64,000 bases of DNA from Crossaster papposus (lineage: Eukaryota; Echinodermata; Asteroidea; Velatida; Solasteridae), in contig JBAIAA010000022.1 of assembly GCA_037893245.1 (NCBI GenBank), positions 806,001-870,000 of the forward strand, written 5' to 3'. The notes beneath the pieces are model-generated. The model was not told the DNA's origin, made no database searches, and saw only the letters and a list, made by a program, of their open reading frames with translations. A program made the position numbers and the translations under genes. Each line of letters begins with the position of its first letter. Within the stretch, counting starts at the first letter, position 1. Of this stretch, positions 1 to 64,000 are shown piece by piece.

Positions 1-1309
1 GGGGCTGGCTGGTTGCGGGGCTGGCTGGTTGCGGGGCTGGCTGGTTGCGGGGCTGGCTGGTTGCGGGGCTGGCTGGTTGCGGGGCTGGCTGGTTGCGGGG
101 CTGGCTGGTTGCGGGGCTGGCTGGTTGCGGGGCTGGCTGGTTGCGGGGCTGGCTGGTTGCGGGGCTGGCTGGTTGCGGGGCTGGCTGGTTGCGGGGCTGG
201 CTGGTTGCGGGGCTGGCTGGTTGCGGGGCTGGCTGGTTGCGGGGCTGGCTGGTTGCGGGGCGGGCTGGTTGCGGGGCGGGCTGGTTGCGGGGCGGGCTGG
301 TTGCGGGGCTGGCTGGTTGCGGGGCTGGCTGGTTGCGGGGCTGGCTGGTTGCGGGGCTGGCTGGTTGCGGGGCTGGCTGGTTGCGGGGCTGGCTGGTTGC
401 GGGGCTGGCTGGTTGCGGGGCTGGCTGGTTGCGGGGCTGGCTGGTTGCGGGGCTGGCTGGTTGCGGGGCTGGCTGGTTGCGGGGCTGGCTGGTTGCGGGG
501 CTGGCTGGTTGCGGGGCTGGCTGGTTGCGGGGCTGGCTGGTTGCGGGGCTGGCTGGTTGCGGGGCTGGCTGGTTGCGGGGCTGGCTGGTTGCGGGGCTGG
601 CTGGTTGCGGGGCTGGCTGGTTGCGGGGCTGGCTGGTTGCGGGGCTGGCTGGTTGCGGGGCTGGCTGGTTGCGGGGCTGGCTGGTTGCGGGGCTGGCTGG
701 TTGCGGGGCTGGCTGGTTGCGGGGCTGGCTGGTTGCGGGGCTGGCTGGTTGCGGGGCTGGCTGGTTGCGGGGCTGGCTGGTTGCGGGGCTGGCTGGTTGC
801 GGGGCTGGCTGGTTGCGGGGCTGGCTGGTTGCGGGGCTGGCTGGTTGCGGGGCTGGCTGGTTGCGGGGCTGGCTGGTTGCGGGGCTGGCTGGTTGCGGGG
901 CTGGCTGGTTGCGGGGCTGGCTGGTTGCGGGGCTGGCTGGTTGCGGGGCTGGCTGGTTGCGGGGCTGGCTGGTTGCGGGGCTGGCTGGTTGCGGGGCTGG
1001 CTGGTTGCGGGGCTGGCTGGTTGCGGGGCTGGCTGGTTGCGGGGCTGGCTGGTTGCGGGGCTGGCTGGTTGCGGGGCTGGCTGGTTGCGGGGCTGGCTGG
1101 TTGCGGGGCTGGCTGGTTGCGGGGCTGGCTGGTTGCGGGGCTGGCTGGTTGCGGGGCTGGCTGGTTGCGGGGCTGGCTGGTTGCGGGGCTGGCTGGTTGC
1201 GGGGCTGGCTGGTTGCGGGGCTGGCTGGTTGCGGGGCTGGCTGGTTGCGGGGCTGGCTGGTTGCGGGGCTGGCTGGTTGCGGGGCTGGCTGGTTGCGGGG
1301 CTGTCTGGT
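1..1309. repeat. 16-bp minisatellite array
   Basis: About 80 near-perfect head-to-tail copies of the unit ggggctggctggttgc, running off the left window edge. A variant with ggggcgggctggttgc occupies roughly 257-304. The plus strand of the unit has no A. Because 16 is not a multiple of 3 and the unit has no stop in any frame, all frames stay open; the long Gly/Trp/Leu-rich reading frames on the plus strand are artefacts and should not be annotated as proteins. Confidence 0.97.
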
Positions 1310-1475
1310 TGCGGGGCTGGTTGCGGGGCTGGTTGCGGGGCTGGTTGCGGGGCTGGTTGCGGGGCTGGTTGCGGGGCTGGTTGCGGGGCTGGTTGCGGGG
1401 CTGGTTGCGGGGCTGGTTGCGGGGCTGGTTCCGGGGCTGGTTCCAGGGCTGGTTCCTCTGGTTGCTTTTACTACA
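1310..1475. repeat. 12-bp derivative of the minisatellite and its decaying edge
   Basis: The 16-bp unit loses one ctgg and becomes a 12-bp unit (ggggctggttgc) repeated about ten times. It then decays through ttcc and ccagg variants before ordinary sequence resumes near 1476. The shorter, more diverged units sit directly against the integrase coding sequence on the right, as expected at the edge of an expanding array. Confidence 0.9.
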
Positions 1476-2230
1476 GCCTCACTGGTGCAGTGAAGTGGCA
1501 TCTTGCGGATGAAAGAAAATGTTGAGTAATAGTCTGCCACTATCAGGTAGTTGTCACCATTGAAGTGGAAGAGGTCAGTACCCAAAATTTGCCACGGCCG
1601 AGTGGGTATTTTATGCGGCATGAGAGTTTTCTTTGTCTGAGATCGCTGGTATTGTTGGCAGGTTGAACACTGCTTCACACACTCTTCAATGTGTGCATTG
1701 ATGTCAAGCCAGTAGACAGAGTCTTTGGCCCGAAGCTTGGTTTTCTCCATCCCCTGGTGTCCCTCATGTAGCTTTGACAGTATGTATCTTTGCATACTGC
1801 CGGGTATGAACACGCGTTCTCCTTTTAGGAGTAGTCCATTTTCAACGGAGAGTTCATCACGGAATGACCAATACGGACGGAGCGGTTTGGGCAGGTCTTT
1901 CATTTTGTCTGGCCAACCAGCGACGATCGTTTCTTGGAGCTCAGCGAGTGTTTCTTCTCTAGCTGTCTCGTACCTGATCTGACTGAGACGTTCTTCAGAG
2001 AGCTGCATGAAGTGGATTTGCAGATCCAGGTGTATGTGTGAGTGCCTCGTGCTTGGTAGTCGAGACAGTCCATCAGCAAGCACCATTTCCTTGCCTGGGC
2101 GATACGCGATTTTGAGATCATATGGCTGTAAACGCATCAACATGCGCTGGAGTCGGGGAGGTGCTGAGCGAAGTGGCTTTTGGTGAATCATCTCGAGCGG
2201 CTTGTGATCAGATTCAACAGTGAAGTGCTT
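1476..2230 (-). pseudogene. gypsy RNase H end and integrase, truncated by minisatellite
   Basis: The minus-strand frame is uninterrupted here: end of RNase H (ESDHKPLEMIHQKPL, YRPGKEMVLADGLSRL), the integrase HHCC finger (KLHEGHQGMEK, CVKQCSTCQQYQRSQTKK), and the first beta strands of the integrase core (PWQILGTDLFHFNGDNYLIVADYYS, given here only as a location cue near 1570). The core breaks off just after SEAVVKA at about 1476, where minisatellite begins. The frame stays open through the repeat to the window edge because the unit has no stop codon. The remaining catalytic Asp and Glu are absent. Confidence 0.88.
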
Positions 2231-3110
2231 TCCATACACATACGTATGGAACCTCTCGCAGCCGAAGACTACTGCGAGTAGTTCGCGCTCGATGTTGGCA
2301 TAGCGTTGCTCCGTTTCGCTGAGCGACTTGGACGCAAACGCGATCGGTTTACTGTCCTGGAGTAGTGCTGCCCCAAGTCCACGGGAGGATGCATCCACCT
2401 GTATGACTGTGTCTTTGCTTGAGTCCGTTTTTGGCTGCAACATTCATCAGATTGTGCAGGTGGCGATCATGTTCTTGTTCAGTTTTGCCGAAAACGGTCA
2501 GCAATACCGATGGTACCAGGGCAGCTATCGAGGATCTGATCCATTTTGTGTTGGAAGATGTCCTGGCTTACGACTAGTCCGAATGGCATTCTGTTGTAGC
2601 AGTACCGTCCAAATGGACTATTGAATGTGGTGAGGATTGAACTTTCCTCATCCAGTTTGACAGACCAATAACCATTTTTGGCATCGAGCTTACTGAAGTA
2701 TTTGGCTCCAGCTAACTTGTGCGTGATCTCTTCAACGGTAGGCGTTTTGTGATGACTGCGCTTGATTTCAGCATTCAAGTCCATGGGGTCAAGGCAGATG
2801 CGAGGTTTTCCGTTGGCTCGTCGCGACACTGTCAAACTGCTTACCCAGTCAGTGGGTTATGTCACTTTGCGTATGACACCCTGCTTCTCCATGCTATCGA
2901 TTTCGGTTTTCAATTCATCTCGGATGAGGATTGAGCATTTGCGAGGTGCATGAATCTTGGGCATGGCATTATCCCTAAGCACAATGTGGTAAGTTCTAGG
3001 GAAGTTTCCAATCTTGTCGAATTGTTCTGGATATTGTGCTGCAAGGTCGTCGACAGATACAATTGGTGCAGATGACTGCTTGTTTATCTTGCAGTGTAGT
3101 GTGATGAGCT
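2231..3110 (-). pseudogene. pol: gypsy pol core, shorter duplicate with 329-bp deletion
   Basis: Positions 2231-2420 match 3112-3301 and 2421-3110 match 3631-4320, so this copy lacks the 329 bases at 3302-3630 (RNase H start and connection). I count only about seven differences over the ~690-bp RT part, so the duplication is young relative to the element. It shares both the TAA stop and the catalytic-box frameshift with the other copy, so these lesions came first. The junctions fall at the short words ttgctt and gctt. Confidence 0.9.
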
Positions 3111-4320
3111 TTCCATACACATACGTATGGAACCTCTCGCAGCCGAAGACTACTGCGAGTAGTTCGCGCTCGATGTTGGCATAGCGTTGCTCCGTTTCGC
3201 TGAGCGACTTGGACGCAAACGCGATCGGTTTACTGTCCTGGAGTAGTGCTGCCCCAAGTCCACGGGAGGATGCATCCACCTGTATGACTGTGTCTTTGCT
3301 TGGATCGAAGAACGCCAGGGTCGTTTCTTCGCAGACAAGGACTTTCACCCTGTCATATGCTTGTTGGTGGGATGCAGACCATGTGAATTCTGCATCTTTC
3401 TTGAGCAGCATGCGGAGGTTGGCAGTATGGTCAGAGAGCCGTGGAATGAATGGGCTCAGGTACGTGACCATCCCGATAAATTCCTGTAGTTCCGTTTTGT
3501 TTTGCGGAGGTTCCAGGCTTTTGATGTCATTGACTTTGCCTGGGTCAAGGCGCACTCCATGCTGGTCATAGACCATGCCAAAAAACATGATCTGGGAGGT
3601 TTTGACAGCGCGTTTCTGGCTGTTGAACATGAGTCCGTTTTTGGCTGCAACATTCATCAGATTGTGCAGGTGGCGATCATGTTCTTGTTCAGTTTTGCCG
3701 AAAACGGTCAGCAATACCGATGGTACCAGGGCAGCTATCGAGGATCTGATCCATTTTGTGTTGGAAGATGTCCTGGCTTACGACTAGTCCGAATGGCATT
3801 CTGTTGTAGCAGTGCCGTCCAAATGGACTATTGAATGTGGTGAGGATTGAACTTTCCTTATCCAGTTTGACAGACCAATAACCATTTTTGGCATCGAGCT
3901 TACTGAAGTATTTGGCTCCAGCTAACTTGTGCGTGATATCTTCAACGGTAAGCGTTTTGTGATGACTGCGCTTGATTTCAGCATTCAAGTCCATGGGGTC
4001 AAGGCAGATGCGAGGTTTTCCATTGGCTCGTCGCGACACTGTCAAACTGCTTACCCAGTCAGTGGGTTATGTCACTTTGCGTATGACACCCTGCTTCTCC
4101 ATGCTATCGATTTCGGTTTTCAATTCATCTCGGATGTGGATTGAGCATTTGCGAGGTGCATGAATCTTGGGCATGGCATTATCCCTAAGCACAATGTGGT
4201 AAGTTCTAGGGAAGTTTCCAATCTTGTCGAATTGTTCTGGATATTGTGCTGCAAGGTCGTCGACAGATACAATTGGTGCAGATGACTGCTTGTTTATCTT
4301 GCAGTGTAGTGTGATGAGCT
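3111..4320 (-). pseudogene. pol: gypsy pol core, complete duplicate: RT, connection, part of RNase H
   Basis: This is the longer copy of the internal duplication. RT motifs are clear: KPRICLDPMDLN, FSKLDAKNGYWSVKLD, FNSPFGRHCYNRMPFGL. At the catalytic acidic box near 3712 the frame breaks: one frame ends after GIAD and the next resumes with TVFGKTEQEHD, so the second catalytic Asp is lost. Downstream are the connection region and RNase H (VIQVDASSRGLGAALLQ, AFASKSLSETEQRYANIERE). A TAA stop precedes the RT core. The same lesions are in the shorter copy. Confidence 0.88.
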
Positions 4321-4771
4321 TGAGGTCACGGGAACTCCCAAGTCCAATAATTGCAGGACCTTCAGAGTCCACGATGTAGAACTCTGTTACAAACCATTCG
4401 CCCTCGTTGTATCTACATGGAAGCGTAATGGAACCATGCTGGGGAATCCTAGTTCCATTGTAAGCTGTGAGGGTCGTGTTTAAGTTGTTAACACAGTCTT
4501 TCTTTGGGAGACCTTCGGCATCCAGTTTTGTAGGGTACATGCGCCTGAACATTCGCACAGGAAGGGTATTGCCCTGTGCTCCTGTGTCCACCTTTGCTCG
4601 AATGTTCACTAAGGTGGAGTCGCGTTTCACTTGCACATATGTGATAACCTCGTTGCGAGTGTCAGTCTGGCTGATGACACTTATGTTTGACACGCGTATG
4701 GAGTGTAATGTCAGGTTATCAAATTGTTCATCCAGTTGATTTTGTTCATCTGGCTGCTCGATGGTGTGCAC
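4321..4771 (-). pseudogene. gypsy aspartic protease region
   Basis: The frame opening at 4771 carries VDTGAQGNTLP with the catalytic Asp near 4588, followed by FYIVDSEGPAIIGLG, the second hallmark (IIGLG) of retropepsins. In the family this enzyme cleaves the gag-pol polyprotein. The frame runs on into the amino end of reverse transcriptase and stops at a TAA near 4067, which falls inside the pol region and would truncate it. Confidence 0.85.
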
Positions 4772-4834
4772 ACTCTTTTGTTGCGGTCTAGCTGTGCGCG
4801 ATCTTGATCTGAGCTGACCGCGTTGTCCTTTTCT

Positions 4835-5601
4835 TCAGCGAGATTGCGAGCGCGATCGGTTGTCGTGACTGGGGCGCTCTGTGTCAGAGTATCGACAAAC
4901 TTGTTCCCAGTGGTTTGGCTTTTTGCATTTCCGGCATGTGGATTTGTATCCCGGGCAGTTCTCCCTGCGCCTGAAAGAGTGATGACCTCCACAGTTGCGA
5001 CATGTGTTGGATTTGCGGACCTCATGCACAGGGACATCCGTACCCTGTACGCGTGTAAGTTCCTTCATATGGGTGACAGATGCCTCATATGTGCGGCCTT
5101 GTTCAATCGCTTGGTCAAGCGTGAGGGTCTTTGGTTTACTCAGGAGCGTTTTTTCTGCAGCTCATGGTGACATGTTCCTGCGATGAGCTGGTCAACAATC
5201 CTGTCTTTCAACTCATGGTCATCTCTGAAGTCGCATTTGTAAGCCTGGAGCTTTAGTCGGGATATGAAATCATCAATGCCCTCTTTCTCTTTCTGTGTGA
5301 ATTTCTGGAGAAAGAGTCTAGAGACACGGAAGTTCTGCTTTGGTTTGATCTGCAGTTCAAATTGTTCCCAGACTTTTGCAGAATTGTTCTGTTCCTCTGA
5401 TTCTAAGCCCCAGGAGTTATACAACTTGAGTCCTTGGGTGCCCATGAAAAGAAGAATGTGGTCCACTTGGCGACCAACCTCAACGTTCTTTATTGCAAAG
5501 TACATGTCATACTGTTGCTTGAACAGCTTGATAGCATTTGCCTGGTCTGGGTTAGACTTGGTGCCAAGTCGGTAAGCGGTCCACTCGGTACGTATATACA
5601 C
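4835..5601 (-). pseudogene. gag: gypsy gag (capsid and zinc knuckle), frameshifted
   Basis: The first open part (5601-5140) reads as a retrotransposon capsid: it contains EQFELQIKPKQNF, then FLQKFTQKEKEGIDDFISRL, and ends after LIAGTCHHELQKK. A frameshift at a run of A/T bases near 5155 breaks it. The next part (5068-4835) has a CxxC...H...C knuckle (CRNCGGHHSF) and a second CRKCKKPNHW, which bind nucleic acid in gag proteins. Its frame also ends early and the following spacer reads in another frame. The normal gag start is not visible. Confidence 0.85.
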
Positions 5602-5658
5602 GGGAGAGGTTGTGGTTGCCTCGTTCCCAATTTCGAAGTTAAATTACCGACTTGGACA

Positions 5659-6048
5659 GTTCAAAAATTATGTGAATATGAAATATGAATATGAAATATA
5701 ATTTGAATTATATGAATAATAATGAAGTACAAGTCGAAGAGGGTATGCATTCCTTTCAGGTGCCAGGCATGCGGATCACACAATACATTCAAAGAATCTA
5801 TAGTAATTCAAATGAGGTAGTGTAGTATGGGTATATAAACCCCCGGCTGAAAGGAGCCAGCATCTTTTCAAAGTCCAGATTAAAAAGAACGAACCCCCTT
5901 TTGTATAGGGTGGGTATAAACAACATAAATTCTGAGTAAACTAGCGCACTATGTTGGGTGGGAACCCTCTTCGACTTGTACTTCATTATTATTCATAGAA
6001 TTCAAATTATATTTCATATTTCATATTCACATAATTTTTGAATTCTAT
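5659..6048. mobile_element. Short non-autonomous DIRS-derived hairpin element
   Basis: Arms of about 80 bp at 5659-5743 and 5966-6048 are inverted repeats. They carry gaagtacaagtcgaagaggg on the left and its complement on the right, embedded in AT-rich sequence. Inside the left arm, 5735-5872 repeats the 5' untranslated region of the neighbouring DIRS element (11935-12050) in the opposite orientation. It looks like an internally deleted relative of that element. It has no coding capacity. Confidence 0.7.
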
Positions 6049-6185
6049 TACATAACACTTCGTACAAGTCTTCAGAGGGTATGCATGTTCAAAGCTCAAC
6101 CAAAAAAGGGTGAGTTCAAGACCAGAACATAATGTCATGAATCCAAACGATTCTATTTTTTGTCAGTATTACTGTTCACATAAAA

Positions 6186-6369
6186 GAACCATTATCTCTG
6201 ATAATGTAACTTAATTGATATTTATCTTTGATACTTAGACAAAACACAAGCAGACAGATTGCAAAAGAACTGTCAAAAGAGCCATTATCTCCGATAATGT
6301 AACTTAGTATTGTATTATAATTTGTATACTTAGACAGAATACAAGCAGACAGATTACAAAATAACTGTC
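6186..6369. repeat. Two-copy 90-bp direct repeat in the DIRS 3' region
   Basis: Two imperfect tandem copies, each holding cattatctc-gataatgtaact and acaagcagacagatt, lie between the recombinase stop codon and the left terminal repeat. They may be part of the internal sequence that DIRS elements use in replication; that role is inference. Confidence 0.75.
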
Positions 6370-6393
6370 CCAATACTCGTGCAATTCCTACGT

Positions 6394-7650
6394 TTAGTTT
6401 GCACTAAGAACTGAAGCTGCAAAGGTCGAATCTTCTGTTCGTTTGTTGTAGAACCTTGCAAAAGTACTGGCATTAGTCCAGTCTGCAGTATGAAGTATAT
6501 CTTGAAGTGATACACCCTGAGCTAAAGCAGTTGAAGTCGATGCACTTCTGAAACTATGAGCAGTATAGACATTTGTGTCTATCCCGGCTGCACGGAGTAT
6601 ACTTTTCATCCATCTTGCCAATGTACCAGTTGTCACACCTTTATGTGGTTTTCTAGTGGAAATAAATAGTTTAGTGACAGAATTTCTTATTTTTTCTGTT
6701 CTGCCAAGGTAATCTTTCAAGGTTGAAAAAACGCATAACTTATGGTTTCCCTGAAAGGTTGGCAGAGTTAATTTATTATTAGAGATACCTTTCTTAGGAC
6801 AGTTAGTTTTAAGTAATTCCATAACTGTAATATAACAACAATTATCTGAAAAGTCAAAATATCGTATGTCTAGAGCCGCAAGCGTCTGAGTTCGCTGTGC
6901 GGTTACGAGAGCCAACAGGCTAACCAATTTTTCGCTAAGGATGAGTTGCAAAAGATCTTTATTATCAGGTAAACTTGAAATGTGATTTAATAAAGTAGAT
7001 ACTTTCCACATTTTTGAATATCTTGGTTTTGGTGGTGTGGAATTAAAAATCCCTTTTAGTAGGCGAACAATGAGAGGGTGTTGCCCAACAGGATGACCTC
7101 CTGTTAAAGGCAGAGTCATTGACAATGCTGACCTGTACAAATTCAAGGTCGAGTAAGACTTTCCTTCTGAATGTTCGTGAGCCAGAAAATTAGTAATATC
7201 TAAAACAAATGACGCAAATGGATCAATTTTCCTTCCACTGCACCAGCTAACCCAACATTTCCAGGCAGACTCGTACTGCTTGTCTGTGCCCTGTCTCCAG
7301 GATCTTGAGATGAGCTTGGAAGCGTCACTCGAAAGACCCTCTGCTTTCCATCGTTGCCTGAGATGGTCCAAGCGGCTAATCTTAGATTCAGAGGTTGAAA
7401 TTGCTGAGGTTGGTTGAGAGCAGTCTGTGGCAGTTGGATTGGTCGTGCTACACACATGGCGAGTAGCTGAGGAAACCAGGCTTGGGTTGGCTACAAGGGG
7501 GCGATTACTAGACATAAGTCTGTCCTGTCTCTGGAAATCTTGTCCAGGATTCTGGGTAGCAAACAAAATGGAGGGACAATATATGGAGATAAATTCCCCC
7601 ATGAAATTGTAAACGCATCTACAGCCCAAGCATATGGATCTTTTTTCCAT
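6394..7650 (-). CDS. DIRS tyrosine recombinase
   Basis: A 418-codon open frame. It has an amino-terminal SAM-like region (ISRSWRQGTDKQYESAWKCW, SYSTLNLYRSALS) and a catalytic domain with the Arg I box LVTAQRTQTLAALDI, the HxxR box YTAHSFRSAST and the final box HTADWTNASTFARFYNK with the presumed Tyr nucleophile. In DIRS elements this enzyme integrates the circular DNA copy without target-site duplications. The domain reads open, but the element as a whole is dead. The true start is uncertain, because the first ~60 residues overlap the preceding RNase H linker in another frame. Confidence 0.88.
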   Translation of the reverse strand: MEKRSICLGCRCVYNFMGEFISIYCPSILFATQNPGQDFQRQDRLMSSNRPLVANPSLVSSATRHVCSTTNPTATDCSQPTSAISTSESKISRLDHLRQRWKAEGLSSDASKLISRSWRQGTDKQYESAWKCWVSWCSGRKIDPFASFVLDITNFLAHEHSEGKSYSTLNLYRSALSMTLPLTGGHPVGQHPLIVRLLKGIFNSTPPKPRYSKMWKVSTLLNHISSLPDNKDLLQLILSEKLVSLLALVTAQRTQTLAALDIRYFDFSDNCCYITVMELLKTNCPKKGISNNKLTLPTFQGNHKLCVFSTLKDYLGRTEKIRNSVTKLFISTRKPHKGVTTGTLARWMKSILRAAGIDTNVYTAHSFRSASTSTALAQGVSLQDILHTADWTNASTFARFYNKRTEDSTFAASVLSAN

Positions 7651-8099
7651 GAAACATACTGATTCAATTTTCGATTTTCACAAGATGCGAAAAGGTCAAC
7701 GTCTGGGCAGAAGGTATGCTTGACAATATGACCAAAGACTACAAACTTGATACTTATTTCTTTGTTCAGCTCTTTACGAGAAAGAAGATCGGCCGTGACA
7801 TTGGTTATTCCGGCAATGTGAGTTGCAGATAAGTGAATATTCTTTTGCAAACACCACTTAAAAATTGTGGTCGAAATCTGGTTTAAGGAAACCACAGATC
7901 CCCCCCATTTTGGAGATATATGATACATTAATATGAAGCTTTTATGGATGTCTTTCCACTTACCCTGTGTATAAGAATTGTCTGTATGACAGACTGCTCC
8001 CCATCCCAGTTTACTGGCATCTGTGGAGATGACAATATCGATGGAAGGTAATTTTATATTACAATATGCTCTATCAGAGGAAACCGTATTTTCATCCCA
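7491..8099 (-). pseudogene. DIRS RNase H and following linker
   Basis: Minus-strand reading gives the RNase H start (VISTDASKLGWGAVCHTDNS), then HIAGITNVTADLLSRKE near its end, then FCPDVDLFASCENRKLNQYVSW, a segment that regularly follows RNase H in DIRS polyproteins. The frame runs from the LINE junction to about 7491. The start codon lies upstream of the LINE, so this part would be cut off from its reverse transcriptase. Confidence 0.8.
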
Positions 8100-9650
8100 G
8101 CTATGGTTTCCATTATAAATTCATCTTTGACGACTGGCAGTTTTCCTTCAGCTCTTAAGGATGCTATTGTTACACCACTTTTGAAAAAGCCTACGCTTGA
8201 TCACGACACTCTCAAGAACTATAGACCTGTGTCTAACACTGCCTTTCTGTCTAAAGTAATCGAAAAAGCTGCTCTTCGTCATGTTTCCAAGCATTTGGAG
8301 GATAATAATCTGCATCAGCCATTCCAGTCAGCATACAAGTCCAATAACAGCACTGAGACGGCCTTGTTGAGAGTCAAGAGTGATATAATGCACGCTCTTG
8401 ATAATCGGCAGGCTGTTCTCTTGGTGTTGTTGGATTTGTCTGCTGCCTTTGATACAATTGATCATTCTATACTTTTAAACAGAATGTCAAATATATTTGG
8501 TATTACTGGAAGTGTTCGCGACTGGTTTCATTCGTACCTTACTGGCCGGACTTGCAAAGTAAAAATCGCGAATGAATACTCGGAGCCTCAACCACTTGAT
8601 TTTGGCTTGCCACAGGGCTCTGTCATCGGTCCACAGTCCTTTTCATTCTATACGCATCCACTCGCCGACATCATTAAGCGCCATACCAATGTCAAATTTC
8701 ATTTCTACGCCGACGACACCCAGGTGTATATTACCTGTGATCCTAGATACCCAAATGATGTGAAACATGCTTTGTCGACATTGACCACTTGTATTCTTGA
8801 AATCAAAACATGGATGACGCATAATATGCTGCAATTAAATGACACTAAAACTGAATTCTTTGTTGCCGTCACTCCAATATTATCACATACGTTGCAGGAC
8901 ATCTCTCTCAAGATTGGTAATATTGTCATCAGGCCATCCACCTCCGTCAGAAATCTTGGTGTGGAATTTAACCAAAATATGAACATGTCCACCCATGTGA
9001 CTTCGATTTGTCGTTCACTAAACTTCCATATCCGCAATTTATCTCAAATTAGAATGTTTATTGATCAGACTACTTGCCATCACTCCGTTCATGCTCTTGT
9101 TACATCGCGTTTGGATTATGCTAACTCTCTCCTTCATGGTATAGATGTTTCTGATATCAAACGTCTTTAGCGTCTCCAAAATCGTGCAGCCAAACTTGTT
9201 TTCCAGGCTAAAAAGTATGATCTTGCGTCGCCATTTCTCAAACAACTCCATTGGTTGCCTGTCCACTCGCGTATTGTGTTTAAGATTTTAACTGTTGTAT
9301 ACAAATGTTTCACCAACCAGGCACCAACGTATCTTTCAGACCTCATCATTCCCTATCAATCGAAGAAATCCGGACTTCGCTCAGGCGATGATGATAGACT
9401 AGTTACGGTACCTAAAACCAACACTCTGTCTGGTGACAAGGGTTTTTACGCTGCTGGTCCTAAGCTATGGAATAACTTGCCTCAGCGCATCCGTCACGCC
9501 ACATCATTAACAAAGTTCAAGAAAGATCTTAAGACTTTTCTATTTTAATTGGTTTAGTTTTTGTTCCTTGTATTTTGTTAAGCGCTCTGATACCAGTTTC
9601 TTCTGTGTTTGAGCGCTATATAAATGCTCACATTATTATTATTATTATTA
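8100..9650 (+). mobile_element. 5'-truncated LINE inserted in the DIRS element
   Basis: The plus-strand frame 8103-9170 has non-LTR RT motifs: KNYRPVSNTAFLSKVIEKAA, LLDLSAAFDTIDH, GLPQGSVIGP and the intact catalytic box FYADDTQVY. After a TAG at 9168-9170 the same frame resumes and ends with RHATSLTKFKKDLKTFLF near 9548. The 3' end has gcgctatataaatgctcac followed by an (ATT)n tail, as in CR1/L2-like LINEs. The endonuclease is missing, so it is a typical 5'-truncated insertion. I could not see clear target-site duplications. Confidence 0.88.
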
Positions 9651-10570
9651 ACCACCACTGAATTTCTTCAAAAAATGGTGTGGTATCAATATGGGCATCA
9701 TAATTACCCGATTCAGACTGAAGTGCTCTAACTTTGGCAACTTCCATCTGTCGGTAATGTAATTTTCCTTGCGGAAAGGCCTCAAACGTTGAAACAATGA
9801 GGCCAATACATCTGGCCAGTTGGCGGATGCTTACTGATTTTTTGGAAACTAACTGTCTACATTCCAACTTGAGTTTTTCCACCTTACTTTTAGGGATGTG
9901 GATTGACATAGTTTCCGAGTCGATTATGAATCCCAAGTATGTCACTTGTGTTTCAGGGATCAAACAAGATTTTTTATAATTAATTCCAAATCCAAGATTT
10001 TGGAGTAGGTTTGTCACGAAATTAGTGTTTGTGGTGCTTTCTTCTTTTGAAGAAGACATGATGAGGATGTCATCTAAATAAATGACCAAGCGAATACCTC
10101 GACTTCTCGCTGATGCTACTACATGTTTCATAACCTTAGTAAAATTTCTAGGGGCTGATGATAAGCCAAATGGTAGGCAAGTAAAGCAGAACATTTTTTC
10201 TGCCCAAGAGAAGCAAAGATAAGGTTGATCCTTCTCACACATTGGAATAGAAAAATAAGCATCTTTCAGGTCAATTGACGTGAGAAAGTCATTAACTTGA
10301 ATTAGGTTTTTCACGAGCTTGATATTTTTCATTTTGAAGTGCTCGTACGACACAAATTTGTTAAAATCTTTCAAATTAATAACTGGTCTCAATCCACCTG
10401 TCTTTTTCGCTATCAAAAAAAATGTTTGACAGAAACTGGCATTTAGCCAGAGGAACTTCTCTGATTGCACCTTTGTGCAGCAGTTCACTAATCTCAGTAT
10501 TGATCACAAGTGATTCTTGATCACAGAAGGATTTCTTTTGAGGTTTTGAGGTTTGAATTGGACAGCTCAA
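9651..10570 (-). pseudogene. DIRS reverse transcriptase
   Basis: RT motifs in order: GGLRPVINLKDFN, LTSIDLKDAYFSIPM, FTCLPFGLSSAPRNFTKVM, then the catalytic YLDD box within IRLVIYLDDILIMSS, and VTYLGFIID. The box is intact. The amino-terminal part (10570-10376, KSFCDQESLVINTEI) lies in a different frame, broken at a run of A/T bases near 10420. The reading ends at EEIQWW next to position 9651, where the inserted LINE's ATT tail begins. The RNase H continuation is on the far side of that insertion. Confidence 0.88.
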
Positions 10571-10645
10571 GAAATCAATTTTACAACCTGATATGGTGTT
10601 TAGAATCCACCTATCAGAAGTGATTTGAGACCAATCGCCCTTGTG

Positions 10646-11915
10646 TCATTTTAGTTTCCCGGCACTTGCCAATGGAGAGGATAGTAGGTCTGATTTTACA
10701 TACCAGTTTTTTTCTGAAGTAGGCTTCGTTGCAGTAGATGGTTTGTTAGATCTCTGCTGCCAGGTGGATCGCCCACGGCTGTGTTGGGGAACATTCGAAC
10801 CCCAAGAAGATGAACGCCGGAAGCGTCTGTCTCCAGTGGGTCCGCTGTAGTTTTCGGACGAGCCTTTGCCTGTTCTCTGCTGGTTATAAGGCACATAACG
10901 GCGATAGGAAGACTGATTTTTCCTGTCGTCTGAGGTCAATTTTTTGCCTGCTTTGTAGGCTTCAGCTACCTGTTTCATTGTATTATTCATGTCTTTCCCG
11001 AACAGCATTTCTGAGACGGGAGTATTGCGGGAACACAGACCACGATACCTGGGGTTGAGGACTTGCTTCAGTTCCTCTCGACGTCTCATACTTAGTTCAT
11101 AAGAGGCGTTCCCTGCAAGGGTAATGCCATCTAAAGCAAGTTCCTTTAACTTGTCAATGTTCACAACTTGGCCTGATTTTGTTGCATCACGCAATTCAGT
11201 CAACATTTTGCAGTAAGGAAGCAAACCTTTGATAGCTTGTTTTTGTATTTCTGTAAGATCACGTCCTTGGATCAAGCTGAGGCGGGGATGGTTCCCAAAA
11301 GTTCACTGTCTATTCTTGGTGCCGACACAGCTACCGCATTTGACGGTGTAACGTATTTTTATACGTCTCTTTCTTGATTGGCAAAGTTACCGCTTTTACA
11401 GCTCTTTCTGCTAAGTTACTAAATATCTCGGGGCCTTTAGCCTCACTGTCATTGTAAATATCTTCACTTGGAAGAACGTCAAAATCAGTTTGCGCTGTAA
11501 TGGCTTGGTTATCTGCCAGTACACCGGTCAGATCAAACTCGGATTGAGCTGGGTCGTATGCCACAGCTTCCTGACTTAGTATCTCGTCTACAAACTCATC
11601 GTCGTATGGAGCCGAGATCTCAAACTGGGGTGGACTGTCAGCGGAGTTGCTGGGGCCGGCGTGCTTCGCACGTCCGGATAAGTCACGGGAATGAACCACT
11701 GATGCCAGCATCTCCTGCATGGCATTAACAGAAGCCGATAACTTCTGGATACCGTCGGCATTGGCCTGTAACCGAGCATCCATGTCCCGGCGAGAACTAG
11801 GCTTACCTTGGCCTGGTTGGAGTGATTTAATGTCGTCTTCGGACGAGTCAGTATTCATTATTGCAATGAACAATAAGGAGCTGAACTGTTCAGCTCTGTC
11901 CGCTAGGCCTATCAC
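10646..11915 (-). pseudogene. DIRS gag-like protein, frameshifted into two frames
   Basis: The first frame (11915-11331; likely start at the Met before NTDSSEDD near 11858) is acidic and Gln/Asp-rich. The second (11275-10646) carries RRREELKQVLNPRYRGLC and MLFGKDMNNTMKQVAEA, followed by an Arg/Ser/Gly-rich basic tail, typical of the carboxyl half of DIRS gag. A stop near 11331 and a change of frame before 11275 separate them. In the family this protein packages element RNA. A frameshift with two remnants is the simplest reading. Confidence 0.75.
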
Positions 11916-12481
11916 ACGAAAAAAGATGCTGGCTCCTTTCAGCCGGGGGTTTATATACCCATACTACACTACCTCATTTGAATTACTATAGATTCTTTGA
12001 ATGTACATGTGATCCGCATGCCTGGCACCTGAAAGGAATGCATACCCTCTGAAGACTTGTACGAAGTGTTATGTAATAGAATTTATAGTTTTGTAAATAC
12101 AATACCGTTTTAATCCTGTGTGATGTGTTAAAGTCGTGTCATGTCCGTGTGTCGTTTGTGAAACTGATGCCCACCTTGCACGCTCGGAGCGTGGAGCCGT
12201 GTCTAGCTGCTAGCGCCCTCTCGTGGCCAACCAAACTTGTTAGTAGGATGAAGGCCGGTTCATACTCACTGCGTATTCACTGCGTACGCAGCGCGAAGTT
12301 CTATTCCGAAGCCTCCGCCGTGCGTATAGGGAAGCGCAGTGCGTAATCAAAGTTCGTGTCTCTGCGCGCAGTTTTTGAAACTGATGAAAATTTCGTACGC
12401 ACCAATCGGATGCGTAGTCGGACACATTCAAATATTTTAACATTTGTCGGATGCGTACACGCAGCCCAGACTTGGCGAAAG

Positions 12482-14072
12482 ATGGCAAACATGGGAAGCA
12501 GTAAAAATGACGAAGCGCTTATCGAAGCAGTCCGCCTATTTCCCAATCTATATAATCCAAGTTTAAAGGAGTATCGAGATGTAGAGAGGGCTGTTACCTC
12601 ATAGAAAGAAATCGGCAACATTTGCGAAAAGGATTGGAAGGAGTGCAAGGACAAATGGAGGAAACTGCGGGATGCCTTCGTAAAGGTGAAGAAGAATATG
12701 AAGACAAAAAGCGGCGATGGGGCCAAAAAACAAACGAAATGGCCTTACTATGAACCGATGGCATTCCTTGGAGACCACATCAAACACAGAGAAACGGAAA
12801 CGAACATGGACATAAAGTAAGTAACTTCATTATGTTTATTTACTTTCAGTTAAACTTTTGAAACTATAACTGATATTCTTGGTAGCTTATGCCTATAGGC
12901 CTACATACAATATGATGCACAATATATGAAAGTTGTAGACTAATTAAAATGCCTATAGGCCCTTTGCCTATATTTTTTCTTATAAATATTGCTGAGGAAC
13001 TTGTATTATAATATTAAAAATGGGGTCTATGTATGCGTTTATTGGCACCTTGAAAAATAGATATGTTCAATTGGATTGATATAATTTCAAAGAATTGCAT
13101 TTGTTATGAGCTTTTCAATGAGCCATCGCAGGAAAATAATTTAAACGGCCCACGAGAAGTTTATTTGAACTTTCAAATTAAAAGCGTCCTACTATCAAAT
13201 CGGGCTGTACATTTTTGTTTGCGCGATGACTCGTTCAAAAGTGCGATTCTAACAAAATTCAATTCAATTGAAAAATCGAGTTTAAGGTCTCGCACAAAAA
13301 AACACCAAAACACCCCCTAAATACACGGAGACCCTATATTTAATCACCGTTGAATTCATTAGCTGTTTCGGCATTTTTGCCGAAACAGCTCTTGCTTTCG
13401 TTAAAGAAAAGTGTTTAGCTGTTTCGGTATTTCGTAGGATGCTTGAGACTGTTGTTCACTTACAGTCAAATAAGGTATTTCATAATAATATAGTAGTTTT
13501 GTTTTTTGATGTTTGCAAATGGTGTATACTACCTTTAAAGTGTGCAACTCCTATGGGACATTATCTTTACCGAGTACTGACCCAGTCGATTTTCTTGTTC
13601 CCAAATTTTATTCACCTCGTATTTAAAATATAATCATCTTGTATTTATAATAATTAACCTTTATTTACAATATTTATTTATTTACAGTGCTGACCTGCCA
13701 GTCCAAACAGATGAGAGCCACGATACAGGGTCTGAAGAAGAGAGCACAAGTCTGTCAGCAACACCAACCAAAGATAATTCAGTGAGCACATCATCCTCCC
13801 CTCCAAGTGAAAAACAAAGGCGAAGCAATTCTCCAGATGAATCACCCAAATCGAAGAAACCCAAAAGATCTGTGGATCCAGTGGAAAAGGCCATCCTTGA
13901 AAGCCTTGCACTTGTCACGTCCAGAGCGGATGAAGATGAAGATGTTTTGTTTGGTAGAATGATCGTGGAATCTCTAAAGAAATTACCACCGAGGGAGAAA
14001 TCCGTGTGCAAATTCAAAATCCAGGAGTTGCTCTTTCAGCAGGAAGAACGTAACTTCAATTCAGTTGGTTAA
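12482..14072 (+). pseudogene. Harbinger-associated MADF-BESS DNA-binding protein, one in-frame stop
   Basis: Exon 1 (12482-12816) encodes a MADF/Myb-SANT-like domain: DEALIEAVRLFPNLYNPS, then ICEKDWKECKDKWRKLRDAF and KWPYYEPMAFL. It ends at a consensus donor (gtaagt, 12817). Exon 2 (13688-14072, acceptor tttacag) carries a Ser/Glu-rich linker, a basic KSKKPKRS stretch likely to be a nuclear signal, and a BESS-like tail (EDEDVLFGRMIVESLKKLP). The join is in frame (720 nt). The only lesion is a TAG at 12602-12604, codon 41. In the family this partner helps bring transposase to the nucleus and to DNA. Confidence 0.85.
13363..13391. repeat. Short perfect hairpin in a Harbinger intron
   Basis: The arms agctgtttcggca and tgccgaaacagct are exact complements with a loop of about 3 bases. 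A third partial copy, tagctgtttcgg, follows near 13416. Confidence 0.85.
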
Positions 14073-14257
14073 TAGTTTAAAACGGAATGCGAAAACGCGA
14101 ATCCGACCAGACATATATTAGCATAATTGATGTTGTTAATGATGTTGTTGTTTTTTGTTTATAAGCAATCTTTCGAAGGTAATCCGTTTCCTGGCTTGCT
14201 ATAAAAATGCACTATAAAAATGAGCAAAACAAAAAATTGTTTTCACCAACTCACACT

Positions 14258-14386
14258 GAACATCTAACAAAAGAAACACTGGAAATCCATTGTTACTTGG
14301 TGCTTGAACAAGTGGATTTTTTGCCAAGTAACTGTTACAATGGATTTTTATTGTTAGTGCATCGTGTTTCTTTTGTTAGATGTTCA
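14258..14386. repeat. Imperfect inverted repeat of about 50-bp arms
   Basis: The left arm (gaacatctaacaaaagaaac... ccattgttacttgg) pairs with the right arm (ccaagtaactgttacaatgg... gtttcttttgttagatgttc). It could be a small foldback insertion inside the Harbinger transposon, between the two convergent genes. Confidence 0.75.
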
Positions 14387-15016
14387 TACAAATCTTCTTT
14401 AGGCATGTATCTACATTTTTATGACACAATAATTTGTGAAATATATAACATTTCGGGTTTGTCATTACTTCATGTAAATTGAGCTCTTATCAGATGAACT
14501 ATATATCCCAATTAATATACTCGATGTATCGTTATGCGCCGCACAAAAGTGTCAGTTGATATTTGGCTTTATGTGATTATTTTATGTGTAAACAAACATG
14601 TCATCAAAGTTTGGCCAGATACTTTTTTCCGTAGAAATTTGATAATTTGTTTATTTTTTGATTGATACGTTTTGTAGTTTTCTGTTTTGTTGTCGGCAAA
14701 GAATGTTTTTATTTGTTGCTATACCACAATCCTTTTGAAACATAATGAGAGCGTATACTGGCAATGTAACGAGCAATATTCAGGAACCTAAATCATTGAT
14801 ATTTGTGGCTAACAAATTTTGTTAGAAGGAAAAATGATACCAAGAACTCCCGATTCGGTTGAGTAGTTTTGATCCCAGCACTATTAAACCAAGGTCAGCG
14901 GTTATTTGGATTTGGATGTTAACTTTCACACCCAAATGAAATGCCAAATTTTAACTTGTTTGTGTCACCTTTTATTATCTATTGTATACGGACAATGAAA
15001 ATATCTAAGGAATTGA

Positions 15017-17732
15017 CTAAACACCACGGCGAGCACCTCTTCCAACAACATTATCTTGCCAGGGAACCGATCCTTCTTCGGAGACAAAAAACCGTGCAAA
15101 CTTTTGTCTTGCATCGATTGCCAGCCTTGATGCTGCATTTGTCGAGAGGCGACCCACATTCAACAAATTGTTGTCTCCCTGAACAATTCTCCTCCATTCG
15201 CCATCTTGAGCTTCACCATTTGCTTCGTGGTCGATGAGGTTCGTAGGGACATAGCGTACATTCGGCGGGTTTCTGGAAAAAATGTAAATAGTTGCCGTTA
15301 GTTCCGAAGAATTCTCAACACATGTATTACAATTTGGTTGGTTAATAAAGTTGGTTAGAATTTTAACACTTCACACACATGTGTAAATTGTTTTAGTTTG
15401 GTTCAAAAATTGGTTGAAAATGTTGCCCAACGTTGGGTAAATGTACCCAACATTGGTCAAATTGGGAAAAAATTATACATTGTTGGTTAAAATGTTAACC
15501 AACTATTTTATCCAACCAAATTGTGTACATGTTTGGAAAGTGAACATCATAGGAAAAGAGGCGATGTTTCTAGATATCACGTATCTAGCTATTTTATTAT
15601 TTCTGTGCATTTTATTATGTCCGAGTGTCGCTCTAATTACCCGAAGTCTGTTGATTTCAGATAATTGTGTAGACAGACTGCAGCTTTCACAGCATTAGAA
15701 ACCAATTCTGGCGCTGCGTCGATTGGTCGACGAAAGATACGCCACCGTGCTGCAAGAATGCCGAATGCATTCTCGACAATTCTCCTTGCTCTGCTGAGAC
15801 GATAATTAAATATCCTTGTCTCGTGGTCCAAGTTCAATCCTGTTCAGCGACACAGAAAAACAAGTTAGGTGGGGTAACAATCTGTTTCTGTACCAAAGTA
15901 CAACTGCAACGATCTCAACAAAACAATCATTGAACATACACCAACCAGCAGAAATGCCATTATTTTCTTACAAAATACTTCATTTTAACAAATAATTATG
16001 AAAATTTTTGCATGCTCTTCGGATGATGCGTCCAGTACTTTAAAAAGTCGGTAACACGTTTGTCTATCATTATTTGCAGTATACCAGGGAAAGGTCGCAT
16101 CATATTCGGCTTCAAAGGGAAGGCCTCATCCCCAACAAGCACATGGTGAACTATGACATTAGTTCCTGGAAGCTCTCGCGGATCTGGGATATTGAGTTGG
16201 CCCCTGTTGAACTGCTTTCCGAACTCGCTTGCACTGAACACACCACCATCACTCTCTCGTCCAAAAGCGCCGATGTCAACCATGACGAAATTGTACTGCG
16301 CATCTACCACCGCCATCAGTAGAAGGGAGAACGTCCCCTTGTAGTTGAAAAAGTCACTTCCTATAAAACGAACAATTTCCCAAACTATTTGTTGTAATAA
16401 TTATTACGATACAGCTTTTATAATGATCCATGCGCTAACATACTTTTAACACTAATCCGCATTTTTACAAATTTACACATCCCATACAAATTTTTCAAGA
16501 AAAACATAATAAATTCCGGATATTACAATCAAAGGTTTCAAAACTACAGACAGTTGGCGTCCAATAGGCCTATTAGTTACATTTCTCAAAAATAATGATA
16601 TCATTTTTTGTTCAATCTTTCATACGCAATTTGCGATCTTAAATTTAGCAATGCAGAACCTAAAACAAAGAAATCTATTTCATATAAAAAAATATAAAGC
16701 ACCAAAATTATGAAATAGAAGCCCATTTATTAAACTATTTTAATGGAGAAAATTATTTCAATTACTCTACAATGACACAGAATAACGTTAGAGGTTTTAA
16801 CAAATGTACACAATATCATTATTAACAACCCTGCTTCTGCATCATCATCATCATGCAATCTAAATGTATAAGGTTTCAGGACTTTGAATATGTTTTACTT
16901 TTAAACTAAGGTTTTATCGCTGGTGATGTTTGACACTTCTTAAAATCGCATTTTTTGACGAACCTAATTTTGGGGATTTTTTTTTAAATAGTGATACAAT
17001 TTTAACGGGAAGAGCAATTTAAATAATTTTCTCACTTAAAAGTAGTTTATTAATGGGCTTCCAATTAATAATTAATTTGGGTGCTTCATATGTTTTTAAT
17101 GAAATATAAATCATTGTTTTGGGGTTCCGCTTTTTTTGACTCACCCTGACATGCCTGACGTAATATAGCTAACCTGAATTTGCTGGTGCTCGCATGACTA
17201 TGTGTTTGCCATCAATGGCCCCGATGCACATGGGAAAGTTCCAGTACAGCCAGAACTCTCTGGTAATTCGTTGCCAGTCTTCCTTTGTTGGAAATTTCAG
17301 CACATCATTACAAAGTGCATCCCAAATTGCGACTGTAGTTTCCTTAAATATACCATTGACGGTTGACTTTCCCAGTCTGAAACTTATTGAAACCGTTTGC
17401 TGTGAGTCGCCTGTTGCCAGTAATCTGAGCGTCACTGCTAACCGTTGACTGGGGCTGATTGGAAACCGGTGGGTCCCAAGATGCTCTAGTCGAGGTCCCA
17501 CTTCGTGCAAAAGAGCATCGAAGCGAGTCCTCGTCATCCGGAAGTAGCGATAATGCGTTTCCTCATCATATAAACGCATCTCATTGATGAGAGAGTGAAA
17601 CTCCCCCAGTTGATTACGTCGCCGATTTAAAGGGCGAATATACCATCGCCTCCGATCCTTTGTTCTCGCCTGATGTCGACGGTGAGCAAGCCACAATAAC
17701 GACAAAAGGAGAATCTCTTCAACTCCTTCCAT
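15017..17732 (-). CDS. HARBI1-like: PIF/Harbinger DDE transposase, four exons, apparently intact
   Basis: Exons 17732-17174, 16360-16085, 15839-15641 and 15272-15017 have GT/AG boundaries. Together they total 1290 nt, giving an unbroken 429-residue protein. The catalytic triad is visible: Asp about 174 ([10 protein letters not shown]), Asp about 264 ([10 protein letters not shown]) and Glu about 301 ([16 protein letters not shown]). An amino-terminal helix-turn-helix-like region has [21 protein letters not shown]. In the family this enzyme cuts at the terminal repeats and inserts at 3-bp TWA sites. The start at 17732 follows the usual [13 protein letters not shown] beginning. The likely binding partner is the MADF protein encoded convergently. 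Confidence 0.88.
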
Positions 17733-17946
17733 TGTGAATCAATCAATGCGAGAAGAAATCGGAGGTGCCGCGCAAACGTATACGATTTTTGTTTAAAAGT
17801 ATGAACGCATACTGCGTGCGCGTTTCCACACGAGAATGCAAACTTTCACTGCGTATCGAATTTTATCTTGAAGAAGTATGAACGTCAAATGCGACATTCG
17901 CATTACGCGATGCGCGTGTGTAAACGCAGTGAGTATGAACCGGCCT

Positions 17947-18670
17947 TTACTCTGATGCTGCGCCACACACCTTATTGATACGCGCCAACGATTGTTTTTA
18001 ACACGCGCGCGTGTGGAGCGCACATGGCTAGAATGATGATTCAAATTCCTGCGTCACGTTCACACTTCGCTCCTAGCTGCCATCGATGCTATACGCCTTT
18101 CTCTGTATACTAGCGCTATAACGCAATTTGACCGAGTGCAAGGTATTTTTATGTTTACACTTGTTTTTTTCTCTCTCTCTAACACCACGTAAAAGTTCTT
18201 ATGGGGTAGGTCGTGCAGTCTCGAGACGAAACCTACCCATGGTCTGAGCGAACTGCACCTGACGAGTTCTCGCTTTTTAGACATTTTTGTTTATGGTCTC
18301 CTTGTTGAAATTTACTAAAATTGACTGGTAAGAACTTTTACACGCCGGCATCTTTAATACCTATACTAACCTGAACTCTGTAAATATTCTTGTACTTTAA
18401 TCAGTTTGTTTCTTTACTGTCCTGATAAATACCCGCGCTGCGTCCTTATGGCCCAATGTATTTTTTCCTCAATATTCCAAAGTTCCCTCTACTTCTCTAT
18501 AAAACATTAAATCCCACAGATGTCATTCACTAACGCATCAAGGACCATTAACAAGATGGCTGTTTCTAAACGCCTGAACGCTTGGAAGTTGGCCTACAGA
18601 AAGTCCTGCTCCACTCCATTCGGCAGATACATCGACCAAGTTCACAAAGATTGCATTCGTATAATTATTT
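17947..18670. other. Unassigned sequence right of the Harbinger element
   Basis: I see no recognisable gene. A short basic plus-strand reading frame begins at 18520 behind a TATA-like ctataaaac at 18499, but it resembles nothing I know and its end runs into simple repeats. The short stretch 12090-12251 on the left side of the transposon was presumably joined to this one before insertion. Confidence 0.5.
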
Positions 18671-18808
18671 CTTTTTACCCTAGGACTCTCGACATTATTT
18701 ACTACTCTCGGCCTTATTTACCCTAGGACTCTCAACTTATTTCCCCAAGGACTATGGGCTTTATTAACCCTAGGACTCTCGGCTTTATTGACCCTAAGAC
18801 TCAGTAAT
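18671..18808. repeat. Short tandem repeat with ccctaggactctcg core
   Basis: About five imperfect copies of a ~25-bp unit containing ccctaggactctcg and ctttatt. Spacing is irregular. Confidence 0.75.
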
Positions 18809-18814
18809 TGATTT

Positions 18815-19290
18815 CCTTATAATAACACGTCACTGTACAGTTATAAAAGTAAAATAAATTATTGATTCCAGATAAATACAGATTACCGTTCGTCTGTGTG
18901 TTTTAGTTTGTTACCATTTTATTGTAACTTATTAACTTTCGTATCCATTCAATTATGCCCCATACATTTTTAGAATAAATGTTGTTTACGCTTTAAATAA
19001 ACAAACAAACAAACTCTCCATCTAACTTGAACAAAATAATTTCAAAAAAGGAATCTGGCCTATCTATAACCTTTATCTGGTACGCATCGTTGTACTTACT
19101 AATAACCTGTTTTCCTACTATCTATCGCTTATTGCCGAGTATGATATATGACTAAATCTTTTATAATTGGTCGTCATGCTCATCTAAAGGCAATCCTAGA
19201 GAGGTTTAAAACTCCTTGCTTCCACGGTGATAGATTTAACGTTTGATATATCGTGAGGTATATCTAGGATGTGTAAACCTTATGTTTACT
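18815..19290. repeat. Left diverged copy of a flanking direct repeat
   Basis: Blocks here recur in the same order at 20880-21170: cagttataaaa, gattaccgttcgtct, gtttgttaccat, aactttcgtatcc, then gccgagt, ggtcgtca, gaggtttaaaactcc, tccacgg and gtgaggta. The two copies flank a 58-bp tandem array. They could be old LTR-like or duplicated ends of one element. No coding sequence is visible. Confidence 0.6.
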
Positions 19291-19599
19291 CCGATCTTAA
19301 CGACAACCAAGTTAACGATCATTAAATAATATGTATATGCTGGTTCTAGCGCAGCGTTTCTTCTGGTCATCGAGAGTAAGGAGACCTTTCCTCTTTATTT
19401 TTCCATCATTTCTACCCTAATATTACACTTCCTTCCTCATTACAACCTACCTTTTTACTGTCCCTCCATCCACTTTTTTCTTGTTTTTCCTTCCATTTCT
19501 TAACTCACTTCTTTCAGCACAAACCAGATATCCATTTTTGAGTCCAACTACATTAACTAAAACGCTATCGTAATAATAATAAATGGTTTATAATAAATA

Positions 19600-20830
19600 T
19601 CCGCCAGCCAAAATGTTTTGTCCCCTCCATTCTTTACTCCTAAAAAATATCCCCTAACCAAGACGATTCGTCTACCAAGATGGTTCATCTACCTTATAAT
19701 CCCCTCTAAAAAATATCCCCCTAGCTAAATCGGTTTGTCCACTCCATGTTTCCTTCTAAAAAAATATTCCCTTAGCCAATATGATTCGACTACCATGATG
19801 GTTCATCTACTTTATATTTCCTTCTAAAAATTATCCCTAACCAAAATGATTTGTACACTTCATGTTTCCTTCTAAAAATTATCCCCTAACCAAGACGATT
19901 CGTCTACCAAGATGGTTCATCTACTTTATAACCCCTTCTAAAAAATACCCCCCTAGCCAAAATGGTTTGTCCACTCAATGTTTCCTTCTAAAAAATATCC
20001 CCTTAGCAAAGATTATTCGACTACCATGATGGTTCATCTACTTTATATTTCCTTCTAAAAATGATCCCTAACCAAGACGGCTCGTCTACCAAGATGGTTC
20101 ATCTACTTTATAACCCCTTCTAAAAATATCCCCCTAGCCAAAATGGTTTGTCCACTTCATGTTTCCTTCTAAAAATATATCCCCTTAGCAAAGATGATTC
20201 GACTACCATGATGGTTCATCATACTTTATATTTCCTTCTAAAAATTATCCCCCACCCAAAATGATTTGTACACTTCATGTTTCCTTCTAAAAATTATCTC
20301 CTAACCAAGACGATTTGTCTACCAAGATGGTTCATCTACTTTATAACCCCTTCTAAAAAATATCCCCCTAGCCAAAATGTTTTGTCCACTCCATGTTTCC
20401 TTCTAAACAAAATATCCCATTAGCAAAGATGATTCGACTACCATGATGGTTCATCTACCTTATATTTCCTTCTAAAAATTATCCCCACCCAAAATGATTT
20501 TTACACTTCATGTTTCCTTCTAAAAAATATACTCCAACCCTATGGTTAGTCTAGCCCCATAATTCCTTCTTAAAAATATCCTCCAACCTGATAGTTAGTC
20601 TAGCCCCGTAATTTCTTTATAAAAAAAAATTAAAAAAAAAAAAAAAAAAAAAAGAATTTATCTAACTTGATTGTTAGTCTAGCCCCGTGGTTCCTTATAA
20701 AAAATATCATCCAAGTTAATCTAGCCCCATACTTCCTTCTAAAAATATCCTCCGATTTGATGGTTAATCTAGACCCATAATTCCTTCTTAAAAATATCCT
20801 CTAACTTGATGGAACGTTGAAGTACTTTCG
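19600..20830. repeat. Diverged ~58-bp tandem array with ~118-bp dimer period
   Basis: Monomers begin ccttctaaaaa and carry alternating bodies: one with tcccctagccaaaatggtttgtccact, the other with attcgactaccatgatggttcatctac. The word ggttcatctac recurs at about 112-119 bp, with one interval of 64, so dimers are the main unit and one monomer has been lost. Towards the right the units decay to a gatggttagtctagccc type. A poly(A) run lies at 20630-20654. Confidence 0.85.
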
Positions 20831-20879
20831 TTTTATAATTATACCTTTATTTTGTACTCAAAATGTATATTACAAATGT

Positions 20880-21170
20880 CCCTGATAATAACTCGTTACA
20901 TGTCCAGTTATAAAATTTAAATAAATTAACGATTCCTGACAAATATAGATTATCGTTCGTCTTTTTGTTCAGTTTGTTACCATCTTTTTGTCTATAAACT
21001 TTCGTATCCCCTCGTGCCGAGTTTTGGCAAAGACTGGATCTTTAAACCGGTCGTCAAGCTCGTTAAATGGCACTTCCCGAACGGTTTAAACCCCCTTTCT
21101 CCACGGGGATCGTCTGATCGTCTAGCGTATCATGAGGTACGTTTAGGGACAGCTATGGACTTTAGGTTTG
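20880..21170. repeat. Right diverged copy of the flanking direct repeat
   Basis: Matches the left copy at 18815-19290 in block order (gattatcgttcgtct, cagtttgttaccat, aactttcgtatcc, gccgagt, ccggtcgtca, cggtttaaac, tccacgg, atgaggta). The distance between the blocks is shorter than in the left copy. Confidence 0.6.
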
Positions 21171-21574
21171 TGGCGCTATAAATAATTATGTATACTCTAA
21201 GGTCAAATTATCTCTATCAATAAATATAACATTTTGAACTTGAAGATATCGTCAAAGGCTACATTTCAAGAATTCCGTGTCATTGAATTTAGTGTACTAA
21301 ACATGATGTGCATGTTAATAGTCGGTTTTGGCGACAAGTCCATTTGCTTTTCACTAATATGCCGAAAGTGTCGCCTGAATACAGCTCAATTATGAAGTGT
21401 CTTAATTTTCATTAAATCTTATTTTTTTTGTGTGTCATTAAATGCATGCTTTTAAAAGATATGGCATTTGAGACTAATAGGGCGACAGTTATGTGTCGCC
21501 CATTTATTTCGTGTCAACCCATTAAAGCAATGTTGCTCACGTTTTGTCACCTATTGCTGCATTCATAGTAGTAT
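21171..21574. other. AT-rich spacer with the first gggcgaca motifs
   Basis: No gene seen. Contains aatagggcgacag and tgtgtcgccca near 21478-21508, the same words that dominate the tandem array to the right. Confidence 0.6.
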
Positions 21575-24500
21575 ACAGGTATGGTTGATTCTTTTTTCAT
21601 GTGTTGCATGAAATCGTATAATGATTTTGTTAAAGTAGACTTCTCTTAACGTCACATCATTAGACCTAGGTATATTTTTCTTCCTGAATATTGCTCTTTT
21701 ATTTATTCGCATAACTCCTATGTTTCAAGCGACAAATCTACGATATCTCGATGCAACTGAACTTTTAACATTTTCTCGTAGATTTGAAAAAGTCACTCGC
21801 CGTGTCTTTCTCTCTCAAATTAGTCTTTTCTTCTGTGCATGTCACCCACGATTCAAGTCAAACATCAGTGTGGACGGAACTGAAGTGGAGCCATTTTCGC
21901 TTAGATTTTTAAGGAGTCGCCCTTACTATAGCATTCTGCTTCAAAGTATTAAGGACTTGTAAAATATATTGATTAGGGCGACACACAGCAATATTCCTCG
22001 AGAATTTAATGATGCCCCCCTCCGGTGTGTTTTGTATGCATTGCCCTGTTTCCCGCATCAATATGCGCTGTCGCCATTGCCATGTCGTTTTCATGATGTC
22101 GCCCTAATACACAATATCATATCAATATACTAGTAATTTATGTTCATGAGGGGCGACACAAAGCAAAATGTACCCTGGACTATTGCTCATTTACACGTGA
22201 ACTCTCCAACCAACTCTGTGTATATCAAAGATAACTAAAAGCTATCATTTCTATCTGTCATAGATATACAGGTATGGTTGATTCTTGTTTTCATTTGTTG
22301 CATGAAATCGTATCATGGTTTTGTTAAAGTAGACTTCTGTTAACGTCACATCATCAGACCTAGGTATATTTTTCTTCCTGAAAATTGCTCTTTTATCTAT
22401 TCGCATAACTCCCATGTTTCAAGCGACAAATCTACGATATCTCGATGCAACTGAACTTTTGCCATATTCTCGTAGATTTGAAGAAGTCGCCCGGAAAGAG
22501 CATTCTGCATTCATACTTTTTCAGACGTGCGAAATAAATTCTGCTGAAGAACTCGCCGTGCCTTTCTCTCTCAAATTAGTCTTTTCTTCTATGCACGTCA
22601 CCCACGATTCAAGTCAGACATCCTGTCTGGACGGAGCTGAAGTGGAGCTATTTTCGCCTAGATATTGAAGGAGTCGCCCTAATATAGAATTCTGCTTCAA
22701 AGTATTAATTTACTTGTAAAATCTATTGATAGGGGCGACACACAGCAATATTCATCCTAATGCACTGCTCAATTACCACTGACCTGTGGAAAGAAAGATG
22801 TATATTTAAAGAGCTAAACCATCAATTGGAGTTCCACAGAGATGTTTGCTTGCATTTCTGTAAGCGTGTAATCGAGCACTGTTTGACACATCTTCAGGTC
22901 CTGACTTTAACCAAAGGCCTATAGCATTTTCTTTCTGAAAAGAGAATTCAGTGTGTTTCAAATGATGTATTTTGTATGCATTGCCCTGTTTCCCGCATCA
23001 ATATGCGCTGTCGCCATTGCCATTTCGTTTTCAAGATGTCGCCCTAATACACTATCATATCAATATACTAGTAATTTATGTTCATTAGGGCGACACAAAG
23101 CAAAATGTAGCCTGGACTATTGCTCATTTACACGTGAACTGTCCAAACAACTCAGAATTCCGTTGATGCCCCTCTCCCGTGTGTTTCAAATCATGTATTT
23201 TGTATGCATTGCCCTGTTTCCCGCATCAATATGCGCTGTCGCCATTGCCATGTCGTTTTCAAGATGTCGCCCTAATACGAAATATCATATCCATATACTA
23301 GTAATTTATGTTCATTAGGGCGACACAAAGCTAAATGTAGCCTGGACTATTTATTATTTACACGTGAACTGTCCAACCAACTCTGTGTATATCAAAGAGA
23401 ACTAAAAGCTATCATTTCTATCTGTCATAGATATACAGGTATGGTTGATTCTTTTTTCATGTGTTGCATGAAATCGTATAATGGTTTTGTTAAAGTAGAC
23501 TTCTGTTAACGTCACATCATCAGACCTAGGTATATTTTTCTTCCTGAAAATTGCTCTTTTATCTATTCGCATAACTCCCATGTTTCAAGCGACAAATCTA
23601 CGATATCTCGATGCAACTGAACTTTTGCCATATTCTCGTAGATTTGAAGAAGTCGCCCGGAAAGAGCATTCTGCATTCATACTTTTTCAGACGTGCGAAA
23701 TAAATTCTGCTGAAGAACTCGCCGTGCCTTTCTCTCTCAAATTAGTCTTTTCTTCTATGCACGTCACCCACGATTCAAGTCAGACATCCTGTCTGGACGG
23801 AGCTGAAGTGGAGCTATTTTCGCCTAGATATTGAAGGAGTCGCCCTAATATAGCATTCTGCTTCAAAGTATTAATTTACTTGTAAAATCTATTGATAGGG
23901 GCGACACACAGCAATATTCATCCTAATGCACTGCTCAATTACCACTGACCTGTGGAAAGAAAGATGTATATTTAAAGAGCTAAACCATCAATTGGAGTTC
24001 CACAGAGATGTTTGCTTGCATTTCTGTAAGCGTGTAATCGAGCACTGTTTGACACATCTTCAGGTCCTGACTTTAACCAAAGGCCTATAGCATTTTCTTT
24101 CTGAAAAGAGAATTCAGTGTGTTTCAAATGATGTATTTTGTATGCATTGCCCTGTTTCCCGCATCAATATGCGCTGTCGCCATTGCCATTTCGTTTTCAA
24201 GATGTCGCCCTAATACACTATCATATCAATATACTAGTAATTTATGTTCATTAGGGCGACACAAAGCAAAATGTAGCCTGGACTATTGCTCATTTACACG
24301 TGAACTGTCCAAACAACTCAGAATTCCGTTGATGCCCCTCTCCCGTGTGTTTCAAATCATGTATTTTGTATGCATTGCCCTGTTTCCCGCATCAATATGC
24401 GCTGTCGCCATTGCCATGTCGTTTTCAAGATGTCGCCCTAATACGAAATATCATATCCATATACTAGTAATTTATGTTCATTAGGGCGACACAAAGCTAA

Positions 24501-27500
24501 ATGTAGCCTGGACTATTTGTTATTTACACGTGAACTGTCCAACCAACTCTGTGTATATCAAAGAGAACTAAAAGCTATCATTTCTATCTGTCATAGATAT
24601 ACAGGTATGGTTGATTCTTTTTTCATGTGTTGCATGAAATCGTATAATGGTTTTGTTAAAGTAGACTTCTGTTAACGTCACATCATCAGACCTAGGTATA
24701 TTTTTCTTCCTGAAAATTGCTCTTTTATCTATTCGCATAACTCCCATGTTTCAAGCGACAAATCTACGATATCTCGATGCAACTAAACATTTGCCATATT
24801 CTCGTAGATTTGAAGAAGTCGCCCGGAAAGAGCATTCTGCTTCATACTTTTTCAGACGTGCGAAATAAATTCTGCTAAAGAACTCGCCGTGCCTTTCTCT
24901 CTCAAATTAGTCTTTTCTTCTATGCACGTCACCCACGATTCAAGTCAGACATCCGGTCTGGACGGAACTGAAGTGGAGCTATTTTCGCCTAGATATTGAA
25001 AGACTCGCCCTTATGTAGCATTCTGCTTCAAAGTATTAATTACTTGTAAAATCTATCGATTAGGGCGACACACAGCAATATTCATCATAATGCACTGTAC
25101 AATTACCACTGACCTGTGGAAAGACAGATGTATATTTAAAGAGCCAAACCATCAATTGGAGTTCCACAGAGATGTTTGCTTGCATTTCTGTAAGCGTGTA
25201 ATCGAGCACTGTTTGACACATCTTCAGGTCCTGACTTTAACCAAAGGCCTATAGCATTTTCTTTCTGAAAAGAAAATTCAGTGTGTTTCAAATGATGTAT
25301 TTTGTATGCATTGCCCTGTTTCCCGCATCAATATGCGCTGTCGCCATTGCCATTTCGTTTTCAAGATGTCGCCCTAATACACTATCATATCAATATACTA
25401 GTAATTTATGTTCATTAGGGCGACACAAAGCAAAATGTAGCCTGGACTATTGCTCATTTACACGTGAACTGTCCAAACAACTCAGAATTCCGTTGATGCC
25501 CCTCTCCCGTGTGTTTCAAATCATGTATTTTGTATGCATTGCCCTGTTTCCCGCATCAATATGCGCTGTCGCCATTGCCATGTCGTTTTCAAGATGTCGC
25601 CCTAATACGAAATATCATATCCATATACTAGTAATTTATGTTCATTAGGGCGACACAAAGCTAAATGTAGCCTGGACTATTTATTATTTACACGTGAACT
25701 GTCCAACCAACTCTGTGTATATCAAAGAGAACTAAAAGCTATCATTTCTATCTGTCATAGATATACAGGTATGGTTGATTCTTTTTTCATGTGTTGCATG
25801 AAATCGTATAATGGTTTTGTTAAAGTAGACTTCTGTTAACGTCACATCATCAGACCTAGGTATATTTTTCTTCCTGAAAATTGCTCTTTTATCTATTCGC
25901 ATAACTCCCATGTTTCAAGCGACAAATCTACGATATCTCGATGCAACTAAACATTTGCCATATTCTCGTAGATTTGAAGAAGTCGCCCGGAAAGAGCATT
26001 CTGCTTCATACTTTTTCAGACGTGCGAAATAAATTCTGCTAAAGAACTCGCCGTGCCTTTCTCTCTCAAATTAGTCTTTTCTTCTATGCACGTCACCCAC
26101 GATTCAAGTCAGACATCCGGTCTGGACGGAACTGAAGTGGAGCTATTTTCGCCTAGATATTGAAAGACTCGCCCTTATGTAGCATTCTGCTTCAAAGTAT
26201 TAATTACTTGTAAAATCTATCGATTAGGGCGACACACAGCAATATTCATCATAATGCACTGTACAATTACCACTGACCTGTGGAAAGACAGATGTATATT
26301 TAAAGAGCCAAACCATCAATTGGAGTTCCACAGAGATGTTTGCTTGCATTTCTGTAAGCGTGTAATCGAGCACTGTTTGACACATCTTCAGGTCCTGACT
26401 TTAACCAAAGGCCTATAGCATTTTCTTTCTGAAAAGAAAATTCAGTGTGTTTCAAATGATGTATTTTGTATGCATTGCCCTGTTTCCCTCATCAATATGC
26501 GCTATCGCCATTGCCATGTCGTTTTCAAGATGTCGACCTAATACACAATATCAGATGCCCCTCTCCCGTGTGTTACAAAATCAATATGCGCTGTCGCCAT
26601 TGCAATGTCGTTTTCAAGATGTCGCCCCAACACACAATATCATATCAATATACTAGTAGTTATGTTCATTAGGGCGACACAAAGCAAAATGTAGCCTGGA
26701 CTATTGCTCATTTACACGTGAACTGTCCAAACAACTCAGAATTCAGTAGATGCCCCTCTTCTGTGTGTGTATCAAATCATGTATTTTGTATGCATTGCCC
26801 TGTTACCCGCATCAATATGCGCTGTCGCCATTGCCATGTCGTTTTCAAGATGTCGCCCCAATACACAATATCATATCAATATACTAGTAATTTATGTTCA
26901 TTAGGGCGACACAAAGCAAAATGTACCCTGGACTATTGCTCATTTACACGTGAACTGTCCAAAAAAGCTCAGAATTCAAGTGATGCCCCTCTCCCGTGTG
27001 TTTCCAATGGTATATTTTGTATGCATTGCCCTGTTTCCCGAATCAATGCGCTGTCGCCATTGCCATGTCGTTTTCAAGATGTCGCCCTAATACAAAATAT
27101 CATATCAATATACTAGTAATGTATGTTCATTAGGGCGACACAAAGCAAAATGTAGCCTGGACTATTGCTCATTTACACGTGAACTGTCCAAACAACTCAG
27201 AATTCCGTTGATGTCCCTCTCCTGGACTATAGCTGGACTATAGTCTGGACTATTGCTCATTAATACGTGAACTGTCCAACCAACTCTGTGTATATCAAAG
27301 AGAACTAAAAGCGATCATTTCTATCTGTCATAGATATACAGGTATGGTTGATTAATTTTTTTCATGTGTTGCATGAAATCGTGTAATGGTTTTGTTAAAG
27401 TAGACTTCTCTTAACGTCACATCATCAGAACTAGGTAAATTTTTCTTCCTGAAAATTGCTCTTTTATCTATTCGCATAACTCCCACGTTTCAAGCGACAA

Positions 27501-27625
27501 ATCTACGATATCTCGATGCAACTGAACTTTTGCCATATTCTCGTAGATTTAAAGAAGTCGCCCGGAAAGAGCATTCTGCTTCATACTTTTTCAGACGTGT
27601 AAAATAAATTCTGCTGAAGAACTCG
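21575..27625. repeat. 1.165-kb higher-order tandem array with nested 232-bp subrepeats
   Basis: Units start at gatatacaggtatggttg near 21577, 22267, 23432, 24599, 25763 and 27337. The middle units are 1164-1167 bp and nearly identical; the first is shortened to 690 bp and the fifth is longer. Each full unit ends in two ~232-bp subrepeats; the fifth has about four. Every subrepeat holds gtcgccctaatac followed about 45 bp later by ttagggcgacac, an inverted pair. Repeated small reading frames, such as those at 22953, 24119 and 25283, are products of the repetition and not genes. Confidence 0.95.
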
Positions 27626-27689
27626 CCGGTACGAAAACAGAAAGCACCTGCAGCACGACTACGCGAGTGGAACTGCTGAAAAGTGTCAA

Positions 27690-27790
27690 AAAGGGCGACA
27701 AGAACGTATATAAAATGTCCAAACAGGCGACACACACACACTTTACTCCAAAATCCAGCTGTCAGTTCCGTCAGTGTTTTCGGTGTGCAG
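27690..27790 (+). promoter_or_regulatory. Candidate TATA-box core promoter at the edge of the array
   Basis: gtatataaaa at about 27707 lies between two gcgaca words (gggcgacaag, aggcgacaca). About 30 bp downstream the sequence changes to non-repeat DNA with ctgtcagttccgtcagtg, which could hold an initiator. No coding frame follows, so a transcript would be non-coding or belong to a repeat family. This is inference from sequence words only. Confidence 0.35.
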
Positions 27791-28052
27791 TGCCGTGCGC
27801 AATTTTTATCGGGACAATGAAGTGAACCATTTTTGACCTTCGATAGCTGGTTTGTTGAATTTTTCGTGTGAGTGTTAATATACGCGTGGTGCAGAGGACG
27901 ATGTCAACCTGAATTATGTTATTTTTTTAAACCTTAATAGAAATACATTTTGCTTTAAAATATTGTTTTTGAGTGACATTGTACAATCATGGCTGAAGGA
28001 AAAGACTCCATGGTACAATGTAGGCCGGCCGGCAAAAATGATCGCCATGAAT

Positions 28053-28515
28053 AGTAGGAGACCAGCCTGTAGGTCCCGTGACCAAATTCTGGGAACAAAG
28101 GTTTGAAAGTGTTTTTGTGTTCCCTGATCAATACCGAACAATTTTGACTTGGGCTGCCCCCTTGAAAATGCCGGGCATTTCCGGGAGGGGTCAACAAAGG
28201 TCATACAGGGGTCAAAATTCAAATATATTCCAATCGTGTCGATATGCATATCAAATTACTCGTCTAGTCATGAGGATTCCAAAAATGCATAGTTTTCTAT
28301 ACCTCCGACTTTAAATGAGGGCGCTGTGGTCAAAAACGTCGAAAGGTCAACGCACTTTTGACTGGTCAAATTCACCAACACAGTTAATGTTATCCGATTC
28401 TAATGATTTTAGTGTATAATAATATGTTTTCTGACTTGGCAAATTCAACTAAACAACTTTTAAAATTAAAAGTGGTTGCCATAACCTTGAAATTTCAAAA
28501 TGGCTGCTAAAAGGT
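28053..28515 (+). repeat. Dispersed repeat, copy 1
   Basis: About 460 bp that recur in the opposite orientation at 40400-40851. Shared words include ggtcccgtgaccaaattctg, tgccgggcatttccgggagg and gacgtttttgaccacagcgcc in complement. The translation seen in both copies (containing WEQRFESVFVFPD) is probably incidental; both copies lack a usable start and splice context. The class of element is unknown. Confidence 0.85.
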
Positions 28516-30331
28516 TAGCATAAATTAGCCAAAAACAACAATTTTTTCCCCAAACCCATGGATAAGAAGTTATTAAATGTTTGTCACTGAAACGTCACGA
28601 ACAATACTTTGTATTTTTCTTTAGAGCACATGTTCGATATAATATTGTATTAAACAGGGATGCCAGTTTTCCGGCAATTATCGGAATTCCGGTATATATC
28701 GCAAAACAACTGAATCGCAAACTATCGAGAGAACACACGCTATTCATTGCGCTAGCGATTTGCGATTCATGCTTGCAGCTGCAGCTCAAATTATTGAAGG
28801 ACGTGTAGCGCTGGGTTGTGTGGATTTTTTTCTTTTTCTGTGAGACTAAAGAATTAGGTTTTTTAGTTAAAACTGAAGTGCTTTTGAAAAAAGTAGCAAA
28901 GAGAAACCGGTTTATGCAGGCATAGGTCTACTTCAAGGAATGATCAGTTTATTTTGTTGTGTTTGTTTGATCAATCCTAGAGTTAGCTGCAGTGAATCAG
29001 AACTCATTCTATATGGGAAGGGGAGGGTATTTATCAGGGGCGTCAATCCCATTTCAAATGTGGGGGGGGACATTACTGAAGTCAAGAATTATTAGAGGGG
29101 TTTAGCATGCACATTATACAAACGTCAACGCGACTGCACAAGGGATGTTGGCACAGCCAGCATATCATGCGGCCGGCATAATGACAAGCCCAGACGGCGA
29201 GCGTCTTCCTGCGAAGACCTAAAGGGGTACTCTTGGAATCCCCAAAAATCTCATGTTTTGGATTGTTTACTTATCCTATTTCAAATGTCTGGTTAAAAGG
29301 AAACCAACCTCATGTTTTACCGTTCTCGAGAAAAACCCTGTGGTTTACATCGGACACGATATAAGAGAGAACTTGAAGGGAGAACCACGTGTTTCTGGGG
29401 GCGCCGGGGTCGCAGTGGTCCCCTGACTCTAACACAAACAAATTGTCAAGTCGAAAATTTAAACATGGATAATTTGTTTAGGAATTAAAGTGCATTTAAT
29501 ACTAGCTTGGTAATTTTAATTCTTACTTTTCTGGTGAAAATAATTCGCAAAAATAATTATCGCTGGAAACTATTAGAAAACTATTTCCTCAAACGAAATG
29601 GTGCAAAGGATTTTGAATGTAGTTTAGAAACACAAGAAAATCTGGACGGAATAATTCCCATCTGCATTTTTGTCGGTGTCCTGTAAAATTAATGAGATAA
29701 GGTTTCATCCGTTTACTTTTTCAAATAAGTTACGGAGAAGTATCTTGAAAAGTATTTATCAAGTATCTTGAAAGTATTACCCCAGATTCAATCGGAGGTG
29801 CCGGTATTTGTTTTATTCCACCGTCGAATTGATTCAAATAATAAATTCCAAGTCTTTGAAATTTGATTGACGGCCATCTGATAACAGTAGAAATGTCCAC
29901 GAAGTTATTTGTTATTGTTTCAGTGTGATGGAAGTGAAGAATAAAATGTTCAGTTATGGTAAAATGAATGAATAACCACTATTAAAATGCAAGTGAAATG
30001 TTCGGGCAAAGATCTCTTGCGCAGCGCATTTGGTCGTCTGCTACGCGTACTTAAACCTTTGCTTCGCGTCTTCGGCTTCGGTTCGCCTGCGACTTCAGAA
30101 TCACTGAGAAGTAAATACAAATGAAGGAAATAGAAATATCCGACTTTTGTTTAGGTTCATATCAACTGAATGAATGTTTCTGAAGCACAACAGGCACCAG
30201 AATGTGGCTGCAGTTCTCACAGTAGCCTAAAATCCCCTTGATCCTAAGACGAAGACAAATCCGAACCCAAATATTAAAAAAGCCCTAAACGTGCGCCCCC
30301 AAGTGGTACGGTAGATATTAGTTAATACTTA
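28516..30331. other. Non-coding stretch with no recognised gene
   Basis: AT-rich and without convincing exons. A short segment at 29035-29105 (gggcgtcaatccca, tgtggggggggacatt) resembles one in opposite orientation at 39405-39530, so it is a dispersed repeat fragment. Confidence 0.5.
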
Positions 30332-30660
30332 TGCTGCGTTCCAATCGCGTCGTTTTTATCGTGTTCACCGTGAATTTCTCCACGTTCACGAGTGGGTTGC
30401 ATTCCAAACGCTACTCACCAAGACGCACGCGCACAGTCGAGTTAGTCGTGCGGTAAGGACATTCTTTACCGCTAAAGAACTCGTACGTGAACCAACACGC
30501 ATGCGCGAGTATTTCAATCGTTATGAAGTCGTGAACATGGAGAAAATAATTCCACCTCGAGTTCACCACTGGTGAACACGAGTTACCAGGCGATTAGAAC
30601 GCCATTATACGACTCGTGAACTCGTGAACACGATAAACACGACGCGATTGGAACGCAGCA
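30332..30660. mobile_element. Harbinger-type MITE, 329 bp
   Basis: Terminal inverted repeats start TGCTGCGTTCCAATCGCGTC on both sides. They are flanked by TTA on the left (30329-30331) and TTA on the right (30661-30663), the expected PIF/Harbinger target duplication. There is no coding capacity. Its ends differ from those of the 5.7-kb Harbinger element in this window, so it would need another transposase. Confidence 0.9.
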
Positions 30661-30663
30661 TTA

Positions 30664-31568
30664 TACTGCGATTTGATTGATTGTCAGCGCACTTTGCGAA
30701 AGTTCGCTAGAGTTAAGTTGAACACGATCAAGCACAGCCAATGGCACACGCACTTCACTGAACTTTTGTACACACAAAACTGTCTCAAACTAGGCTACAA
30801 CTTTACCTAAAACACAGATTTCAACCACAGCCGAAGTCCACACACAACCTACATGTTCTACAGTATGAATATGGCTGCAAAACATCATTGACTGAATTAT
30901 CGATTTCAGGGGCTATGTTACAGCAACAAATAATATAAATTTAGGACAAAAGTGAGATTACGTCTGGACGAGATAACGCCTGTTTTTAGGCGAACAGTAT
31001 ATATGTTCACGTATGTGCGTGTACATGTCAATACCGCAAATGGAGGGCTTTAATGTAAGTACACACTCACATACTGAGGACACCTTGCAAACCGAGCGCG
31101 TCCTCGGTATGAAATATTGTGAAAATTGCACTTTCGTGGCCGTTTTTGACTGTTGGTTAAATATCAAAGCGTTTGGGAGGAGTCCTCGGTTGACGCATAA
31201 GACCTGACGTGAGGCAGTATGCACATTTTTTTCCCCGTCAAAAAAAACGCAAACGGGATTACTCTGAATGGCATAGCGCCCTCCGTTGGTTGCGCGTGTG
31301 AAAATGACGTAAATGTAAACATGTATGTACAATTACATGTGTACATACATGACAACATACTCGTTTAGACATGTCTTAACTATTATAACGTTGTTTTGGC
31401 CTAAGTGCATATTGTAGTTTATGCGAAGACGTGGTCATTTGCAGCTAGCTAGGTGTACCATGGAGCTGGAATAAATGGTAAGTAGAGATATTGTATTTGG
31501 AAGCTTGCATGTTACTCGCTATGTATGACTATGAGTATGACTGAGTATGAATGTAGCAGAGTATGACA
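30664..31568. other. Non-coding stretch
   Basis: No gene recognised. A small inverted repeat, catgtatgtac ... gtacatacatg, lies at about 31320-31352. Confidence 0.5.
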
Positions 31569-31570
31569 TA

Positions 31571-32138
31571 CCCGTCATCTGGGGTGACTTTGATAGTTTT
31601 TGGCACTTCTGATATCTTTTGAGTAGGATAAATGGGGTTTTCACCCTTGATTCTTTCAACTAATAACAATGTGCCTCTTGGCTATCAATAGACCAAATCA
31701 TTTCTTCATCAGATTGTGTTTTCATATTTTTTTTAAAACCACAACAAAATATCAAAGTCACCCCGTTGTCGGGGTGACATTGATAACCAATGAATAAAGC
31801 CTATGTTATCAAATTAACCCTCTTATTGGGGTGACTTTGATAATTTTAATTCGTTTTAAAAAAACACAAGCTACAAAACTATTCAAACAATACAAATATT
31901 TGGGTTTTCTGATAACTTTAATGGTTTGATAGCCCCTCGACCCAGCCTTCCGTTTATAGACCCGTGGCATGATTGTTACGGTACATCAGAGCTCAATCAG
32001 TATCTGCGAAGACAGAAAAGACAAATACTATCATAAAAACACAACTACACAGAGTTTTGGACACTTTGTTGTTCAATTTTGACATTCGGGGTGATTTATC
32101 AAAGTCACACTGAGTATCAAAGTCACCCCAGATGACGG
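31571..32138. mobile_element. MITE with TA flanks and internal copies of its end sequence
   Basis: The ends read CCCGTCATCTGGGGTGACTT and, inverted, nearly the same, with TA on both sides (31569-31570; 32139-32140). The end motif ggggtgactttgata recurs inside in both orientations, near 31745-31795, 31835 and 32090. The TA flank suggests mobilisation by a Tc1/mariner-like transposase. No coding sequence. Confidence 0.85.
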
Positions 32139-32395
32139 TATATGACGTGCTCATTTACGTTGTAATGTAATTTTTAGTTAAATGGCCTCGATCTCTTACT
32201 CTAGTCTATAGGATGATATGGGAAGTGAATATGCCTAATTTCAGAATAATATAGAAGTTATAACCAAATTTAACTGCTTTATTTTGCCAACGCAAGCATG
32301 AGTTGTTGAGCACCGTGCGAACAAGAAATAGTTAATTGTAGTTATTGTATAAATAATAAAACAAATAAGTAGCCACAATTATTAATATTTAATTG

Positions 32396-32788
32396 TATAA
32401 GCCAATTTGGTATTCCAACTGCACATGCGCACATTTTCCCTTGACGATTTTTCTTTCGATATAAACATTTCATCGATTGCGTGCAAAAGCATAGCGGGGT
32501 ACCAGCAAATTTCAAGAGATCGTCGTGTTTTAAAGTTACTAAGTAACATATTTTTGTTTACGTTTTGGTGTTTTCAGCCGCTTTGTGTGGCCAAACTTTT
32601 GTTCGAACAAATATTATTTATTTTTTTCGATTTCACAAGAAAATGTAAAAAATGCGGATTTGGTTACCGCGTCCCCCATAGCCTTGTGTGCATTTGTCTG
32701 CCGTGTTTGTATCACTTGACCTCCTTGAGAAAAATTGTTGAATCTTGTTGTGCACATGCGCAGTCGGAACTCCAAAGTGGCTTATTAT
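32396..32788. mobile_element. MITE directly upstream of the Tudor/recombinase-like gene
   Basis: Imperfect terminal inverted repeats of about 35 bp: ataagccaatttggtattcc on the left and its near-complement (ggaactccaaagtggcttat) on the right. Each arm carries a tgcacatgcgcac-type word. The open frame at 32407-32796 lies wholly inside the element, is hydrophobic and unsupported, and I do not call it a gene. Confidence 0.7.
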
Positions 32789-32859
32789 CAGTTTAATGGT
32801 ATATTGTTGTTGTATTGTTGTGTAGTCTAGGTGTGGCTGACAGAACTACCATAACAAAC
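32735..32859 (+). promoter_or_regulatory. Candidate promoter / 5' UTR with NRF1-like word
   Basis: The right arm of the MITE holds gtgcacatgcgcag about 100 bp before the ATG at 32860. It is close to the NRF1 site consensus (GCGCATGCGC), which in animals often marks TATA-less promoters. No TATA box is visible. The role is inferred from the word and its position. Confidence 0.35.
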
Positions 32860-34369
32860 ATGAAACGAAGTAGTCGTCTTGATGGAACCTTGACAAATCA
32901 CCAGCATCATGAAGGGGAGAACGTAATCGCACTGTGGCCTCCAGATTCATCATGGTATCCTGCCGTAATAATCTCCTTCACCAAAGGTAAGTGCGGAGCC
33001 TCTAAAGGACATATGACGAAAACAAATGGAATGCCCTCGTAATTTGTGGGTTCACGTTAACGTGAACCCACATTAGGGTTGTGGGTTCCGTAGGTAAGAA
33101 ATGTAATCCATAATGTAGAATCCCATTTGTTACACATAAATTAAGACAGCTGTATACCCTCTTACATCCCCCCATGACATGTACCACATGTAAATAAACA
33201 ATGCCATTTTTCCTAAACTTGATTCCTCCCCCCCCCCCCCCTTTCAGAACCAAAAATATATATGATCTGTAAACAACAAATACTTTTCAACATTCCACTC
33301 CCAATTGCATGTAATCTCTTTAAAGTTTAATTAGTTGAATTTGTGGCTTTCTTATCAGGAAAGTACTGCGTCCGATACACTGATGGTGTGACACGCTGCC
33401 TATTTGAGCACCAGGTGAGAAAATTACCATAGAATGCATTAATTAAAAACAGACAGGTTAGGAAGAATACCAATGAAATGCGTAATTCTTCCAAATAGGC
33501 ACTTGGGGAGACAAACTAGCGTAATTTTTTAGGTAATAAGGAGACAGTGGCACTTAGGGAGACATTTTAGTGTCTCCCTAAGTGCCTTAGAAGTCTTAGA
33601 AGTCATATAATGAATGCACATGACACAAATTCTCATTTGAATTACATATCTTTTTATGAAGAGGATAAATACCGGTATGTCGTCAGTTAAGTTGCACATC
33701 AAGGGCGAATGTTGTTGCTTGTGATGGTGTTAAAATAGATAGTATATTTTATAGATAACACAAAGAAATTGTTATTTGTTTAAAATTAAATGTGATTTTG
33801 ATTTGATTTCTATGCCAGGTGGCCCATCCGAGTTTCTTGAATCCGCACTTAAATGGTTCAGACAGTCTACAAAGCAGTTCCATTTGGGATGATGGCCCAC
33901 AGGCTGATTCTGGTACAGAACCTGCCGTTTGTACTGCTCCATATGAGGTAATTCACACACACTCAACTTGTTTTCAGAACCCAAATATTCACTCTGGGTG
34001 CCCAGAAGCCAGAAACAAATTTATAAATCAAGTGTTTTTTTTGCAAGCACCCCCCCCCCTTTCACCCCCCCCCCCCCCCCACCCCACACCCCACCCCTCC
34101 CACCCCTACTCCCAACTCCCTCTCCTTCAGAGGGGCAACTAGTCCGAGGCAATTAGGCATATGCGTCTACCCCGAAAGAAAATAACAGTGGTGTTTTGGG
34201 TTTTTTCCACTCGTTCTAAATCATAAACGTTTTCTGCATCCGGCAACATAGAAAGTAGTAAGATTTTGATTCATTAGTGAACTTGTTTTCTGAACCCTAT
34301 CAAATATTCACTGTGGGTGCCCAGAAGCCAGAAACAAATTTGTAAATAAAGTGTTTTTGGCAAGCACCA

Positions 34370-34403
<34 letters not shown>

Positions 34404-37400
34404 ACACACCCACCCCTCCCCCACACACCCACCCCTCCCCTCGCCCTCCCACCCCTCCCCAAAGAAATTGTTATTTGTTTAAAATTAAATGTGATTTTGA
34501 TTTGATTTCTATGCCAGGTGGCCCATCCGAGTTTCTTGAATCCGCACTTAAATGGTTCAGACAGTCTACAAAGCAGTTCCATTTGGGATGATGGCCCACA
34601 GGCTGATTCTGGTACAGAACCTGCCGTTTGTACTGCTCCATATGAGGTAATTCACACACACTCAACTTGTTTTCAGAACCCAAATATTCACTCTGGGTGC
34701 CCAGAAGCCAGAAACAAATTTATAAATCGAGTGTTTTTTTTGCAAGCACCCCCCCCCCCTTTCACCCCCCCCCCCCCCCCACCCCACACCCCACCCCTCC
34801 CACCCCTACTCCCAACTCCCTCTCCTTCAGAGGGGCAACTAGTCCGAGGCAATTAGGCATATGCGTCTACCCCGAAAGAAAATAACAGTGGTGTTTTGGG
34901 TTTTTTCCACTCGTTCTAAATCATAAACGTTTTCTGCATCCGGCAACATAGAAAGTAGTAAGATTTTGATTCATTAGTGAACTTGTTTTCTGAACCCTAT
35001 CAAATATTCACTGTGGGTGCCCAGAAGCCAGAAACAAATTTGTAAATAAAGTGTTTTTGGCAAGCACCATCCCCCCCCTTCCCCCCCCCCCCCCCCCCCC
35101 CCCCCCCACACACCCACCCCTCCCCCACACACCCACCCCCCCCCTCGCCCTCCCACCCCTCCCCAAAGAAATTGTTATTTGTTTAAAATTAAATGTGATT
35201 TTGATTTGATTTCTATGCCAGGTGGCCCATCCGAGTTTCTTGAATCCGCACTTGAATGGTTCAGACAGTCTACAAAGCAGTTCCATTTGGGATGATGGCC
35301 CACAGGCTGATTCTGGTAGAGGACCTGCCGTTTGTACTGCTCCATATGAGGTAATTCACACACACTCAACTTGTTTTCAGAACCCAAATATTCACTCTGG
35401 GTGCCCAGAAGCCAGAAACAAATTTATAAATCAAGTGTTTTTTTTGCAAGCACCCCCCCCCCTTTCACCCCCCCCCCCCACCCCACCCCACACCACACCC
35501 CACACCCCACCCCTCCCACCCCTACTCCCAACTCCCTCTCCTTTAGAGGGTCAACTAGTCCGAGGCAATTAGGCATATGCGTCTACCCCGAAAGAAAATA
35601 ACAGTGGTGTTTTGGTTTTTTTCCACTCGTTCTAAATCATAAACGTTTTCTGCATCCGGCAACATAGAAAGTAGTAAGATTTTGATTCATTAGTGAACTT
35701 GTTTTCTGAACCCTATCAAATATTCACTGTGGGTGCCCAGAAGCCAGAAACAAATTTGTAAATAAAGTGTTTTTGGCAAGCACCATCCCCTTCACCCCCC
35801 CCCCCCCCCCCCCCCCCCCCCCACACACACCCACCCCTCCCCCACACACCCACCCCTCCCCTCGCCCTCCCACCCCTCCCCAAAGAAATTGTTATTTGTT
35901 TAAAATTAAATGTGATTTTGATTTGATTTCTATGCCAGGTGGCCCATCCGAGTTTCTTGAATCCGCACTTAAATGGTTCAGACAGTCTACAAAGCAGTTC
36001 CATTTGGGATGATGGCCCACAGGCTGATTCTGGTAGAGGACCTGCCGTTTGTACTGCTCCATATGAAGCCTCAAGTGCCGAGTCACAGAGATCATCAACC
36101 GAGGCTACTGAGACCGGTCACATAACGGTCATGGAGACCAGCAATGAAAGTGGGCACAGGAAATGGGACAAGAAACACTTTTGCTTTTTCTGTGAAGTAC
36201 CTCAATCTAAGTTGCCCCGTCATCTCCAGTCATGTCACAAAGAAGAGAGCGAAGTTGTAGAGATTGCGTCTGAGACCAACCCAAGTGCCCGTAAGATACT
36301 TCTGTGGAAAATCCGCAATGTTGGTAATCATAGGCACAATTGCCAAGTCCTTCGGAAAGGCCGGGGTGCACTTATTGTAGGATATAGGCCTAATCATAAG
36401 GTATCTCCACATGCATACGGACCGTGCATATATTGTTATGGCTATTATGTGCGAAGTGATCTCTGGCGTCACCAGTGCCCACTGAAACCTGCACTCCCTG
36501 CACACTCGCATGGTAGCACTACCACAACTCCTCTGCGTAGATGTGTTGCTCACAAGAGTGATTTGTTAAAGCCTCCACCTGTCGGTGTGTCTTTCCAGTT
36601 GAACCAGGTTCTTATTCCGATGAAGAGAGATGAGGTGACTCTGCTGGCCAAGAATGACACTTTGATTGTGGAAGTAGCCAAGCGGGAATACGCGAAACTC
36701 GGGCACGATGTAGATCAACATGGCTACATCCGAAACAAGATACGGGAATTGGGTCGTCTTGTCATACAACTCCGCAAGAATACACACCAACCAAATGCAT
36801 CACTTGAATTATTTGTCCACCCCCACTACCTGAATGATATCATCAAGGCTATTCACGGTATTGCTGGCTTTAATGAAGACAAGCAGTTGTATGATGTTCC
36901 GTCTCTAGCTTTAAAGATTGGACATTCCATCAAGAAGTGTGCACTCATACTTAAAGGAAATGCTCTAGAGTCTGGCCAAAAGCAAAAAGCCCAACACGCT
37001 GAAGAATTTCTGCAGTTGTGCGAACTGACCTGGCGAGACCGTGTATCCACCCATGCACACAGAACACTGTACCAAGGAAAGCGCAACCAACCTCAAATTC
37101 TGCCGACAAATGCTGATGTTGTGAAAATGTCGGCGTTCCTCCATGAAGCTGGCAACAGAGAAGTGGAACTTGTCCAGGATGCTCGGGGCGAACAAATTGG
37201 ACCAGCTTGGAAGAGATTGAATGAAGTCGCACTGTGCCACCTTATTATGTTCAACCGCAGAAGGCAAGGGGAGGTATCAAAAATGAAACTAGAAGACTTT
37301 CAGAAGCACACAACAGCTAGTGTGAACGGGGAATGCCTGCTGACTGATCTTGAACGGCATCTGTGCAAGATGTTCAGAGTTGTCGAAATAGTTGGCAAGA

Positions 37401-38947
37401 GGGGTCGAACTGTTCCTGTGCTTCTCAGCAATGAGGTGGTGGCGTGGTTGAGTGCTCTGATTGCGAAGAGAAATGAAGCTGGAGTCGCCCACGACAACAC
37501 CTACTTGTTTGCACGATGTTCTTATGGAGGTACAGGTCATATAAGAGGATGTGACTGTATAAGATTGTACGCAGACATGGCGGGCCTTGACAATGCTGCC
37601 AGCATCCGGTCTACAAAACTTCGTAAGCACGTGGCAACCGCATCGCAAATTCTTGCCTTGAAGGAACATCAACTTGAAACACTTGCAAACTTCATGGGTC
37701 ATGATTTGCGTGTCCATCGTGAATACTACCAGTTGCCAGATACTGTGCAGAGGGTCACCAAACTTTCTAGACTTTTTCTCAGCTTGGAGAGGGGAAACTT
37801 GCCTTCCCAGCAGGGCAAATCCCTGGATGAACTGCATGTCACTGGTGGTAAGGACACAGTTGTTTTAAATTATTTACTCAACAGCAAAAGAAAGACATTA
37901 ATTATTGCTTTTGTTGAAAAATATTTGATCAGTAATTACTATTCACTAATACATCTTCAACAGCGAAAGAAATGCAAGAAATAACATTTTGTTATCAGTT
38001 CACAATATATGATAACAAATGGTATACGTGTTTGTGTGCATTTCTTTTGCTATTGCTCCTGCATTACAGAACAAGAAAGAGAAATAGAGAAAAATTAGAA
38101 AGAAACAGACCACAGAAATTTGACAAGAGTTGAGTCCACTTTTCTGAATTTACATGCAGGACAACAACCAACTGTCGGGTATGTGTGCATTAATCTAACA
38201 AAAACTGCTCTTTGTGACTTGCAGAAGGCTTCACTAGTGACGAGGACAGCGATAACAGCAGTGACAATTCCTGTGATGTGCCCAGTGAAAACAGTAAGTT
38301 TAGGCTTTTATGTGTCTGTATTTTAACCAGTTCGCGCCGGATGACGTATATAAACGCAAAAATTTTCCAAAATTCAAAACGAATGACGCATAAACCTGCC
38401 AAGTTCAAGTTCGGAAATGTATGTCAGCAGCGCGCAAGGCCGGAAATGCGTGGGTGTGCTTCCCGGCACTATCAGCCTGAACCCGCTTCAGATCGAGTTT
38501 CGTAAAAAATAATCCCGCCCGTGGGCTTGGCGATGTTAAAATAATCCCGGCGCAAACTGGTTAAGTCGGGCTGTCTTTAAAAAAACAATTGTCTGTCTGT
38601 CCATTTGTTTGTTCATCTGGCTATCGGGCTGTCTGAATTAAAAGTGCCTAAATATCTGTGTTTGATATCGACTTGTTTCCTATTTGACATTAGGTACTCG
38701 ACAGGCTCCTATCAGTGTTCCATCTGGAAGTCTGGCATCTCTGAACAACTCGAGACGAGTGAAACGTCGTCCCTGGACTGCCGAGGAGAAGGGAGACGTT
38801 ACGAAGGGTTTGCAGAAATTCTTTCTGCTGAAGAAGCTTCCTGGCAAACGAGACATCGAAACATCCTGTCTTGTGGCACTGCAGACACGAAGCTGGAGGA
38901 ACATCAAAGACTTTTGTCGGAACAAAATGAAGCTTCATCAAAGCTAA
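32860..38947 (+). CDS. Tudor-like / zinc-finger / tyrosine-recombinase-like / SANT protein with a multiplied exon
   Basis: Exons: 32860-32986, 33359-33414, an optional 129-nt exon (33819, 34518, 35222), 35939-37847, 38225-38293, 38694-38947. All borders are GT/AG and the joined frame is open: 804 residues without, 933 with, all optional copies. A Tudor-like fold is suggested by ENVIALWPPDSSWYPAVIISF. Two fingers follow (CFFCEVPQSKLPRHLQSCH; CIYCYGYYVRSDLWRHQC). A recombinase-like part has RRRQGEVSKMKLED, TKLRKHVAT and FMGHDLRVHREYYQLP: Arg ~502, Arg ~623, His ~649 and Tyr ~657/658, with Thr where the first His of HxxR is usual. The last exon has a SANT/Myb-like region (RRPWTAEEKGDVTKGL ... 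RSWRNIKDFC). It resembles large uncharacterised families in fish and lancelets. A chromatin role or transposon origin is inference. Confidence 0.8.
33045..33072. repeat. 28-bp perfect palindrome in intron 1
   Basis: The half TGTGGGTTCACGTT is followed directly by its complement with no spacer. A further gtgggttcc lies 10 bp to the right. Possible cruciform or regulatory site. Confidence 0.9.
33549..33586. repeat. 16-bp-arm hairpin in intron 2
   Basis: Arms ggcacttagggagaca and tgtctccctaagtgcc are exact complements around a 6-base loop. A related ggcacttggggagaca lies about 50 bp upstream. Confidence 0.9.
33765..35938 (+). repeat. Tandem ~700-bp duplication carrying three copies of one exon
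   Basis: The block including aagaaattgttatttgttta, the acceptor tatgccag, the exon and a C-rich tract recurs at offsets of 699, 704 and 717 bp. Exon copies are 33819-33947, 34518-34646 and 35222-35350, each 129 nt and phase 0-0, each with its own donor (gag|gtaatt). Copy 4 (from 35939) has lost or never had the donor and reads straight on. Copies 1 and 2 encode the same peptide, and copies 3 and 4 share a TE-to-RG change. Within each unit a segment ending ...gggtgcccagaagcc occurs twice. Confidence 0.95.
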
Positions 38948-39059
38948 GCAGGGTGTTTCGTCAGTTCACATACATGTACGGATGCGTCAGAGTACTTGAC
39001 TATTTAGAATTTGCAATCGCAATGATGACTTTAGAATGCACATCAATATGAAACCAATG

Positions 39060-39475
39060 GACAACCAGCAATTTAGTGTAGTGTCCTCACTTTGATAGGT
39101 GTAATTCACACACACTCAAGTGTCCTCCATTGGATAGAATGACAAGTATGCCCTCAGTGTGGTAGTGTCTACATGTATGCGTGTACATGTACACACACAC
39201 GTACCACCACACGTGAAGATCGAGTTCGCGGGCGCACATACGCCTGCATAGGGCGGCCAAACGTCAGGTTCTGTTGGCTCCGCAGCCGTTGTTGGACTTG
39301 GATGGACTCCGTGTAAATTCGTCACACTTACGCCGCCGCTCCGCTATTCTTGACAGTTTCCGCTACAGTACATATTGCCCTATTATGAGATACATGAGTT
39401 CAAAAACATGGGGGGGACATTTGATATTGTGTCCCCCACCCTTCAAAATATGGGGGGGGGGACGTGTCCCCCTGT

Positions 39476-39511
<36 letters not shown>

Positions 39512-40399
39512 AGGATTGACGCCCATGGTAATTATGGGAGTTGTCACAAGTCAGAACTTTTTCTCATCGTTTTCGTTATTTTTTTGGAGATGCTGAAACA
39601 GTTCTGCTGCGTGAAGTATCATAGGATTTTATGTTTGTGGCTGGTCTGCCGAGATAAATATGTATTTATGATTTGCTGGTATGCCAGCAGTGTGGTTGCG
39701 TAACTATACTGCCCAGAGCGTCATTCTTAATTTAAGTTTTTTTCTTAGTGATATACGCTTTGGGGCGGTCATTTCTGGCCACTTTTTTTCTCCGAGATTG
39801 CAGTCAGTAGGAATTAGGGGGGGGGGGGGGGGGTTACGTGTACAAGTTTCAAGAGAACCTCTCCATGTTTTACTTTATTTTGTTTGTACGTTATCTAGTG
39901 GGTATGCCAAATAGTGTACAAGTTTCAAGAGAACCTCTCCATGTTTTACTTTATTTTGTTTGTACGTTATCTAGTGGGTATGCCAAATAGTGGTTGTTTG
40001 ACTGGCCTCTCCATAGCGTAATTCGTAACTCTTCCCCCCGTGTAAGACACGCATCGGGGGGGGGGGGGGGGGGGTTAGTTCTAGCCACATTATCTCTGCT
40101 AGATGACAGTCAGTGGTTGGAGTCCGTGGACGGGCAAATACATCAAACGTCTGCAGGCCAATTGGGTTAGACAAGTCCCTAAAAGTGGGAGTTTTAAACT
40201 CTGGTTTTGTAGACGCGATGGCTGGTTTGTGTATCGCAACAGTGGTCCTTTGTTTTCAGTTCACTCAGTGATTGATTATTACCGGTGAAACTAGGATGAT
40301 GAACAGTGCAACAAAGCAAGAAAAGCATCATTGGACAATGTGTTTAGAAATAACTGTGTCGGTTGGCCAAATTAAGGTCCCGATTCAAGTCTCTCGGTA
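39060..40399. other. Intergenic stretch with homopolymer tracts and a 76-bp duplication
   Basis: Holds a long C run (39478-39511) and two G runs (39817-39833, 40056-40075). A perfect-looking tandem duplication of 76 bp starts at 39841 and 39917 (tacaagtttcaagagaacct). A dispersed repeat fragment lies at 39405-39530. At 39101 the word gtaattcacacacactcaa matches the bases after the donor sites of the multiplied exon. No gene seen. Confidence 0.7.
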
Positions 40400-40851
40400 G
40401 CCCTTTTGCCAGCCATTTTGAATGTTCATGGTCAATTAAGGTAAGCACTTTACTTTTGAAAGTTGTATAGTTGAATTTGCCATGTCAGAAAACATATTAT
40501 TAGGCACTAACATCATTAGAATCGGACAATGTTAACCGTGTTGGTGAATTTGACCACCAGTCAAAAGTGCATTGACCTTTCGACGTTTTTGACCACAGCG
40601 CCCTCATAGCAAACTATACATTTTTGGTATCCTCATGACTAGACGAGTAATTTGATATCGATACGATTGAAATATATTTGAATTTTGACCCCTGTATGAC
40701 CTTTGTTGACCCCTCCCGGAAATGCCCGGCATTTTCAAGGGGGCAGCCCCAGTCAAAATTGTTCGGTATTTATCAGGGAACACAAAAACACTTTCAAACC
40801 TTTGTTCCCAGAATTTGGTCACGGGACCTACAGGCTGGTCTCCTACTAGAA
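40400..40851 (-). repeat. Dispersed repeat, copy 2
   Basis: Inverted relative to 28053-28515 and clearly homologous over its whole length with scattered substitutions. See the first copy for shared words. Class unknown. Confidence 0.85.
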
Positions 40852-41937
40852 CGTGATCTGATGATGGATGGTAATCTGTGAGATTCAGTATTCAGTGTTT
40901 AGATTTACTTCAATGATTTTATATTGTGAGTTGTGTCTTCATGGTCATGGAGGAATAGTTGTTTGTATGTTGTTGTTTTTTTCCTTAATTTTCAGACATT
41001 TCTCTATAGGGTTTGTACACGTTTTTGTTCTGTCCGTCCACTTGGGCAGTTTATTAAATCCGATGGAGTTCAGACTTAGTACATACTTAGACCACCACCC
41101 ACAGATTGTCTTGAATTTATTTTTACACCAGAATATAGGTGAAGTCAAGATGATACCATCGGCCGTCATGTGAGGGCGCCCTAACCTTGCATTATTTGCA
41201 GCCCTTTATCTCCGCAAGTATAGGTCCGATTGCATTGAAACTTTGCATACCCCTGTACTGGGATGTTATATGTGAAATATTGCTGACGTCATCATGACGT
41301 CATCGGCAGTCATAAGAGGGTGCACTAACAACGTTTCAGTGGCAGCCATATCTCTTTAATTAGCATATATTTGTCACATTTACAGTGCGTGTATAACCAT
41401 CTATTTCTACCTCCATGGTATAACATGTACACGCATGTAATGTATATTGGAGCTACATGTATATACAATCAAACTCACCGCGGTAAAACTAAGACAGCAT
41501 GTGGTCCCGTGGCAAAAACTTAGAAGCCCCACGTAAAGGCTCTGGGTTCGATCCTTGTCGATGGCAACGTCAATGTTTTTCATTCAAAGACAGAAAAAAA
41601 CACCGAAACAGCTCTGTGTTTGTTTACCAACAAACACAACGTCCGTCTAGTTTTTATTATTTATATTCTTGCATGCACTTTCCCCTGTGTGCATGGCCAC
41701 AATTCACAAGCGCACCTACAAAAAATACATGGGTCAAAGATAAAAATACATGGCCAGGTGATGTTGTCTGTACTCATGTGCTGTATGTATAGTCACTTTA
41801 GAAATTAATAATGTTGGCAATGCCAAATAAAAGGGTTGGGAGTTTTTAGTAGTATTTTATGTGACCCTTGTATTTTGTAAACTGAATAATCAACTGATTC
41901 GCTATGGTTCTCTTGAATTTTATTTCTCAATGAACAG
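40852..41937. other. Non-coding stretch with repeat-like sequence
   Basis: No gene seen. 41150-41340 resembles a dispersed repeat, with ccgtcatgtgagggcgccct, tgacgtcatcatgacgtcat and taagagggtgcac; the core tgacgtcatcatgacgtca is a small palindrome near 41284-41302. Confidence 0.5.
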
Positions 41938-42171
41938 TTCGGACACAACCTGCAGGCCCTGTATGTTGCATCGAGCTGCGTCAAGGCATCCAATAGGGGA
42001 AAGTACAGGGAAAAGAGGAAGAGAACATGCCTGTTGAAAGCACTCCCCTTCCTCGTCAACAGTAACAAGAGAAAAGGCATTTACGGCTACGGCAATTTAT
42101 TTTATAAGCACTTGCAGAAAGGCAGAAAAAGGACTGATTTGTTGGGTTTTGTTTGTTTTTTGTTTGTTTAG
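41938..42171 (+). CDS. Possible terminal exon, unknown protein
   Basis: After an acceptor-like ctcaatgaacag the frame runs 78 codons to a TAG. The composition is coding-like and basic (NRGKYREKRKRTCLLKALPF, NKRKGIYGYGNLFYKHLQKG). I recognise no domain and could not find a matching upstream exon. It may equally be chance. Confidence 0.3.
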   Translation, partial: FGHNLQALYVASSCVKASNRGKYREKRKRTCLLKALPFLVNSNKRKGIYGYGNLFYKHLQKGRKRTDLLGFVCFLFV

Positions 42172-45100
42172 CCTTTGAGAAAGGCCCTCTCACTTTTTGG
42201 ATTGATATTTTGGTCATTTAGTCAACAAGCAGTTTGCAGCAGTTCAAGTTGTATTATTGTTCATGAAACACATGTGACCGGGGGACAACACAGGATCTTC
42301 AAGTTTAGATGCAAAATGTACTGTTTTTATTCCTCAACAGTGGCCGCATGGCAGCAAAGCGCAGCCAGCGCTGTAAAACTTTCTTTAAATCACAAGACTT
42401 TACAACATGTGTGTGCTCTTGTTGGTGGCTAACACAAGACTGAACTGAAGAAATCTAAACCACAGGATGTTGGCCAGTGCCTCACATCCCTGGGCAGACC
42501 ACATAGGGATTACGAATAAACAGAGCTAATAAGGGGGTGATAAAACCATGATAAAACAAAGTAACTAATGTGGAAAAGCTAGAGTCTAATGAATAATAAT
42601 GAGGTGCATAGTCAGGCCTCCTGCCTGGAGTTATAATTACTTTCCCAGAAACTTGGACACGTGGAATATGTGGCTGACCCACCCAGGGCCAAAGGACAGA
42701 TTTTTCCATGGTGTTCGTAATAAATGAACAAAAATAAAACTGCAAATCATGTACATAAAACAATGAAGATAATCATAATTTCGATACTTGGAAATATGAA
42801 AACAGTCCCAAACTTGTGAAAAAAACCAATTCCATGTACCGACTAATGGGATACAAAACATTAATAAAACTTTCAAAAGAGATCGGAAAAGTTAAAGTGC
42901 CAAAAAATATATGGTTGAAATTATGCTTGAAATATTTCACCGGTTACATACAGTTTAATGAGAAAAATCGTCCCACATTGCTCTTGTATTTTTTTTAATT
43001 AACATAGAGAATCCATTTGCTCTTATGACATTCAAAGGATTTTGCTACAGGAAATGCTCGTAAAATATCATATTAAATGAAATGAAAGCAAACATACTTA
43101 TATAGTGCAGTTCAGCATTTAGTGAACTTCTAAGTCAGCCAGTTGGATGAAAGTCTTCCTTGCTTACAATTACAATTTGGAATCAATTAAACTGCAGTTA
43201 AGGATATAAATTCAAATCCCAAATAACTTGTTATTAATATGGAAAGCTTGGAAAAGTAAAGAATCAGCAGTATATCAAGATGCCAATTAAGAAGTTTTGT
43301 TTAAGTATAAATAGCCTACTAGTAGTCAAAATACACATATATTTTCTAACAAAATTGCAATTATCATATTCCATGTCTTAAAATGTTGCTGTATTTCAGT
43401 GTATCAAGAAAAAGTATACGACACCAGTATGTTTGTACCTGACGATTACTCATAATGTTATTTAAGAGTTGTCTGGATATCACATCCTTGAAACATCTTT
43501 AGGTTATTCATGGTCAAATATTTAGAAGTCTCTCTCTCCGTGGCTCGGAACAATAAATAAACCCCATCAGACACACAAAATAAACCACTACGATTTTGTT
43601 TTTCCACACAGTCATTCCTATACTTTAGAAATGTCCTTGCTGTTCCATCAACACCGTCTATACTTTGCAGGTCTTAAGGAATTTACAGTATGTCACAGCA
43701 GTGCCAGTAAAGACAAGGGTTCAATCCAACACACACAATAACCACAACTGTAATCGACTTATCGGGTATAATGGGAGACTTTAATGAGCTAAGGCGAGAA
43801 CGCACATTGAGCGATAAACGATAGAACCAAGACAGAAGGGTCGAAGGTCACGAACCCAAGAGGGCGTAATCATTACTACTGGCGTAACTGTTTGTACAAA
43901 GAAAATGGAATGTATCAAGAAACATATCTCAAGATCTGTTCCTCCTGGGGACTTAAACTCTCAGACTTTGTTTCAGCTGGGCCTTCAATGGGTTTATCTT
44001 TGGTGTTTCTGTCTTCAATAATGGACTGTAGAACTGCCTGTAATAAAAATTGGCAAACAAGGTAGACATGCTGCCCATTTTCATACAATCTAAGGCTTGC
44101 AAAAGTTCATCAATCCACTAATCATTCATCCCAAGTCTATACTTGTGAAAAACCATCCAAAGACTCTCACTGCCTTCAGGTTTAAGATATTTTGAGTCTC
44201 CAGCTGTTACAACTAAGGCTACATAAAAAAAAAATTGTTTCTCATCAGAACCCTTTTGGAAAAATGGTCCGTCAGGGCATTTTATATTTTATATTTTATA
44301 GAAAAAAAATGTCCATACACCCAAACAAATATGTACGTCAGAACTTTTTTTATTTGTTCACAGCATGAAGTATGGTATGCAAATGTGTACCTCCATGGTC
44401 TCAGTATACTAGTAGACATATTACACAACAGCTTTAACACAAATATTTTATATTTTTTTCAAGAAACTGAGCTACGGTACCATGCTTTGGGTACAAGCTA
44501 TTAGTTTGTACACTAGATTGTACCGTCGCGATAGCTGGTCACCGTAGCTATAGCAAGCGACTGCCCCGGTCTAGTTCCGATGTTCAAACAACAATATCGC
44601 CGATTCTTTGAAACCGGTATCTGACTATACAACTACAGGCGCGCTGGTTTCGTTCGTGCCCACCGCATATACATGTACATGTACATGTTGATGAACTGGG
44701 CGGCGGTGGTAAGCGCTGATGTGCATTCAGCTCTGATTGGATAATTTTTGTTGCGATCTGTGAACGTAGGTTACTACTTCCGTGGCTCAGCTGCGCGGCA
44801 ACCATGTACGCTACCCAGAATGCCGTGCGTTTTCCTACACAGAAATTTATGAAGCTCGTCAGGCGTTTTCCAGCGCCCAGTTATAGTATGGGCGCCGAGG
44901 TGCGCGCGCTCGCGTAGTATGCGGGGGCGAAAGCGCTAGTTGACAAAAACTTCGTTGGGACATGGCATTCTTTTTCTAAATTACAAATTGTTTTCGTTGA
45001 TTTACTTTCCAAAACTGACCAATGCACACATTTCATATAGAATAAAAGCTCAAATAATGTTGGTAGAAACACAAAAATATAGTTAAGTCCATTTACTTTC

Positions 45101-45454
45101 CCATATAATTTTGAGCACCCCTGGTTTTTTTAATGAAAGAGGCACACAGACACCGTTCTCACTACTAAAACTATACTCGGCTTCTCCGATCTCCTGTCCG
45201 TCGATTTAGATTTTCCCGGCTTGCTTCTGGCACATGTATGGCCACTAAAAACATTTCCTTGGCCCGCTGTACTTCGGTCAGGTTGCCGAACATCTCCAAC
45301 GTGAGTTATTGTTATTGTTATTGCTTTCAACAGCGTGTTTTTACAGCATATACAAAATAAACAAATACAAAATCTCGGGATTTTCGGGCGTCCGGTACAT
45401 TTATATTTTGTATATAAAATATAAAAAAATCGCCCGGCCGCTGATGAGAAACAA
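42172..45454. other. Long AT-rich stretch, nothing recognised
   Basis: No convincing exons, RNA genes or inverted terminal repeats. 44520-44900 is GC-richer, with a tacatgtacatgtacatg run at about 44671 and an acttccg word near 44775, and might be a promoter region. No gene can be attached to it. Confidence 0.45.
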
Positions 45455-48400
45455 TCAATTTTTTTTATGTAGCCTAACCACAGTCCGCTTAATGCAGCTA
45501 AGCCAAACTCCTGAAACTCTCGAGTGTCCGTTTTGGAAATCAAATCCATGTGCTCGTTTCTCTATGATGACAAAAGCTGAGGTTGGTTGCAGTTGGCTGT
45601 TACTGTATAGTTCAAGTACAAATGGCTGTGGACGATCATGGATATTTATCGCATCCAAATATCCTGGGATGTTGATGATATCCTGCAAAAAAAAATCAGT
45701 GTTAAAATTACAAAGAAGTACAAGCAAGCATTTCAAACCTGATCTGGAATAGTGTTAGTTCAATATGGTTTGAATCAAATCTCAGGGTCAATGCAGGTTT
45801 TTTCGCGTAGTTGATTATTTTCAACCCACGCACCAACTCTGCTATTTGTCTATTGTACATTGTTTAAGCATCAATCCACCTGACAGTTTAAACTTATGCG
45901 AAAAAAACCTGCGTCGACCCTGAGATTGATTCAAACCATTATTGAACTAACACTACATTGTATATCAGTAGAAAACATCAGTGTAAAATAAGCAAGATGA
46001 GTTCACTGTACATGTAGTTTGAATTGGATAAACATGAGAAAGAATGCAGGGTTCAATGTAGGATTGAAATATTAAGAGCGCTCGTCTGTAAATATCGACC
46101 AAGTCGCGAAATCCAAATTTTTTCGAAATCCTCCAAACTTTGCCAAATTGTTACCCTAGTGGATAAATAAGCACTGTGTAAATTTAACTTCGATCCGATA
46201 AATATTTTAGGAGAACGAGGACCTAGTTGAATTATCCGACTGACTGCCGCTTCTGAGGCAAATTTTAGGCCATTCTACCACACATCAAAACTCGCTAAAA
46301 ATCGCGTAGTTGCGCTTGCCATTCAAAATAAAACAGGTTTCTACTTAAAGATAAGACATTCCTTGGCAGTCCGAGTGAAGTTTCAAACACGTAGGAGCAA
46401 GATAGAATATTTGACAGATTTTAAAATATTTTCAATTTTCTAACAGTTATTTCGAAGGTCAAATTTGATGGCTAATATCTCCCCGTTCGACGCGGAAATC
46501 GGCTATTTTTAAAATCCTATACGCGAGAATAGTTCTTATAGTCGGTATTTGTGAAAAAATATTTTCACAAATTTCAAGCACGAGCCAGTATTGATGGAAA
46601 TTTCAGCCTGTTCGCGCCGAGTTTGCATGATTTGATGTTGTTTGCCCTGTCATTGACTGTCATAGGAGTCGTTAGATGAACAAATTCCTGTACAATTTTC
46701 AGCTGGAAACTCATATCGACGAGGACTACTCAAATTGTAAGTTATACAGAGCCACAATAAATGTGTTTTGATTGATTTGGTTGTGATTTTTGGTGCAAGT
46801 ATTCGCTTTCTGGTGATTTTCAGCGTCACGAGTACGTGATCGCCGGTGTCTGGAAAGTGTCACAAATTGACTTCCAGCAGCGCTCGTAATTAGCCTTCTC
46901 AAAGGTATTATTTTGCCCGGCCCAAAAATATTGTTTCACAAATACCGACTATAAGAACTATTCTCGCGTATAGGATTTTAAAAATAGCCGATTTCCGCGT
47001 CGAACGGGGAGATATTAGCCATCAAATTTGACCTTCGAAATAACTGTTAGAAAATTGAAAATATTTAAAAATCTGTCAAATATTCTATCTTGCTCCTACG
47101 TGTTTGAAACTTCACTCGGACTGCCAAGGAATGTCTTATCTTTAAGTAGAAACCTGTTTTATTTTGAATGGCAAGCGCAACTACGCGATTTTTAGCGAGT
47201 TTTGATGTGTGGTAGAATGGCCTAAAATTTGCCTCAGAAGCGGCAGTCAGTCGGATAATTCAACTAGGTCCTCGTTCTCCTAAAATATTTATCGGATCGA
47301 AGTTAAATTTACACAGTGCTTATTTATCCACTAGGGTAACAATTTGGCAAAGTTTGGAGGATTTCGAGAAAAAAATTGGGATTTCGCGACTTGGTCGATA
47401 TTTACAGACGAGCGCTCTTAAGATGCAGCACAAGCCTGTTACAGGGTTTGCTTTAGGTTGACTTTAACCTGAGGTAAAGTAGACAGTCCTTTAATTACTT
47501 CCATGTCCATGCCTTAAAAACTGTTCACAATATGCATAGGTCCGTTGTGAATTGTAGAGTATAACTTCACTCCTTATTTAAAAGGCGAGATTCAATCTGA
47601 ACAGTTTTTAAGGCATACATGGAAATAATAAAAAAACTGTCTATTTTTACCTCATACAAAGTTTTAAATCAGGCATGATTTCAAAACCATATTTTTATAG
47701 TTATGGAAGCCAACCCTGAGCTTTGTTTTGTACCTTGGTATTTCATTCAACTAAGTTATGTAAATTGCAGTGCATAGTGTCCTGACCTTGAGTGATTTTT
47801 TAACTTTCGATGCATATACATGTAGGAAATATACTATACTTACTGGTTGAGCGTCAATAAATGCGTCTGCAGAACATCGACCACCAGTCTTCTTGTAGTG
47901 CCCCTCAAATATCAGAGGAAGGAAGATCAAAGCCAGATTTGCCCTCTCCTCTGTAAGAGCAACAAACAGGTTTAGGAAACTGTCTATATTACAAGCATCA
48001 TTTATATGGGATCCGGGCAAACAGGCCCCCAACACAGCAGCATAGGTTTTTTTTTAATTGGAGTGACATTTTGTGCCAATGATGACACTACAATAACGTT
48101 CAAGTTACCCACTTCATGTGCCTTCGGACACATATGTTCCAACAGTCAGAAGTCCTTTTGCAGATAAGTCCTCAGGTGTTTATAAATCTTCATGTTTAGA
48201 GTTCTTGGAATTGGGAAGACATGTGGACCTTTCTTACAGATATTTCTAGCTACAAGATCTTGGTTGTACATGGTAAAAACAGTGTTAAAGGCAGTGTTGA
48301 GGCATCAATTTACAGAACCTTAAATACAAGTCACATTGCTATTTCTTGTTAATCATATTTTAACTTCACTCAGATTCTTTACGTCTTCATCAGGCATTCG

Positions 48401-48481
48401 CATGACCTCCTTCCACACTGTACATTGCTGTGTCCCGTACTCAATTATTACATCTTGGAGTGAGGGCCACGTCATAATCAG
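45455..48481 (-). CDS. Candidate exons of an unidentified minus-strand gene
   Basis: Three segments look coding. 48481-48365 (117 nt, phase 0-0) has LQDVIIEYGTQQCTVWKEVM. About 48090-47844 has GACLPGSHINDACNIDSFLN and ends at the donor cca|gtaagt. 45682-45455 begins after ttgcag with DIINIPGYLDAINIHDRPQP and ends at a stop. The last two join in phase 0. Upstream of 48050 the frame meets TAA in a run of nine A bases, so either a homopolymer indel or decay is present. A further coding-like stretch lies at 48310-48170 (MYNQDLVARNICKKGPHVFP). I do not recognise the family. The 2.2-kb gap between the last two exons holds three inverted-repeat elements. Confidence 0.4.
45752..45953. mobile_element. 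202-bp MITE with TA flanks
   Basis: Terminal inverted repeats of nearly 60 bp start GTGTTAGTTCAATA and include ggtttgaatcaa and ctcagggtc. TA lies on both sides (45750-45751; 45954-45955). No coding capacity. Confidence 0.88.
46076..47417. mobile_element. 1.34-kb TTAA-flanked element with ~490-bp inverted arms
   Basis: The left arm (about 46076-46565) and right arm (about 46930-47417) are inverted copies with only a few mismatches. Both ends read GAGCGCTCGTCTGTAAATAT, and TTAA flanks both sides (46072-46075; 47418-47421). The central ~365 bp has no open frame. TTAA duplication is typical of piggyBac and Kolobok transposases, so this is probably a non-autonomous member of such a family. Confidence 0.92.
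47470..47654. mobile_element. 185-bp inverted-repeat element
   Basis: Imperfect arms of about 55 bp start tgaggtaaa.tagacagt and contain ccttaaaaactgtt on the left and aacagtttttaagg on the right. No clear target duplication. Confidence 0.75.
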
Positions 48482-49140
48482 CTGAGAGGATTTCCCAGGA
48501 AATATCTCTTGTGGACTCGTGCTCAACTAGATCCTCATAGGGCATTCACGGTAGCATAGACACAACAAAACAACAAAAAACAAACAAACAAACACCCCAA
48601 CAAACAGAAACAAGCAGAAACACATTCTCATAACTTTAGTGTTCAAGCGGCTTTGACATTAAACCCCATAAATGCGTTACCATCAAAATGAATTTTAACA
48701 AAATATCGAAACATTCGCAGAATAGTATTTTTAAAACTTGATGTACAGCGTAGAGATGTGGAACTCGATTTGTTTTCAAAATGTTTTGGTATAATAGGTT
48801 CCGTGGCTAGTGTTTGTTTCATAAATGGAGCTCTGCATACAACACACACTGAACACTGAACAAATCACGACCGGTGTACGTCATGTTTCTATCCACCAAT
48901 CATAGTTGGTCACCCAACAAGTCAGTGTTTTGAGTGGTTTTTCAGTGGTTCTTTAATAATAGATCAGTTGCCATTGTTCTTTTCATAAGTATACGTTTAC
49001 GCATTACCCAGCTGCCGAAGAAAAAATCGCGAACCGCTACACGTGTTCTAAGTTCCTGTATTGTCTTTTCGCCATGCAAACCTTTGAATCTCATCTGTCT
49101 TCCTTTCATTGGTCAGTTGTGAGTGTCAATCACAAAGCAC
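48482..49140. other. Non-coding stretch
   Basis: No gene supported. Contains an acaaacaaacaaac-type simple repeat near 48560-48600 and CCAAT-type words (caccaatcatag, cattggtcag). Confidence 0.5.
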
Positions 49141-49445
49141 GCGTTTGAACGTGTCATCGACGACTCTAACACGTCCGCCAATATAAGATGTGTTCATTTA
49201 ACAGTGTCGGTGACTAAAAGTCACACTAACATAACTTCCGTCTCATAAATATTAAACGAGTCAGTGATGCGTGATTGACAGCGCACTAGGGACCACGCAT
49301 ATGAACTTGTCATCGACGTCTATAAAACGTCAACCAATAAGATTTGTTCATTGTACAGTGTCGGTGACTGAAAGTCACATTAACATAACTCCCGTCATTA
49401 ATATTAAACGAGTCAGTGGTGTGTGATTGACAGCGCACTATAGGG
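49141..49445. repeat. Two-copy ~157-bp tandem repeat with CCAAT-like words
   Basis: gtgtcggtgactaaaagtca at 49203 and gtgtcggtgactgaaagtca at 49361 begin matching segments. Both continue through aatattaaacgagtcagtg and gtgattgacagcgcacta. Each copy carries gccaat or accaat. It lies just upstream of the LINE and may be its promoter or that of a host gene. Confidence 0.8.
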
Positions 49446-49499
49446 GCCAATCACAAACCGGGCAAAGTTCCTCAGTCACTGCTTAGGAAATCGATGACA

Positions 49500-52400
49500 A
49501 GTTTTTAAGGCAGGAGCGCGCGCTTCATTCCTCACAACGATCGCAACTCATCTTCGCCTTCGGCAGGAGGACAACCAAAGAGAGACCTGAACGCAAGAAC
49601 GAGATTTACAAGGTAAGATTCTGTAACAGATGGAAACATGCTCTTTAAGTCTTGAGATGGAATTCATGTTTTTATTCCTTCTTGATTCCTTCTTTTTTTT
49701 TTGATAGAGGGCGCTCTCCAGGAAGTGAGCAGCCTACATTTTGCTCTGTGCAAAGTCAATTTTAAATCCATGTTTATCTTCATTTACTTTCGACATCTAC
49801 ATTTTTATCTTCGTGCATAGTCTTTCCAAATAGTATGTGCACAGTGTAGGCACATTTTGCGACATATTTTGGAGTTATTTCAACGAATGATTTCAATGAA
49901 TTGTTGGAGCTGAACCATTACTGAAATCAACAAGCCTGTGCACCAATGCTGATATGATGACATTCGTTATACAGTACTCTGCCTCTGTACTTCGGGAAGT
50001 CGGTAAGCATTTACCAGATACTGTGCTTCCGTCCCAGACATGGGATCTCTTGAGAGACCTTCATATCGCCAAACTTGTGAAACGTGGCTGTAGAGCTGGT
50101 GTAGCAAAACGACGTAAAATCCAGGTCAGAATATCAAAACGAGCGTCCATAGTTCACTCTAAACCAGGCCATGCAGTTTTCAAGAACCTTATCAATATTA
50201 CTATGCAACGACCCCCGTTACAGTACCGACTTCCATCGATGTTATTGTGCAATCCACGGTCTCTCAACAACAAAGTCGATGAACTTAATCTCATCTTGGA
50301 CAGCAACCATATAGATATAGCTGCAATCACAGAAACGTGGCTCACTGCTGAACAGCCAAAAGACTTATTTAATATTCCTGGCTACGACCTGTTCTCACGC
50401 CCTAGAACTGACCGTAGAGGGGGTGGTGTTGCCATTTACACCAAAGCCTCCTTGAACGCTACTTCTCTAGAGAATATTCCCGTTCCAGATGATGTAGAAG
50501 CAATCTGGGTAAATATCTGCCCTTCTCGCCTCCCACGATCAATTACTAATATTGTCGTCGGTGCTGTGTACTACCCTCCACGAAGCCCCATTGCTCCAAC
50601 CCTACTGGAACACATCAGCACTGCAGTGGATAGTATCCTTGCTCTCCAACCTGATACTGGAATTGCCATCTTGGGCGATTTCAACCGATTGGATCTCGAT
50701 CCTATTTTGTCCAATTCACTTGTGCAGGTGGTCGACCAACCGACACGTGAAGAGGCTATATATACTGGACAAAATCGTCACTAATCTGCCCGCTCATTAC
50801 AACCCAGTAGAAATATACTCACCGATTGGACTCAGCGACAACAGGTGTGTTGTCATGACACCCAAAGTCTCCCTTCCTCGAGATAACACCAGCCATCAAC
50901 GTGTAGTTAGACCGATGAGAGACAGTGACATACGTGAATTCGGACTACGGGTCCGTGATCATGACTGGTCTGAAGTCCTGACTGCGGAAAACGCTACAGA
51001 CAAGTGCTCCGAGTTCTATCACACGCTTCACCAAGCGATAGAATCCTACTTTCCCCAAAGGTCAGTTAAACAGCACCCTCAAGACAAAGCTTGGATAACG
51101 CCATACATCAAAACGCTCGTAACTCGCCGTCAGCGTGTATTCCAAGATGGAAAAACCTTACTTTGGAGATACTACAGAAACAAGGTCAAGCGAGAAATCA
51201 AAAAGGCCAAACAGACGCACTACACAACCAAAGTCAACACTCTGAAGAAATCAAACCCAGCAGCATGGTACCGGGAAATTAGAGCCGTAACTTCGGGAAA
51301 TAAGTCCCATCGTAACATTGCTGCAGATAACATAAACCCAAATGACCATATTTCAATCGCAGATGCAATATGTTCACGGTTCGCATCAGTTGGTGATGAC
51401 CTTGAACCGTTAGACACGACATCTCTCCCAGCGTATCTGCCATCCCTGCCGATCCCATCTGTCCAACCGTGGGAAGTTTTTCACCAACTCAACAGAATTC
51501 AATCCAGAAAATCCAGTGGACCTGACAACATCCCTGCCAAGCTAATCCGTCAATTCGCATATGAACTTACAAAACCGTTAACCAACATCATCAACACATC
51601 TTTCGCGCAACACACAGTTCCTTTGCAGTGGAAAAAAGCCATCATTGTGCCTATCCCGAAATCAACTCCTGCCTCAATTGATAACCTACGCCCAATTGCA
51701 CTAACCGATCACTTCTCCAAGATTGCCGAACATTTCATAGTACATGAAACTATGGAAGCAATCAAGCATACTTTGGATCCTGTCCAATTTGATAACATTA
51801 AAGGCGTGTCCACATCACACTGCCTGGTTGACATTCTGCACACTCTCCACTCACATGCCGACAACCCGGGATCAGCTTCAACTATGTTGCTGACTGATTT
51901 CTCAAAAGCGTTCGACCACATCGATCACACTACTGCCGTCTCAAAATTGTTGCAAATGGGAGTCTCCCACTCGCTCGTTTCCTGGATCAGCGATTTCTTA
52001 AACAACCGCCAGCAGTGTGTCAGATACGGCAAAATCTTGTCAAAATGGACCACAATGCACGCAGGAGTACCACAGGGAACAAAGCTGGGACCAGTTATTT
52101 TTCTTGCTGTCATTAACGACGCGTGGACAAGTCACGTCACCACTAAAACACATCGCTTCAAATACGTTGATAATCTGACTGTGATAGAAACATCCAATGT
52201 CCACACCCAGTCTCAACTACCAACTGTCCTGAACGAACTCCATGACTGGTCTACAGAAAATAAAATGCGCCTCAACCCAAAAAAGTGTGCAGTTATGAAT
52301 ATCTGCTTTGCCAGGAAGAAACCGGCCCCCTTGACCCTTACCCTGGATGACGTAACTATACAACAATGCGACACAGTGAAATTGCTTGGCATCTTCATTC

Positions 52401-53145
52401 AGTCAAACCTGAAATGGGATAAACACGTCAACTATATCGTGAAGCGAGCCAACAGCCGACTGTACATGCTTCGTAAACTGAAATACCACTTCTTGTCAAC
52501 AAGCGACCTTGTCTTGATCTATACATCGTTCGTACGACCCACAGTAGAATATGCAGCACCTGTTTGGTCGAGTGGAATTACTAAACAGCAACGCAACACC
52601 ATAGAGCGTATCCAGAAGAGAGCGTGCAGAATAGTCCTCGGTCCGGACTACGTACGATACTGTGATGCTCTACAAGTCTGCAAACTAGACACACTTGAGC
52701 ATAGACGAGAACAATCGTGCATTGCATTTGCGAAATCCATCAAGAACTCAAAACTTAAGAGCCTAGTTCCGCAAACAAGGTCAACATCTGGCTACAATCT
52801 GAGGAACTCAACAAAATTAACTGAACTCAAGTGCAATACCTCTAGATTTAAAAATAGTCCTGTGCCACATCTGATCAATCTTTTGAATATAACTCAATAG
52901 ATATCTATTTATCTTGCCTATAAACACTTTGCGGCAAAACCATGAACTACATATTTCCACCATTGTATTATAAGCTCGTTTTTCTTAATTTTTTTTGTTT
53001 TTGTGTCGAACATTGTGTGCTAATTTTTGGTCGTTTTATATTAAGTCTATCCTATCTATTTGTATATTGAACAAATGTATTGTTTTCCCTAATTCAGCCT
53101 TTGGCTGCGATGGAAAATGTTTTTTAATAAACCATGAATAATAAT
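49500..53145 (+). mobile_element. Nearly full-length CR1-like LINE
   Basis: A GC-rich leader (about 49510-49612) precedes one long coding region with apurinic endonuclease and reverse transcriptase (49954-52900). The 3' end near 53145 has tttaataaaccatgaataataat. Elements with the amino-terminal RRGCRAG-type block and this domain order are common CR1-group LINEs in marine invertebrates. There is no separate ORF1 in the 49613-49953 gap. The left boundary is approximate. Confidence 0.85.
49954..52900 (+). pseudogene. LINE endonuclease-reverse transcriptase, frameshift and active-site change
   Basis: The endonuclease half (first frame, to 50784) has DIAAITETWL, GGGVAIYTKASLN, VVGAVYYPP and AILGDFNRLDLDP. 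Near 50757-50766 a frameshift in the short TA run tatatata moves the reading to a second frame, which continues to 52900. RT motifs follow: SSGPDNIPAKLI, DNLRPIALTDHFSKIAEHF, LLTDFSKAFDHIDH, AGVPQGTKLGPVIF. The catalytic box reads YVDN where the family has YxDD, so the second Asp is replaced by Asn. With two lesions it is unlikely to be active. Confidence 0.9.
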
Positions 53146-53761
53146 GTGGTTCTTACGAAAGTATTTTGTTTACGAAACTCATGAATAGAGTATGTATTGT
53201 CAAATGGTATGCTTTGCTGTCCACGTAAATGGTTGTAAAAGGCTGTTTACTACTTAGGGTCCCCTATACATGTATACCCTTGGAACTTCTGACATGCTCT
53301 AATGAGCACACACAGCCTACCCCAGCGTCCCACCAAGCATCTGTTAGCATCATGTCAGAATCTGCCGCGTATCCTGTTCCAGAATCTTCCACCTCATGTC
53401 CACTGAACTCGGCACCATCCACAACCCATATTGATTTTTTCACCACTCCATGCAAACCCTTAGGGCATAAGTCTTATTTAAAAGGGTTGGAGCGAACGTC
53501 AAATGTATTGTATTCCTTCTTTGCATCCACAGACTCCCTTGCTATCTCCCCATTTCGTCGTCATCTTTGTTACTTTCTTTTTAGGGACAGCTGCTCGCTT
53601 TGAAAAAACATAATGATATCACAACATCAACAAGAAACAAACAAACAAATTATAGCCTTTACGCTGACAACAGCCTCGAAGCGCTGTAAAAATACATTAA
53701 AATAAACAAATAAAGAGACTTGTTGTGAGTTAAGGTGTTTGTTTTTTTGTATTATTTTCAG
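53146..53761. other. Non-coding stretch between LINE and C1q gene
   Basis: An open frame at 53229-53603 has no recognisable domain and low coding likelihood. No other feature. Confidence 0.45.
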
Positions 53762-53831
53762 GTGACATTTAACTTCAGTCACTAAGATTTCTTCCCGGCG
53801 GCTGAGCTCTGATTAAGAACACCACGTCAAG
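53762..53831 (+). other. Possible 5' UTR exon of the collagen-C1q gene
   Basis: A 70-nt segment bounded by a good acceptor (tattattttcag) and a donor (aag|gtaggc). It has no open frame of note. It could be spliced to the coding exon, whose own acceptor (ttttatacag) lies directly before the ATG at 54766. Transcript data are required to confirm it. Confidence 0.35.
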
Positions 53832-54765
53832 GTAGGCCTTACTGTATTAAAAACAAATAAACAAATAACGTTATATTTTTTAACATCGCCACAAAACCAT
53901 TGACGTATCTTAATTGTGAGGAGCTATAGCTAAACAATCAGCGAGACACATTCTTAAATATTACCGTATTTACAGAGTTTTTCAGTCAGGATATTATATC
54001 TTTCCCAGTTATTTTACACTATAGTATCACACATTCTTATAACGACACTTTCGTCCCCGAACATCGCCTAGCTCAATTCTCAATTAAAAAAAAATAGTTA
54101 TCAATGAATTCCATTCTAGATCAAGTATTATTGCAATTTGTATACCTTTCTGATTCCTCCTAAAATCGTGAAATTCGTTTCACGGGCTTTTAAAATTAAA
54201 TATAAAAAAACTAATGTTGGTGTTTTTTGTCGTTTGTTTTAAGACTCTTGGTCATTTAAATACACAAATTAACCATAACGTTTGATAGTAAACAGAACAA
54301 AATGCAACGACAACAGCGTCTAAATCTATTAAAATAAAAACAAAGCAAAATACCCAAAACCACACATTAATTTACGACGAATCGCAATGCTATAATTAAA
54401 ATTATATTGCAACTTTAATCAAATCCCTTTGTAATTTTTGAAATTGAGAATCAAGAGTTGAGCTCGACGATGTTTGCGGACGAAATTAAAGTGCAAATAT
54501 AATGAGTTTCTGGAGAAGAGGAGTGGTGGGGTTTGGCCCTACTTTATAGCTTGATTCAAAACCCGTACGACACTCTTCCTCAAAAAAGTTGTTCCGTCAA
54601 ATTTGTTCTGCCGCTTTATACAAACCGACCAAAACGAACATCTGAAGCTATTTTGTATGCGCTCTACCCGAGAACCTTTTAATTCATTTTTTTTTGCTTC
54701 TTTTTCTGTTTATTAATTAGTTCCTTTTGTGATTTATATTGTCTACTTTTGGTATTTTATACAGA

Positions 54766-55599
54766 ATGAAGATCTTGGTGGCAACCGTTCTTTCAATCGC
54801 CCTCCTTCTGGGTAACTCTGTCAAGCTCCAAGCTTCCGTCACTGGCCCGGTTGCCACGGACGGTGATGTTCCAGCGTCTCAGGCGTGTCCGATGTGCTGC
54901 CAGGGACCTGCTGCCGCATATGGTATACCAGGTTTAAATGGGCAGGTCGGACCGATGGGACCCTACGGCCAGCCGGGGTCAAAGGGCGATGCAGGTCAGC
55001 CGGGACAAAATGGCGATATCGGGCCAATCGGTCCAATGGGTGAGCGGGGAGTACTTGGGAACGCTGGGCCTAAAGGTGACCATGGGATAGGCCAGCCCGG
55101 CAAGATAGGTCCGAAAGGTCTGCAGGGTGTAGTCGGAAGTCCTGGTCAGACTGGTGTCAAAGGTCAGAAGGGTGAGCCAGGGGAGACACCAGACGACTCC
55201 AACCAGCGGGTAGCATTCACCGCGGTGAGGACGAGCCCCTCTGTTACCTCTACGAGTCACGACACCCGTTTGCCCTTCCAGCAGACCGAGACGCTTCTGC
55301 CGGGTACCAGCTTCGATCTTGGGACCGGCACGTTTACGTGTACTGTGCCGGGCACCTACGTGTTTACGTTTTCTGTGAACACATATTATTTCAGCAGCTA
55401 CGTTCATCTCCGGAAGAACGACGACGATGTTGTCACTGGCTATAGCAGTGATTCAAGTCACCATGAGCAGGTGTCTGGGAGCGCGGTGCTGGTTCTGCAG
55501 CGAGGAGACACGGTGGGGCTTACCATGAACGGTAGGGCGGATAGTGGTTTCACCCATCACTACACCTCATTCAGTGGCTTCCTCCTTTACCCCGAATAA
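54766..55599 (+). CDS. Secreted collagen-like C1q-domain protein
   Basis: 277 residues. A signal peptide (MKILVATVLSIALLLGNSV) is followed by a Cys-rich piece (ACPMCCQG), likely for disulphide-linked oligomers. Gly-X-Y repeats run from about residue 53 to 139, with one interruption near 107-110 (DHGIGQPG). A C1q globular domain covers about 147-277: RVAFTAVRTSPSV, FDLGTGTFTCTVPGTYVFTF, VSGSAVLVLQRGDTVGLTM and SFSGFLLYPE at the end. The family forms trimers through the collagen stem and acts outside the cell in pattern recognition, complement-like or adhesive roles. The start at 54766, rather than the upstream in-frame alternative, is chosen because the acceptor ends two bases before it. No lesions. 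Confidence 0.93.
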   Translation: MKILVATVLSIALLLGNSVKLQASVTGPVATDGDVPASQACPMCCQGPAAAYGIPGLNGQVGPMGPYGQPGSKGDAGQPGQNGDIGPIGPMGERGVLGNAGPKGDHGIGQPGKIGPKGLQGVVGSPGQTGVKGQKGEPGETPDDSNQRVAFTAVRTSPSVTSTSHDTRLPFQQTETLLPGTSFDLGTGTFTCTVPGTYVFTFSVNTYYFSSYVHLRKNDDDVVTGYSSDSSHHEQVSGSAVLVLQRGDTVGLTMNGRADSGFTHHYTSFSGFLLYPE

Positions 55600-55849
55600 A
55601 TAATAAATAATTGCTGAAACAGTAGTCGTATTAAAAAGAAATAATATTCAATGTCATACCAATGTCATAAAAAGTACATGAAAAACAATTTAATCAAAAG
55701 TAATATTTGTATAGAACCTGTTTTATAAGTTGCGTATGTTTTTATTCCACACTCGACACTTGTCGCAATAGCTAAAATACATTTGGTGTTTAATTCTAAA
55801 CCTTGTTTCAATACGATTTAATGCAGATAATTAGTTGTACAATGTACTA
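55600..55849. other. 3' flank of the C1q gene
   Basis: aataaataataaat directly follows the stop codon and may act as polyadenylation signal. Otherwise nothing seen. Confidence 0.45.
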
Positions 55850-56182
55850 TCGACATACTAATAAATATCTTACTTATTTGAAAGAAAACAAATGATTCTA
55901 GGCATCCAGCAAAATGATTACGGTTGATATCGTGTAATTGTTCGGAATTGTTTAAACAAATTCACAATCGCCCGCTGGCGAATGCGACAAAACATAATAA
56001 TAACTGCCCGACTTTGGTTAAAAAAGAATGCCGTTTTTCTTGCTTTTCTCGGCATCCATGATTGTAAAACTTCGGACAGGTCAGTTAAACGATATTTACT
56101 ATAGAATACAACCGAACCCCCCAAATCCACCCATTCATAATAATTTAAGCAATTACCAATGGTGTATCCTAGTCCTTTAAAT
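55850..56182 (-). repeat. Dispersed inverted-end repeat, copy 1
   Basis: Homologous in opposite orientation to 61593-61946, including caatcatggatgc and gagaaaagcaagaaaaac in complement. Its right end (ggtgtatcctagtcctttaaa) resembles the TIR of that copy; the left end is diverged. Confidence 0.75.
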
Positions 56183-56644
56183 GTTCATACATGTCCGCCA
56201 TATAAACATATCGTTACTGAATAAACATATTTACCCATTCTATGTTGTTTCAATTTTTTTTTTAAATATACAATTTACTGTTTTTAATATTCATTTTTAA
56301 TAAAATGTTCAGATATACTGATACCAGTGCAGCGTAACTGGAGGTCCAAGGTTCAAACCCAGCTAAAGTCAATGGATGAATACAAAATAGAATATTTTGT
56401 TTCAATTCCCAATTTGTAAGCATTTAATAGCATCTGTATAAATAAAAAAGTAAGGTAGAATATTAGCATTTGCTCTATTTGGTATAAATTAAATGGCTAT
56501 ACTGTACGTGCACATGATAAACTCTATTGTTATAAACCATTCGGCTGTGCAATTAACTGCAAGTATAAAGCGTTTGATACTTTGTTAGTTAGCAATTCTA
56601 AGATTGCTGGGATTTTAAGTATGAGCATCATGACCTCTCAGTTT

Positions 56645-59250
56645 TCACTTCACTCGAAACTTCTCTCTCGGCATGTCCTAGTCCCACTCTCCCTTCAGTA
56701 TCATGTTAGCTGCCATGTGGCTGATCTCATCCGAGCACCTGACCCCGACCCCGTTACCGCCAACGAGCACGCCAAGCCCAGGGCCGACCATGTCGCAGTA
56801 GAGTAGCCGCGTAGGTGTGGTGGTAGTCACGCAAGTATCGGTGTGAATGGAAAGGGGCTTCAGATCTGCAACGGTAATAAAAAGTGTTGCATCTTTTTCG
56901 GTTTAATATCCAGAGACAATCACGGCAACTTGATGAAAGGGCGACGAAAACATAGGACGAACATTTGTGACGCGGTATGTCAAAATCAGGCATTTTGGGG
57001 CAAGAAGTCAATTTTGAGTTTCTGCAATATTAGTAAAATGCACCCCTTGCTCTTTTAAATGCCACCTTGCGTTTTTTGTATTGAATATTCCAAAGTAAAG
57101 ATATACAGTTTTGAAATCACATTGTCTGAAATGTAAAAAATAAGAAAGAGACCTTTCAAGTTGGAGTTTTGTATTACACAAAATGCTTTGTCAATTAAGT
57201 TTTAATTGAAACTTTTACATAACAGTTGAAACAAATTAATAGCACCACAAAAAAATGTAAATTCCCCAAATCACTGAAAATCACCCCACATTATTTTGTA
57301 GCTGTTTCTCCTTTCGTAGCACAGCCCAATTCCGCCTGGTTTTGACATACCATGTCACATTTTTGAATGGATGCTTCGTTCTATTTCAATATGCTGCACT
57401 TCACTGGATATACTTGTAACAAATTTGTGATTGACTTTTGTTTTATCCCACCGTTTTGTAAAACCTGCCGATAGTAACTATTGACTAGTTTTGTGAAAAA
57501 GCTCACAGGACGCGTCGCAGCTGCCTTGCGGCGAAATGGCTGCATCGAGCTGTATACTCCCCATGGAGCCGAGATGGTATTTGAAATGTTTCGTGTGCAC
57601 AATGAGCAGGGGTAATAATATTGTAGTGACACAAGCGCCAGTATTGTTGGATACGTGCGCTTTACAAATATTTTTATTGTTATCTATAGTTTTTAAACAG
57701 TAATAAGATCGATGGAGTCCAACGGATCACCTACCAGGAATTATGCCTTGTAGGCACTGCAGGAGTCTATCTGACGTTGGTTGATCACCGTGACCAAAGT
57801 ACCAGGCCTTCATTTGCTCCTTAGTTGTCATATCTTTCTCACCCACTTTACCTTGACCTATTTTCAGGTACCACTTACCTACAAAACATTTGGGGAAAGA
57901 AAACAAAATTTAGCTACATGTATTCAATAGGAATAGTATGGTGGTTTCATTGGGACTAACAAATGATCAGCGCGGACGCCAAGCACAAGTTCTCCTCTCG
58001 CTTGGTTGCAGCAAGTGAGTTAGGGGAGACTTGGGTTTGAGTCACCAAACATTGAGTCTGAGTCAGAGTCCCAGTCACCACTGTCGAGTCTTGAGTGCGA
58101 GTCCTGAATCAAACAGGTAGAGTCCGAGTCTGAGTCATAAGTCAAATGGTTGGGTCTGAGCAATATTTATTGGTATTTGCCAGAGATTCAGTAAGAATTC
58201 AAAATCCAAATTCAGTAAGAATCAAATATCTATATTACTAAAATTGGAAATTCATAGCTATTTTCCCATTCATAGCTATTTTATAGCTATTCCCATTTTG
58301 CAATCTATAGGTTGGTTGCGCACAAACATTACCGTTGTGATTTTGAATTTACAAGGCGGGATTCAGACCTATACACGTCATGCATATCATTTGCATATCT
58401 CAGGAGGGAATCTCACGAGGTACGCAAGATTCGCTGCTCGTTGTAATACTGGACACCATTTGAAGTCTAGGAACCAGACTAGGCTAGACATGGCAGGCCT
58501 CGAAATAGTACTAGCCCGGCGTACAAAGTCTAGCGAAAACTGCTCTGGGCTACCCAGACCCACTTCCTTGGTTGCCCGGTGGGCTAGTGAAAAATTTAGT
58601 AACCTACCTGTAAAGGTTTAGATTAAAATACATGTTAAAATACGATCAAAATAAACCAAGTATAAACTGTCTTATTGCAAGGCCTGCATGGGAGGATTGT
58701 GTTTACTCATAAAGATGTCAAAATCCAGCTAGATTATCTAATGGCCTGTTCTCTTAATTATTACATTCATTAGTCACATATACATGGTAATATTTACCGT
58801 TTGGGTACGGAATCGGTGGCAAAATGTAGCAGTCTTGTCCCAAGTCCGTTTCTCCCTCATGGACGTCTAAGGAAGGCATGCCACGGAGCCTGTCCCTGTC
58901 ATCTTCTATCAACTACAGAAGCACCACGACTTGAGGCTTGGCCGTTATATCAAGTTGCAACCCAGCGGGTAGTAGGTCTCCCACAGCAGTTGAGGCCCCA
59001 GTGCGGAGCAAGACTTTCTTAGCATTGATGGTCCTGTCGGCTTCGGTGGCTAGTGTTTATACGATGTGATAGATCGTCAATGAGGTCGTCCAATATTCTG
59101 CATCCTTGGCGCTGAGCCAAGGTCTGCTGGGCAAAAAGGAGCTTCCGCGGGCTCAGATGATGACACTGATCCCTGTCTGGTTGGCACCATCGAGTAGCTT
59201 ACGGCCGAGGGAACCATCGTATGCAGTCAGCCACAACACCCCAACGTCCC
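56645..59250 (-). pseudogene. FAD-dependent oxidoreductase (DAO superfamily), carboxyl half, stop-damaged
   Basis: Minus-strand exons: about 59050-58798 (NAKKVLLRTGAS, GDLLPAGLQLDITAKPQVVV; TAG at 58915-58913; then GMPSLDVHEGETDLGQDCYI, LPPIPYPNG), 57878-57735 (KWYLKIGQGKVGEKD, MKAWYFGHGD; no stop) and 56865-56645 (LKPLSIHTDTC, LLYCDMVGPGLGVLVGGNGV, SDEISHMAAN; TAG at 56680-56678). Phases match at both joins. The pattern, with YxxPPIxYPxGKxYLKIG and YCDMVxPxLGVxxGGNG, is that of monomeric sarcosine-oxidase-like enzymes, which oxidise amines with FAD. In-frame stops (also TAA at 59059-59057) indicate decay. Between exons the sequence is non-coding, with a gagtc-rich stretch at 58030-58140. Confidence 0.65.
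58030..58140. repeat. Imperfect gagtc/gagtct simple repeat
   Basis: Many irregular copies of gagtcygagtc-like words (gagtctgagtcagagtccc, gagtccgagtctgagtc). No other structure. Confidence 0.75.
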
Positions 59251-59660
59251 TGTAAAAATGTATCCCTACAGAGAAAATGACAGGTAACCAACTATTTAAG
59301 GTGTCATGTGATTAATGGCTGTTGACCGGTTTCCAGCCATTTTCCTCTCGATAAAAATAGCAAGTACTTGTACAGTGAAATATTCCAAATACCATCTCAG
59401 CTCCCGGGGGAGCATACAGCTCGATGCTGCCATTTCGGCGCAAAGAAGCTATTCCAATGACCATCTCTGCCCTCACAGGTACCCATTTACGCCTGGGTGG
59501 GGAGAAGCAGAGGCACACGCACAACCCCAGGTTGGACTCGAACCCACAACCTGCAGAATTACCAGCAGACCACAAATGAAATGCTCCCGGCCACGATGCC
59601 ACTCCACAGCCCTAAATAAGTGGTCTTCTACAATTGAAAACTTTGATATGAGAGTTTTTC
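59210..59660. repeat. Segmental duplication, copy A
   Basis: Matches 62077-62520 at an offset of about 2860 bp with few differences (shared ccaactatttaaggtgtcat, accatctcagctccc, gcctgggtggggagaagcag). It carries the beginning of the FAD-binding exon and the adjoining intron. Part of it (59385-59460) also matches 57525-57600 in reverse, so an older dispersed repeat lies inside. Confidence 0.88.
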
Positions 59661-60993
59661 TACGGAGCTCTGGAAGTGCCATCCGACTTGTTGACATCCT
59701 GACATATTTTATCTCAGGATGACGACATAATAGAGGCAAAATGACGACATCCTTTAATATTTGTTTGCGTAATGGCGAGATCCTGAGATAATATATATCG
59801 CGTGATGACGACATGCTGAAAGTAGGATGACGACATCCCGAGATAATATATCGCGGGATGACGAAATGCTGAAAGTAGGATGAAGACATCCCGAGATAAC
59901 ATATCGCAGGATAACGACATGCTAAAAGTAGGATGACGACATCCCGAGATAATATATCGCGGGATGACGACATCCTGAGATAATATATCGCGGGATGACG
60001 ACATGCTAAAAGAAGGGTGACGACATCCTGAGATAACATATCGCGGGATGACGACATGTTGAAAGTAGGATGACGACATCCTGAGATAATATATCGCGGG
60101 ATGACGACATCCTGAGAGTAGGATGAATCTCAGAAACGCGGAAACGCGGATGGATCCTACATAGTTTCAGCAGCATGTCGTCATCCCAGGATATATTATC
60201 CCAGAATGTCGTCATCACGCGAACAAATATCAAAGGATGTCGTCATTTTGCCTCTATTATGTCGTCATCCTGAGATAAAATATGTCAGGATGTAAACAAG
60301 TCGGATGGCACTTCCTGGGGCGGATTGCAATACCGCGGTCTTAGCCGGCCGGCTTAGCCAGCCCGATATTAGCCGGCTATCACTCTTAGACGGTCTTGGA
60401 TAAGACGCCAAACTTAGCCCATTGCAATAAGCCGGTCTTTACTAAGCCTGCCTATAGTAATGATTTACAAACAAAGGCTCCGTGGTTACGGTAAAAATGG
60501 TGCATGCGCTATGCATTGTGCGCTTTTTAAACATTGAATAAAATAATGCAGAGGATTTCTCGTCACATCAATTTCACATAATAGTCCTGCTTAAACGAAA
60601 CAACGCCGTCCAGCCTTCATACTTGCAATACCGGGGAAACTGCATGGTTCTTGTTCGTCTGATTCAAATCACGCGAAATTAAATCCGTCAATTGCAAGAT
60701 TAATCGTCGAGGAAATCTGTATTTGCGATACAACTGAAAAGCCATTCTAACGTTACAGAGCAATAATTCTAGTACAAATATTTATATAAATGTGATAACA
60801 GAATTTCAACTATTATATAGACCGTTTAAAGCCAGCCCAACCCAGGCTTAATATCTTAAGACTGTCTTAACACTTAGACTGTGTAATTGCAACGGTCTTC
60901 TTATAGACCGACTGACAGCCAGAGATTTAAGACCGGCTAACGCACATAGACCGCTTAAAGACCGCTTATTGCAATCCGCCCCAGAGCTCCGTA
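59661..60993. mobile_element. Foldback element copy 1
   Basis: Ends read TACGGAGCTCTGGAAGTGCC and its complement. The arms go on through cgacttgtt.acatcctgaca and tgacgacataatagaggcaa. Inside, a ~31-bp minisatellite (gatgacgacatcctgagata, tatcgcggg) fills the left arm at 59770-60125 and appears inverted at 60175-60240. The central non-repeat piece holds ggatcctacatagtttcagc. The right arm is split by a 668-bp insertion at 60316-60983. The many MSSS.../CRHP reading frames are artefacts of the repeat. Confidence 0.9.
60316..60983. mobile_element. 668-bp inverted-repeat insertion in the foldback arm
   Basis: Ends tggggcggattgcaata and tattgcaatccgcccca are exact complements. The interior holds repeated ccgg and agaccg words near both ends (ggtcttagccggccggctta; aagaccggctaacgcac). 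Removing it restores a normal foldback end, so it is younger than the foldback element. No target duplication or coding sequence is evident. Confidence 0.88.
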
Positions 60994-61592
60994 CAAAGGC
61001 TCTTGCAGAATGGGCAAAACAGACTTTCGGCATGCGTGGATTTCTCTCTCACCTGTCAATCGTTCAATATCACTGAAACTTTGAGCTGCTCGTCTGCCAA
61101 GTTCCCCCGATTCAAAACTTCTGCTGATTCCACTAAATGCAGACCGGCTTTCATAAATCTTAAAAAAATAACCAGAAGATATAATTGCAATTATTCATCC
61201 AGTGTTGTAGTATTAGAACTCGCACCAAATTATGTAAACATAATAATGACCCTATAAACTCTCTGGCATAAACTCTCTGGTCATTTTGAAGTATTTTGAA
61301 GTAGTCTAATGATGTGTCCCAGAGATGCATTTTTTTTGAAATTTCTATTAAGCAGTTGGTTCAATATCAAATCTAAAAATATTATTGGTTCAAATCTAAA
61401 AATATTATTTTCTTGGTATATATAGCATCCACAGAACTAAACCGTCGTCAGTTTAGTTTTCAAGCACCTTTCTTTTAATTAGATTTTTGAGAACTTTTGC
61501 GGCTTTCAAACAATAAAAATGTACAACTGACAATAAGTAAAACATTTTTGAGGTCTTGGATATATTTGGACAATGTGCCCCTCCCAAAGATT

Positions 61593-61946
61593 TTAAAGGT
61601 AAACACCATTGGTAATTGCTTGAATTATCATGAATGGGTAAATTTTTGGGTATTTTGTAGTAAACATTGTTCAACTGACTTGTCTGGAGTTTTACAATCA
61701 TGGATGCTGAGAAAAGCAAGAAAAACGACATTTGTTTTCAACCGTCGTCAGGCAGTAGTTCTTATATTGTTCCTGTTTTTTTTATTATATAAAATTCAAT
61801 TTTTCAGAACAATTAGAGGATATCTAGCGCAATCCTTTTGCTAGATGCCTACAATCATTATTTACCTAAAAATAAGTAAGATATTTCCTAATATAATTCG
61901 GTAGTAAAATGTTGCGATTTCGCAAATGGTGTATCATACCTTTAAA
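61593..61946 (+). mobile_element. 354-bp inverted-end repeat, copy 2
   Basis: Ends tttaaaggtaaacaccattg and, in complement, tttaaaggtatgatacacca. It overlaps nothing coding. A related end (gcaaatggtgtatactacctttaaag is its form, 13515-13540) is visible in an intron of the Harbinger element. Probably a MITE. Confidence 0.75.
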
Positions 61947-61972
61947 TCACGAGTGGGAAACAAAAATCATAC

Positions 61973-62113
61973 CTCTTCGTGACTGGTTTGCTGGGTCCGT
62001 TAAAGCAAACTGAGATACCAGGCCGCTCTGAGCAATATTTGGCGGCTGCACTGCCCCACAAACCTGCCCCGACGACACCATCGTGTGTAGTCAGCCACAA
62101 CACCCCAACGTCC
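61973..62113 (-). pseudogene. Amino-terminal FAD-binding exon of the DAO-like oxidoreductase
   Basis: After an acceptor (tttttacag) the frame reads VVGAGLWGSAAAKYCSERPG, an FAD/Rossmann GxGxxG signature, then ISVCFNGPSKPVTKR, ending at a donor (gag|gtatga). This is the usual start of DAO-superfamily enzymes. No middle exons joining it to the carboxyl half are visible, and its phase does not match the next exon found, so the gene is incomplete here. The first ~37 nt of this exon recur at 59247-59210. Confidence 0.6.
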
Positions 62114-62520
62114 CTGTAAAAATGTATCCCTACAGAGAAAATGATAGGTAACCAACTATTTAAGGTGTCATGTGATTAATGGCTGTTGACCGGTTCCCAG
62201 CCATTTTCCACTCGATAATAATAGCAAGTACTTAGTGAAATATTCCAAATACCATCTCAGCTCCCTGGGGAGTATACAGCTTGATGCTGCCATTTCGGCG
62301 CAAAGAAGCTATTCCAATGACCATCTCTGCCCTCACAGGTACCCATTTACGCCTGGGTGGGGAGAAGCAGAGGCACACGCACAACCCCAGGTTGGACTCG
62401 AACCCACAACCTGCAGAATTACCAGCAGACCACAAATTAAATGCTCCCGGCCACGATGCCACTCCACAGCCCTAAATAAGTGGTCTTCTACAATTGAAAA
62501 CTTCGATATAAGAGTTTTTC
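62077..62520. repeat. Segmental duplication, copy B
   Basis: Partner of 59210-59660. Both copies lead directly into a foldback element, so the duplication included at least the foldback left arm (up to about 62617 / 59757). Confidence 0.88.
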
Positions 62521-63766
62521 TACGGAGCTCTGGAAGTGCCATCCGACTTGTTTACATCCTGACATATTTTATCTAAGGATGACGACATAATAGAGACAAA
62601 ATGACGACATCCTTTAACCCTAACCCCCTAGGCCTTACTTTGGGCTAAAGAACTGCGTACTACAGAATACTACTTAGTATTTTGTAGCATTGGGTCCCTC
62701 CGTGACTGATGATTGGGTGTGTACTGACAGAGTGCAGATACTGCCAACTACAAAATACTAATAGTAGCAATACAGGTCAGTAATACTTACCTGGCAAAAA
62801 ATGCAGTAGTCCAACCTTGACCCATTGTGTCCCAAGTTACAATTTTTGCCTTCTTATTCCTCCATGAGCCTACACAGCATACATGGGCAATGCACACTCA
62901 GCAAGCAGAGGGACCCAATGCTAAAAAGTACTACGAGTGCAATAAGGGGTGAAGTACCCAATACTAAAAATTACTACAGGCATTGCACAAAAGTCAGTGA
63001 GAGAACTGCATACTACTTTTTACTACTAGTAGTAAAAAGTAGCATTAGGTAGGGTTAGGGTTAATATTTGTTCGCGTAATGGCGACATCCTGAGATAATA
63101 TATCGCGTGATGACGACATGCTGAAAGTAGGATGACGACATGCTAAAAGTAGGATGACGACATCCTGAGATAATATATCCCGGGATGACAACATGCTGCT
63201 GAAACTATGTAGGATCCTGATTAGATCAGCAATACGGAAGCTTAAAGTGTCGTCATCCCGCGATATATTATCCTAGGATGTCGTCATCCTACTTTTAGCA
63301 TGTCGTCATCCCGGGATATATTATCCCAGGATGTCGTCATCCTACTTTCAACATGTCGTCATCCTGCGATATATTATCTCAGGATATCGTCATGCTATTT
63401 TCAACATGTCGTCATCCTATTTTCAACATGTCGTCATCCTATTTTCAACATGTCGTCATCCTATTTTCAACATGTCGTCATCCCGCGATATATTATCTCA
63501 GGATGTCGTCATCCTACTTTCAACATGTCGTCATCCTGCAATAATTATCTCAGGATGTCGTGATCCTACTTTCAACATGTCGTCATCCCGCGATATATTA
63601 TCTCAGGATGTCGTCATCCTACTTTCAACATGTCGTCATCCCGCGATATATTATCCCAGGATGTCGCCATTACGCGAACAAATATCAGAGGATATCAGGA
63701 TGTCGTCCTGAGATAAAATATGTCAGGAAGTAAACAAGTCGGATGGCACTTCCATATTTTTCCGTA
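62521..63766. mobile_element. Foldback element copy 2
   Basis: Same left end as copy 1. The left arm has few minisatellite units (63065-63195). The centre holds gctgaaactatgtaggatcc, reversed relative to copy 1. The right arm is long (63248-63680), with about ten units in the complementary orientation. The right end is partly decayed (cacttccatatttttccgta). A 443-bp element interrupts the left arm. Confidence 0.9.
62618..63060. mobile_element. 443-bp TTAA-flanked element with telomere-like ends
   Basis: Inserted at TTAA (62614-62617; repeated at 63061-63064). Copy 1 has the empty site cctttaatatt at 59751-59761. Ends are CCCTAACCC on the left and GGGTTAGGG on the right. Inside is a near-perfect 30-bp palindrome at 63013-63042 (ctactttttactact and complement). 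No open frame. Confidence 0.93.
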
Positions 63767-63918
63767 TTTTTCAGATGAATAACATTTTTGACTGACAAAT
63801 AGTCACTTTTTTCACTTCCAGAAACTTGTTTTAACTTCAAATTGATTCTGGACTTTTCAATGTTTCCTCTTTATTAAAAAAAAAAGAAGATAATCCTATC
63901 CCCATTTTTCCTCAAAAT

Positions 63919-64000
63919 TACGGAGCTCTGGAAGTGCCATCCGACTTGTTTACATCCTGACATATTTTATCTCAGGATGACGACATAATAGAGGCAAAAT
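63919..64000. mobile_element. Foldback element copy 3, cut by window end
   Basis: Begins tacggagctctggaagtgcc and matches the left arm of copies 1 and 2 to the last base. The preceding flank (ctcaaaat) differs from that of the other copies, which confirms where the element starts. Confidence 0.92.

Follow-up and report, generated by a model that had tools for sequence, protein, structure and literature searches.

Element A of Crossaster papposus, a recently active DNA transposon carrying a multi-domain gene with a tyrosine recombinase-like region

Eukaryotic transposons that move by a tyrosine recombinase (YR) are poorly understood. In prokaryotes, integrative plasmids and ICEs, as well as the coupling sequences of Tn916, illustrate the combination of a YR with a Rep, tandem accretion at att sites and a host-derived core at one end. 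The HUH replication initiators, such as the Reps of CRESS-DNA viruses and parvoviruses, combine HUH and Tyr motifs with a superfamily 3 (SF3) helicase, and in the Helitrons a Rep is fused to a Pif1-like SF1 helicase. Among the animal systems, the sections of PMC3212892 that describe Cryptons report neither terminal repeats nor a C-terminal domain for them, and the same account lists the DUF3504 genes (ZMYM2/3/4, QRICH1, KCTD1, KIAA1958 and WOC).

The locus analysed here lies in a stretch of 64,000 nt from Crossaster papposus (GCA_037893245.1, contig JBAIAA010000022.1, positions 806,001-870,000, forward strand), hereafter the window, and is referred to as element A. Similarly to the animal Cryptons (CryptonA and CryptonI) as described in PMC3212892, it is a DNA transposon whose sole enzyme comes from a YR-type gene, consistent with a circle model, and without long terminal repeats or a clear target duplication. 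In contrast to that description, its gene is spliced, includes Tudor-like, zinc-finger-like and SANT-like parts and has Thr instead of the first catalytic His, while the ends of the element itself are resolved, with a core flanked by inverted arms, and the element has a Rep-bearing neighbour and tandem arrays. The original prediction called the gene Crypton-like: provided that the protein is a YR, no enzyme besides it was recognised in this DNA transposon, but the conserved SANT-like C-terminal exon departs from the pattern of animal Cryptons, and the term is kept as a working principle and not as demonstrated membership. The DUF3504 genes likewise join a YR-derived region with regulatory domains (PMC3212892), but they are conserved domesticated genes, whereas A is a high-copy element. 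No DUF3504 model was listed for the A protein up to E = 10, a range in which few weak matches pass the HMMER filters, and the 394 exact 5' ends and at least 145 identical catalytic segments of A also place it outside this group. The DIRS and Ngaro retrotransposons employ a YR as well (PMC3212892); there was no reverse transcriptase model among the Pfam matches of the A gene, and inspection by eye revealed no further long conserved frame within 31022-39183, which sets A apart from them.

Copies, ends and target sites of element A

The original prediction had missed that the gene sits within an 8.16-kb high-copy element, of which it is the only recognised gene. The element and its borders are as follows (in brackets, the basis of each assignment).

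31016..31021, + strand: left core in host DNA, TGCGTG (left-flank statistics)
31022..39183, + strand: complete element A, 8,162 bp (homology stop points, terminal motifs, paired ends)
31022..31030, + strand: 5' terminal arm of A, TACATGTCA, in opposite orientation to the 3' arm (terminal motifs, paired ends)
39168..39177, + strand: 3' terminal arm of A, TCTACATGTA (3' motif, exact 3' ends, paired ends)
39178..39183, + strand: right core, element-derived TGCGTG (ATGCGTG at most right ends)
39184..39194, + strand: right half-site of the host, TACATGTACAC, like the 5' arm of A itself (TACATGT statistics)

Of the 29 further copies fetched, 25 had homology to the window ending at 39183-39193, the exceptions being L003, which ends with its contig, and L022, L026 and L030, which break off sooner. 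With the window copy counted in, the 5' end was visible at 30 loci and the 3' terminal motif was readable at 27 of 30; paired ends were obtained for 21 copies, and in the tandem copy of L025 the 3' end of one A was joined directly onto the 5' end of another. Exact 5' and 3' ends numbered 394 and 221, respectively, and reversed controls gave zero. The main frame was open, without a stop and at about 100% identity in all 74 copies scored (from 1,192 candidates), corresponding to at least 74 copies, most of them with a length of 685 aa, and the catalytic segment was identical in 145 of the 150 copies scored (from 683 candidates), in some of them within shortened frames. When compared over 2,349-3,114 bases with gaps ignored, 26 of 28 other copies shared at least 99.6% identity with the window copy, and two of these 26 had zero mismatches; L014, one of the 30 loci, failed the anchor and was left out. 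Judging from these copies, element A is a DNA transposon which was active recently and has spread in many copies. The codon-position polymorphism among the young copies was not used as evidence of selection, because the copies had been chosen as best protein matches.

The proposed search for copies with flanking duplications did yield many copies, but the insertions are precise, with no target duplication beyond the core. The flank statistics given here were calculated after removal of A, B and B' neighbours, which had been included in a first version. The last base was G in all 36 distinct left flanks (A and B flanks excluded) and the last two bases were TG in 31 of them, so that the sequence common to both ends ranges from these 1-2 bp up to 6 bp; a left core with no more than one mismatch to TGCGTG was present in 12 of the 36, compared to 0.5% of the 6-mers in the window. 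ATGCGTG was found at 24 of 30 distinct right ends with such neighbours included (22 of 27 without A/B neighbours). Among 27 distinct right flanks (A, B and B' excluded), TACATGT with up to one mismatch occurred in six, against 0.27% of the window 7-mers, while the remaining 21 differed from it at two or more places, and therefore the target motif is loose. The joined ends, ctACATGTA-TGCGTG-TACATGTca, resemble a recombination site: at tandem junctions and joined ends, inverted arms surround a core (ACATGTA-TGCGTG-TACATGT) of a length within the 6-8 bp of YR-type sites, albeit with arms that fall short of the 11-13 bp given as typical in the relevant part of PMC3212892. The targets of A resemble this joined-end site, and empty satellite sites were matched to five of the 21 typed copies.

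Gene structure and the recombinase-like region

An intact gene with six exon classes and 804 codons had been predicted, and the exon borders and the joined frame agree with it: the joined exons of 2,415 nt would encode 804 aa plus a stop codon, with exon 3 used once, and GT/AG borders are present at 32860-32986, 33359-33414, 35939-37847, 38225-38293 and 38694-38947, the splicing being predicted from sequence.

32860..32986, + strand: exon 1, in which the Tudor-like part begins (ATG and GT donor; Agenet/Tudor_3 below the Pfam cut-off)
33359..33414, + strand: exon 2, remainder of the Tudor-like part (AG/GT borders, fitting phase)
33761..35880, + strand: tandem array of three units, each about 700 bp long and containing exon 3 and two copies of the repeat shared by A and B (sequence)
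33819-33947, 34518-34646 and 35222-35350, + strand: extra copies of exon 3, 129 nt each, symmetrical
35939..37847, + strand: main exon, with the fourth copy of exon 3, a paired zinc-finger-like part, a helical region and the recombinase-like catalytic region (open frame; homologue in L113)
38225..38293, + strand: exon 5, acidic linker (acceptor and donor sequences match those of L113, by eye)
38694..38947, + strand: exon 6, SANT/Myb-like C-terminal part and stop codon (conservation in L113)

The fourth copy of exon 3 is fused onto the main exon, and every extra copy, if used, would lengthen the protein by 43 aa without a frameshift. The distance from the gene to the 5' end of the element varied from 3,040 to 7,122 bp in 31 pairs (two of which share one 5' end), mostly in steps of about 700 bp.

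A second, diverged lineage (A', locus L113) encodes a protein 73% identical to the product of the window gene; both the large and the SANT-like exon are retained in it and the borders of its last introns match, which argues that the gene structure is beyond chance. Its C-terminal part is 64% identical over 59 aa, and the lineage bears a 3' terminal motif in a version of its own. The Tudor-like exon was not found in lineage 2, where L113 probably does not include the start of the element. Of the chromatin-reading parts originally proposed, the Tudor-like one gave at best an Agenet match with E = 4e-5 as an isolated segment, below the Pfam cut-offs, and the C-terminal one is conserved, while for the zinc-finger-like and SANT-like parts the Pfam profile search returned no significant match. 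Between A and the 73%-identical lineage, dN was 0.18 and dS 1.4 (dN/dS about 0.13).

The following residues of the main exon are candidates for a catalytic center.

37262..37264, + strand: R of RQGEV, which, by its motif, we take to be Arg I (invariant in the two lineages)
37397..37399, + strand: candidate catalytic Lys in VGKRGR (aligned by hhalign with VIGK of XerD)
37613..37624, + strand: TKLR, with Thr instead of the His of HxxR and Arg II retained (invariant in the two lineages)
37700..37702, + strand: GH motif, His (invariant between A and A')
37724..37729, + strand: Tyr pair, the second Tyr (37727-37729) being the candidate nucleophile, nine residues past the His (invariant; spacing by eye)

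As had been noted from the single sequence and as seen by eye, the Arg boxes, GH and paired Tyr are at the predicted places, and, apart from its first His, replaced by Thr, the R-(K)-H-R-(H/W)-Y set is found unchanged in both A and A'. The Phage_integrase family (PF00589) matched the whole A protein with E = 0.0013 and 19 bits, below the Pfam cut-off of 27.1 bits, and the recombinase region of the A' homologue, taken separately, also with E = 0.0013 and below the cut-off. In hhalign, the XerD profile reached a score of 32.8, higher than any of 150 column shuffles (maximum 28.6), while Cre matched out of catalytic register. The window also contains a separate YR at 6397-7677 (- strand) with a Pfam match above the cut-off. 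No hhalign match to the A region was obtained with this YR, with lambda Int or with an alignment of four YR sequences, in a run where three unrelated E. coli proteins scored 9.4-14.5. The phage and plasmid protein searches gave a single match (E = 0.05, over 19% of the query), the PDB sequence search nothing useful, NCBIfam no match and PHROGs nothing clear; prokaryotic and viral collections of genome and viral contigs yielded no usable relatives for a deeper alignment. Two AlphaFold2 models from the two-sequence alignment had pLDDT values of 39.2 and 40.4 and therefore give no evidence on the fold; in the second one (40.4) the candidate Lys is located between two strands, as in YRs, to which no weight is given.

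Taken by its motifs and ends, the multi-domain protein of A is supported, although not proven, as a tyrosine recombinase. The best reading of element A, with a probability of about 0.8, is a recently active YR transposon whose only recognised gene encodes this enzyme, because R, K, R, H and Y are conserved, the Phage_integrase match is present if weak, dN/dS is about 0.13, and both ends and targets are of the YR kind. The Thr in place of the first His, a homology to known YRs below the Pfam cut-off, the missing hhalign matches, the register of Cre and the loose target motif count against it. The recombinase would cut A out as a circle via the joined-end site and would integrate A, or a larger circle, at similar sites, whereby the Tudor-like and SANT-like parts may steer it to chromatin.

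Element B and its possible partnership with A

Element B (5,268 bp) carries a Rep-like gene of the HUH/SF3 helicase type. Its HYH, YVMK and GPANCGKT motifs were recognised by eye, and its frames matched REP_ORF2-G2P (E = 0.013) and the Parvo_NS1 helicase (E = 0.0048), both below the cut-off. The HYH and YVMK motifs and the SF3-like helicase, with its weak Parvo_NS1 match, are shared with the Reps of CRESS-DNA viruses and parvoviruses, but, in contrast to these, inspection of B by eye revealed no capsid-like frame. Pif1 was absent among the nine models listed for the helicase frame, of which Parvo_NS1 was the best, and B is therefore not placed among the Helitrons.

Fifty-two 5' ends of B were obtained, including 33 directly after A (13 via listed A 3' ends with a gap of 0 and 20 via the fixed distance to the A gene), nine after another B and ten untyped. 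Copies of the Rep gene were found near an A-type YR in at least 46 of 54 and at least 27 of 40 cases in two Rep lineages. The frequent A-B tandems suggest a partnership of cut-and-join with copying. In such a division of labor, which we regard as tentative and set just short of an even chance, the YR would move the circles and the Rep would amplify them: the HUH/helicase of B would replicate circles of A+B or of B by rolling circle, and the resulting concatemers would be inserted as head-to-tail arrays. The wider proposal is equally provisional, with the odds slightly against it: a split, obligately cooperating eukaryotic transposon, in which A would provide a chromatin-aware YR and B an HUH/SF3 initiator rolling A+B circles via the shared repeats, followed by concatemer insertion. 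A and B resemble the prokaryotic integrative plasmids and ICEs in the YR plus Rep economy, in tandem accretion and in a host-derived core at one end, and differ from them in that each of the two genes has an element to itself and the host genome, of 1.02 Gb, is eukaryotic. If true, the split transposon would be an animal counterpart of the prokaryotic integrative replicons, divided between two elements and kept in at least two diverged lineages; the partnership, if it holds, would add an integrate-and-replicate mode to animal transposons and explain the origin of large uniform arrays. Among the papers listed by literature searches, none was recognised as describing an animal YR element with a Rep-bearing partner, although related Repbase entries may exist. 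YR transposition in an animal becomes directly testable with this family, whose copies are young and identical and have clear ends, and for which there are a target motif, matching empty satellite sites and a probable replication partner.

A realistic, if somewhat doubtful, alternative is that A and B are unrelated elements with a common target motif, B preferring the ends of A and the arrays arising from unequal crossing-over. This would agree with the right end of B, where no obvious inverted arm is present, and with 11 of the 21 typed A copies, which adjoin neither A nor B. It also agrees with a third Rep lineage (54-58%), in which an A-type YR was near none of the 35 copies among the matches listed: in L112, 8.5 kb of the 11.7-kb unit contained no YR but a piggyBac-like ORF, and none was found in 2.5 kb of L114. 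The third lineage and the right end of B count against the partnership. The uniform periods of the arrays (13,374-13,378 bp in C1253, for example) speak for it, but unequal crossing-over could produce them too. On the other hand, the 33 A-B junctions among 52 B ends are difficult to reconcile with unrelated elements, and the arrangement was seen again in the second lineage (L113). Furthermore, the repeat common to A and B is largely specific to them, since, of the first 100 among 1,239 matches to the shared 26-mer, 97 lie inside A or B, on the same strand, and only four exact A-A junctions exist in the whole genome despite the A ends far outnumbering the B ends.

It is unlikely that A+B is a single composite element of 13.4 kb, from which solitary A copies would derive by deletion or recombination. 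The regular A-B arrays in C1253 and C355 would fit such a unit, but the solitary A copies (11 of 21) are bordered on either side by other DNA, and B-B tandems occur as well.

Alternative roles of the A protein

Returning to element A as a YR transposon, it might instead be moved in trans by another enzyme, with the encoded protein acting as a DNA-binding or accessory factor devoid of recombinase activity. The His to Thr change, the weak family match and the lack of fold support speak for this possibility, and potential donors of activity are numerous, with at least 142 PF00589 rows in the genome (scored from 840 candidates). Yet, by eye, no long conserved frame apart from that of the protein was recognised in A, and R, K, R, H and Y are invariant in two lineages, the second of which has its own version of the 3' motif, which makes mobilisation in trans quite improbable.

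The original prediction left open a gene either domesticated or still mobile; the latter fits, while a domesticated host gene within a repeated region, a recombinase-derived chromatin regulator akin to the DUF3504 genes, is hardly credible and was rejected by copy number and ends, because, in spite of the multi-exon structure, the Tudor-like, zinc-finger-like and SANT-like parts, the missing catalytic His and the purifying selection, a transposase under selection between lineages yields an equal signal and the near-identical copies are many and dispersed, with fixed ends that take in the flanks of the gene.

Gene model and predicted protein of element A

The gene of A, an 8,162-bp element at window positions 31022–39183 (plus strand), consists of five predicted exons:

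32860–32986, plus strand, exon with GT/AG borders
33359–33414, plus strand, exon with GT/AG borders
35939–37847, plus strand, main exon with GT/AG borders
38225–38293, plus strand, exon with GT/AG borders
38694–38947, plus strand, exon with GT/AG borders

Joined by predicted splicing, they encode 804 aa, so that the originally proposed model of 804 codons was borne out by its borders and joined frame. Exon 3 (129 nt, in frame, 43 aa) was present in three further tandem copies, each in a unit of some 700 bp, and the main exon carries a fourth, fused to it. The number of these units (window 33761–35880) differed between the A copies. Since the distance from the gene to the 5' end varied from 3,040 to 7,122 bp (31 pairs, two sharing one 5' end), the protein length may also vary with the exon-3 number, in steps of 43 aa.

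The predicted combination of four parts held unevenly: the recombinase was recovered by motifs and weak profiles, the Tudor-like part scored below cut-off (Agenet 4e-5, Tudor_3 8e-5), and the zinc-finger-like and SANT-like parts were assigned by eye and conservation. Pfam Phage_integrase gave E = 0.0013 both for A and for its homologue A', a second lineage of the gene, neither reaching the curated threshold; with the catalytic part alone E was 0.0058. Aligned with XerD, the A + A' profile reached a score of 32.8, which none of 150 column-shuffled controls equalled (maximum 28.6), and the Lys of VGKRGR paired with the Lys of VIGKGN; against Cre it scored 24.1 (shuffle maximum 21.4) with the catalytic register off. 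Comparison with lambda Int, the other tyrosine recombinase (YR) of the window and a four-member YR alignment produced no match. The first catalytic His was replaced, and two AlphaFold2 models (pLDDT 39.2 and 40.4) were too low for use. The protein is thus a putative YR, chiefly on the anatomy of the DNA around it, and secondarily on motifs and weak profiles.

An intact A' gene was found in L113, which belongs to an array of contig C792. It was 73.2% identical to A (560 codons), with dN 0.177 and dS 1.40 by NG86 and 0.179 and 1.24 by YN00; the SANT-like exons were 64% identical and the intron borders corresponded by eye. The A' 3' end is CACATGTATGCATG, and the sequence directly following it was also found after young A copies at three loci (L008, L021 and L074), indicating the same kind of end and a recurring neighbour.

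Copies, ends and target sites of A

Judged from genomic DNA, A has defined ends, a target preference, precise insertion, young copies and tandem arrays with a second element, B. Of 1,192 candidates from the protein search of its own genome (1,023,315,904 bases in 1,841 contigs), 74 were scored; all were about 100% identical to the A protein, free of internal stops and spread over many contigs; with the 98-aa catalytic segment, 145 of the 150 scored (683 candidates) were identical, some in shortened frames. Thirty A copies were fetched, including that of the window (L001). Similarity ceased at 39183–39193 in 25 of the 29 others, the exceptions being L003, which runs out at a contig end, and L022, L026 and L030, which stop matching earlier; the 3' terminal motif was present in 27 of the 30. 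The 5' end was fixed at 31022 because 30 loci, the window included, agree and because in L025 the A 3' end is joined directly to the sequence of 31022 as a head-to-tail copy. The 5' 16-mer had 394 and the 3' 21-mer 221 exact genome matches, and the reversed patterns none. Identity to the window copy across the last 3.1 kb at the 3' end, gaps not counted, was 99.6% or more in 26 of 28 further copies, two of which matched it without a single mismatch, in a sample of best matches skewed to young copies. The gene had been proposed as either domesticated or still mobile, and the many near-identical copies with fixed ends argue for the mobile side. Many of the loci L031–L060 had the A 5' end, yet were reduced in length and had a divergent 5' non-coding region, possibly by recombination between subfamilies; at least one copy of this type (C7:1414375) retained an identical catalytic segment.

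In 21 copies typed at both ends (the window and 20 others; neighbours judged by eye from the first 45 bases), 11 had neither A nor B on either side, B lay on the left in four and on the right in five, and in one B', the partner of lineage 2, began on the right side. Over all loci, with A, B and B' flanks left out, 36 different left flanks and 27 different right flanks remained. The final left base was G in 36/36, preceded by T in 31/36. A left core within one mismatch of TGCGTG occurred in 12/36, against 0.5% of window 6-mers, and a right half-site within one mismatch of TACATGT in 6/27, against 0.27% of window 7-mers; because the other 21 right flanks depart further, the motif is a preference and not a strict site. 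The element-type ATGCGTG stood at the right end in 22/27. The joined ends, ctACATGTA-TGCGTG-TACATGTca, form inverted arms about a 6-bp core, the arrangement of YR sites.

Satellite DNA flanked both sides in 5 of the 21 typed copies, and two more had satellite on the left and B on the right; one example of the target satellite is C9:617528-775348. The satellite pattern, whose two sides may be no more than 12 bases apart, had 31,974 genome matches, all of which are therefore empty sites. The insertions read ...TTGCCG (4/5) or TTGCGTG (1/5) before A and CA.. after it, and the commonest listed empty forms were TTGCCGCA or TTGCCTCA. Comparison of filled and empty sites thus revealed nothing duplicated beyond the ambiguous core: the copies sought by the original prediction were found, but not flanking target duplications beyond that core. 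A host-like left core with an element right core might be the residue of staggered YR strand exchange with a mismatched core. The right flank of the window copy (39184–39260) resembled by eye the left flank of L077 in inverse orientation, suggesting that A lands in other dispersed repeats too.

The neighbour B with Rep-like frames and the tandem arrays

B, found between A copies on contig C97, is 5,268 bp long, begins with TACATGTAGGTG and ends with GGGTGCGTG. Of the two frames on its opposite strand, one matched the Rep model REP_ORF2-G2P (E = 0.013) and the other the helicase model Parvo_NS1 (E = 0.0048), neither above cut-off; HYH, YVMK and GPANCGKT motifs were recognised by eye. By position, 33 of the 52 exact matches to its 5' end lay directly after an A (for 13 a listed A 3' end abuts without a gap, and for 20 the A gene is 1,387 or 1,396 bp away), 9 after another B and 10 were untyped; only 4 A-A junctions were found. 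Both elements share a repeat of about 270–290 bp in the same orientation, with six copies in the A of the window and three in B. Its 26-mer core had 1,239 genome matches, 97 of the first 100 listed falling within a same-strand A or B. As a guess, Rep might recognise this repeat. In A the tandem units that contain exon 3 also contain these repeats, hence the variable exon-3 number.

Of 341 candidates in the search with the B helicase, 150 were scored: 54 at 99–100% identity, 40 at 71–75%, 35 at 54–58% in open frames, 13 at 58% interrupted by stops and 8 others. An A- or A'-type YR lay no more than 16 kb away on the opposite strand in at least 46/54 and at least 27/40 of the first two groups and, among the matches listed, in 0/35, 0/13 and at least 1/8 of the rest. 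The lineage-3 unit L112 (C863:319000-327500, 8.5 kb of an 11.7-kb tandem unit) contained a Rep fragment and, by eye, a piggyBac-like transposase frame of 503 aa; no YR was found in its 8.5 kb or in 2.5 kb of another such unit. The partnership is thus a property of two lineages and is not shared by all of these Reps. A 1,017-aa frame with a YR was repeated on five contigs (C111, C284, C430, C479 and C680), on C430 within a lineage-3 array.

The A-B and B-B tandem arrays had uniform periods inside an array: 13,374–13,378 bp on C1253 and, on C792, 12,064 bp counted three times, 5,560–5,562 bp four times and 15,283 bp once. Mixed arrays also occurred, for example on C355. The arrays could reflect a division of labour, to which we give a probability of about 0.45: A would be excised and integrated by its YR, circles would be amplified by Rep-driven rolling circle, and insertion of the concatemers would give birth to arrays. 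The main rival is that unequal crossing-over produced them.

Comparison with Cryptons and other elements nearby

A appears to work like Cryptons as described in PMC3212892, but departs from the animal Cryptons presented there in the conserved C-terminal domain and its resolved arms, and from Cryptons in the replaced first catalytic His. 'Crypton-like' therefore survives as a likeness in the way of working, and on present sequence grounds we would not file A as a Crypton. The literature searched, with Repbase and most subscription papers outside reach, yielded no recognised YR-plus-Rep element pair in animals.

The window contained further frames and stretches:

4070–5643, minus strand, gag/protease-like frames (by eye only)
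6397–7677, minus strand, other YR frame of 427 aa (Phage_integrase E = 1.5e-10)
7494–8120, minus strand, RNase-H-like stretch beside the YR frame (by eye)
8052–9167, plus strand, reverse-transcriptase-like frame (by eye only)

The YR at 6397–7677 and the RNase-H-like stretch probably belong to a DIRS-type retroelement, and BLASTP of this YR against A revealed no relationship. Among the genome matches listed, the strongest to Phage_integrase (126 bits) and three others were located on C8, a contig of over 5 Mb that is perhaps bacterial.
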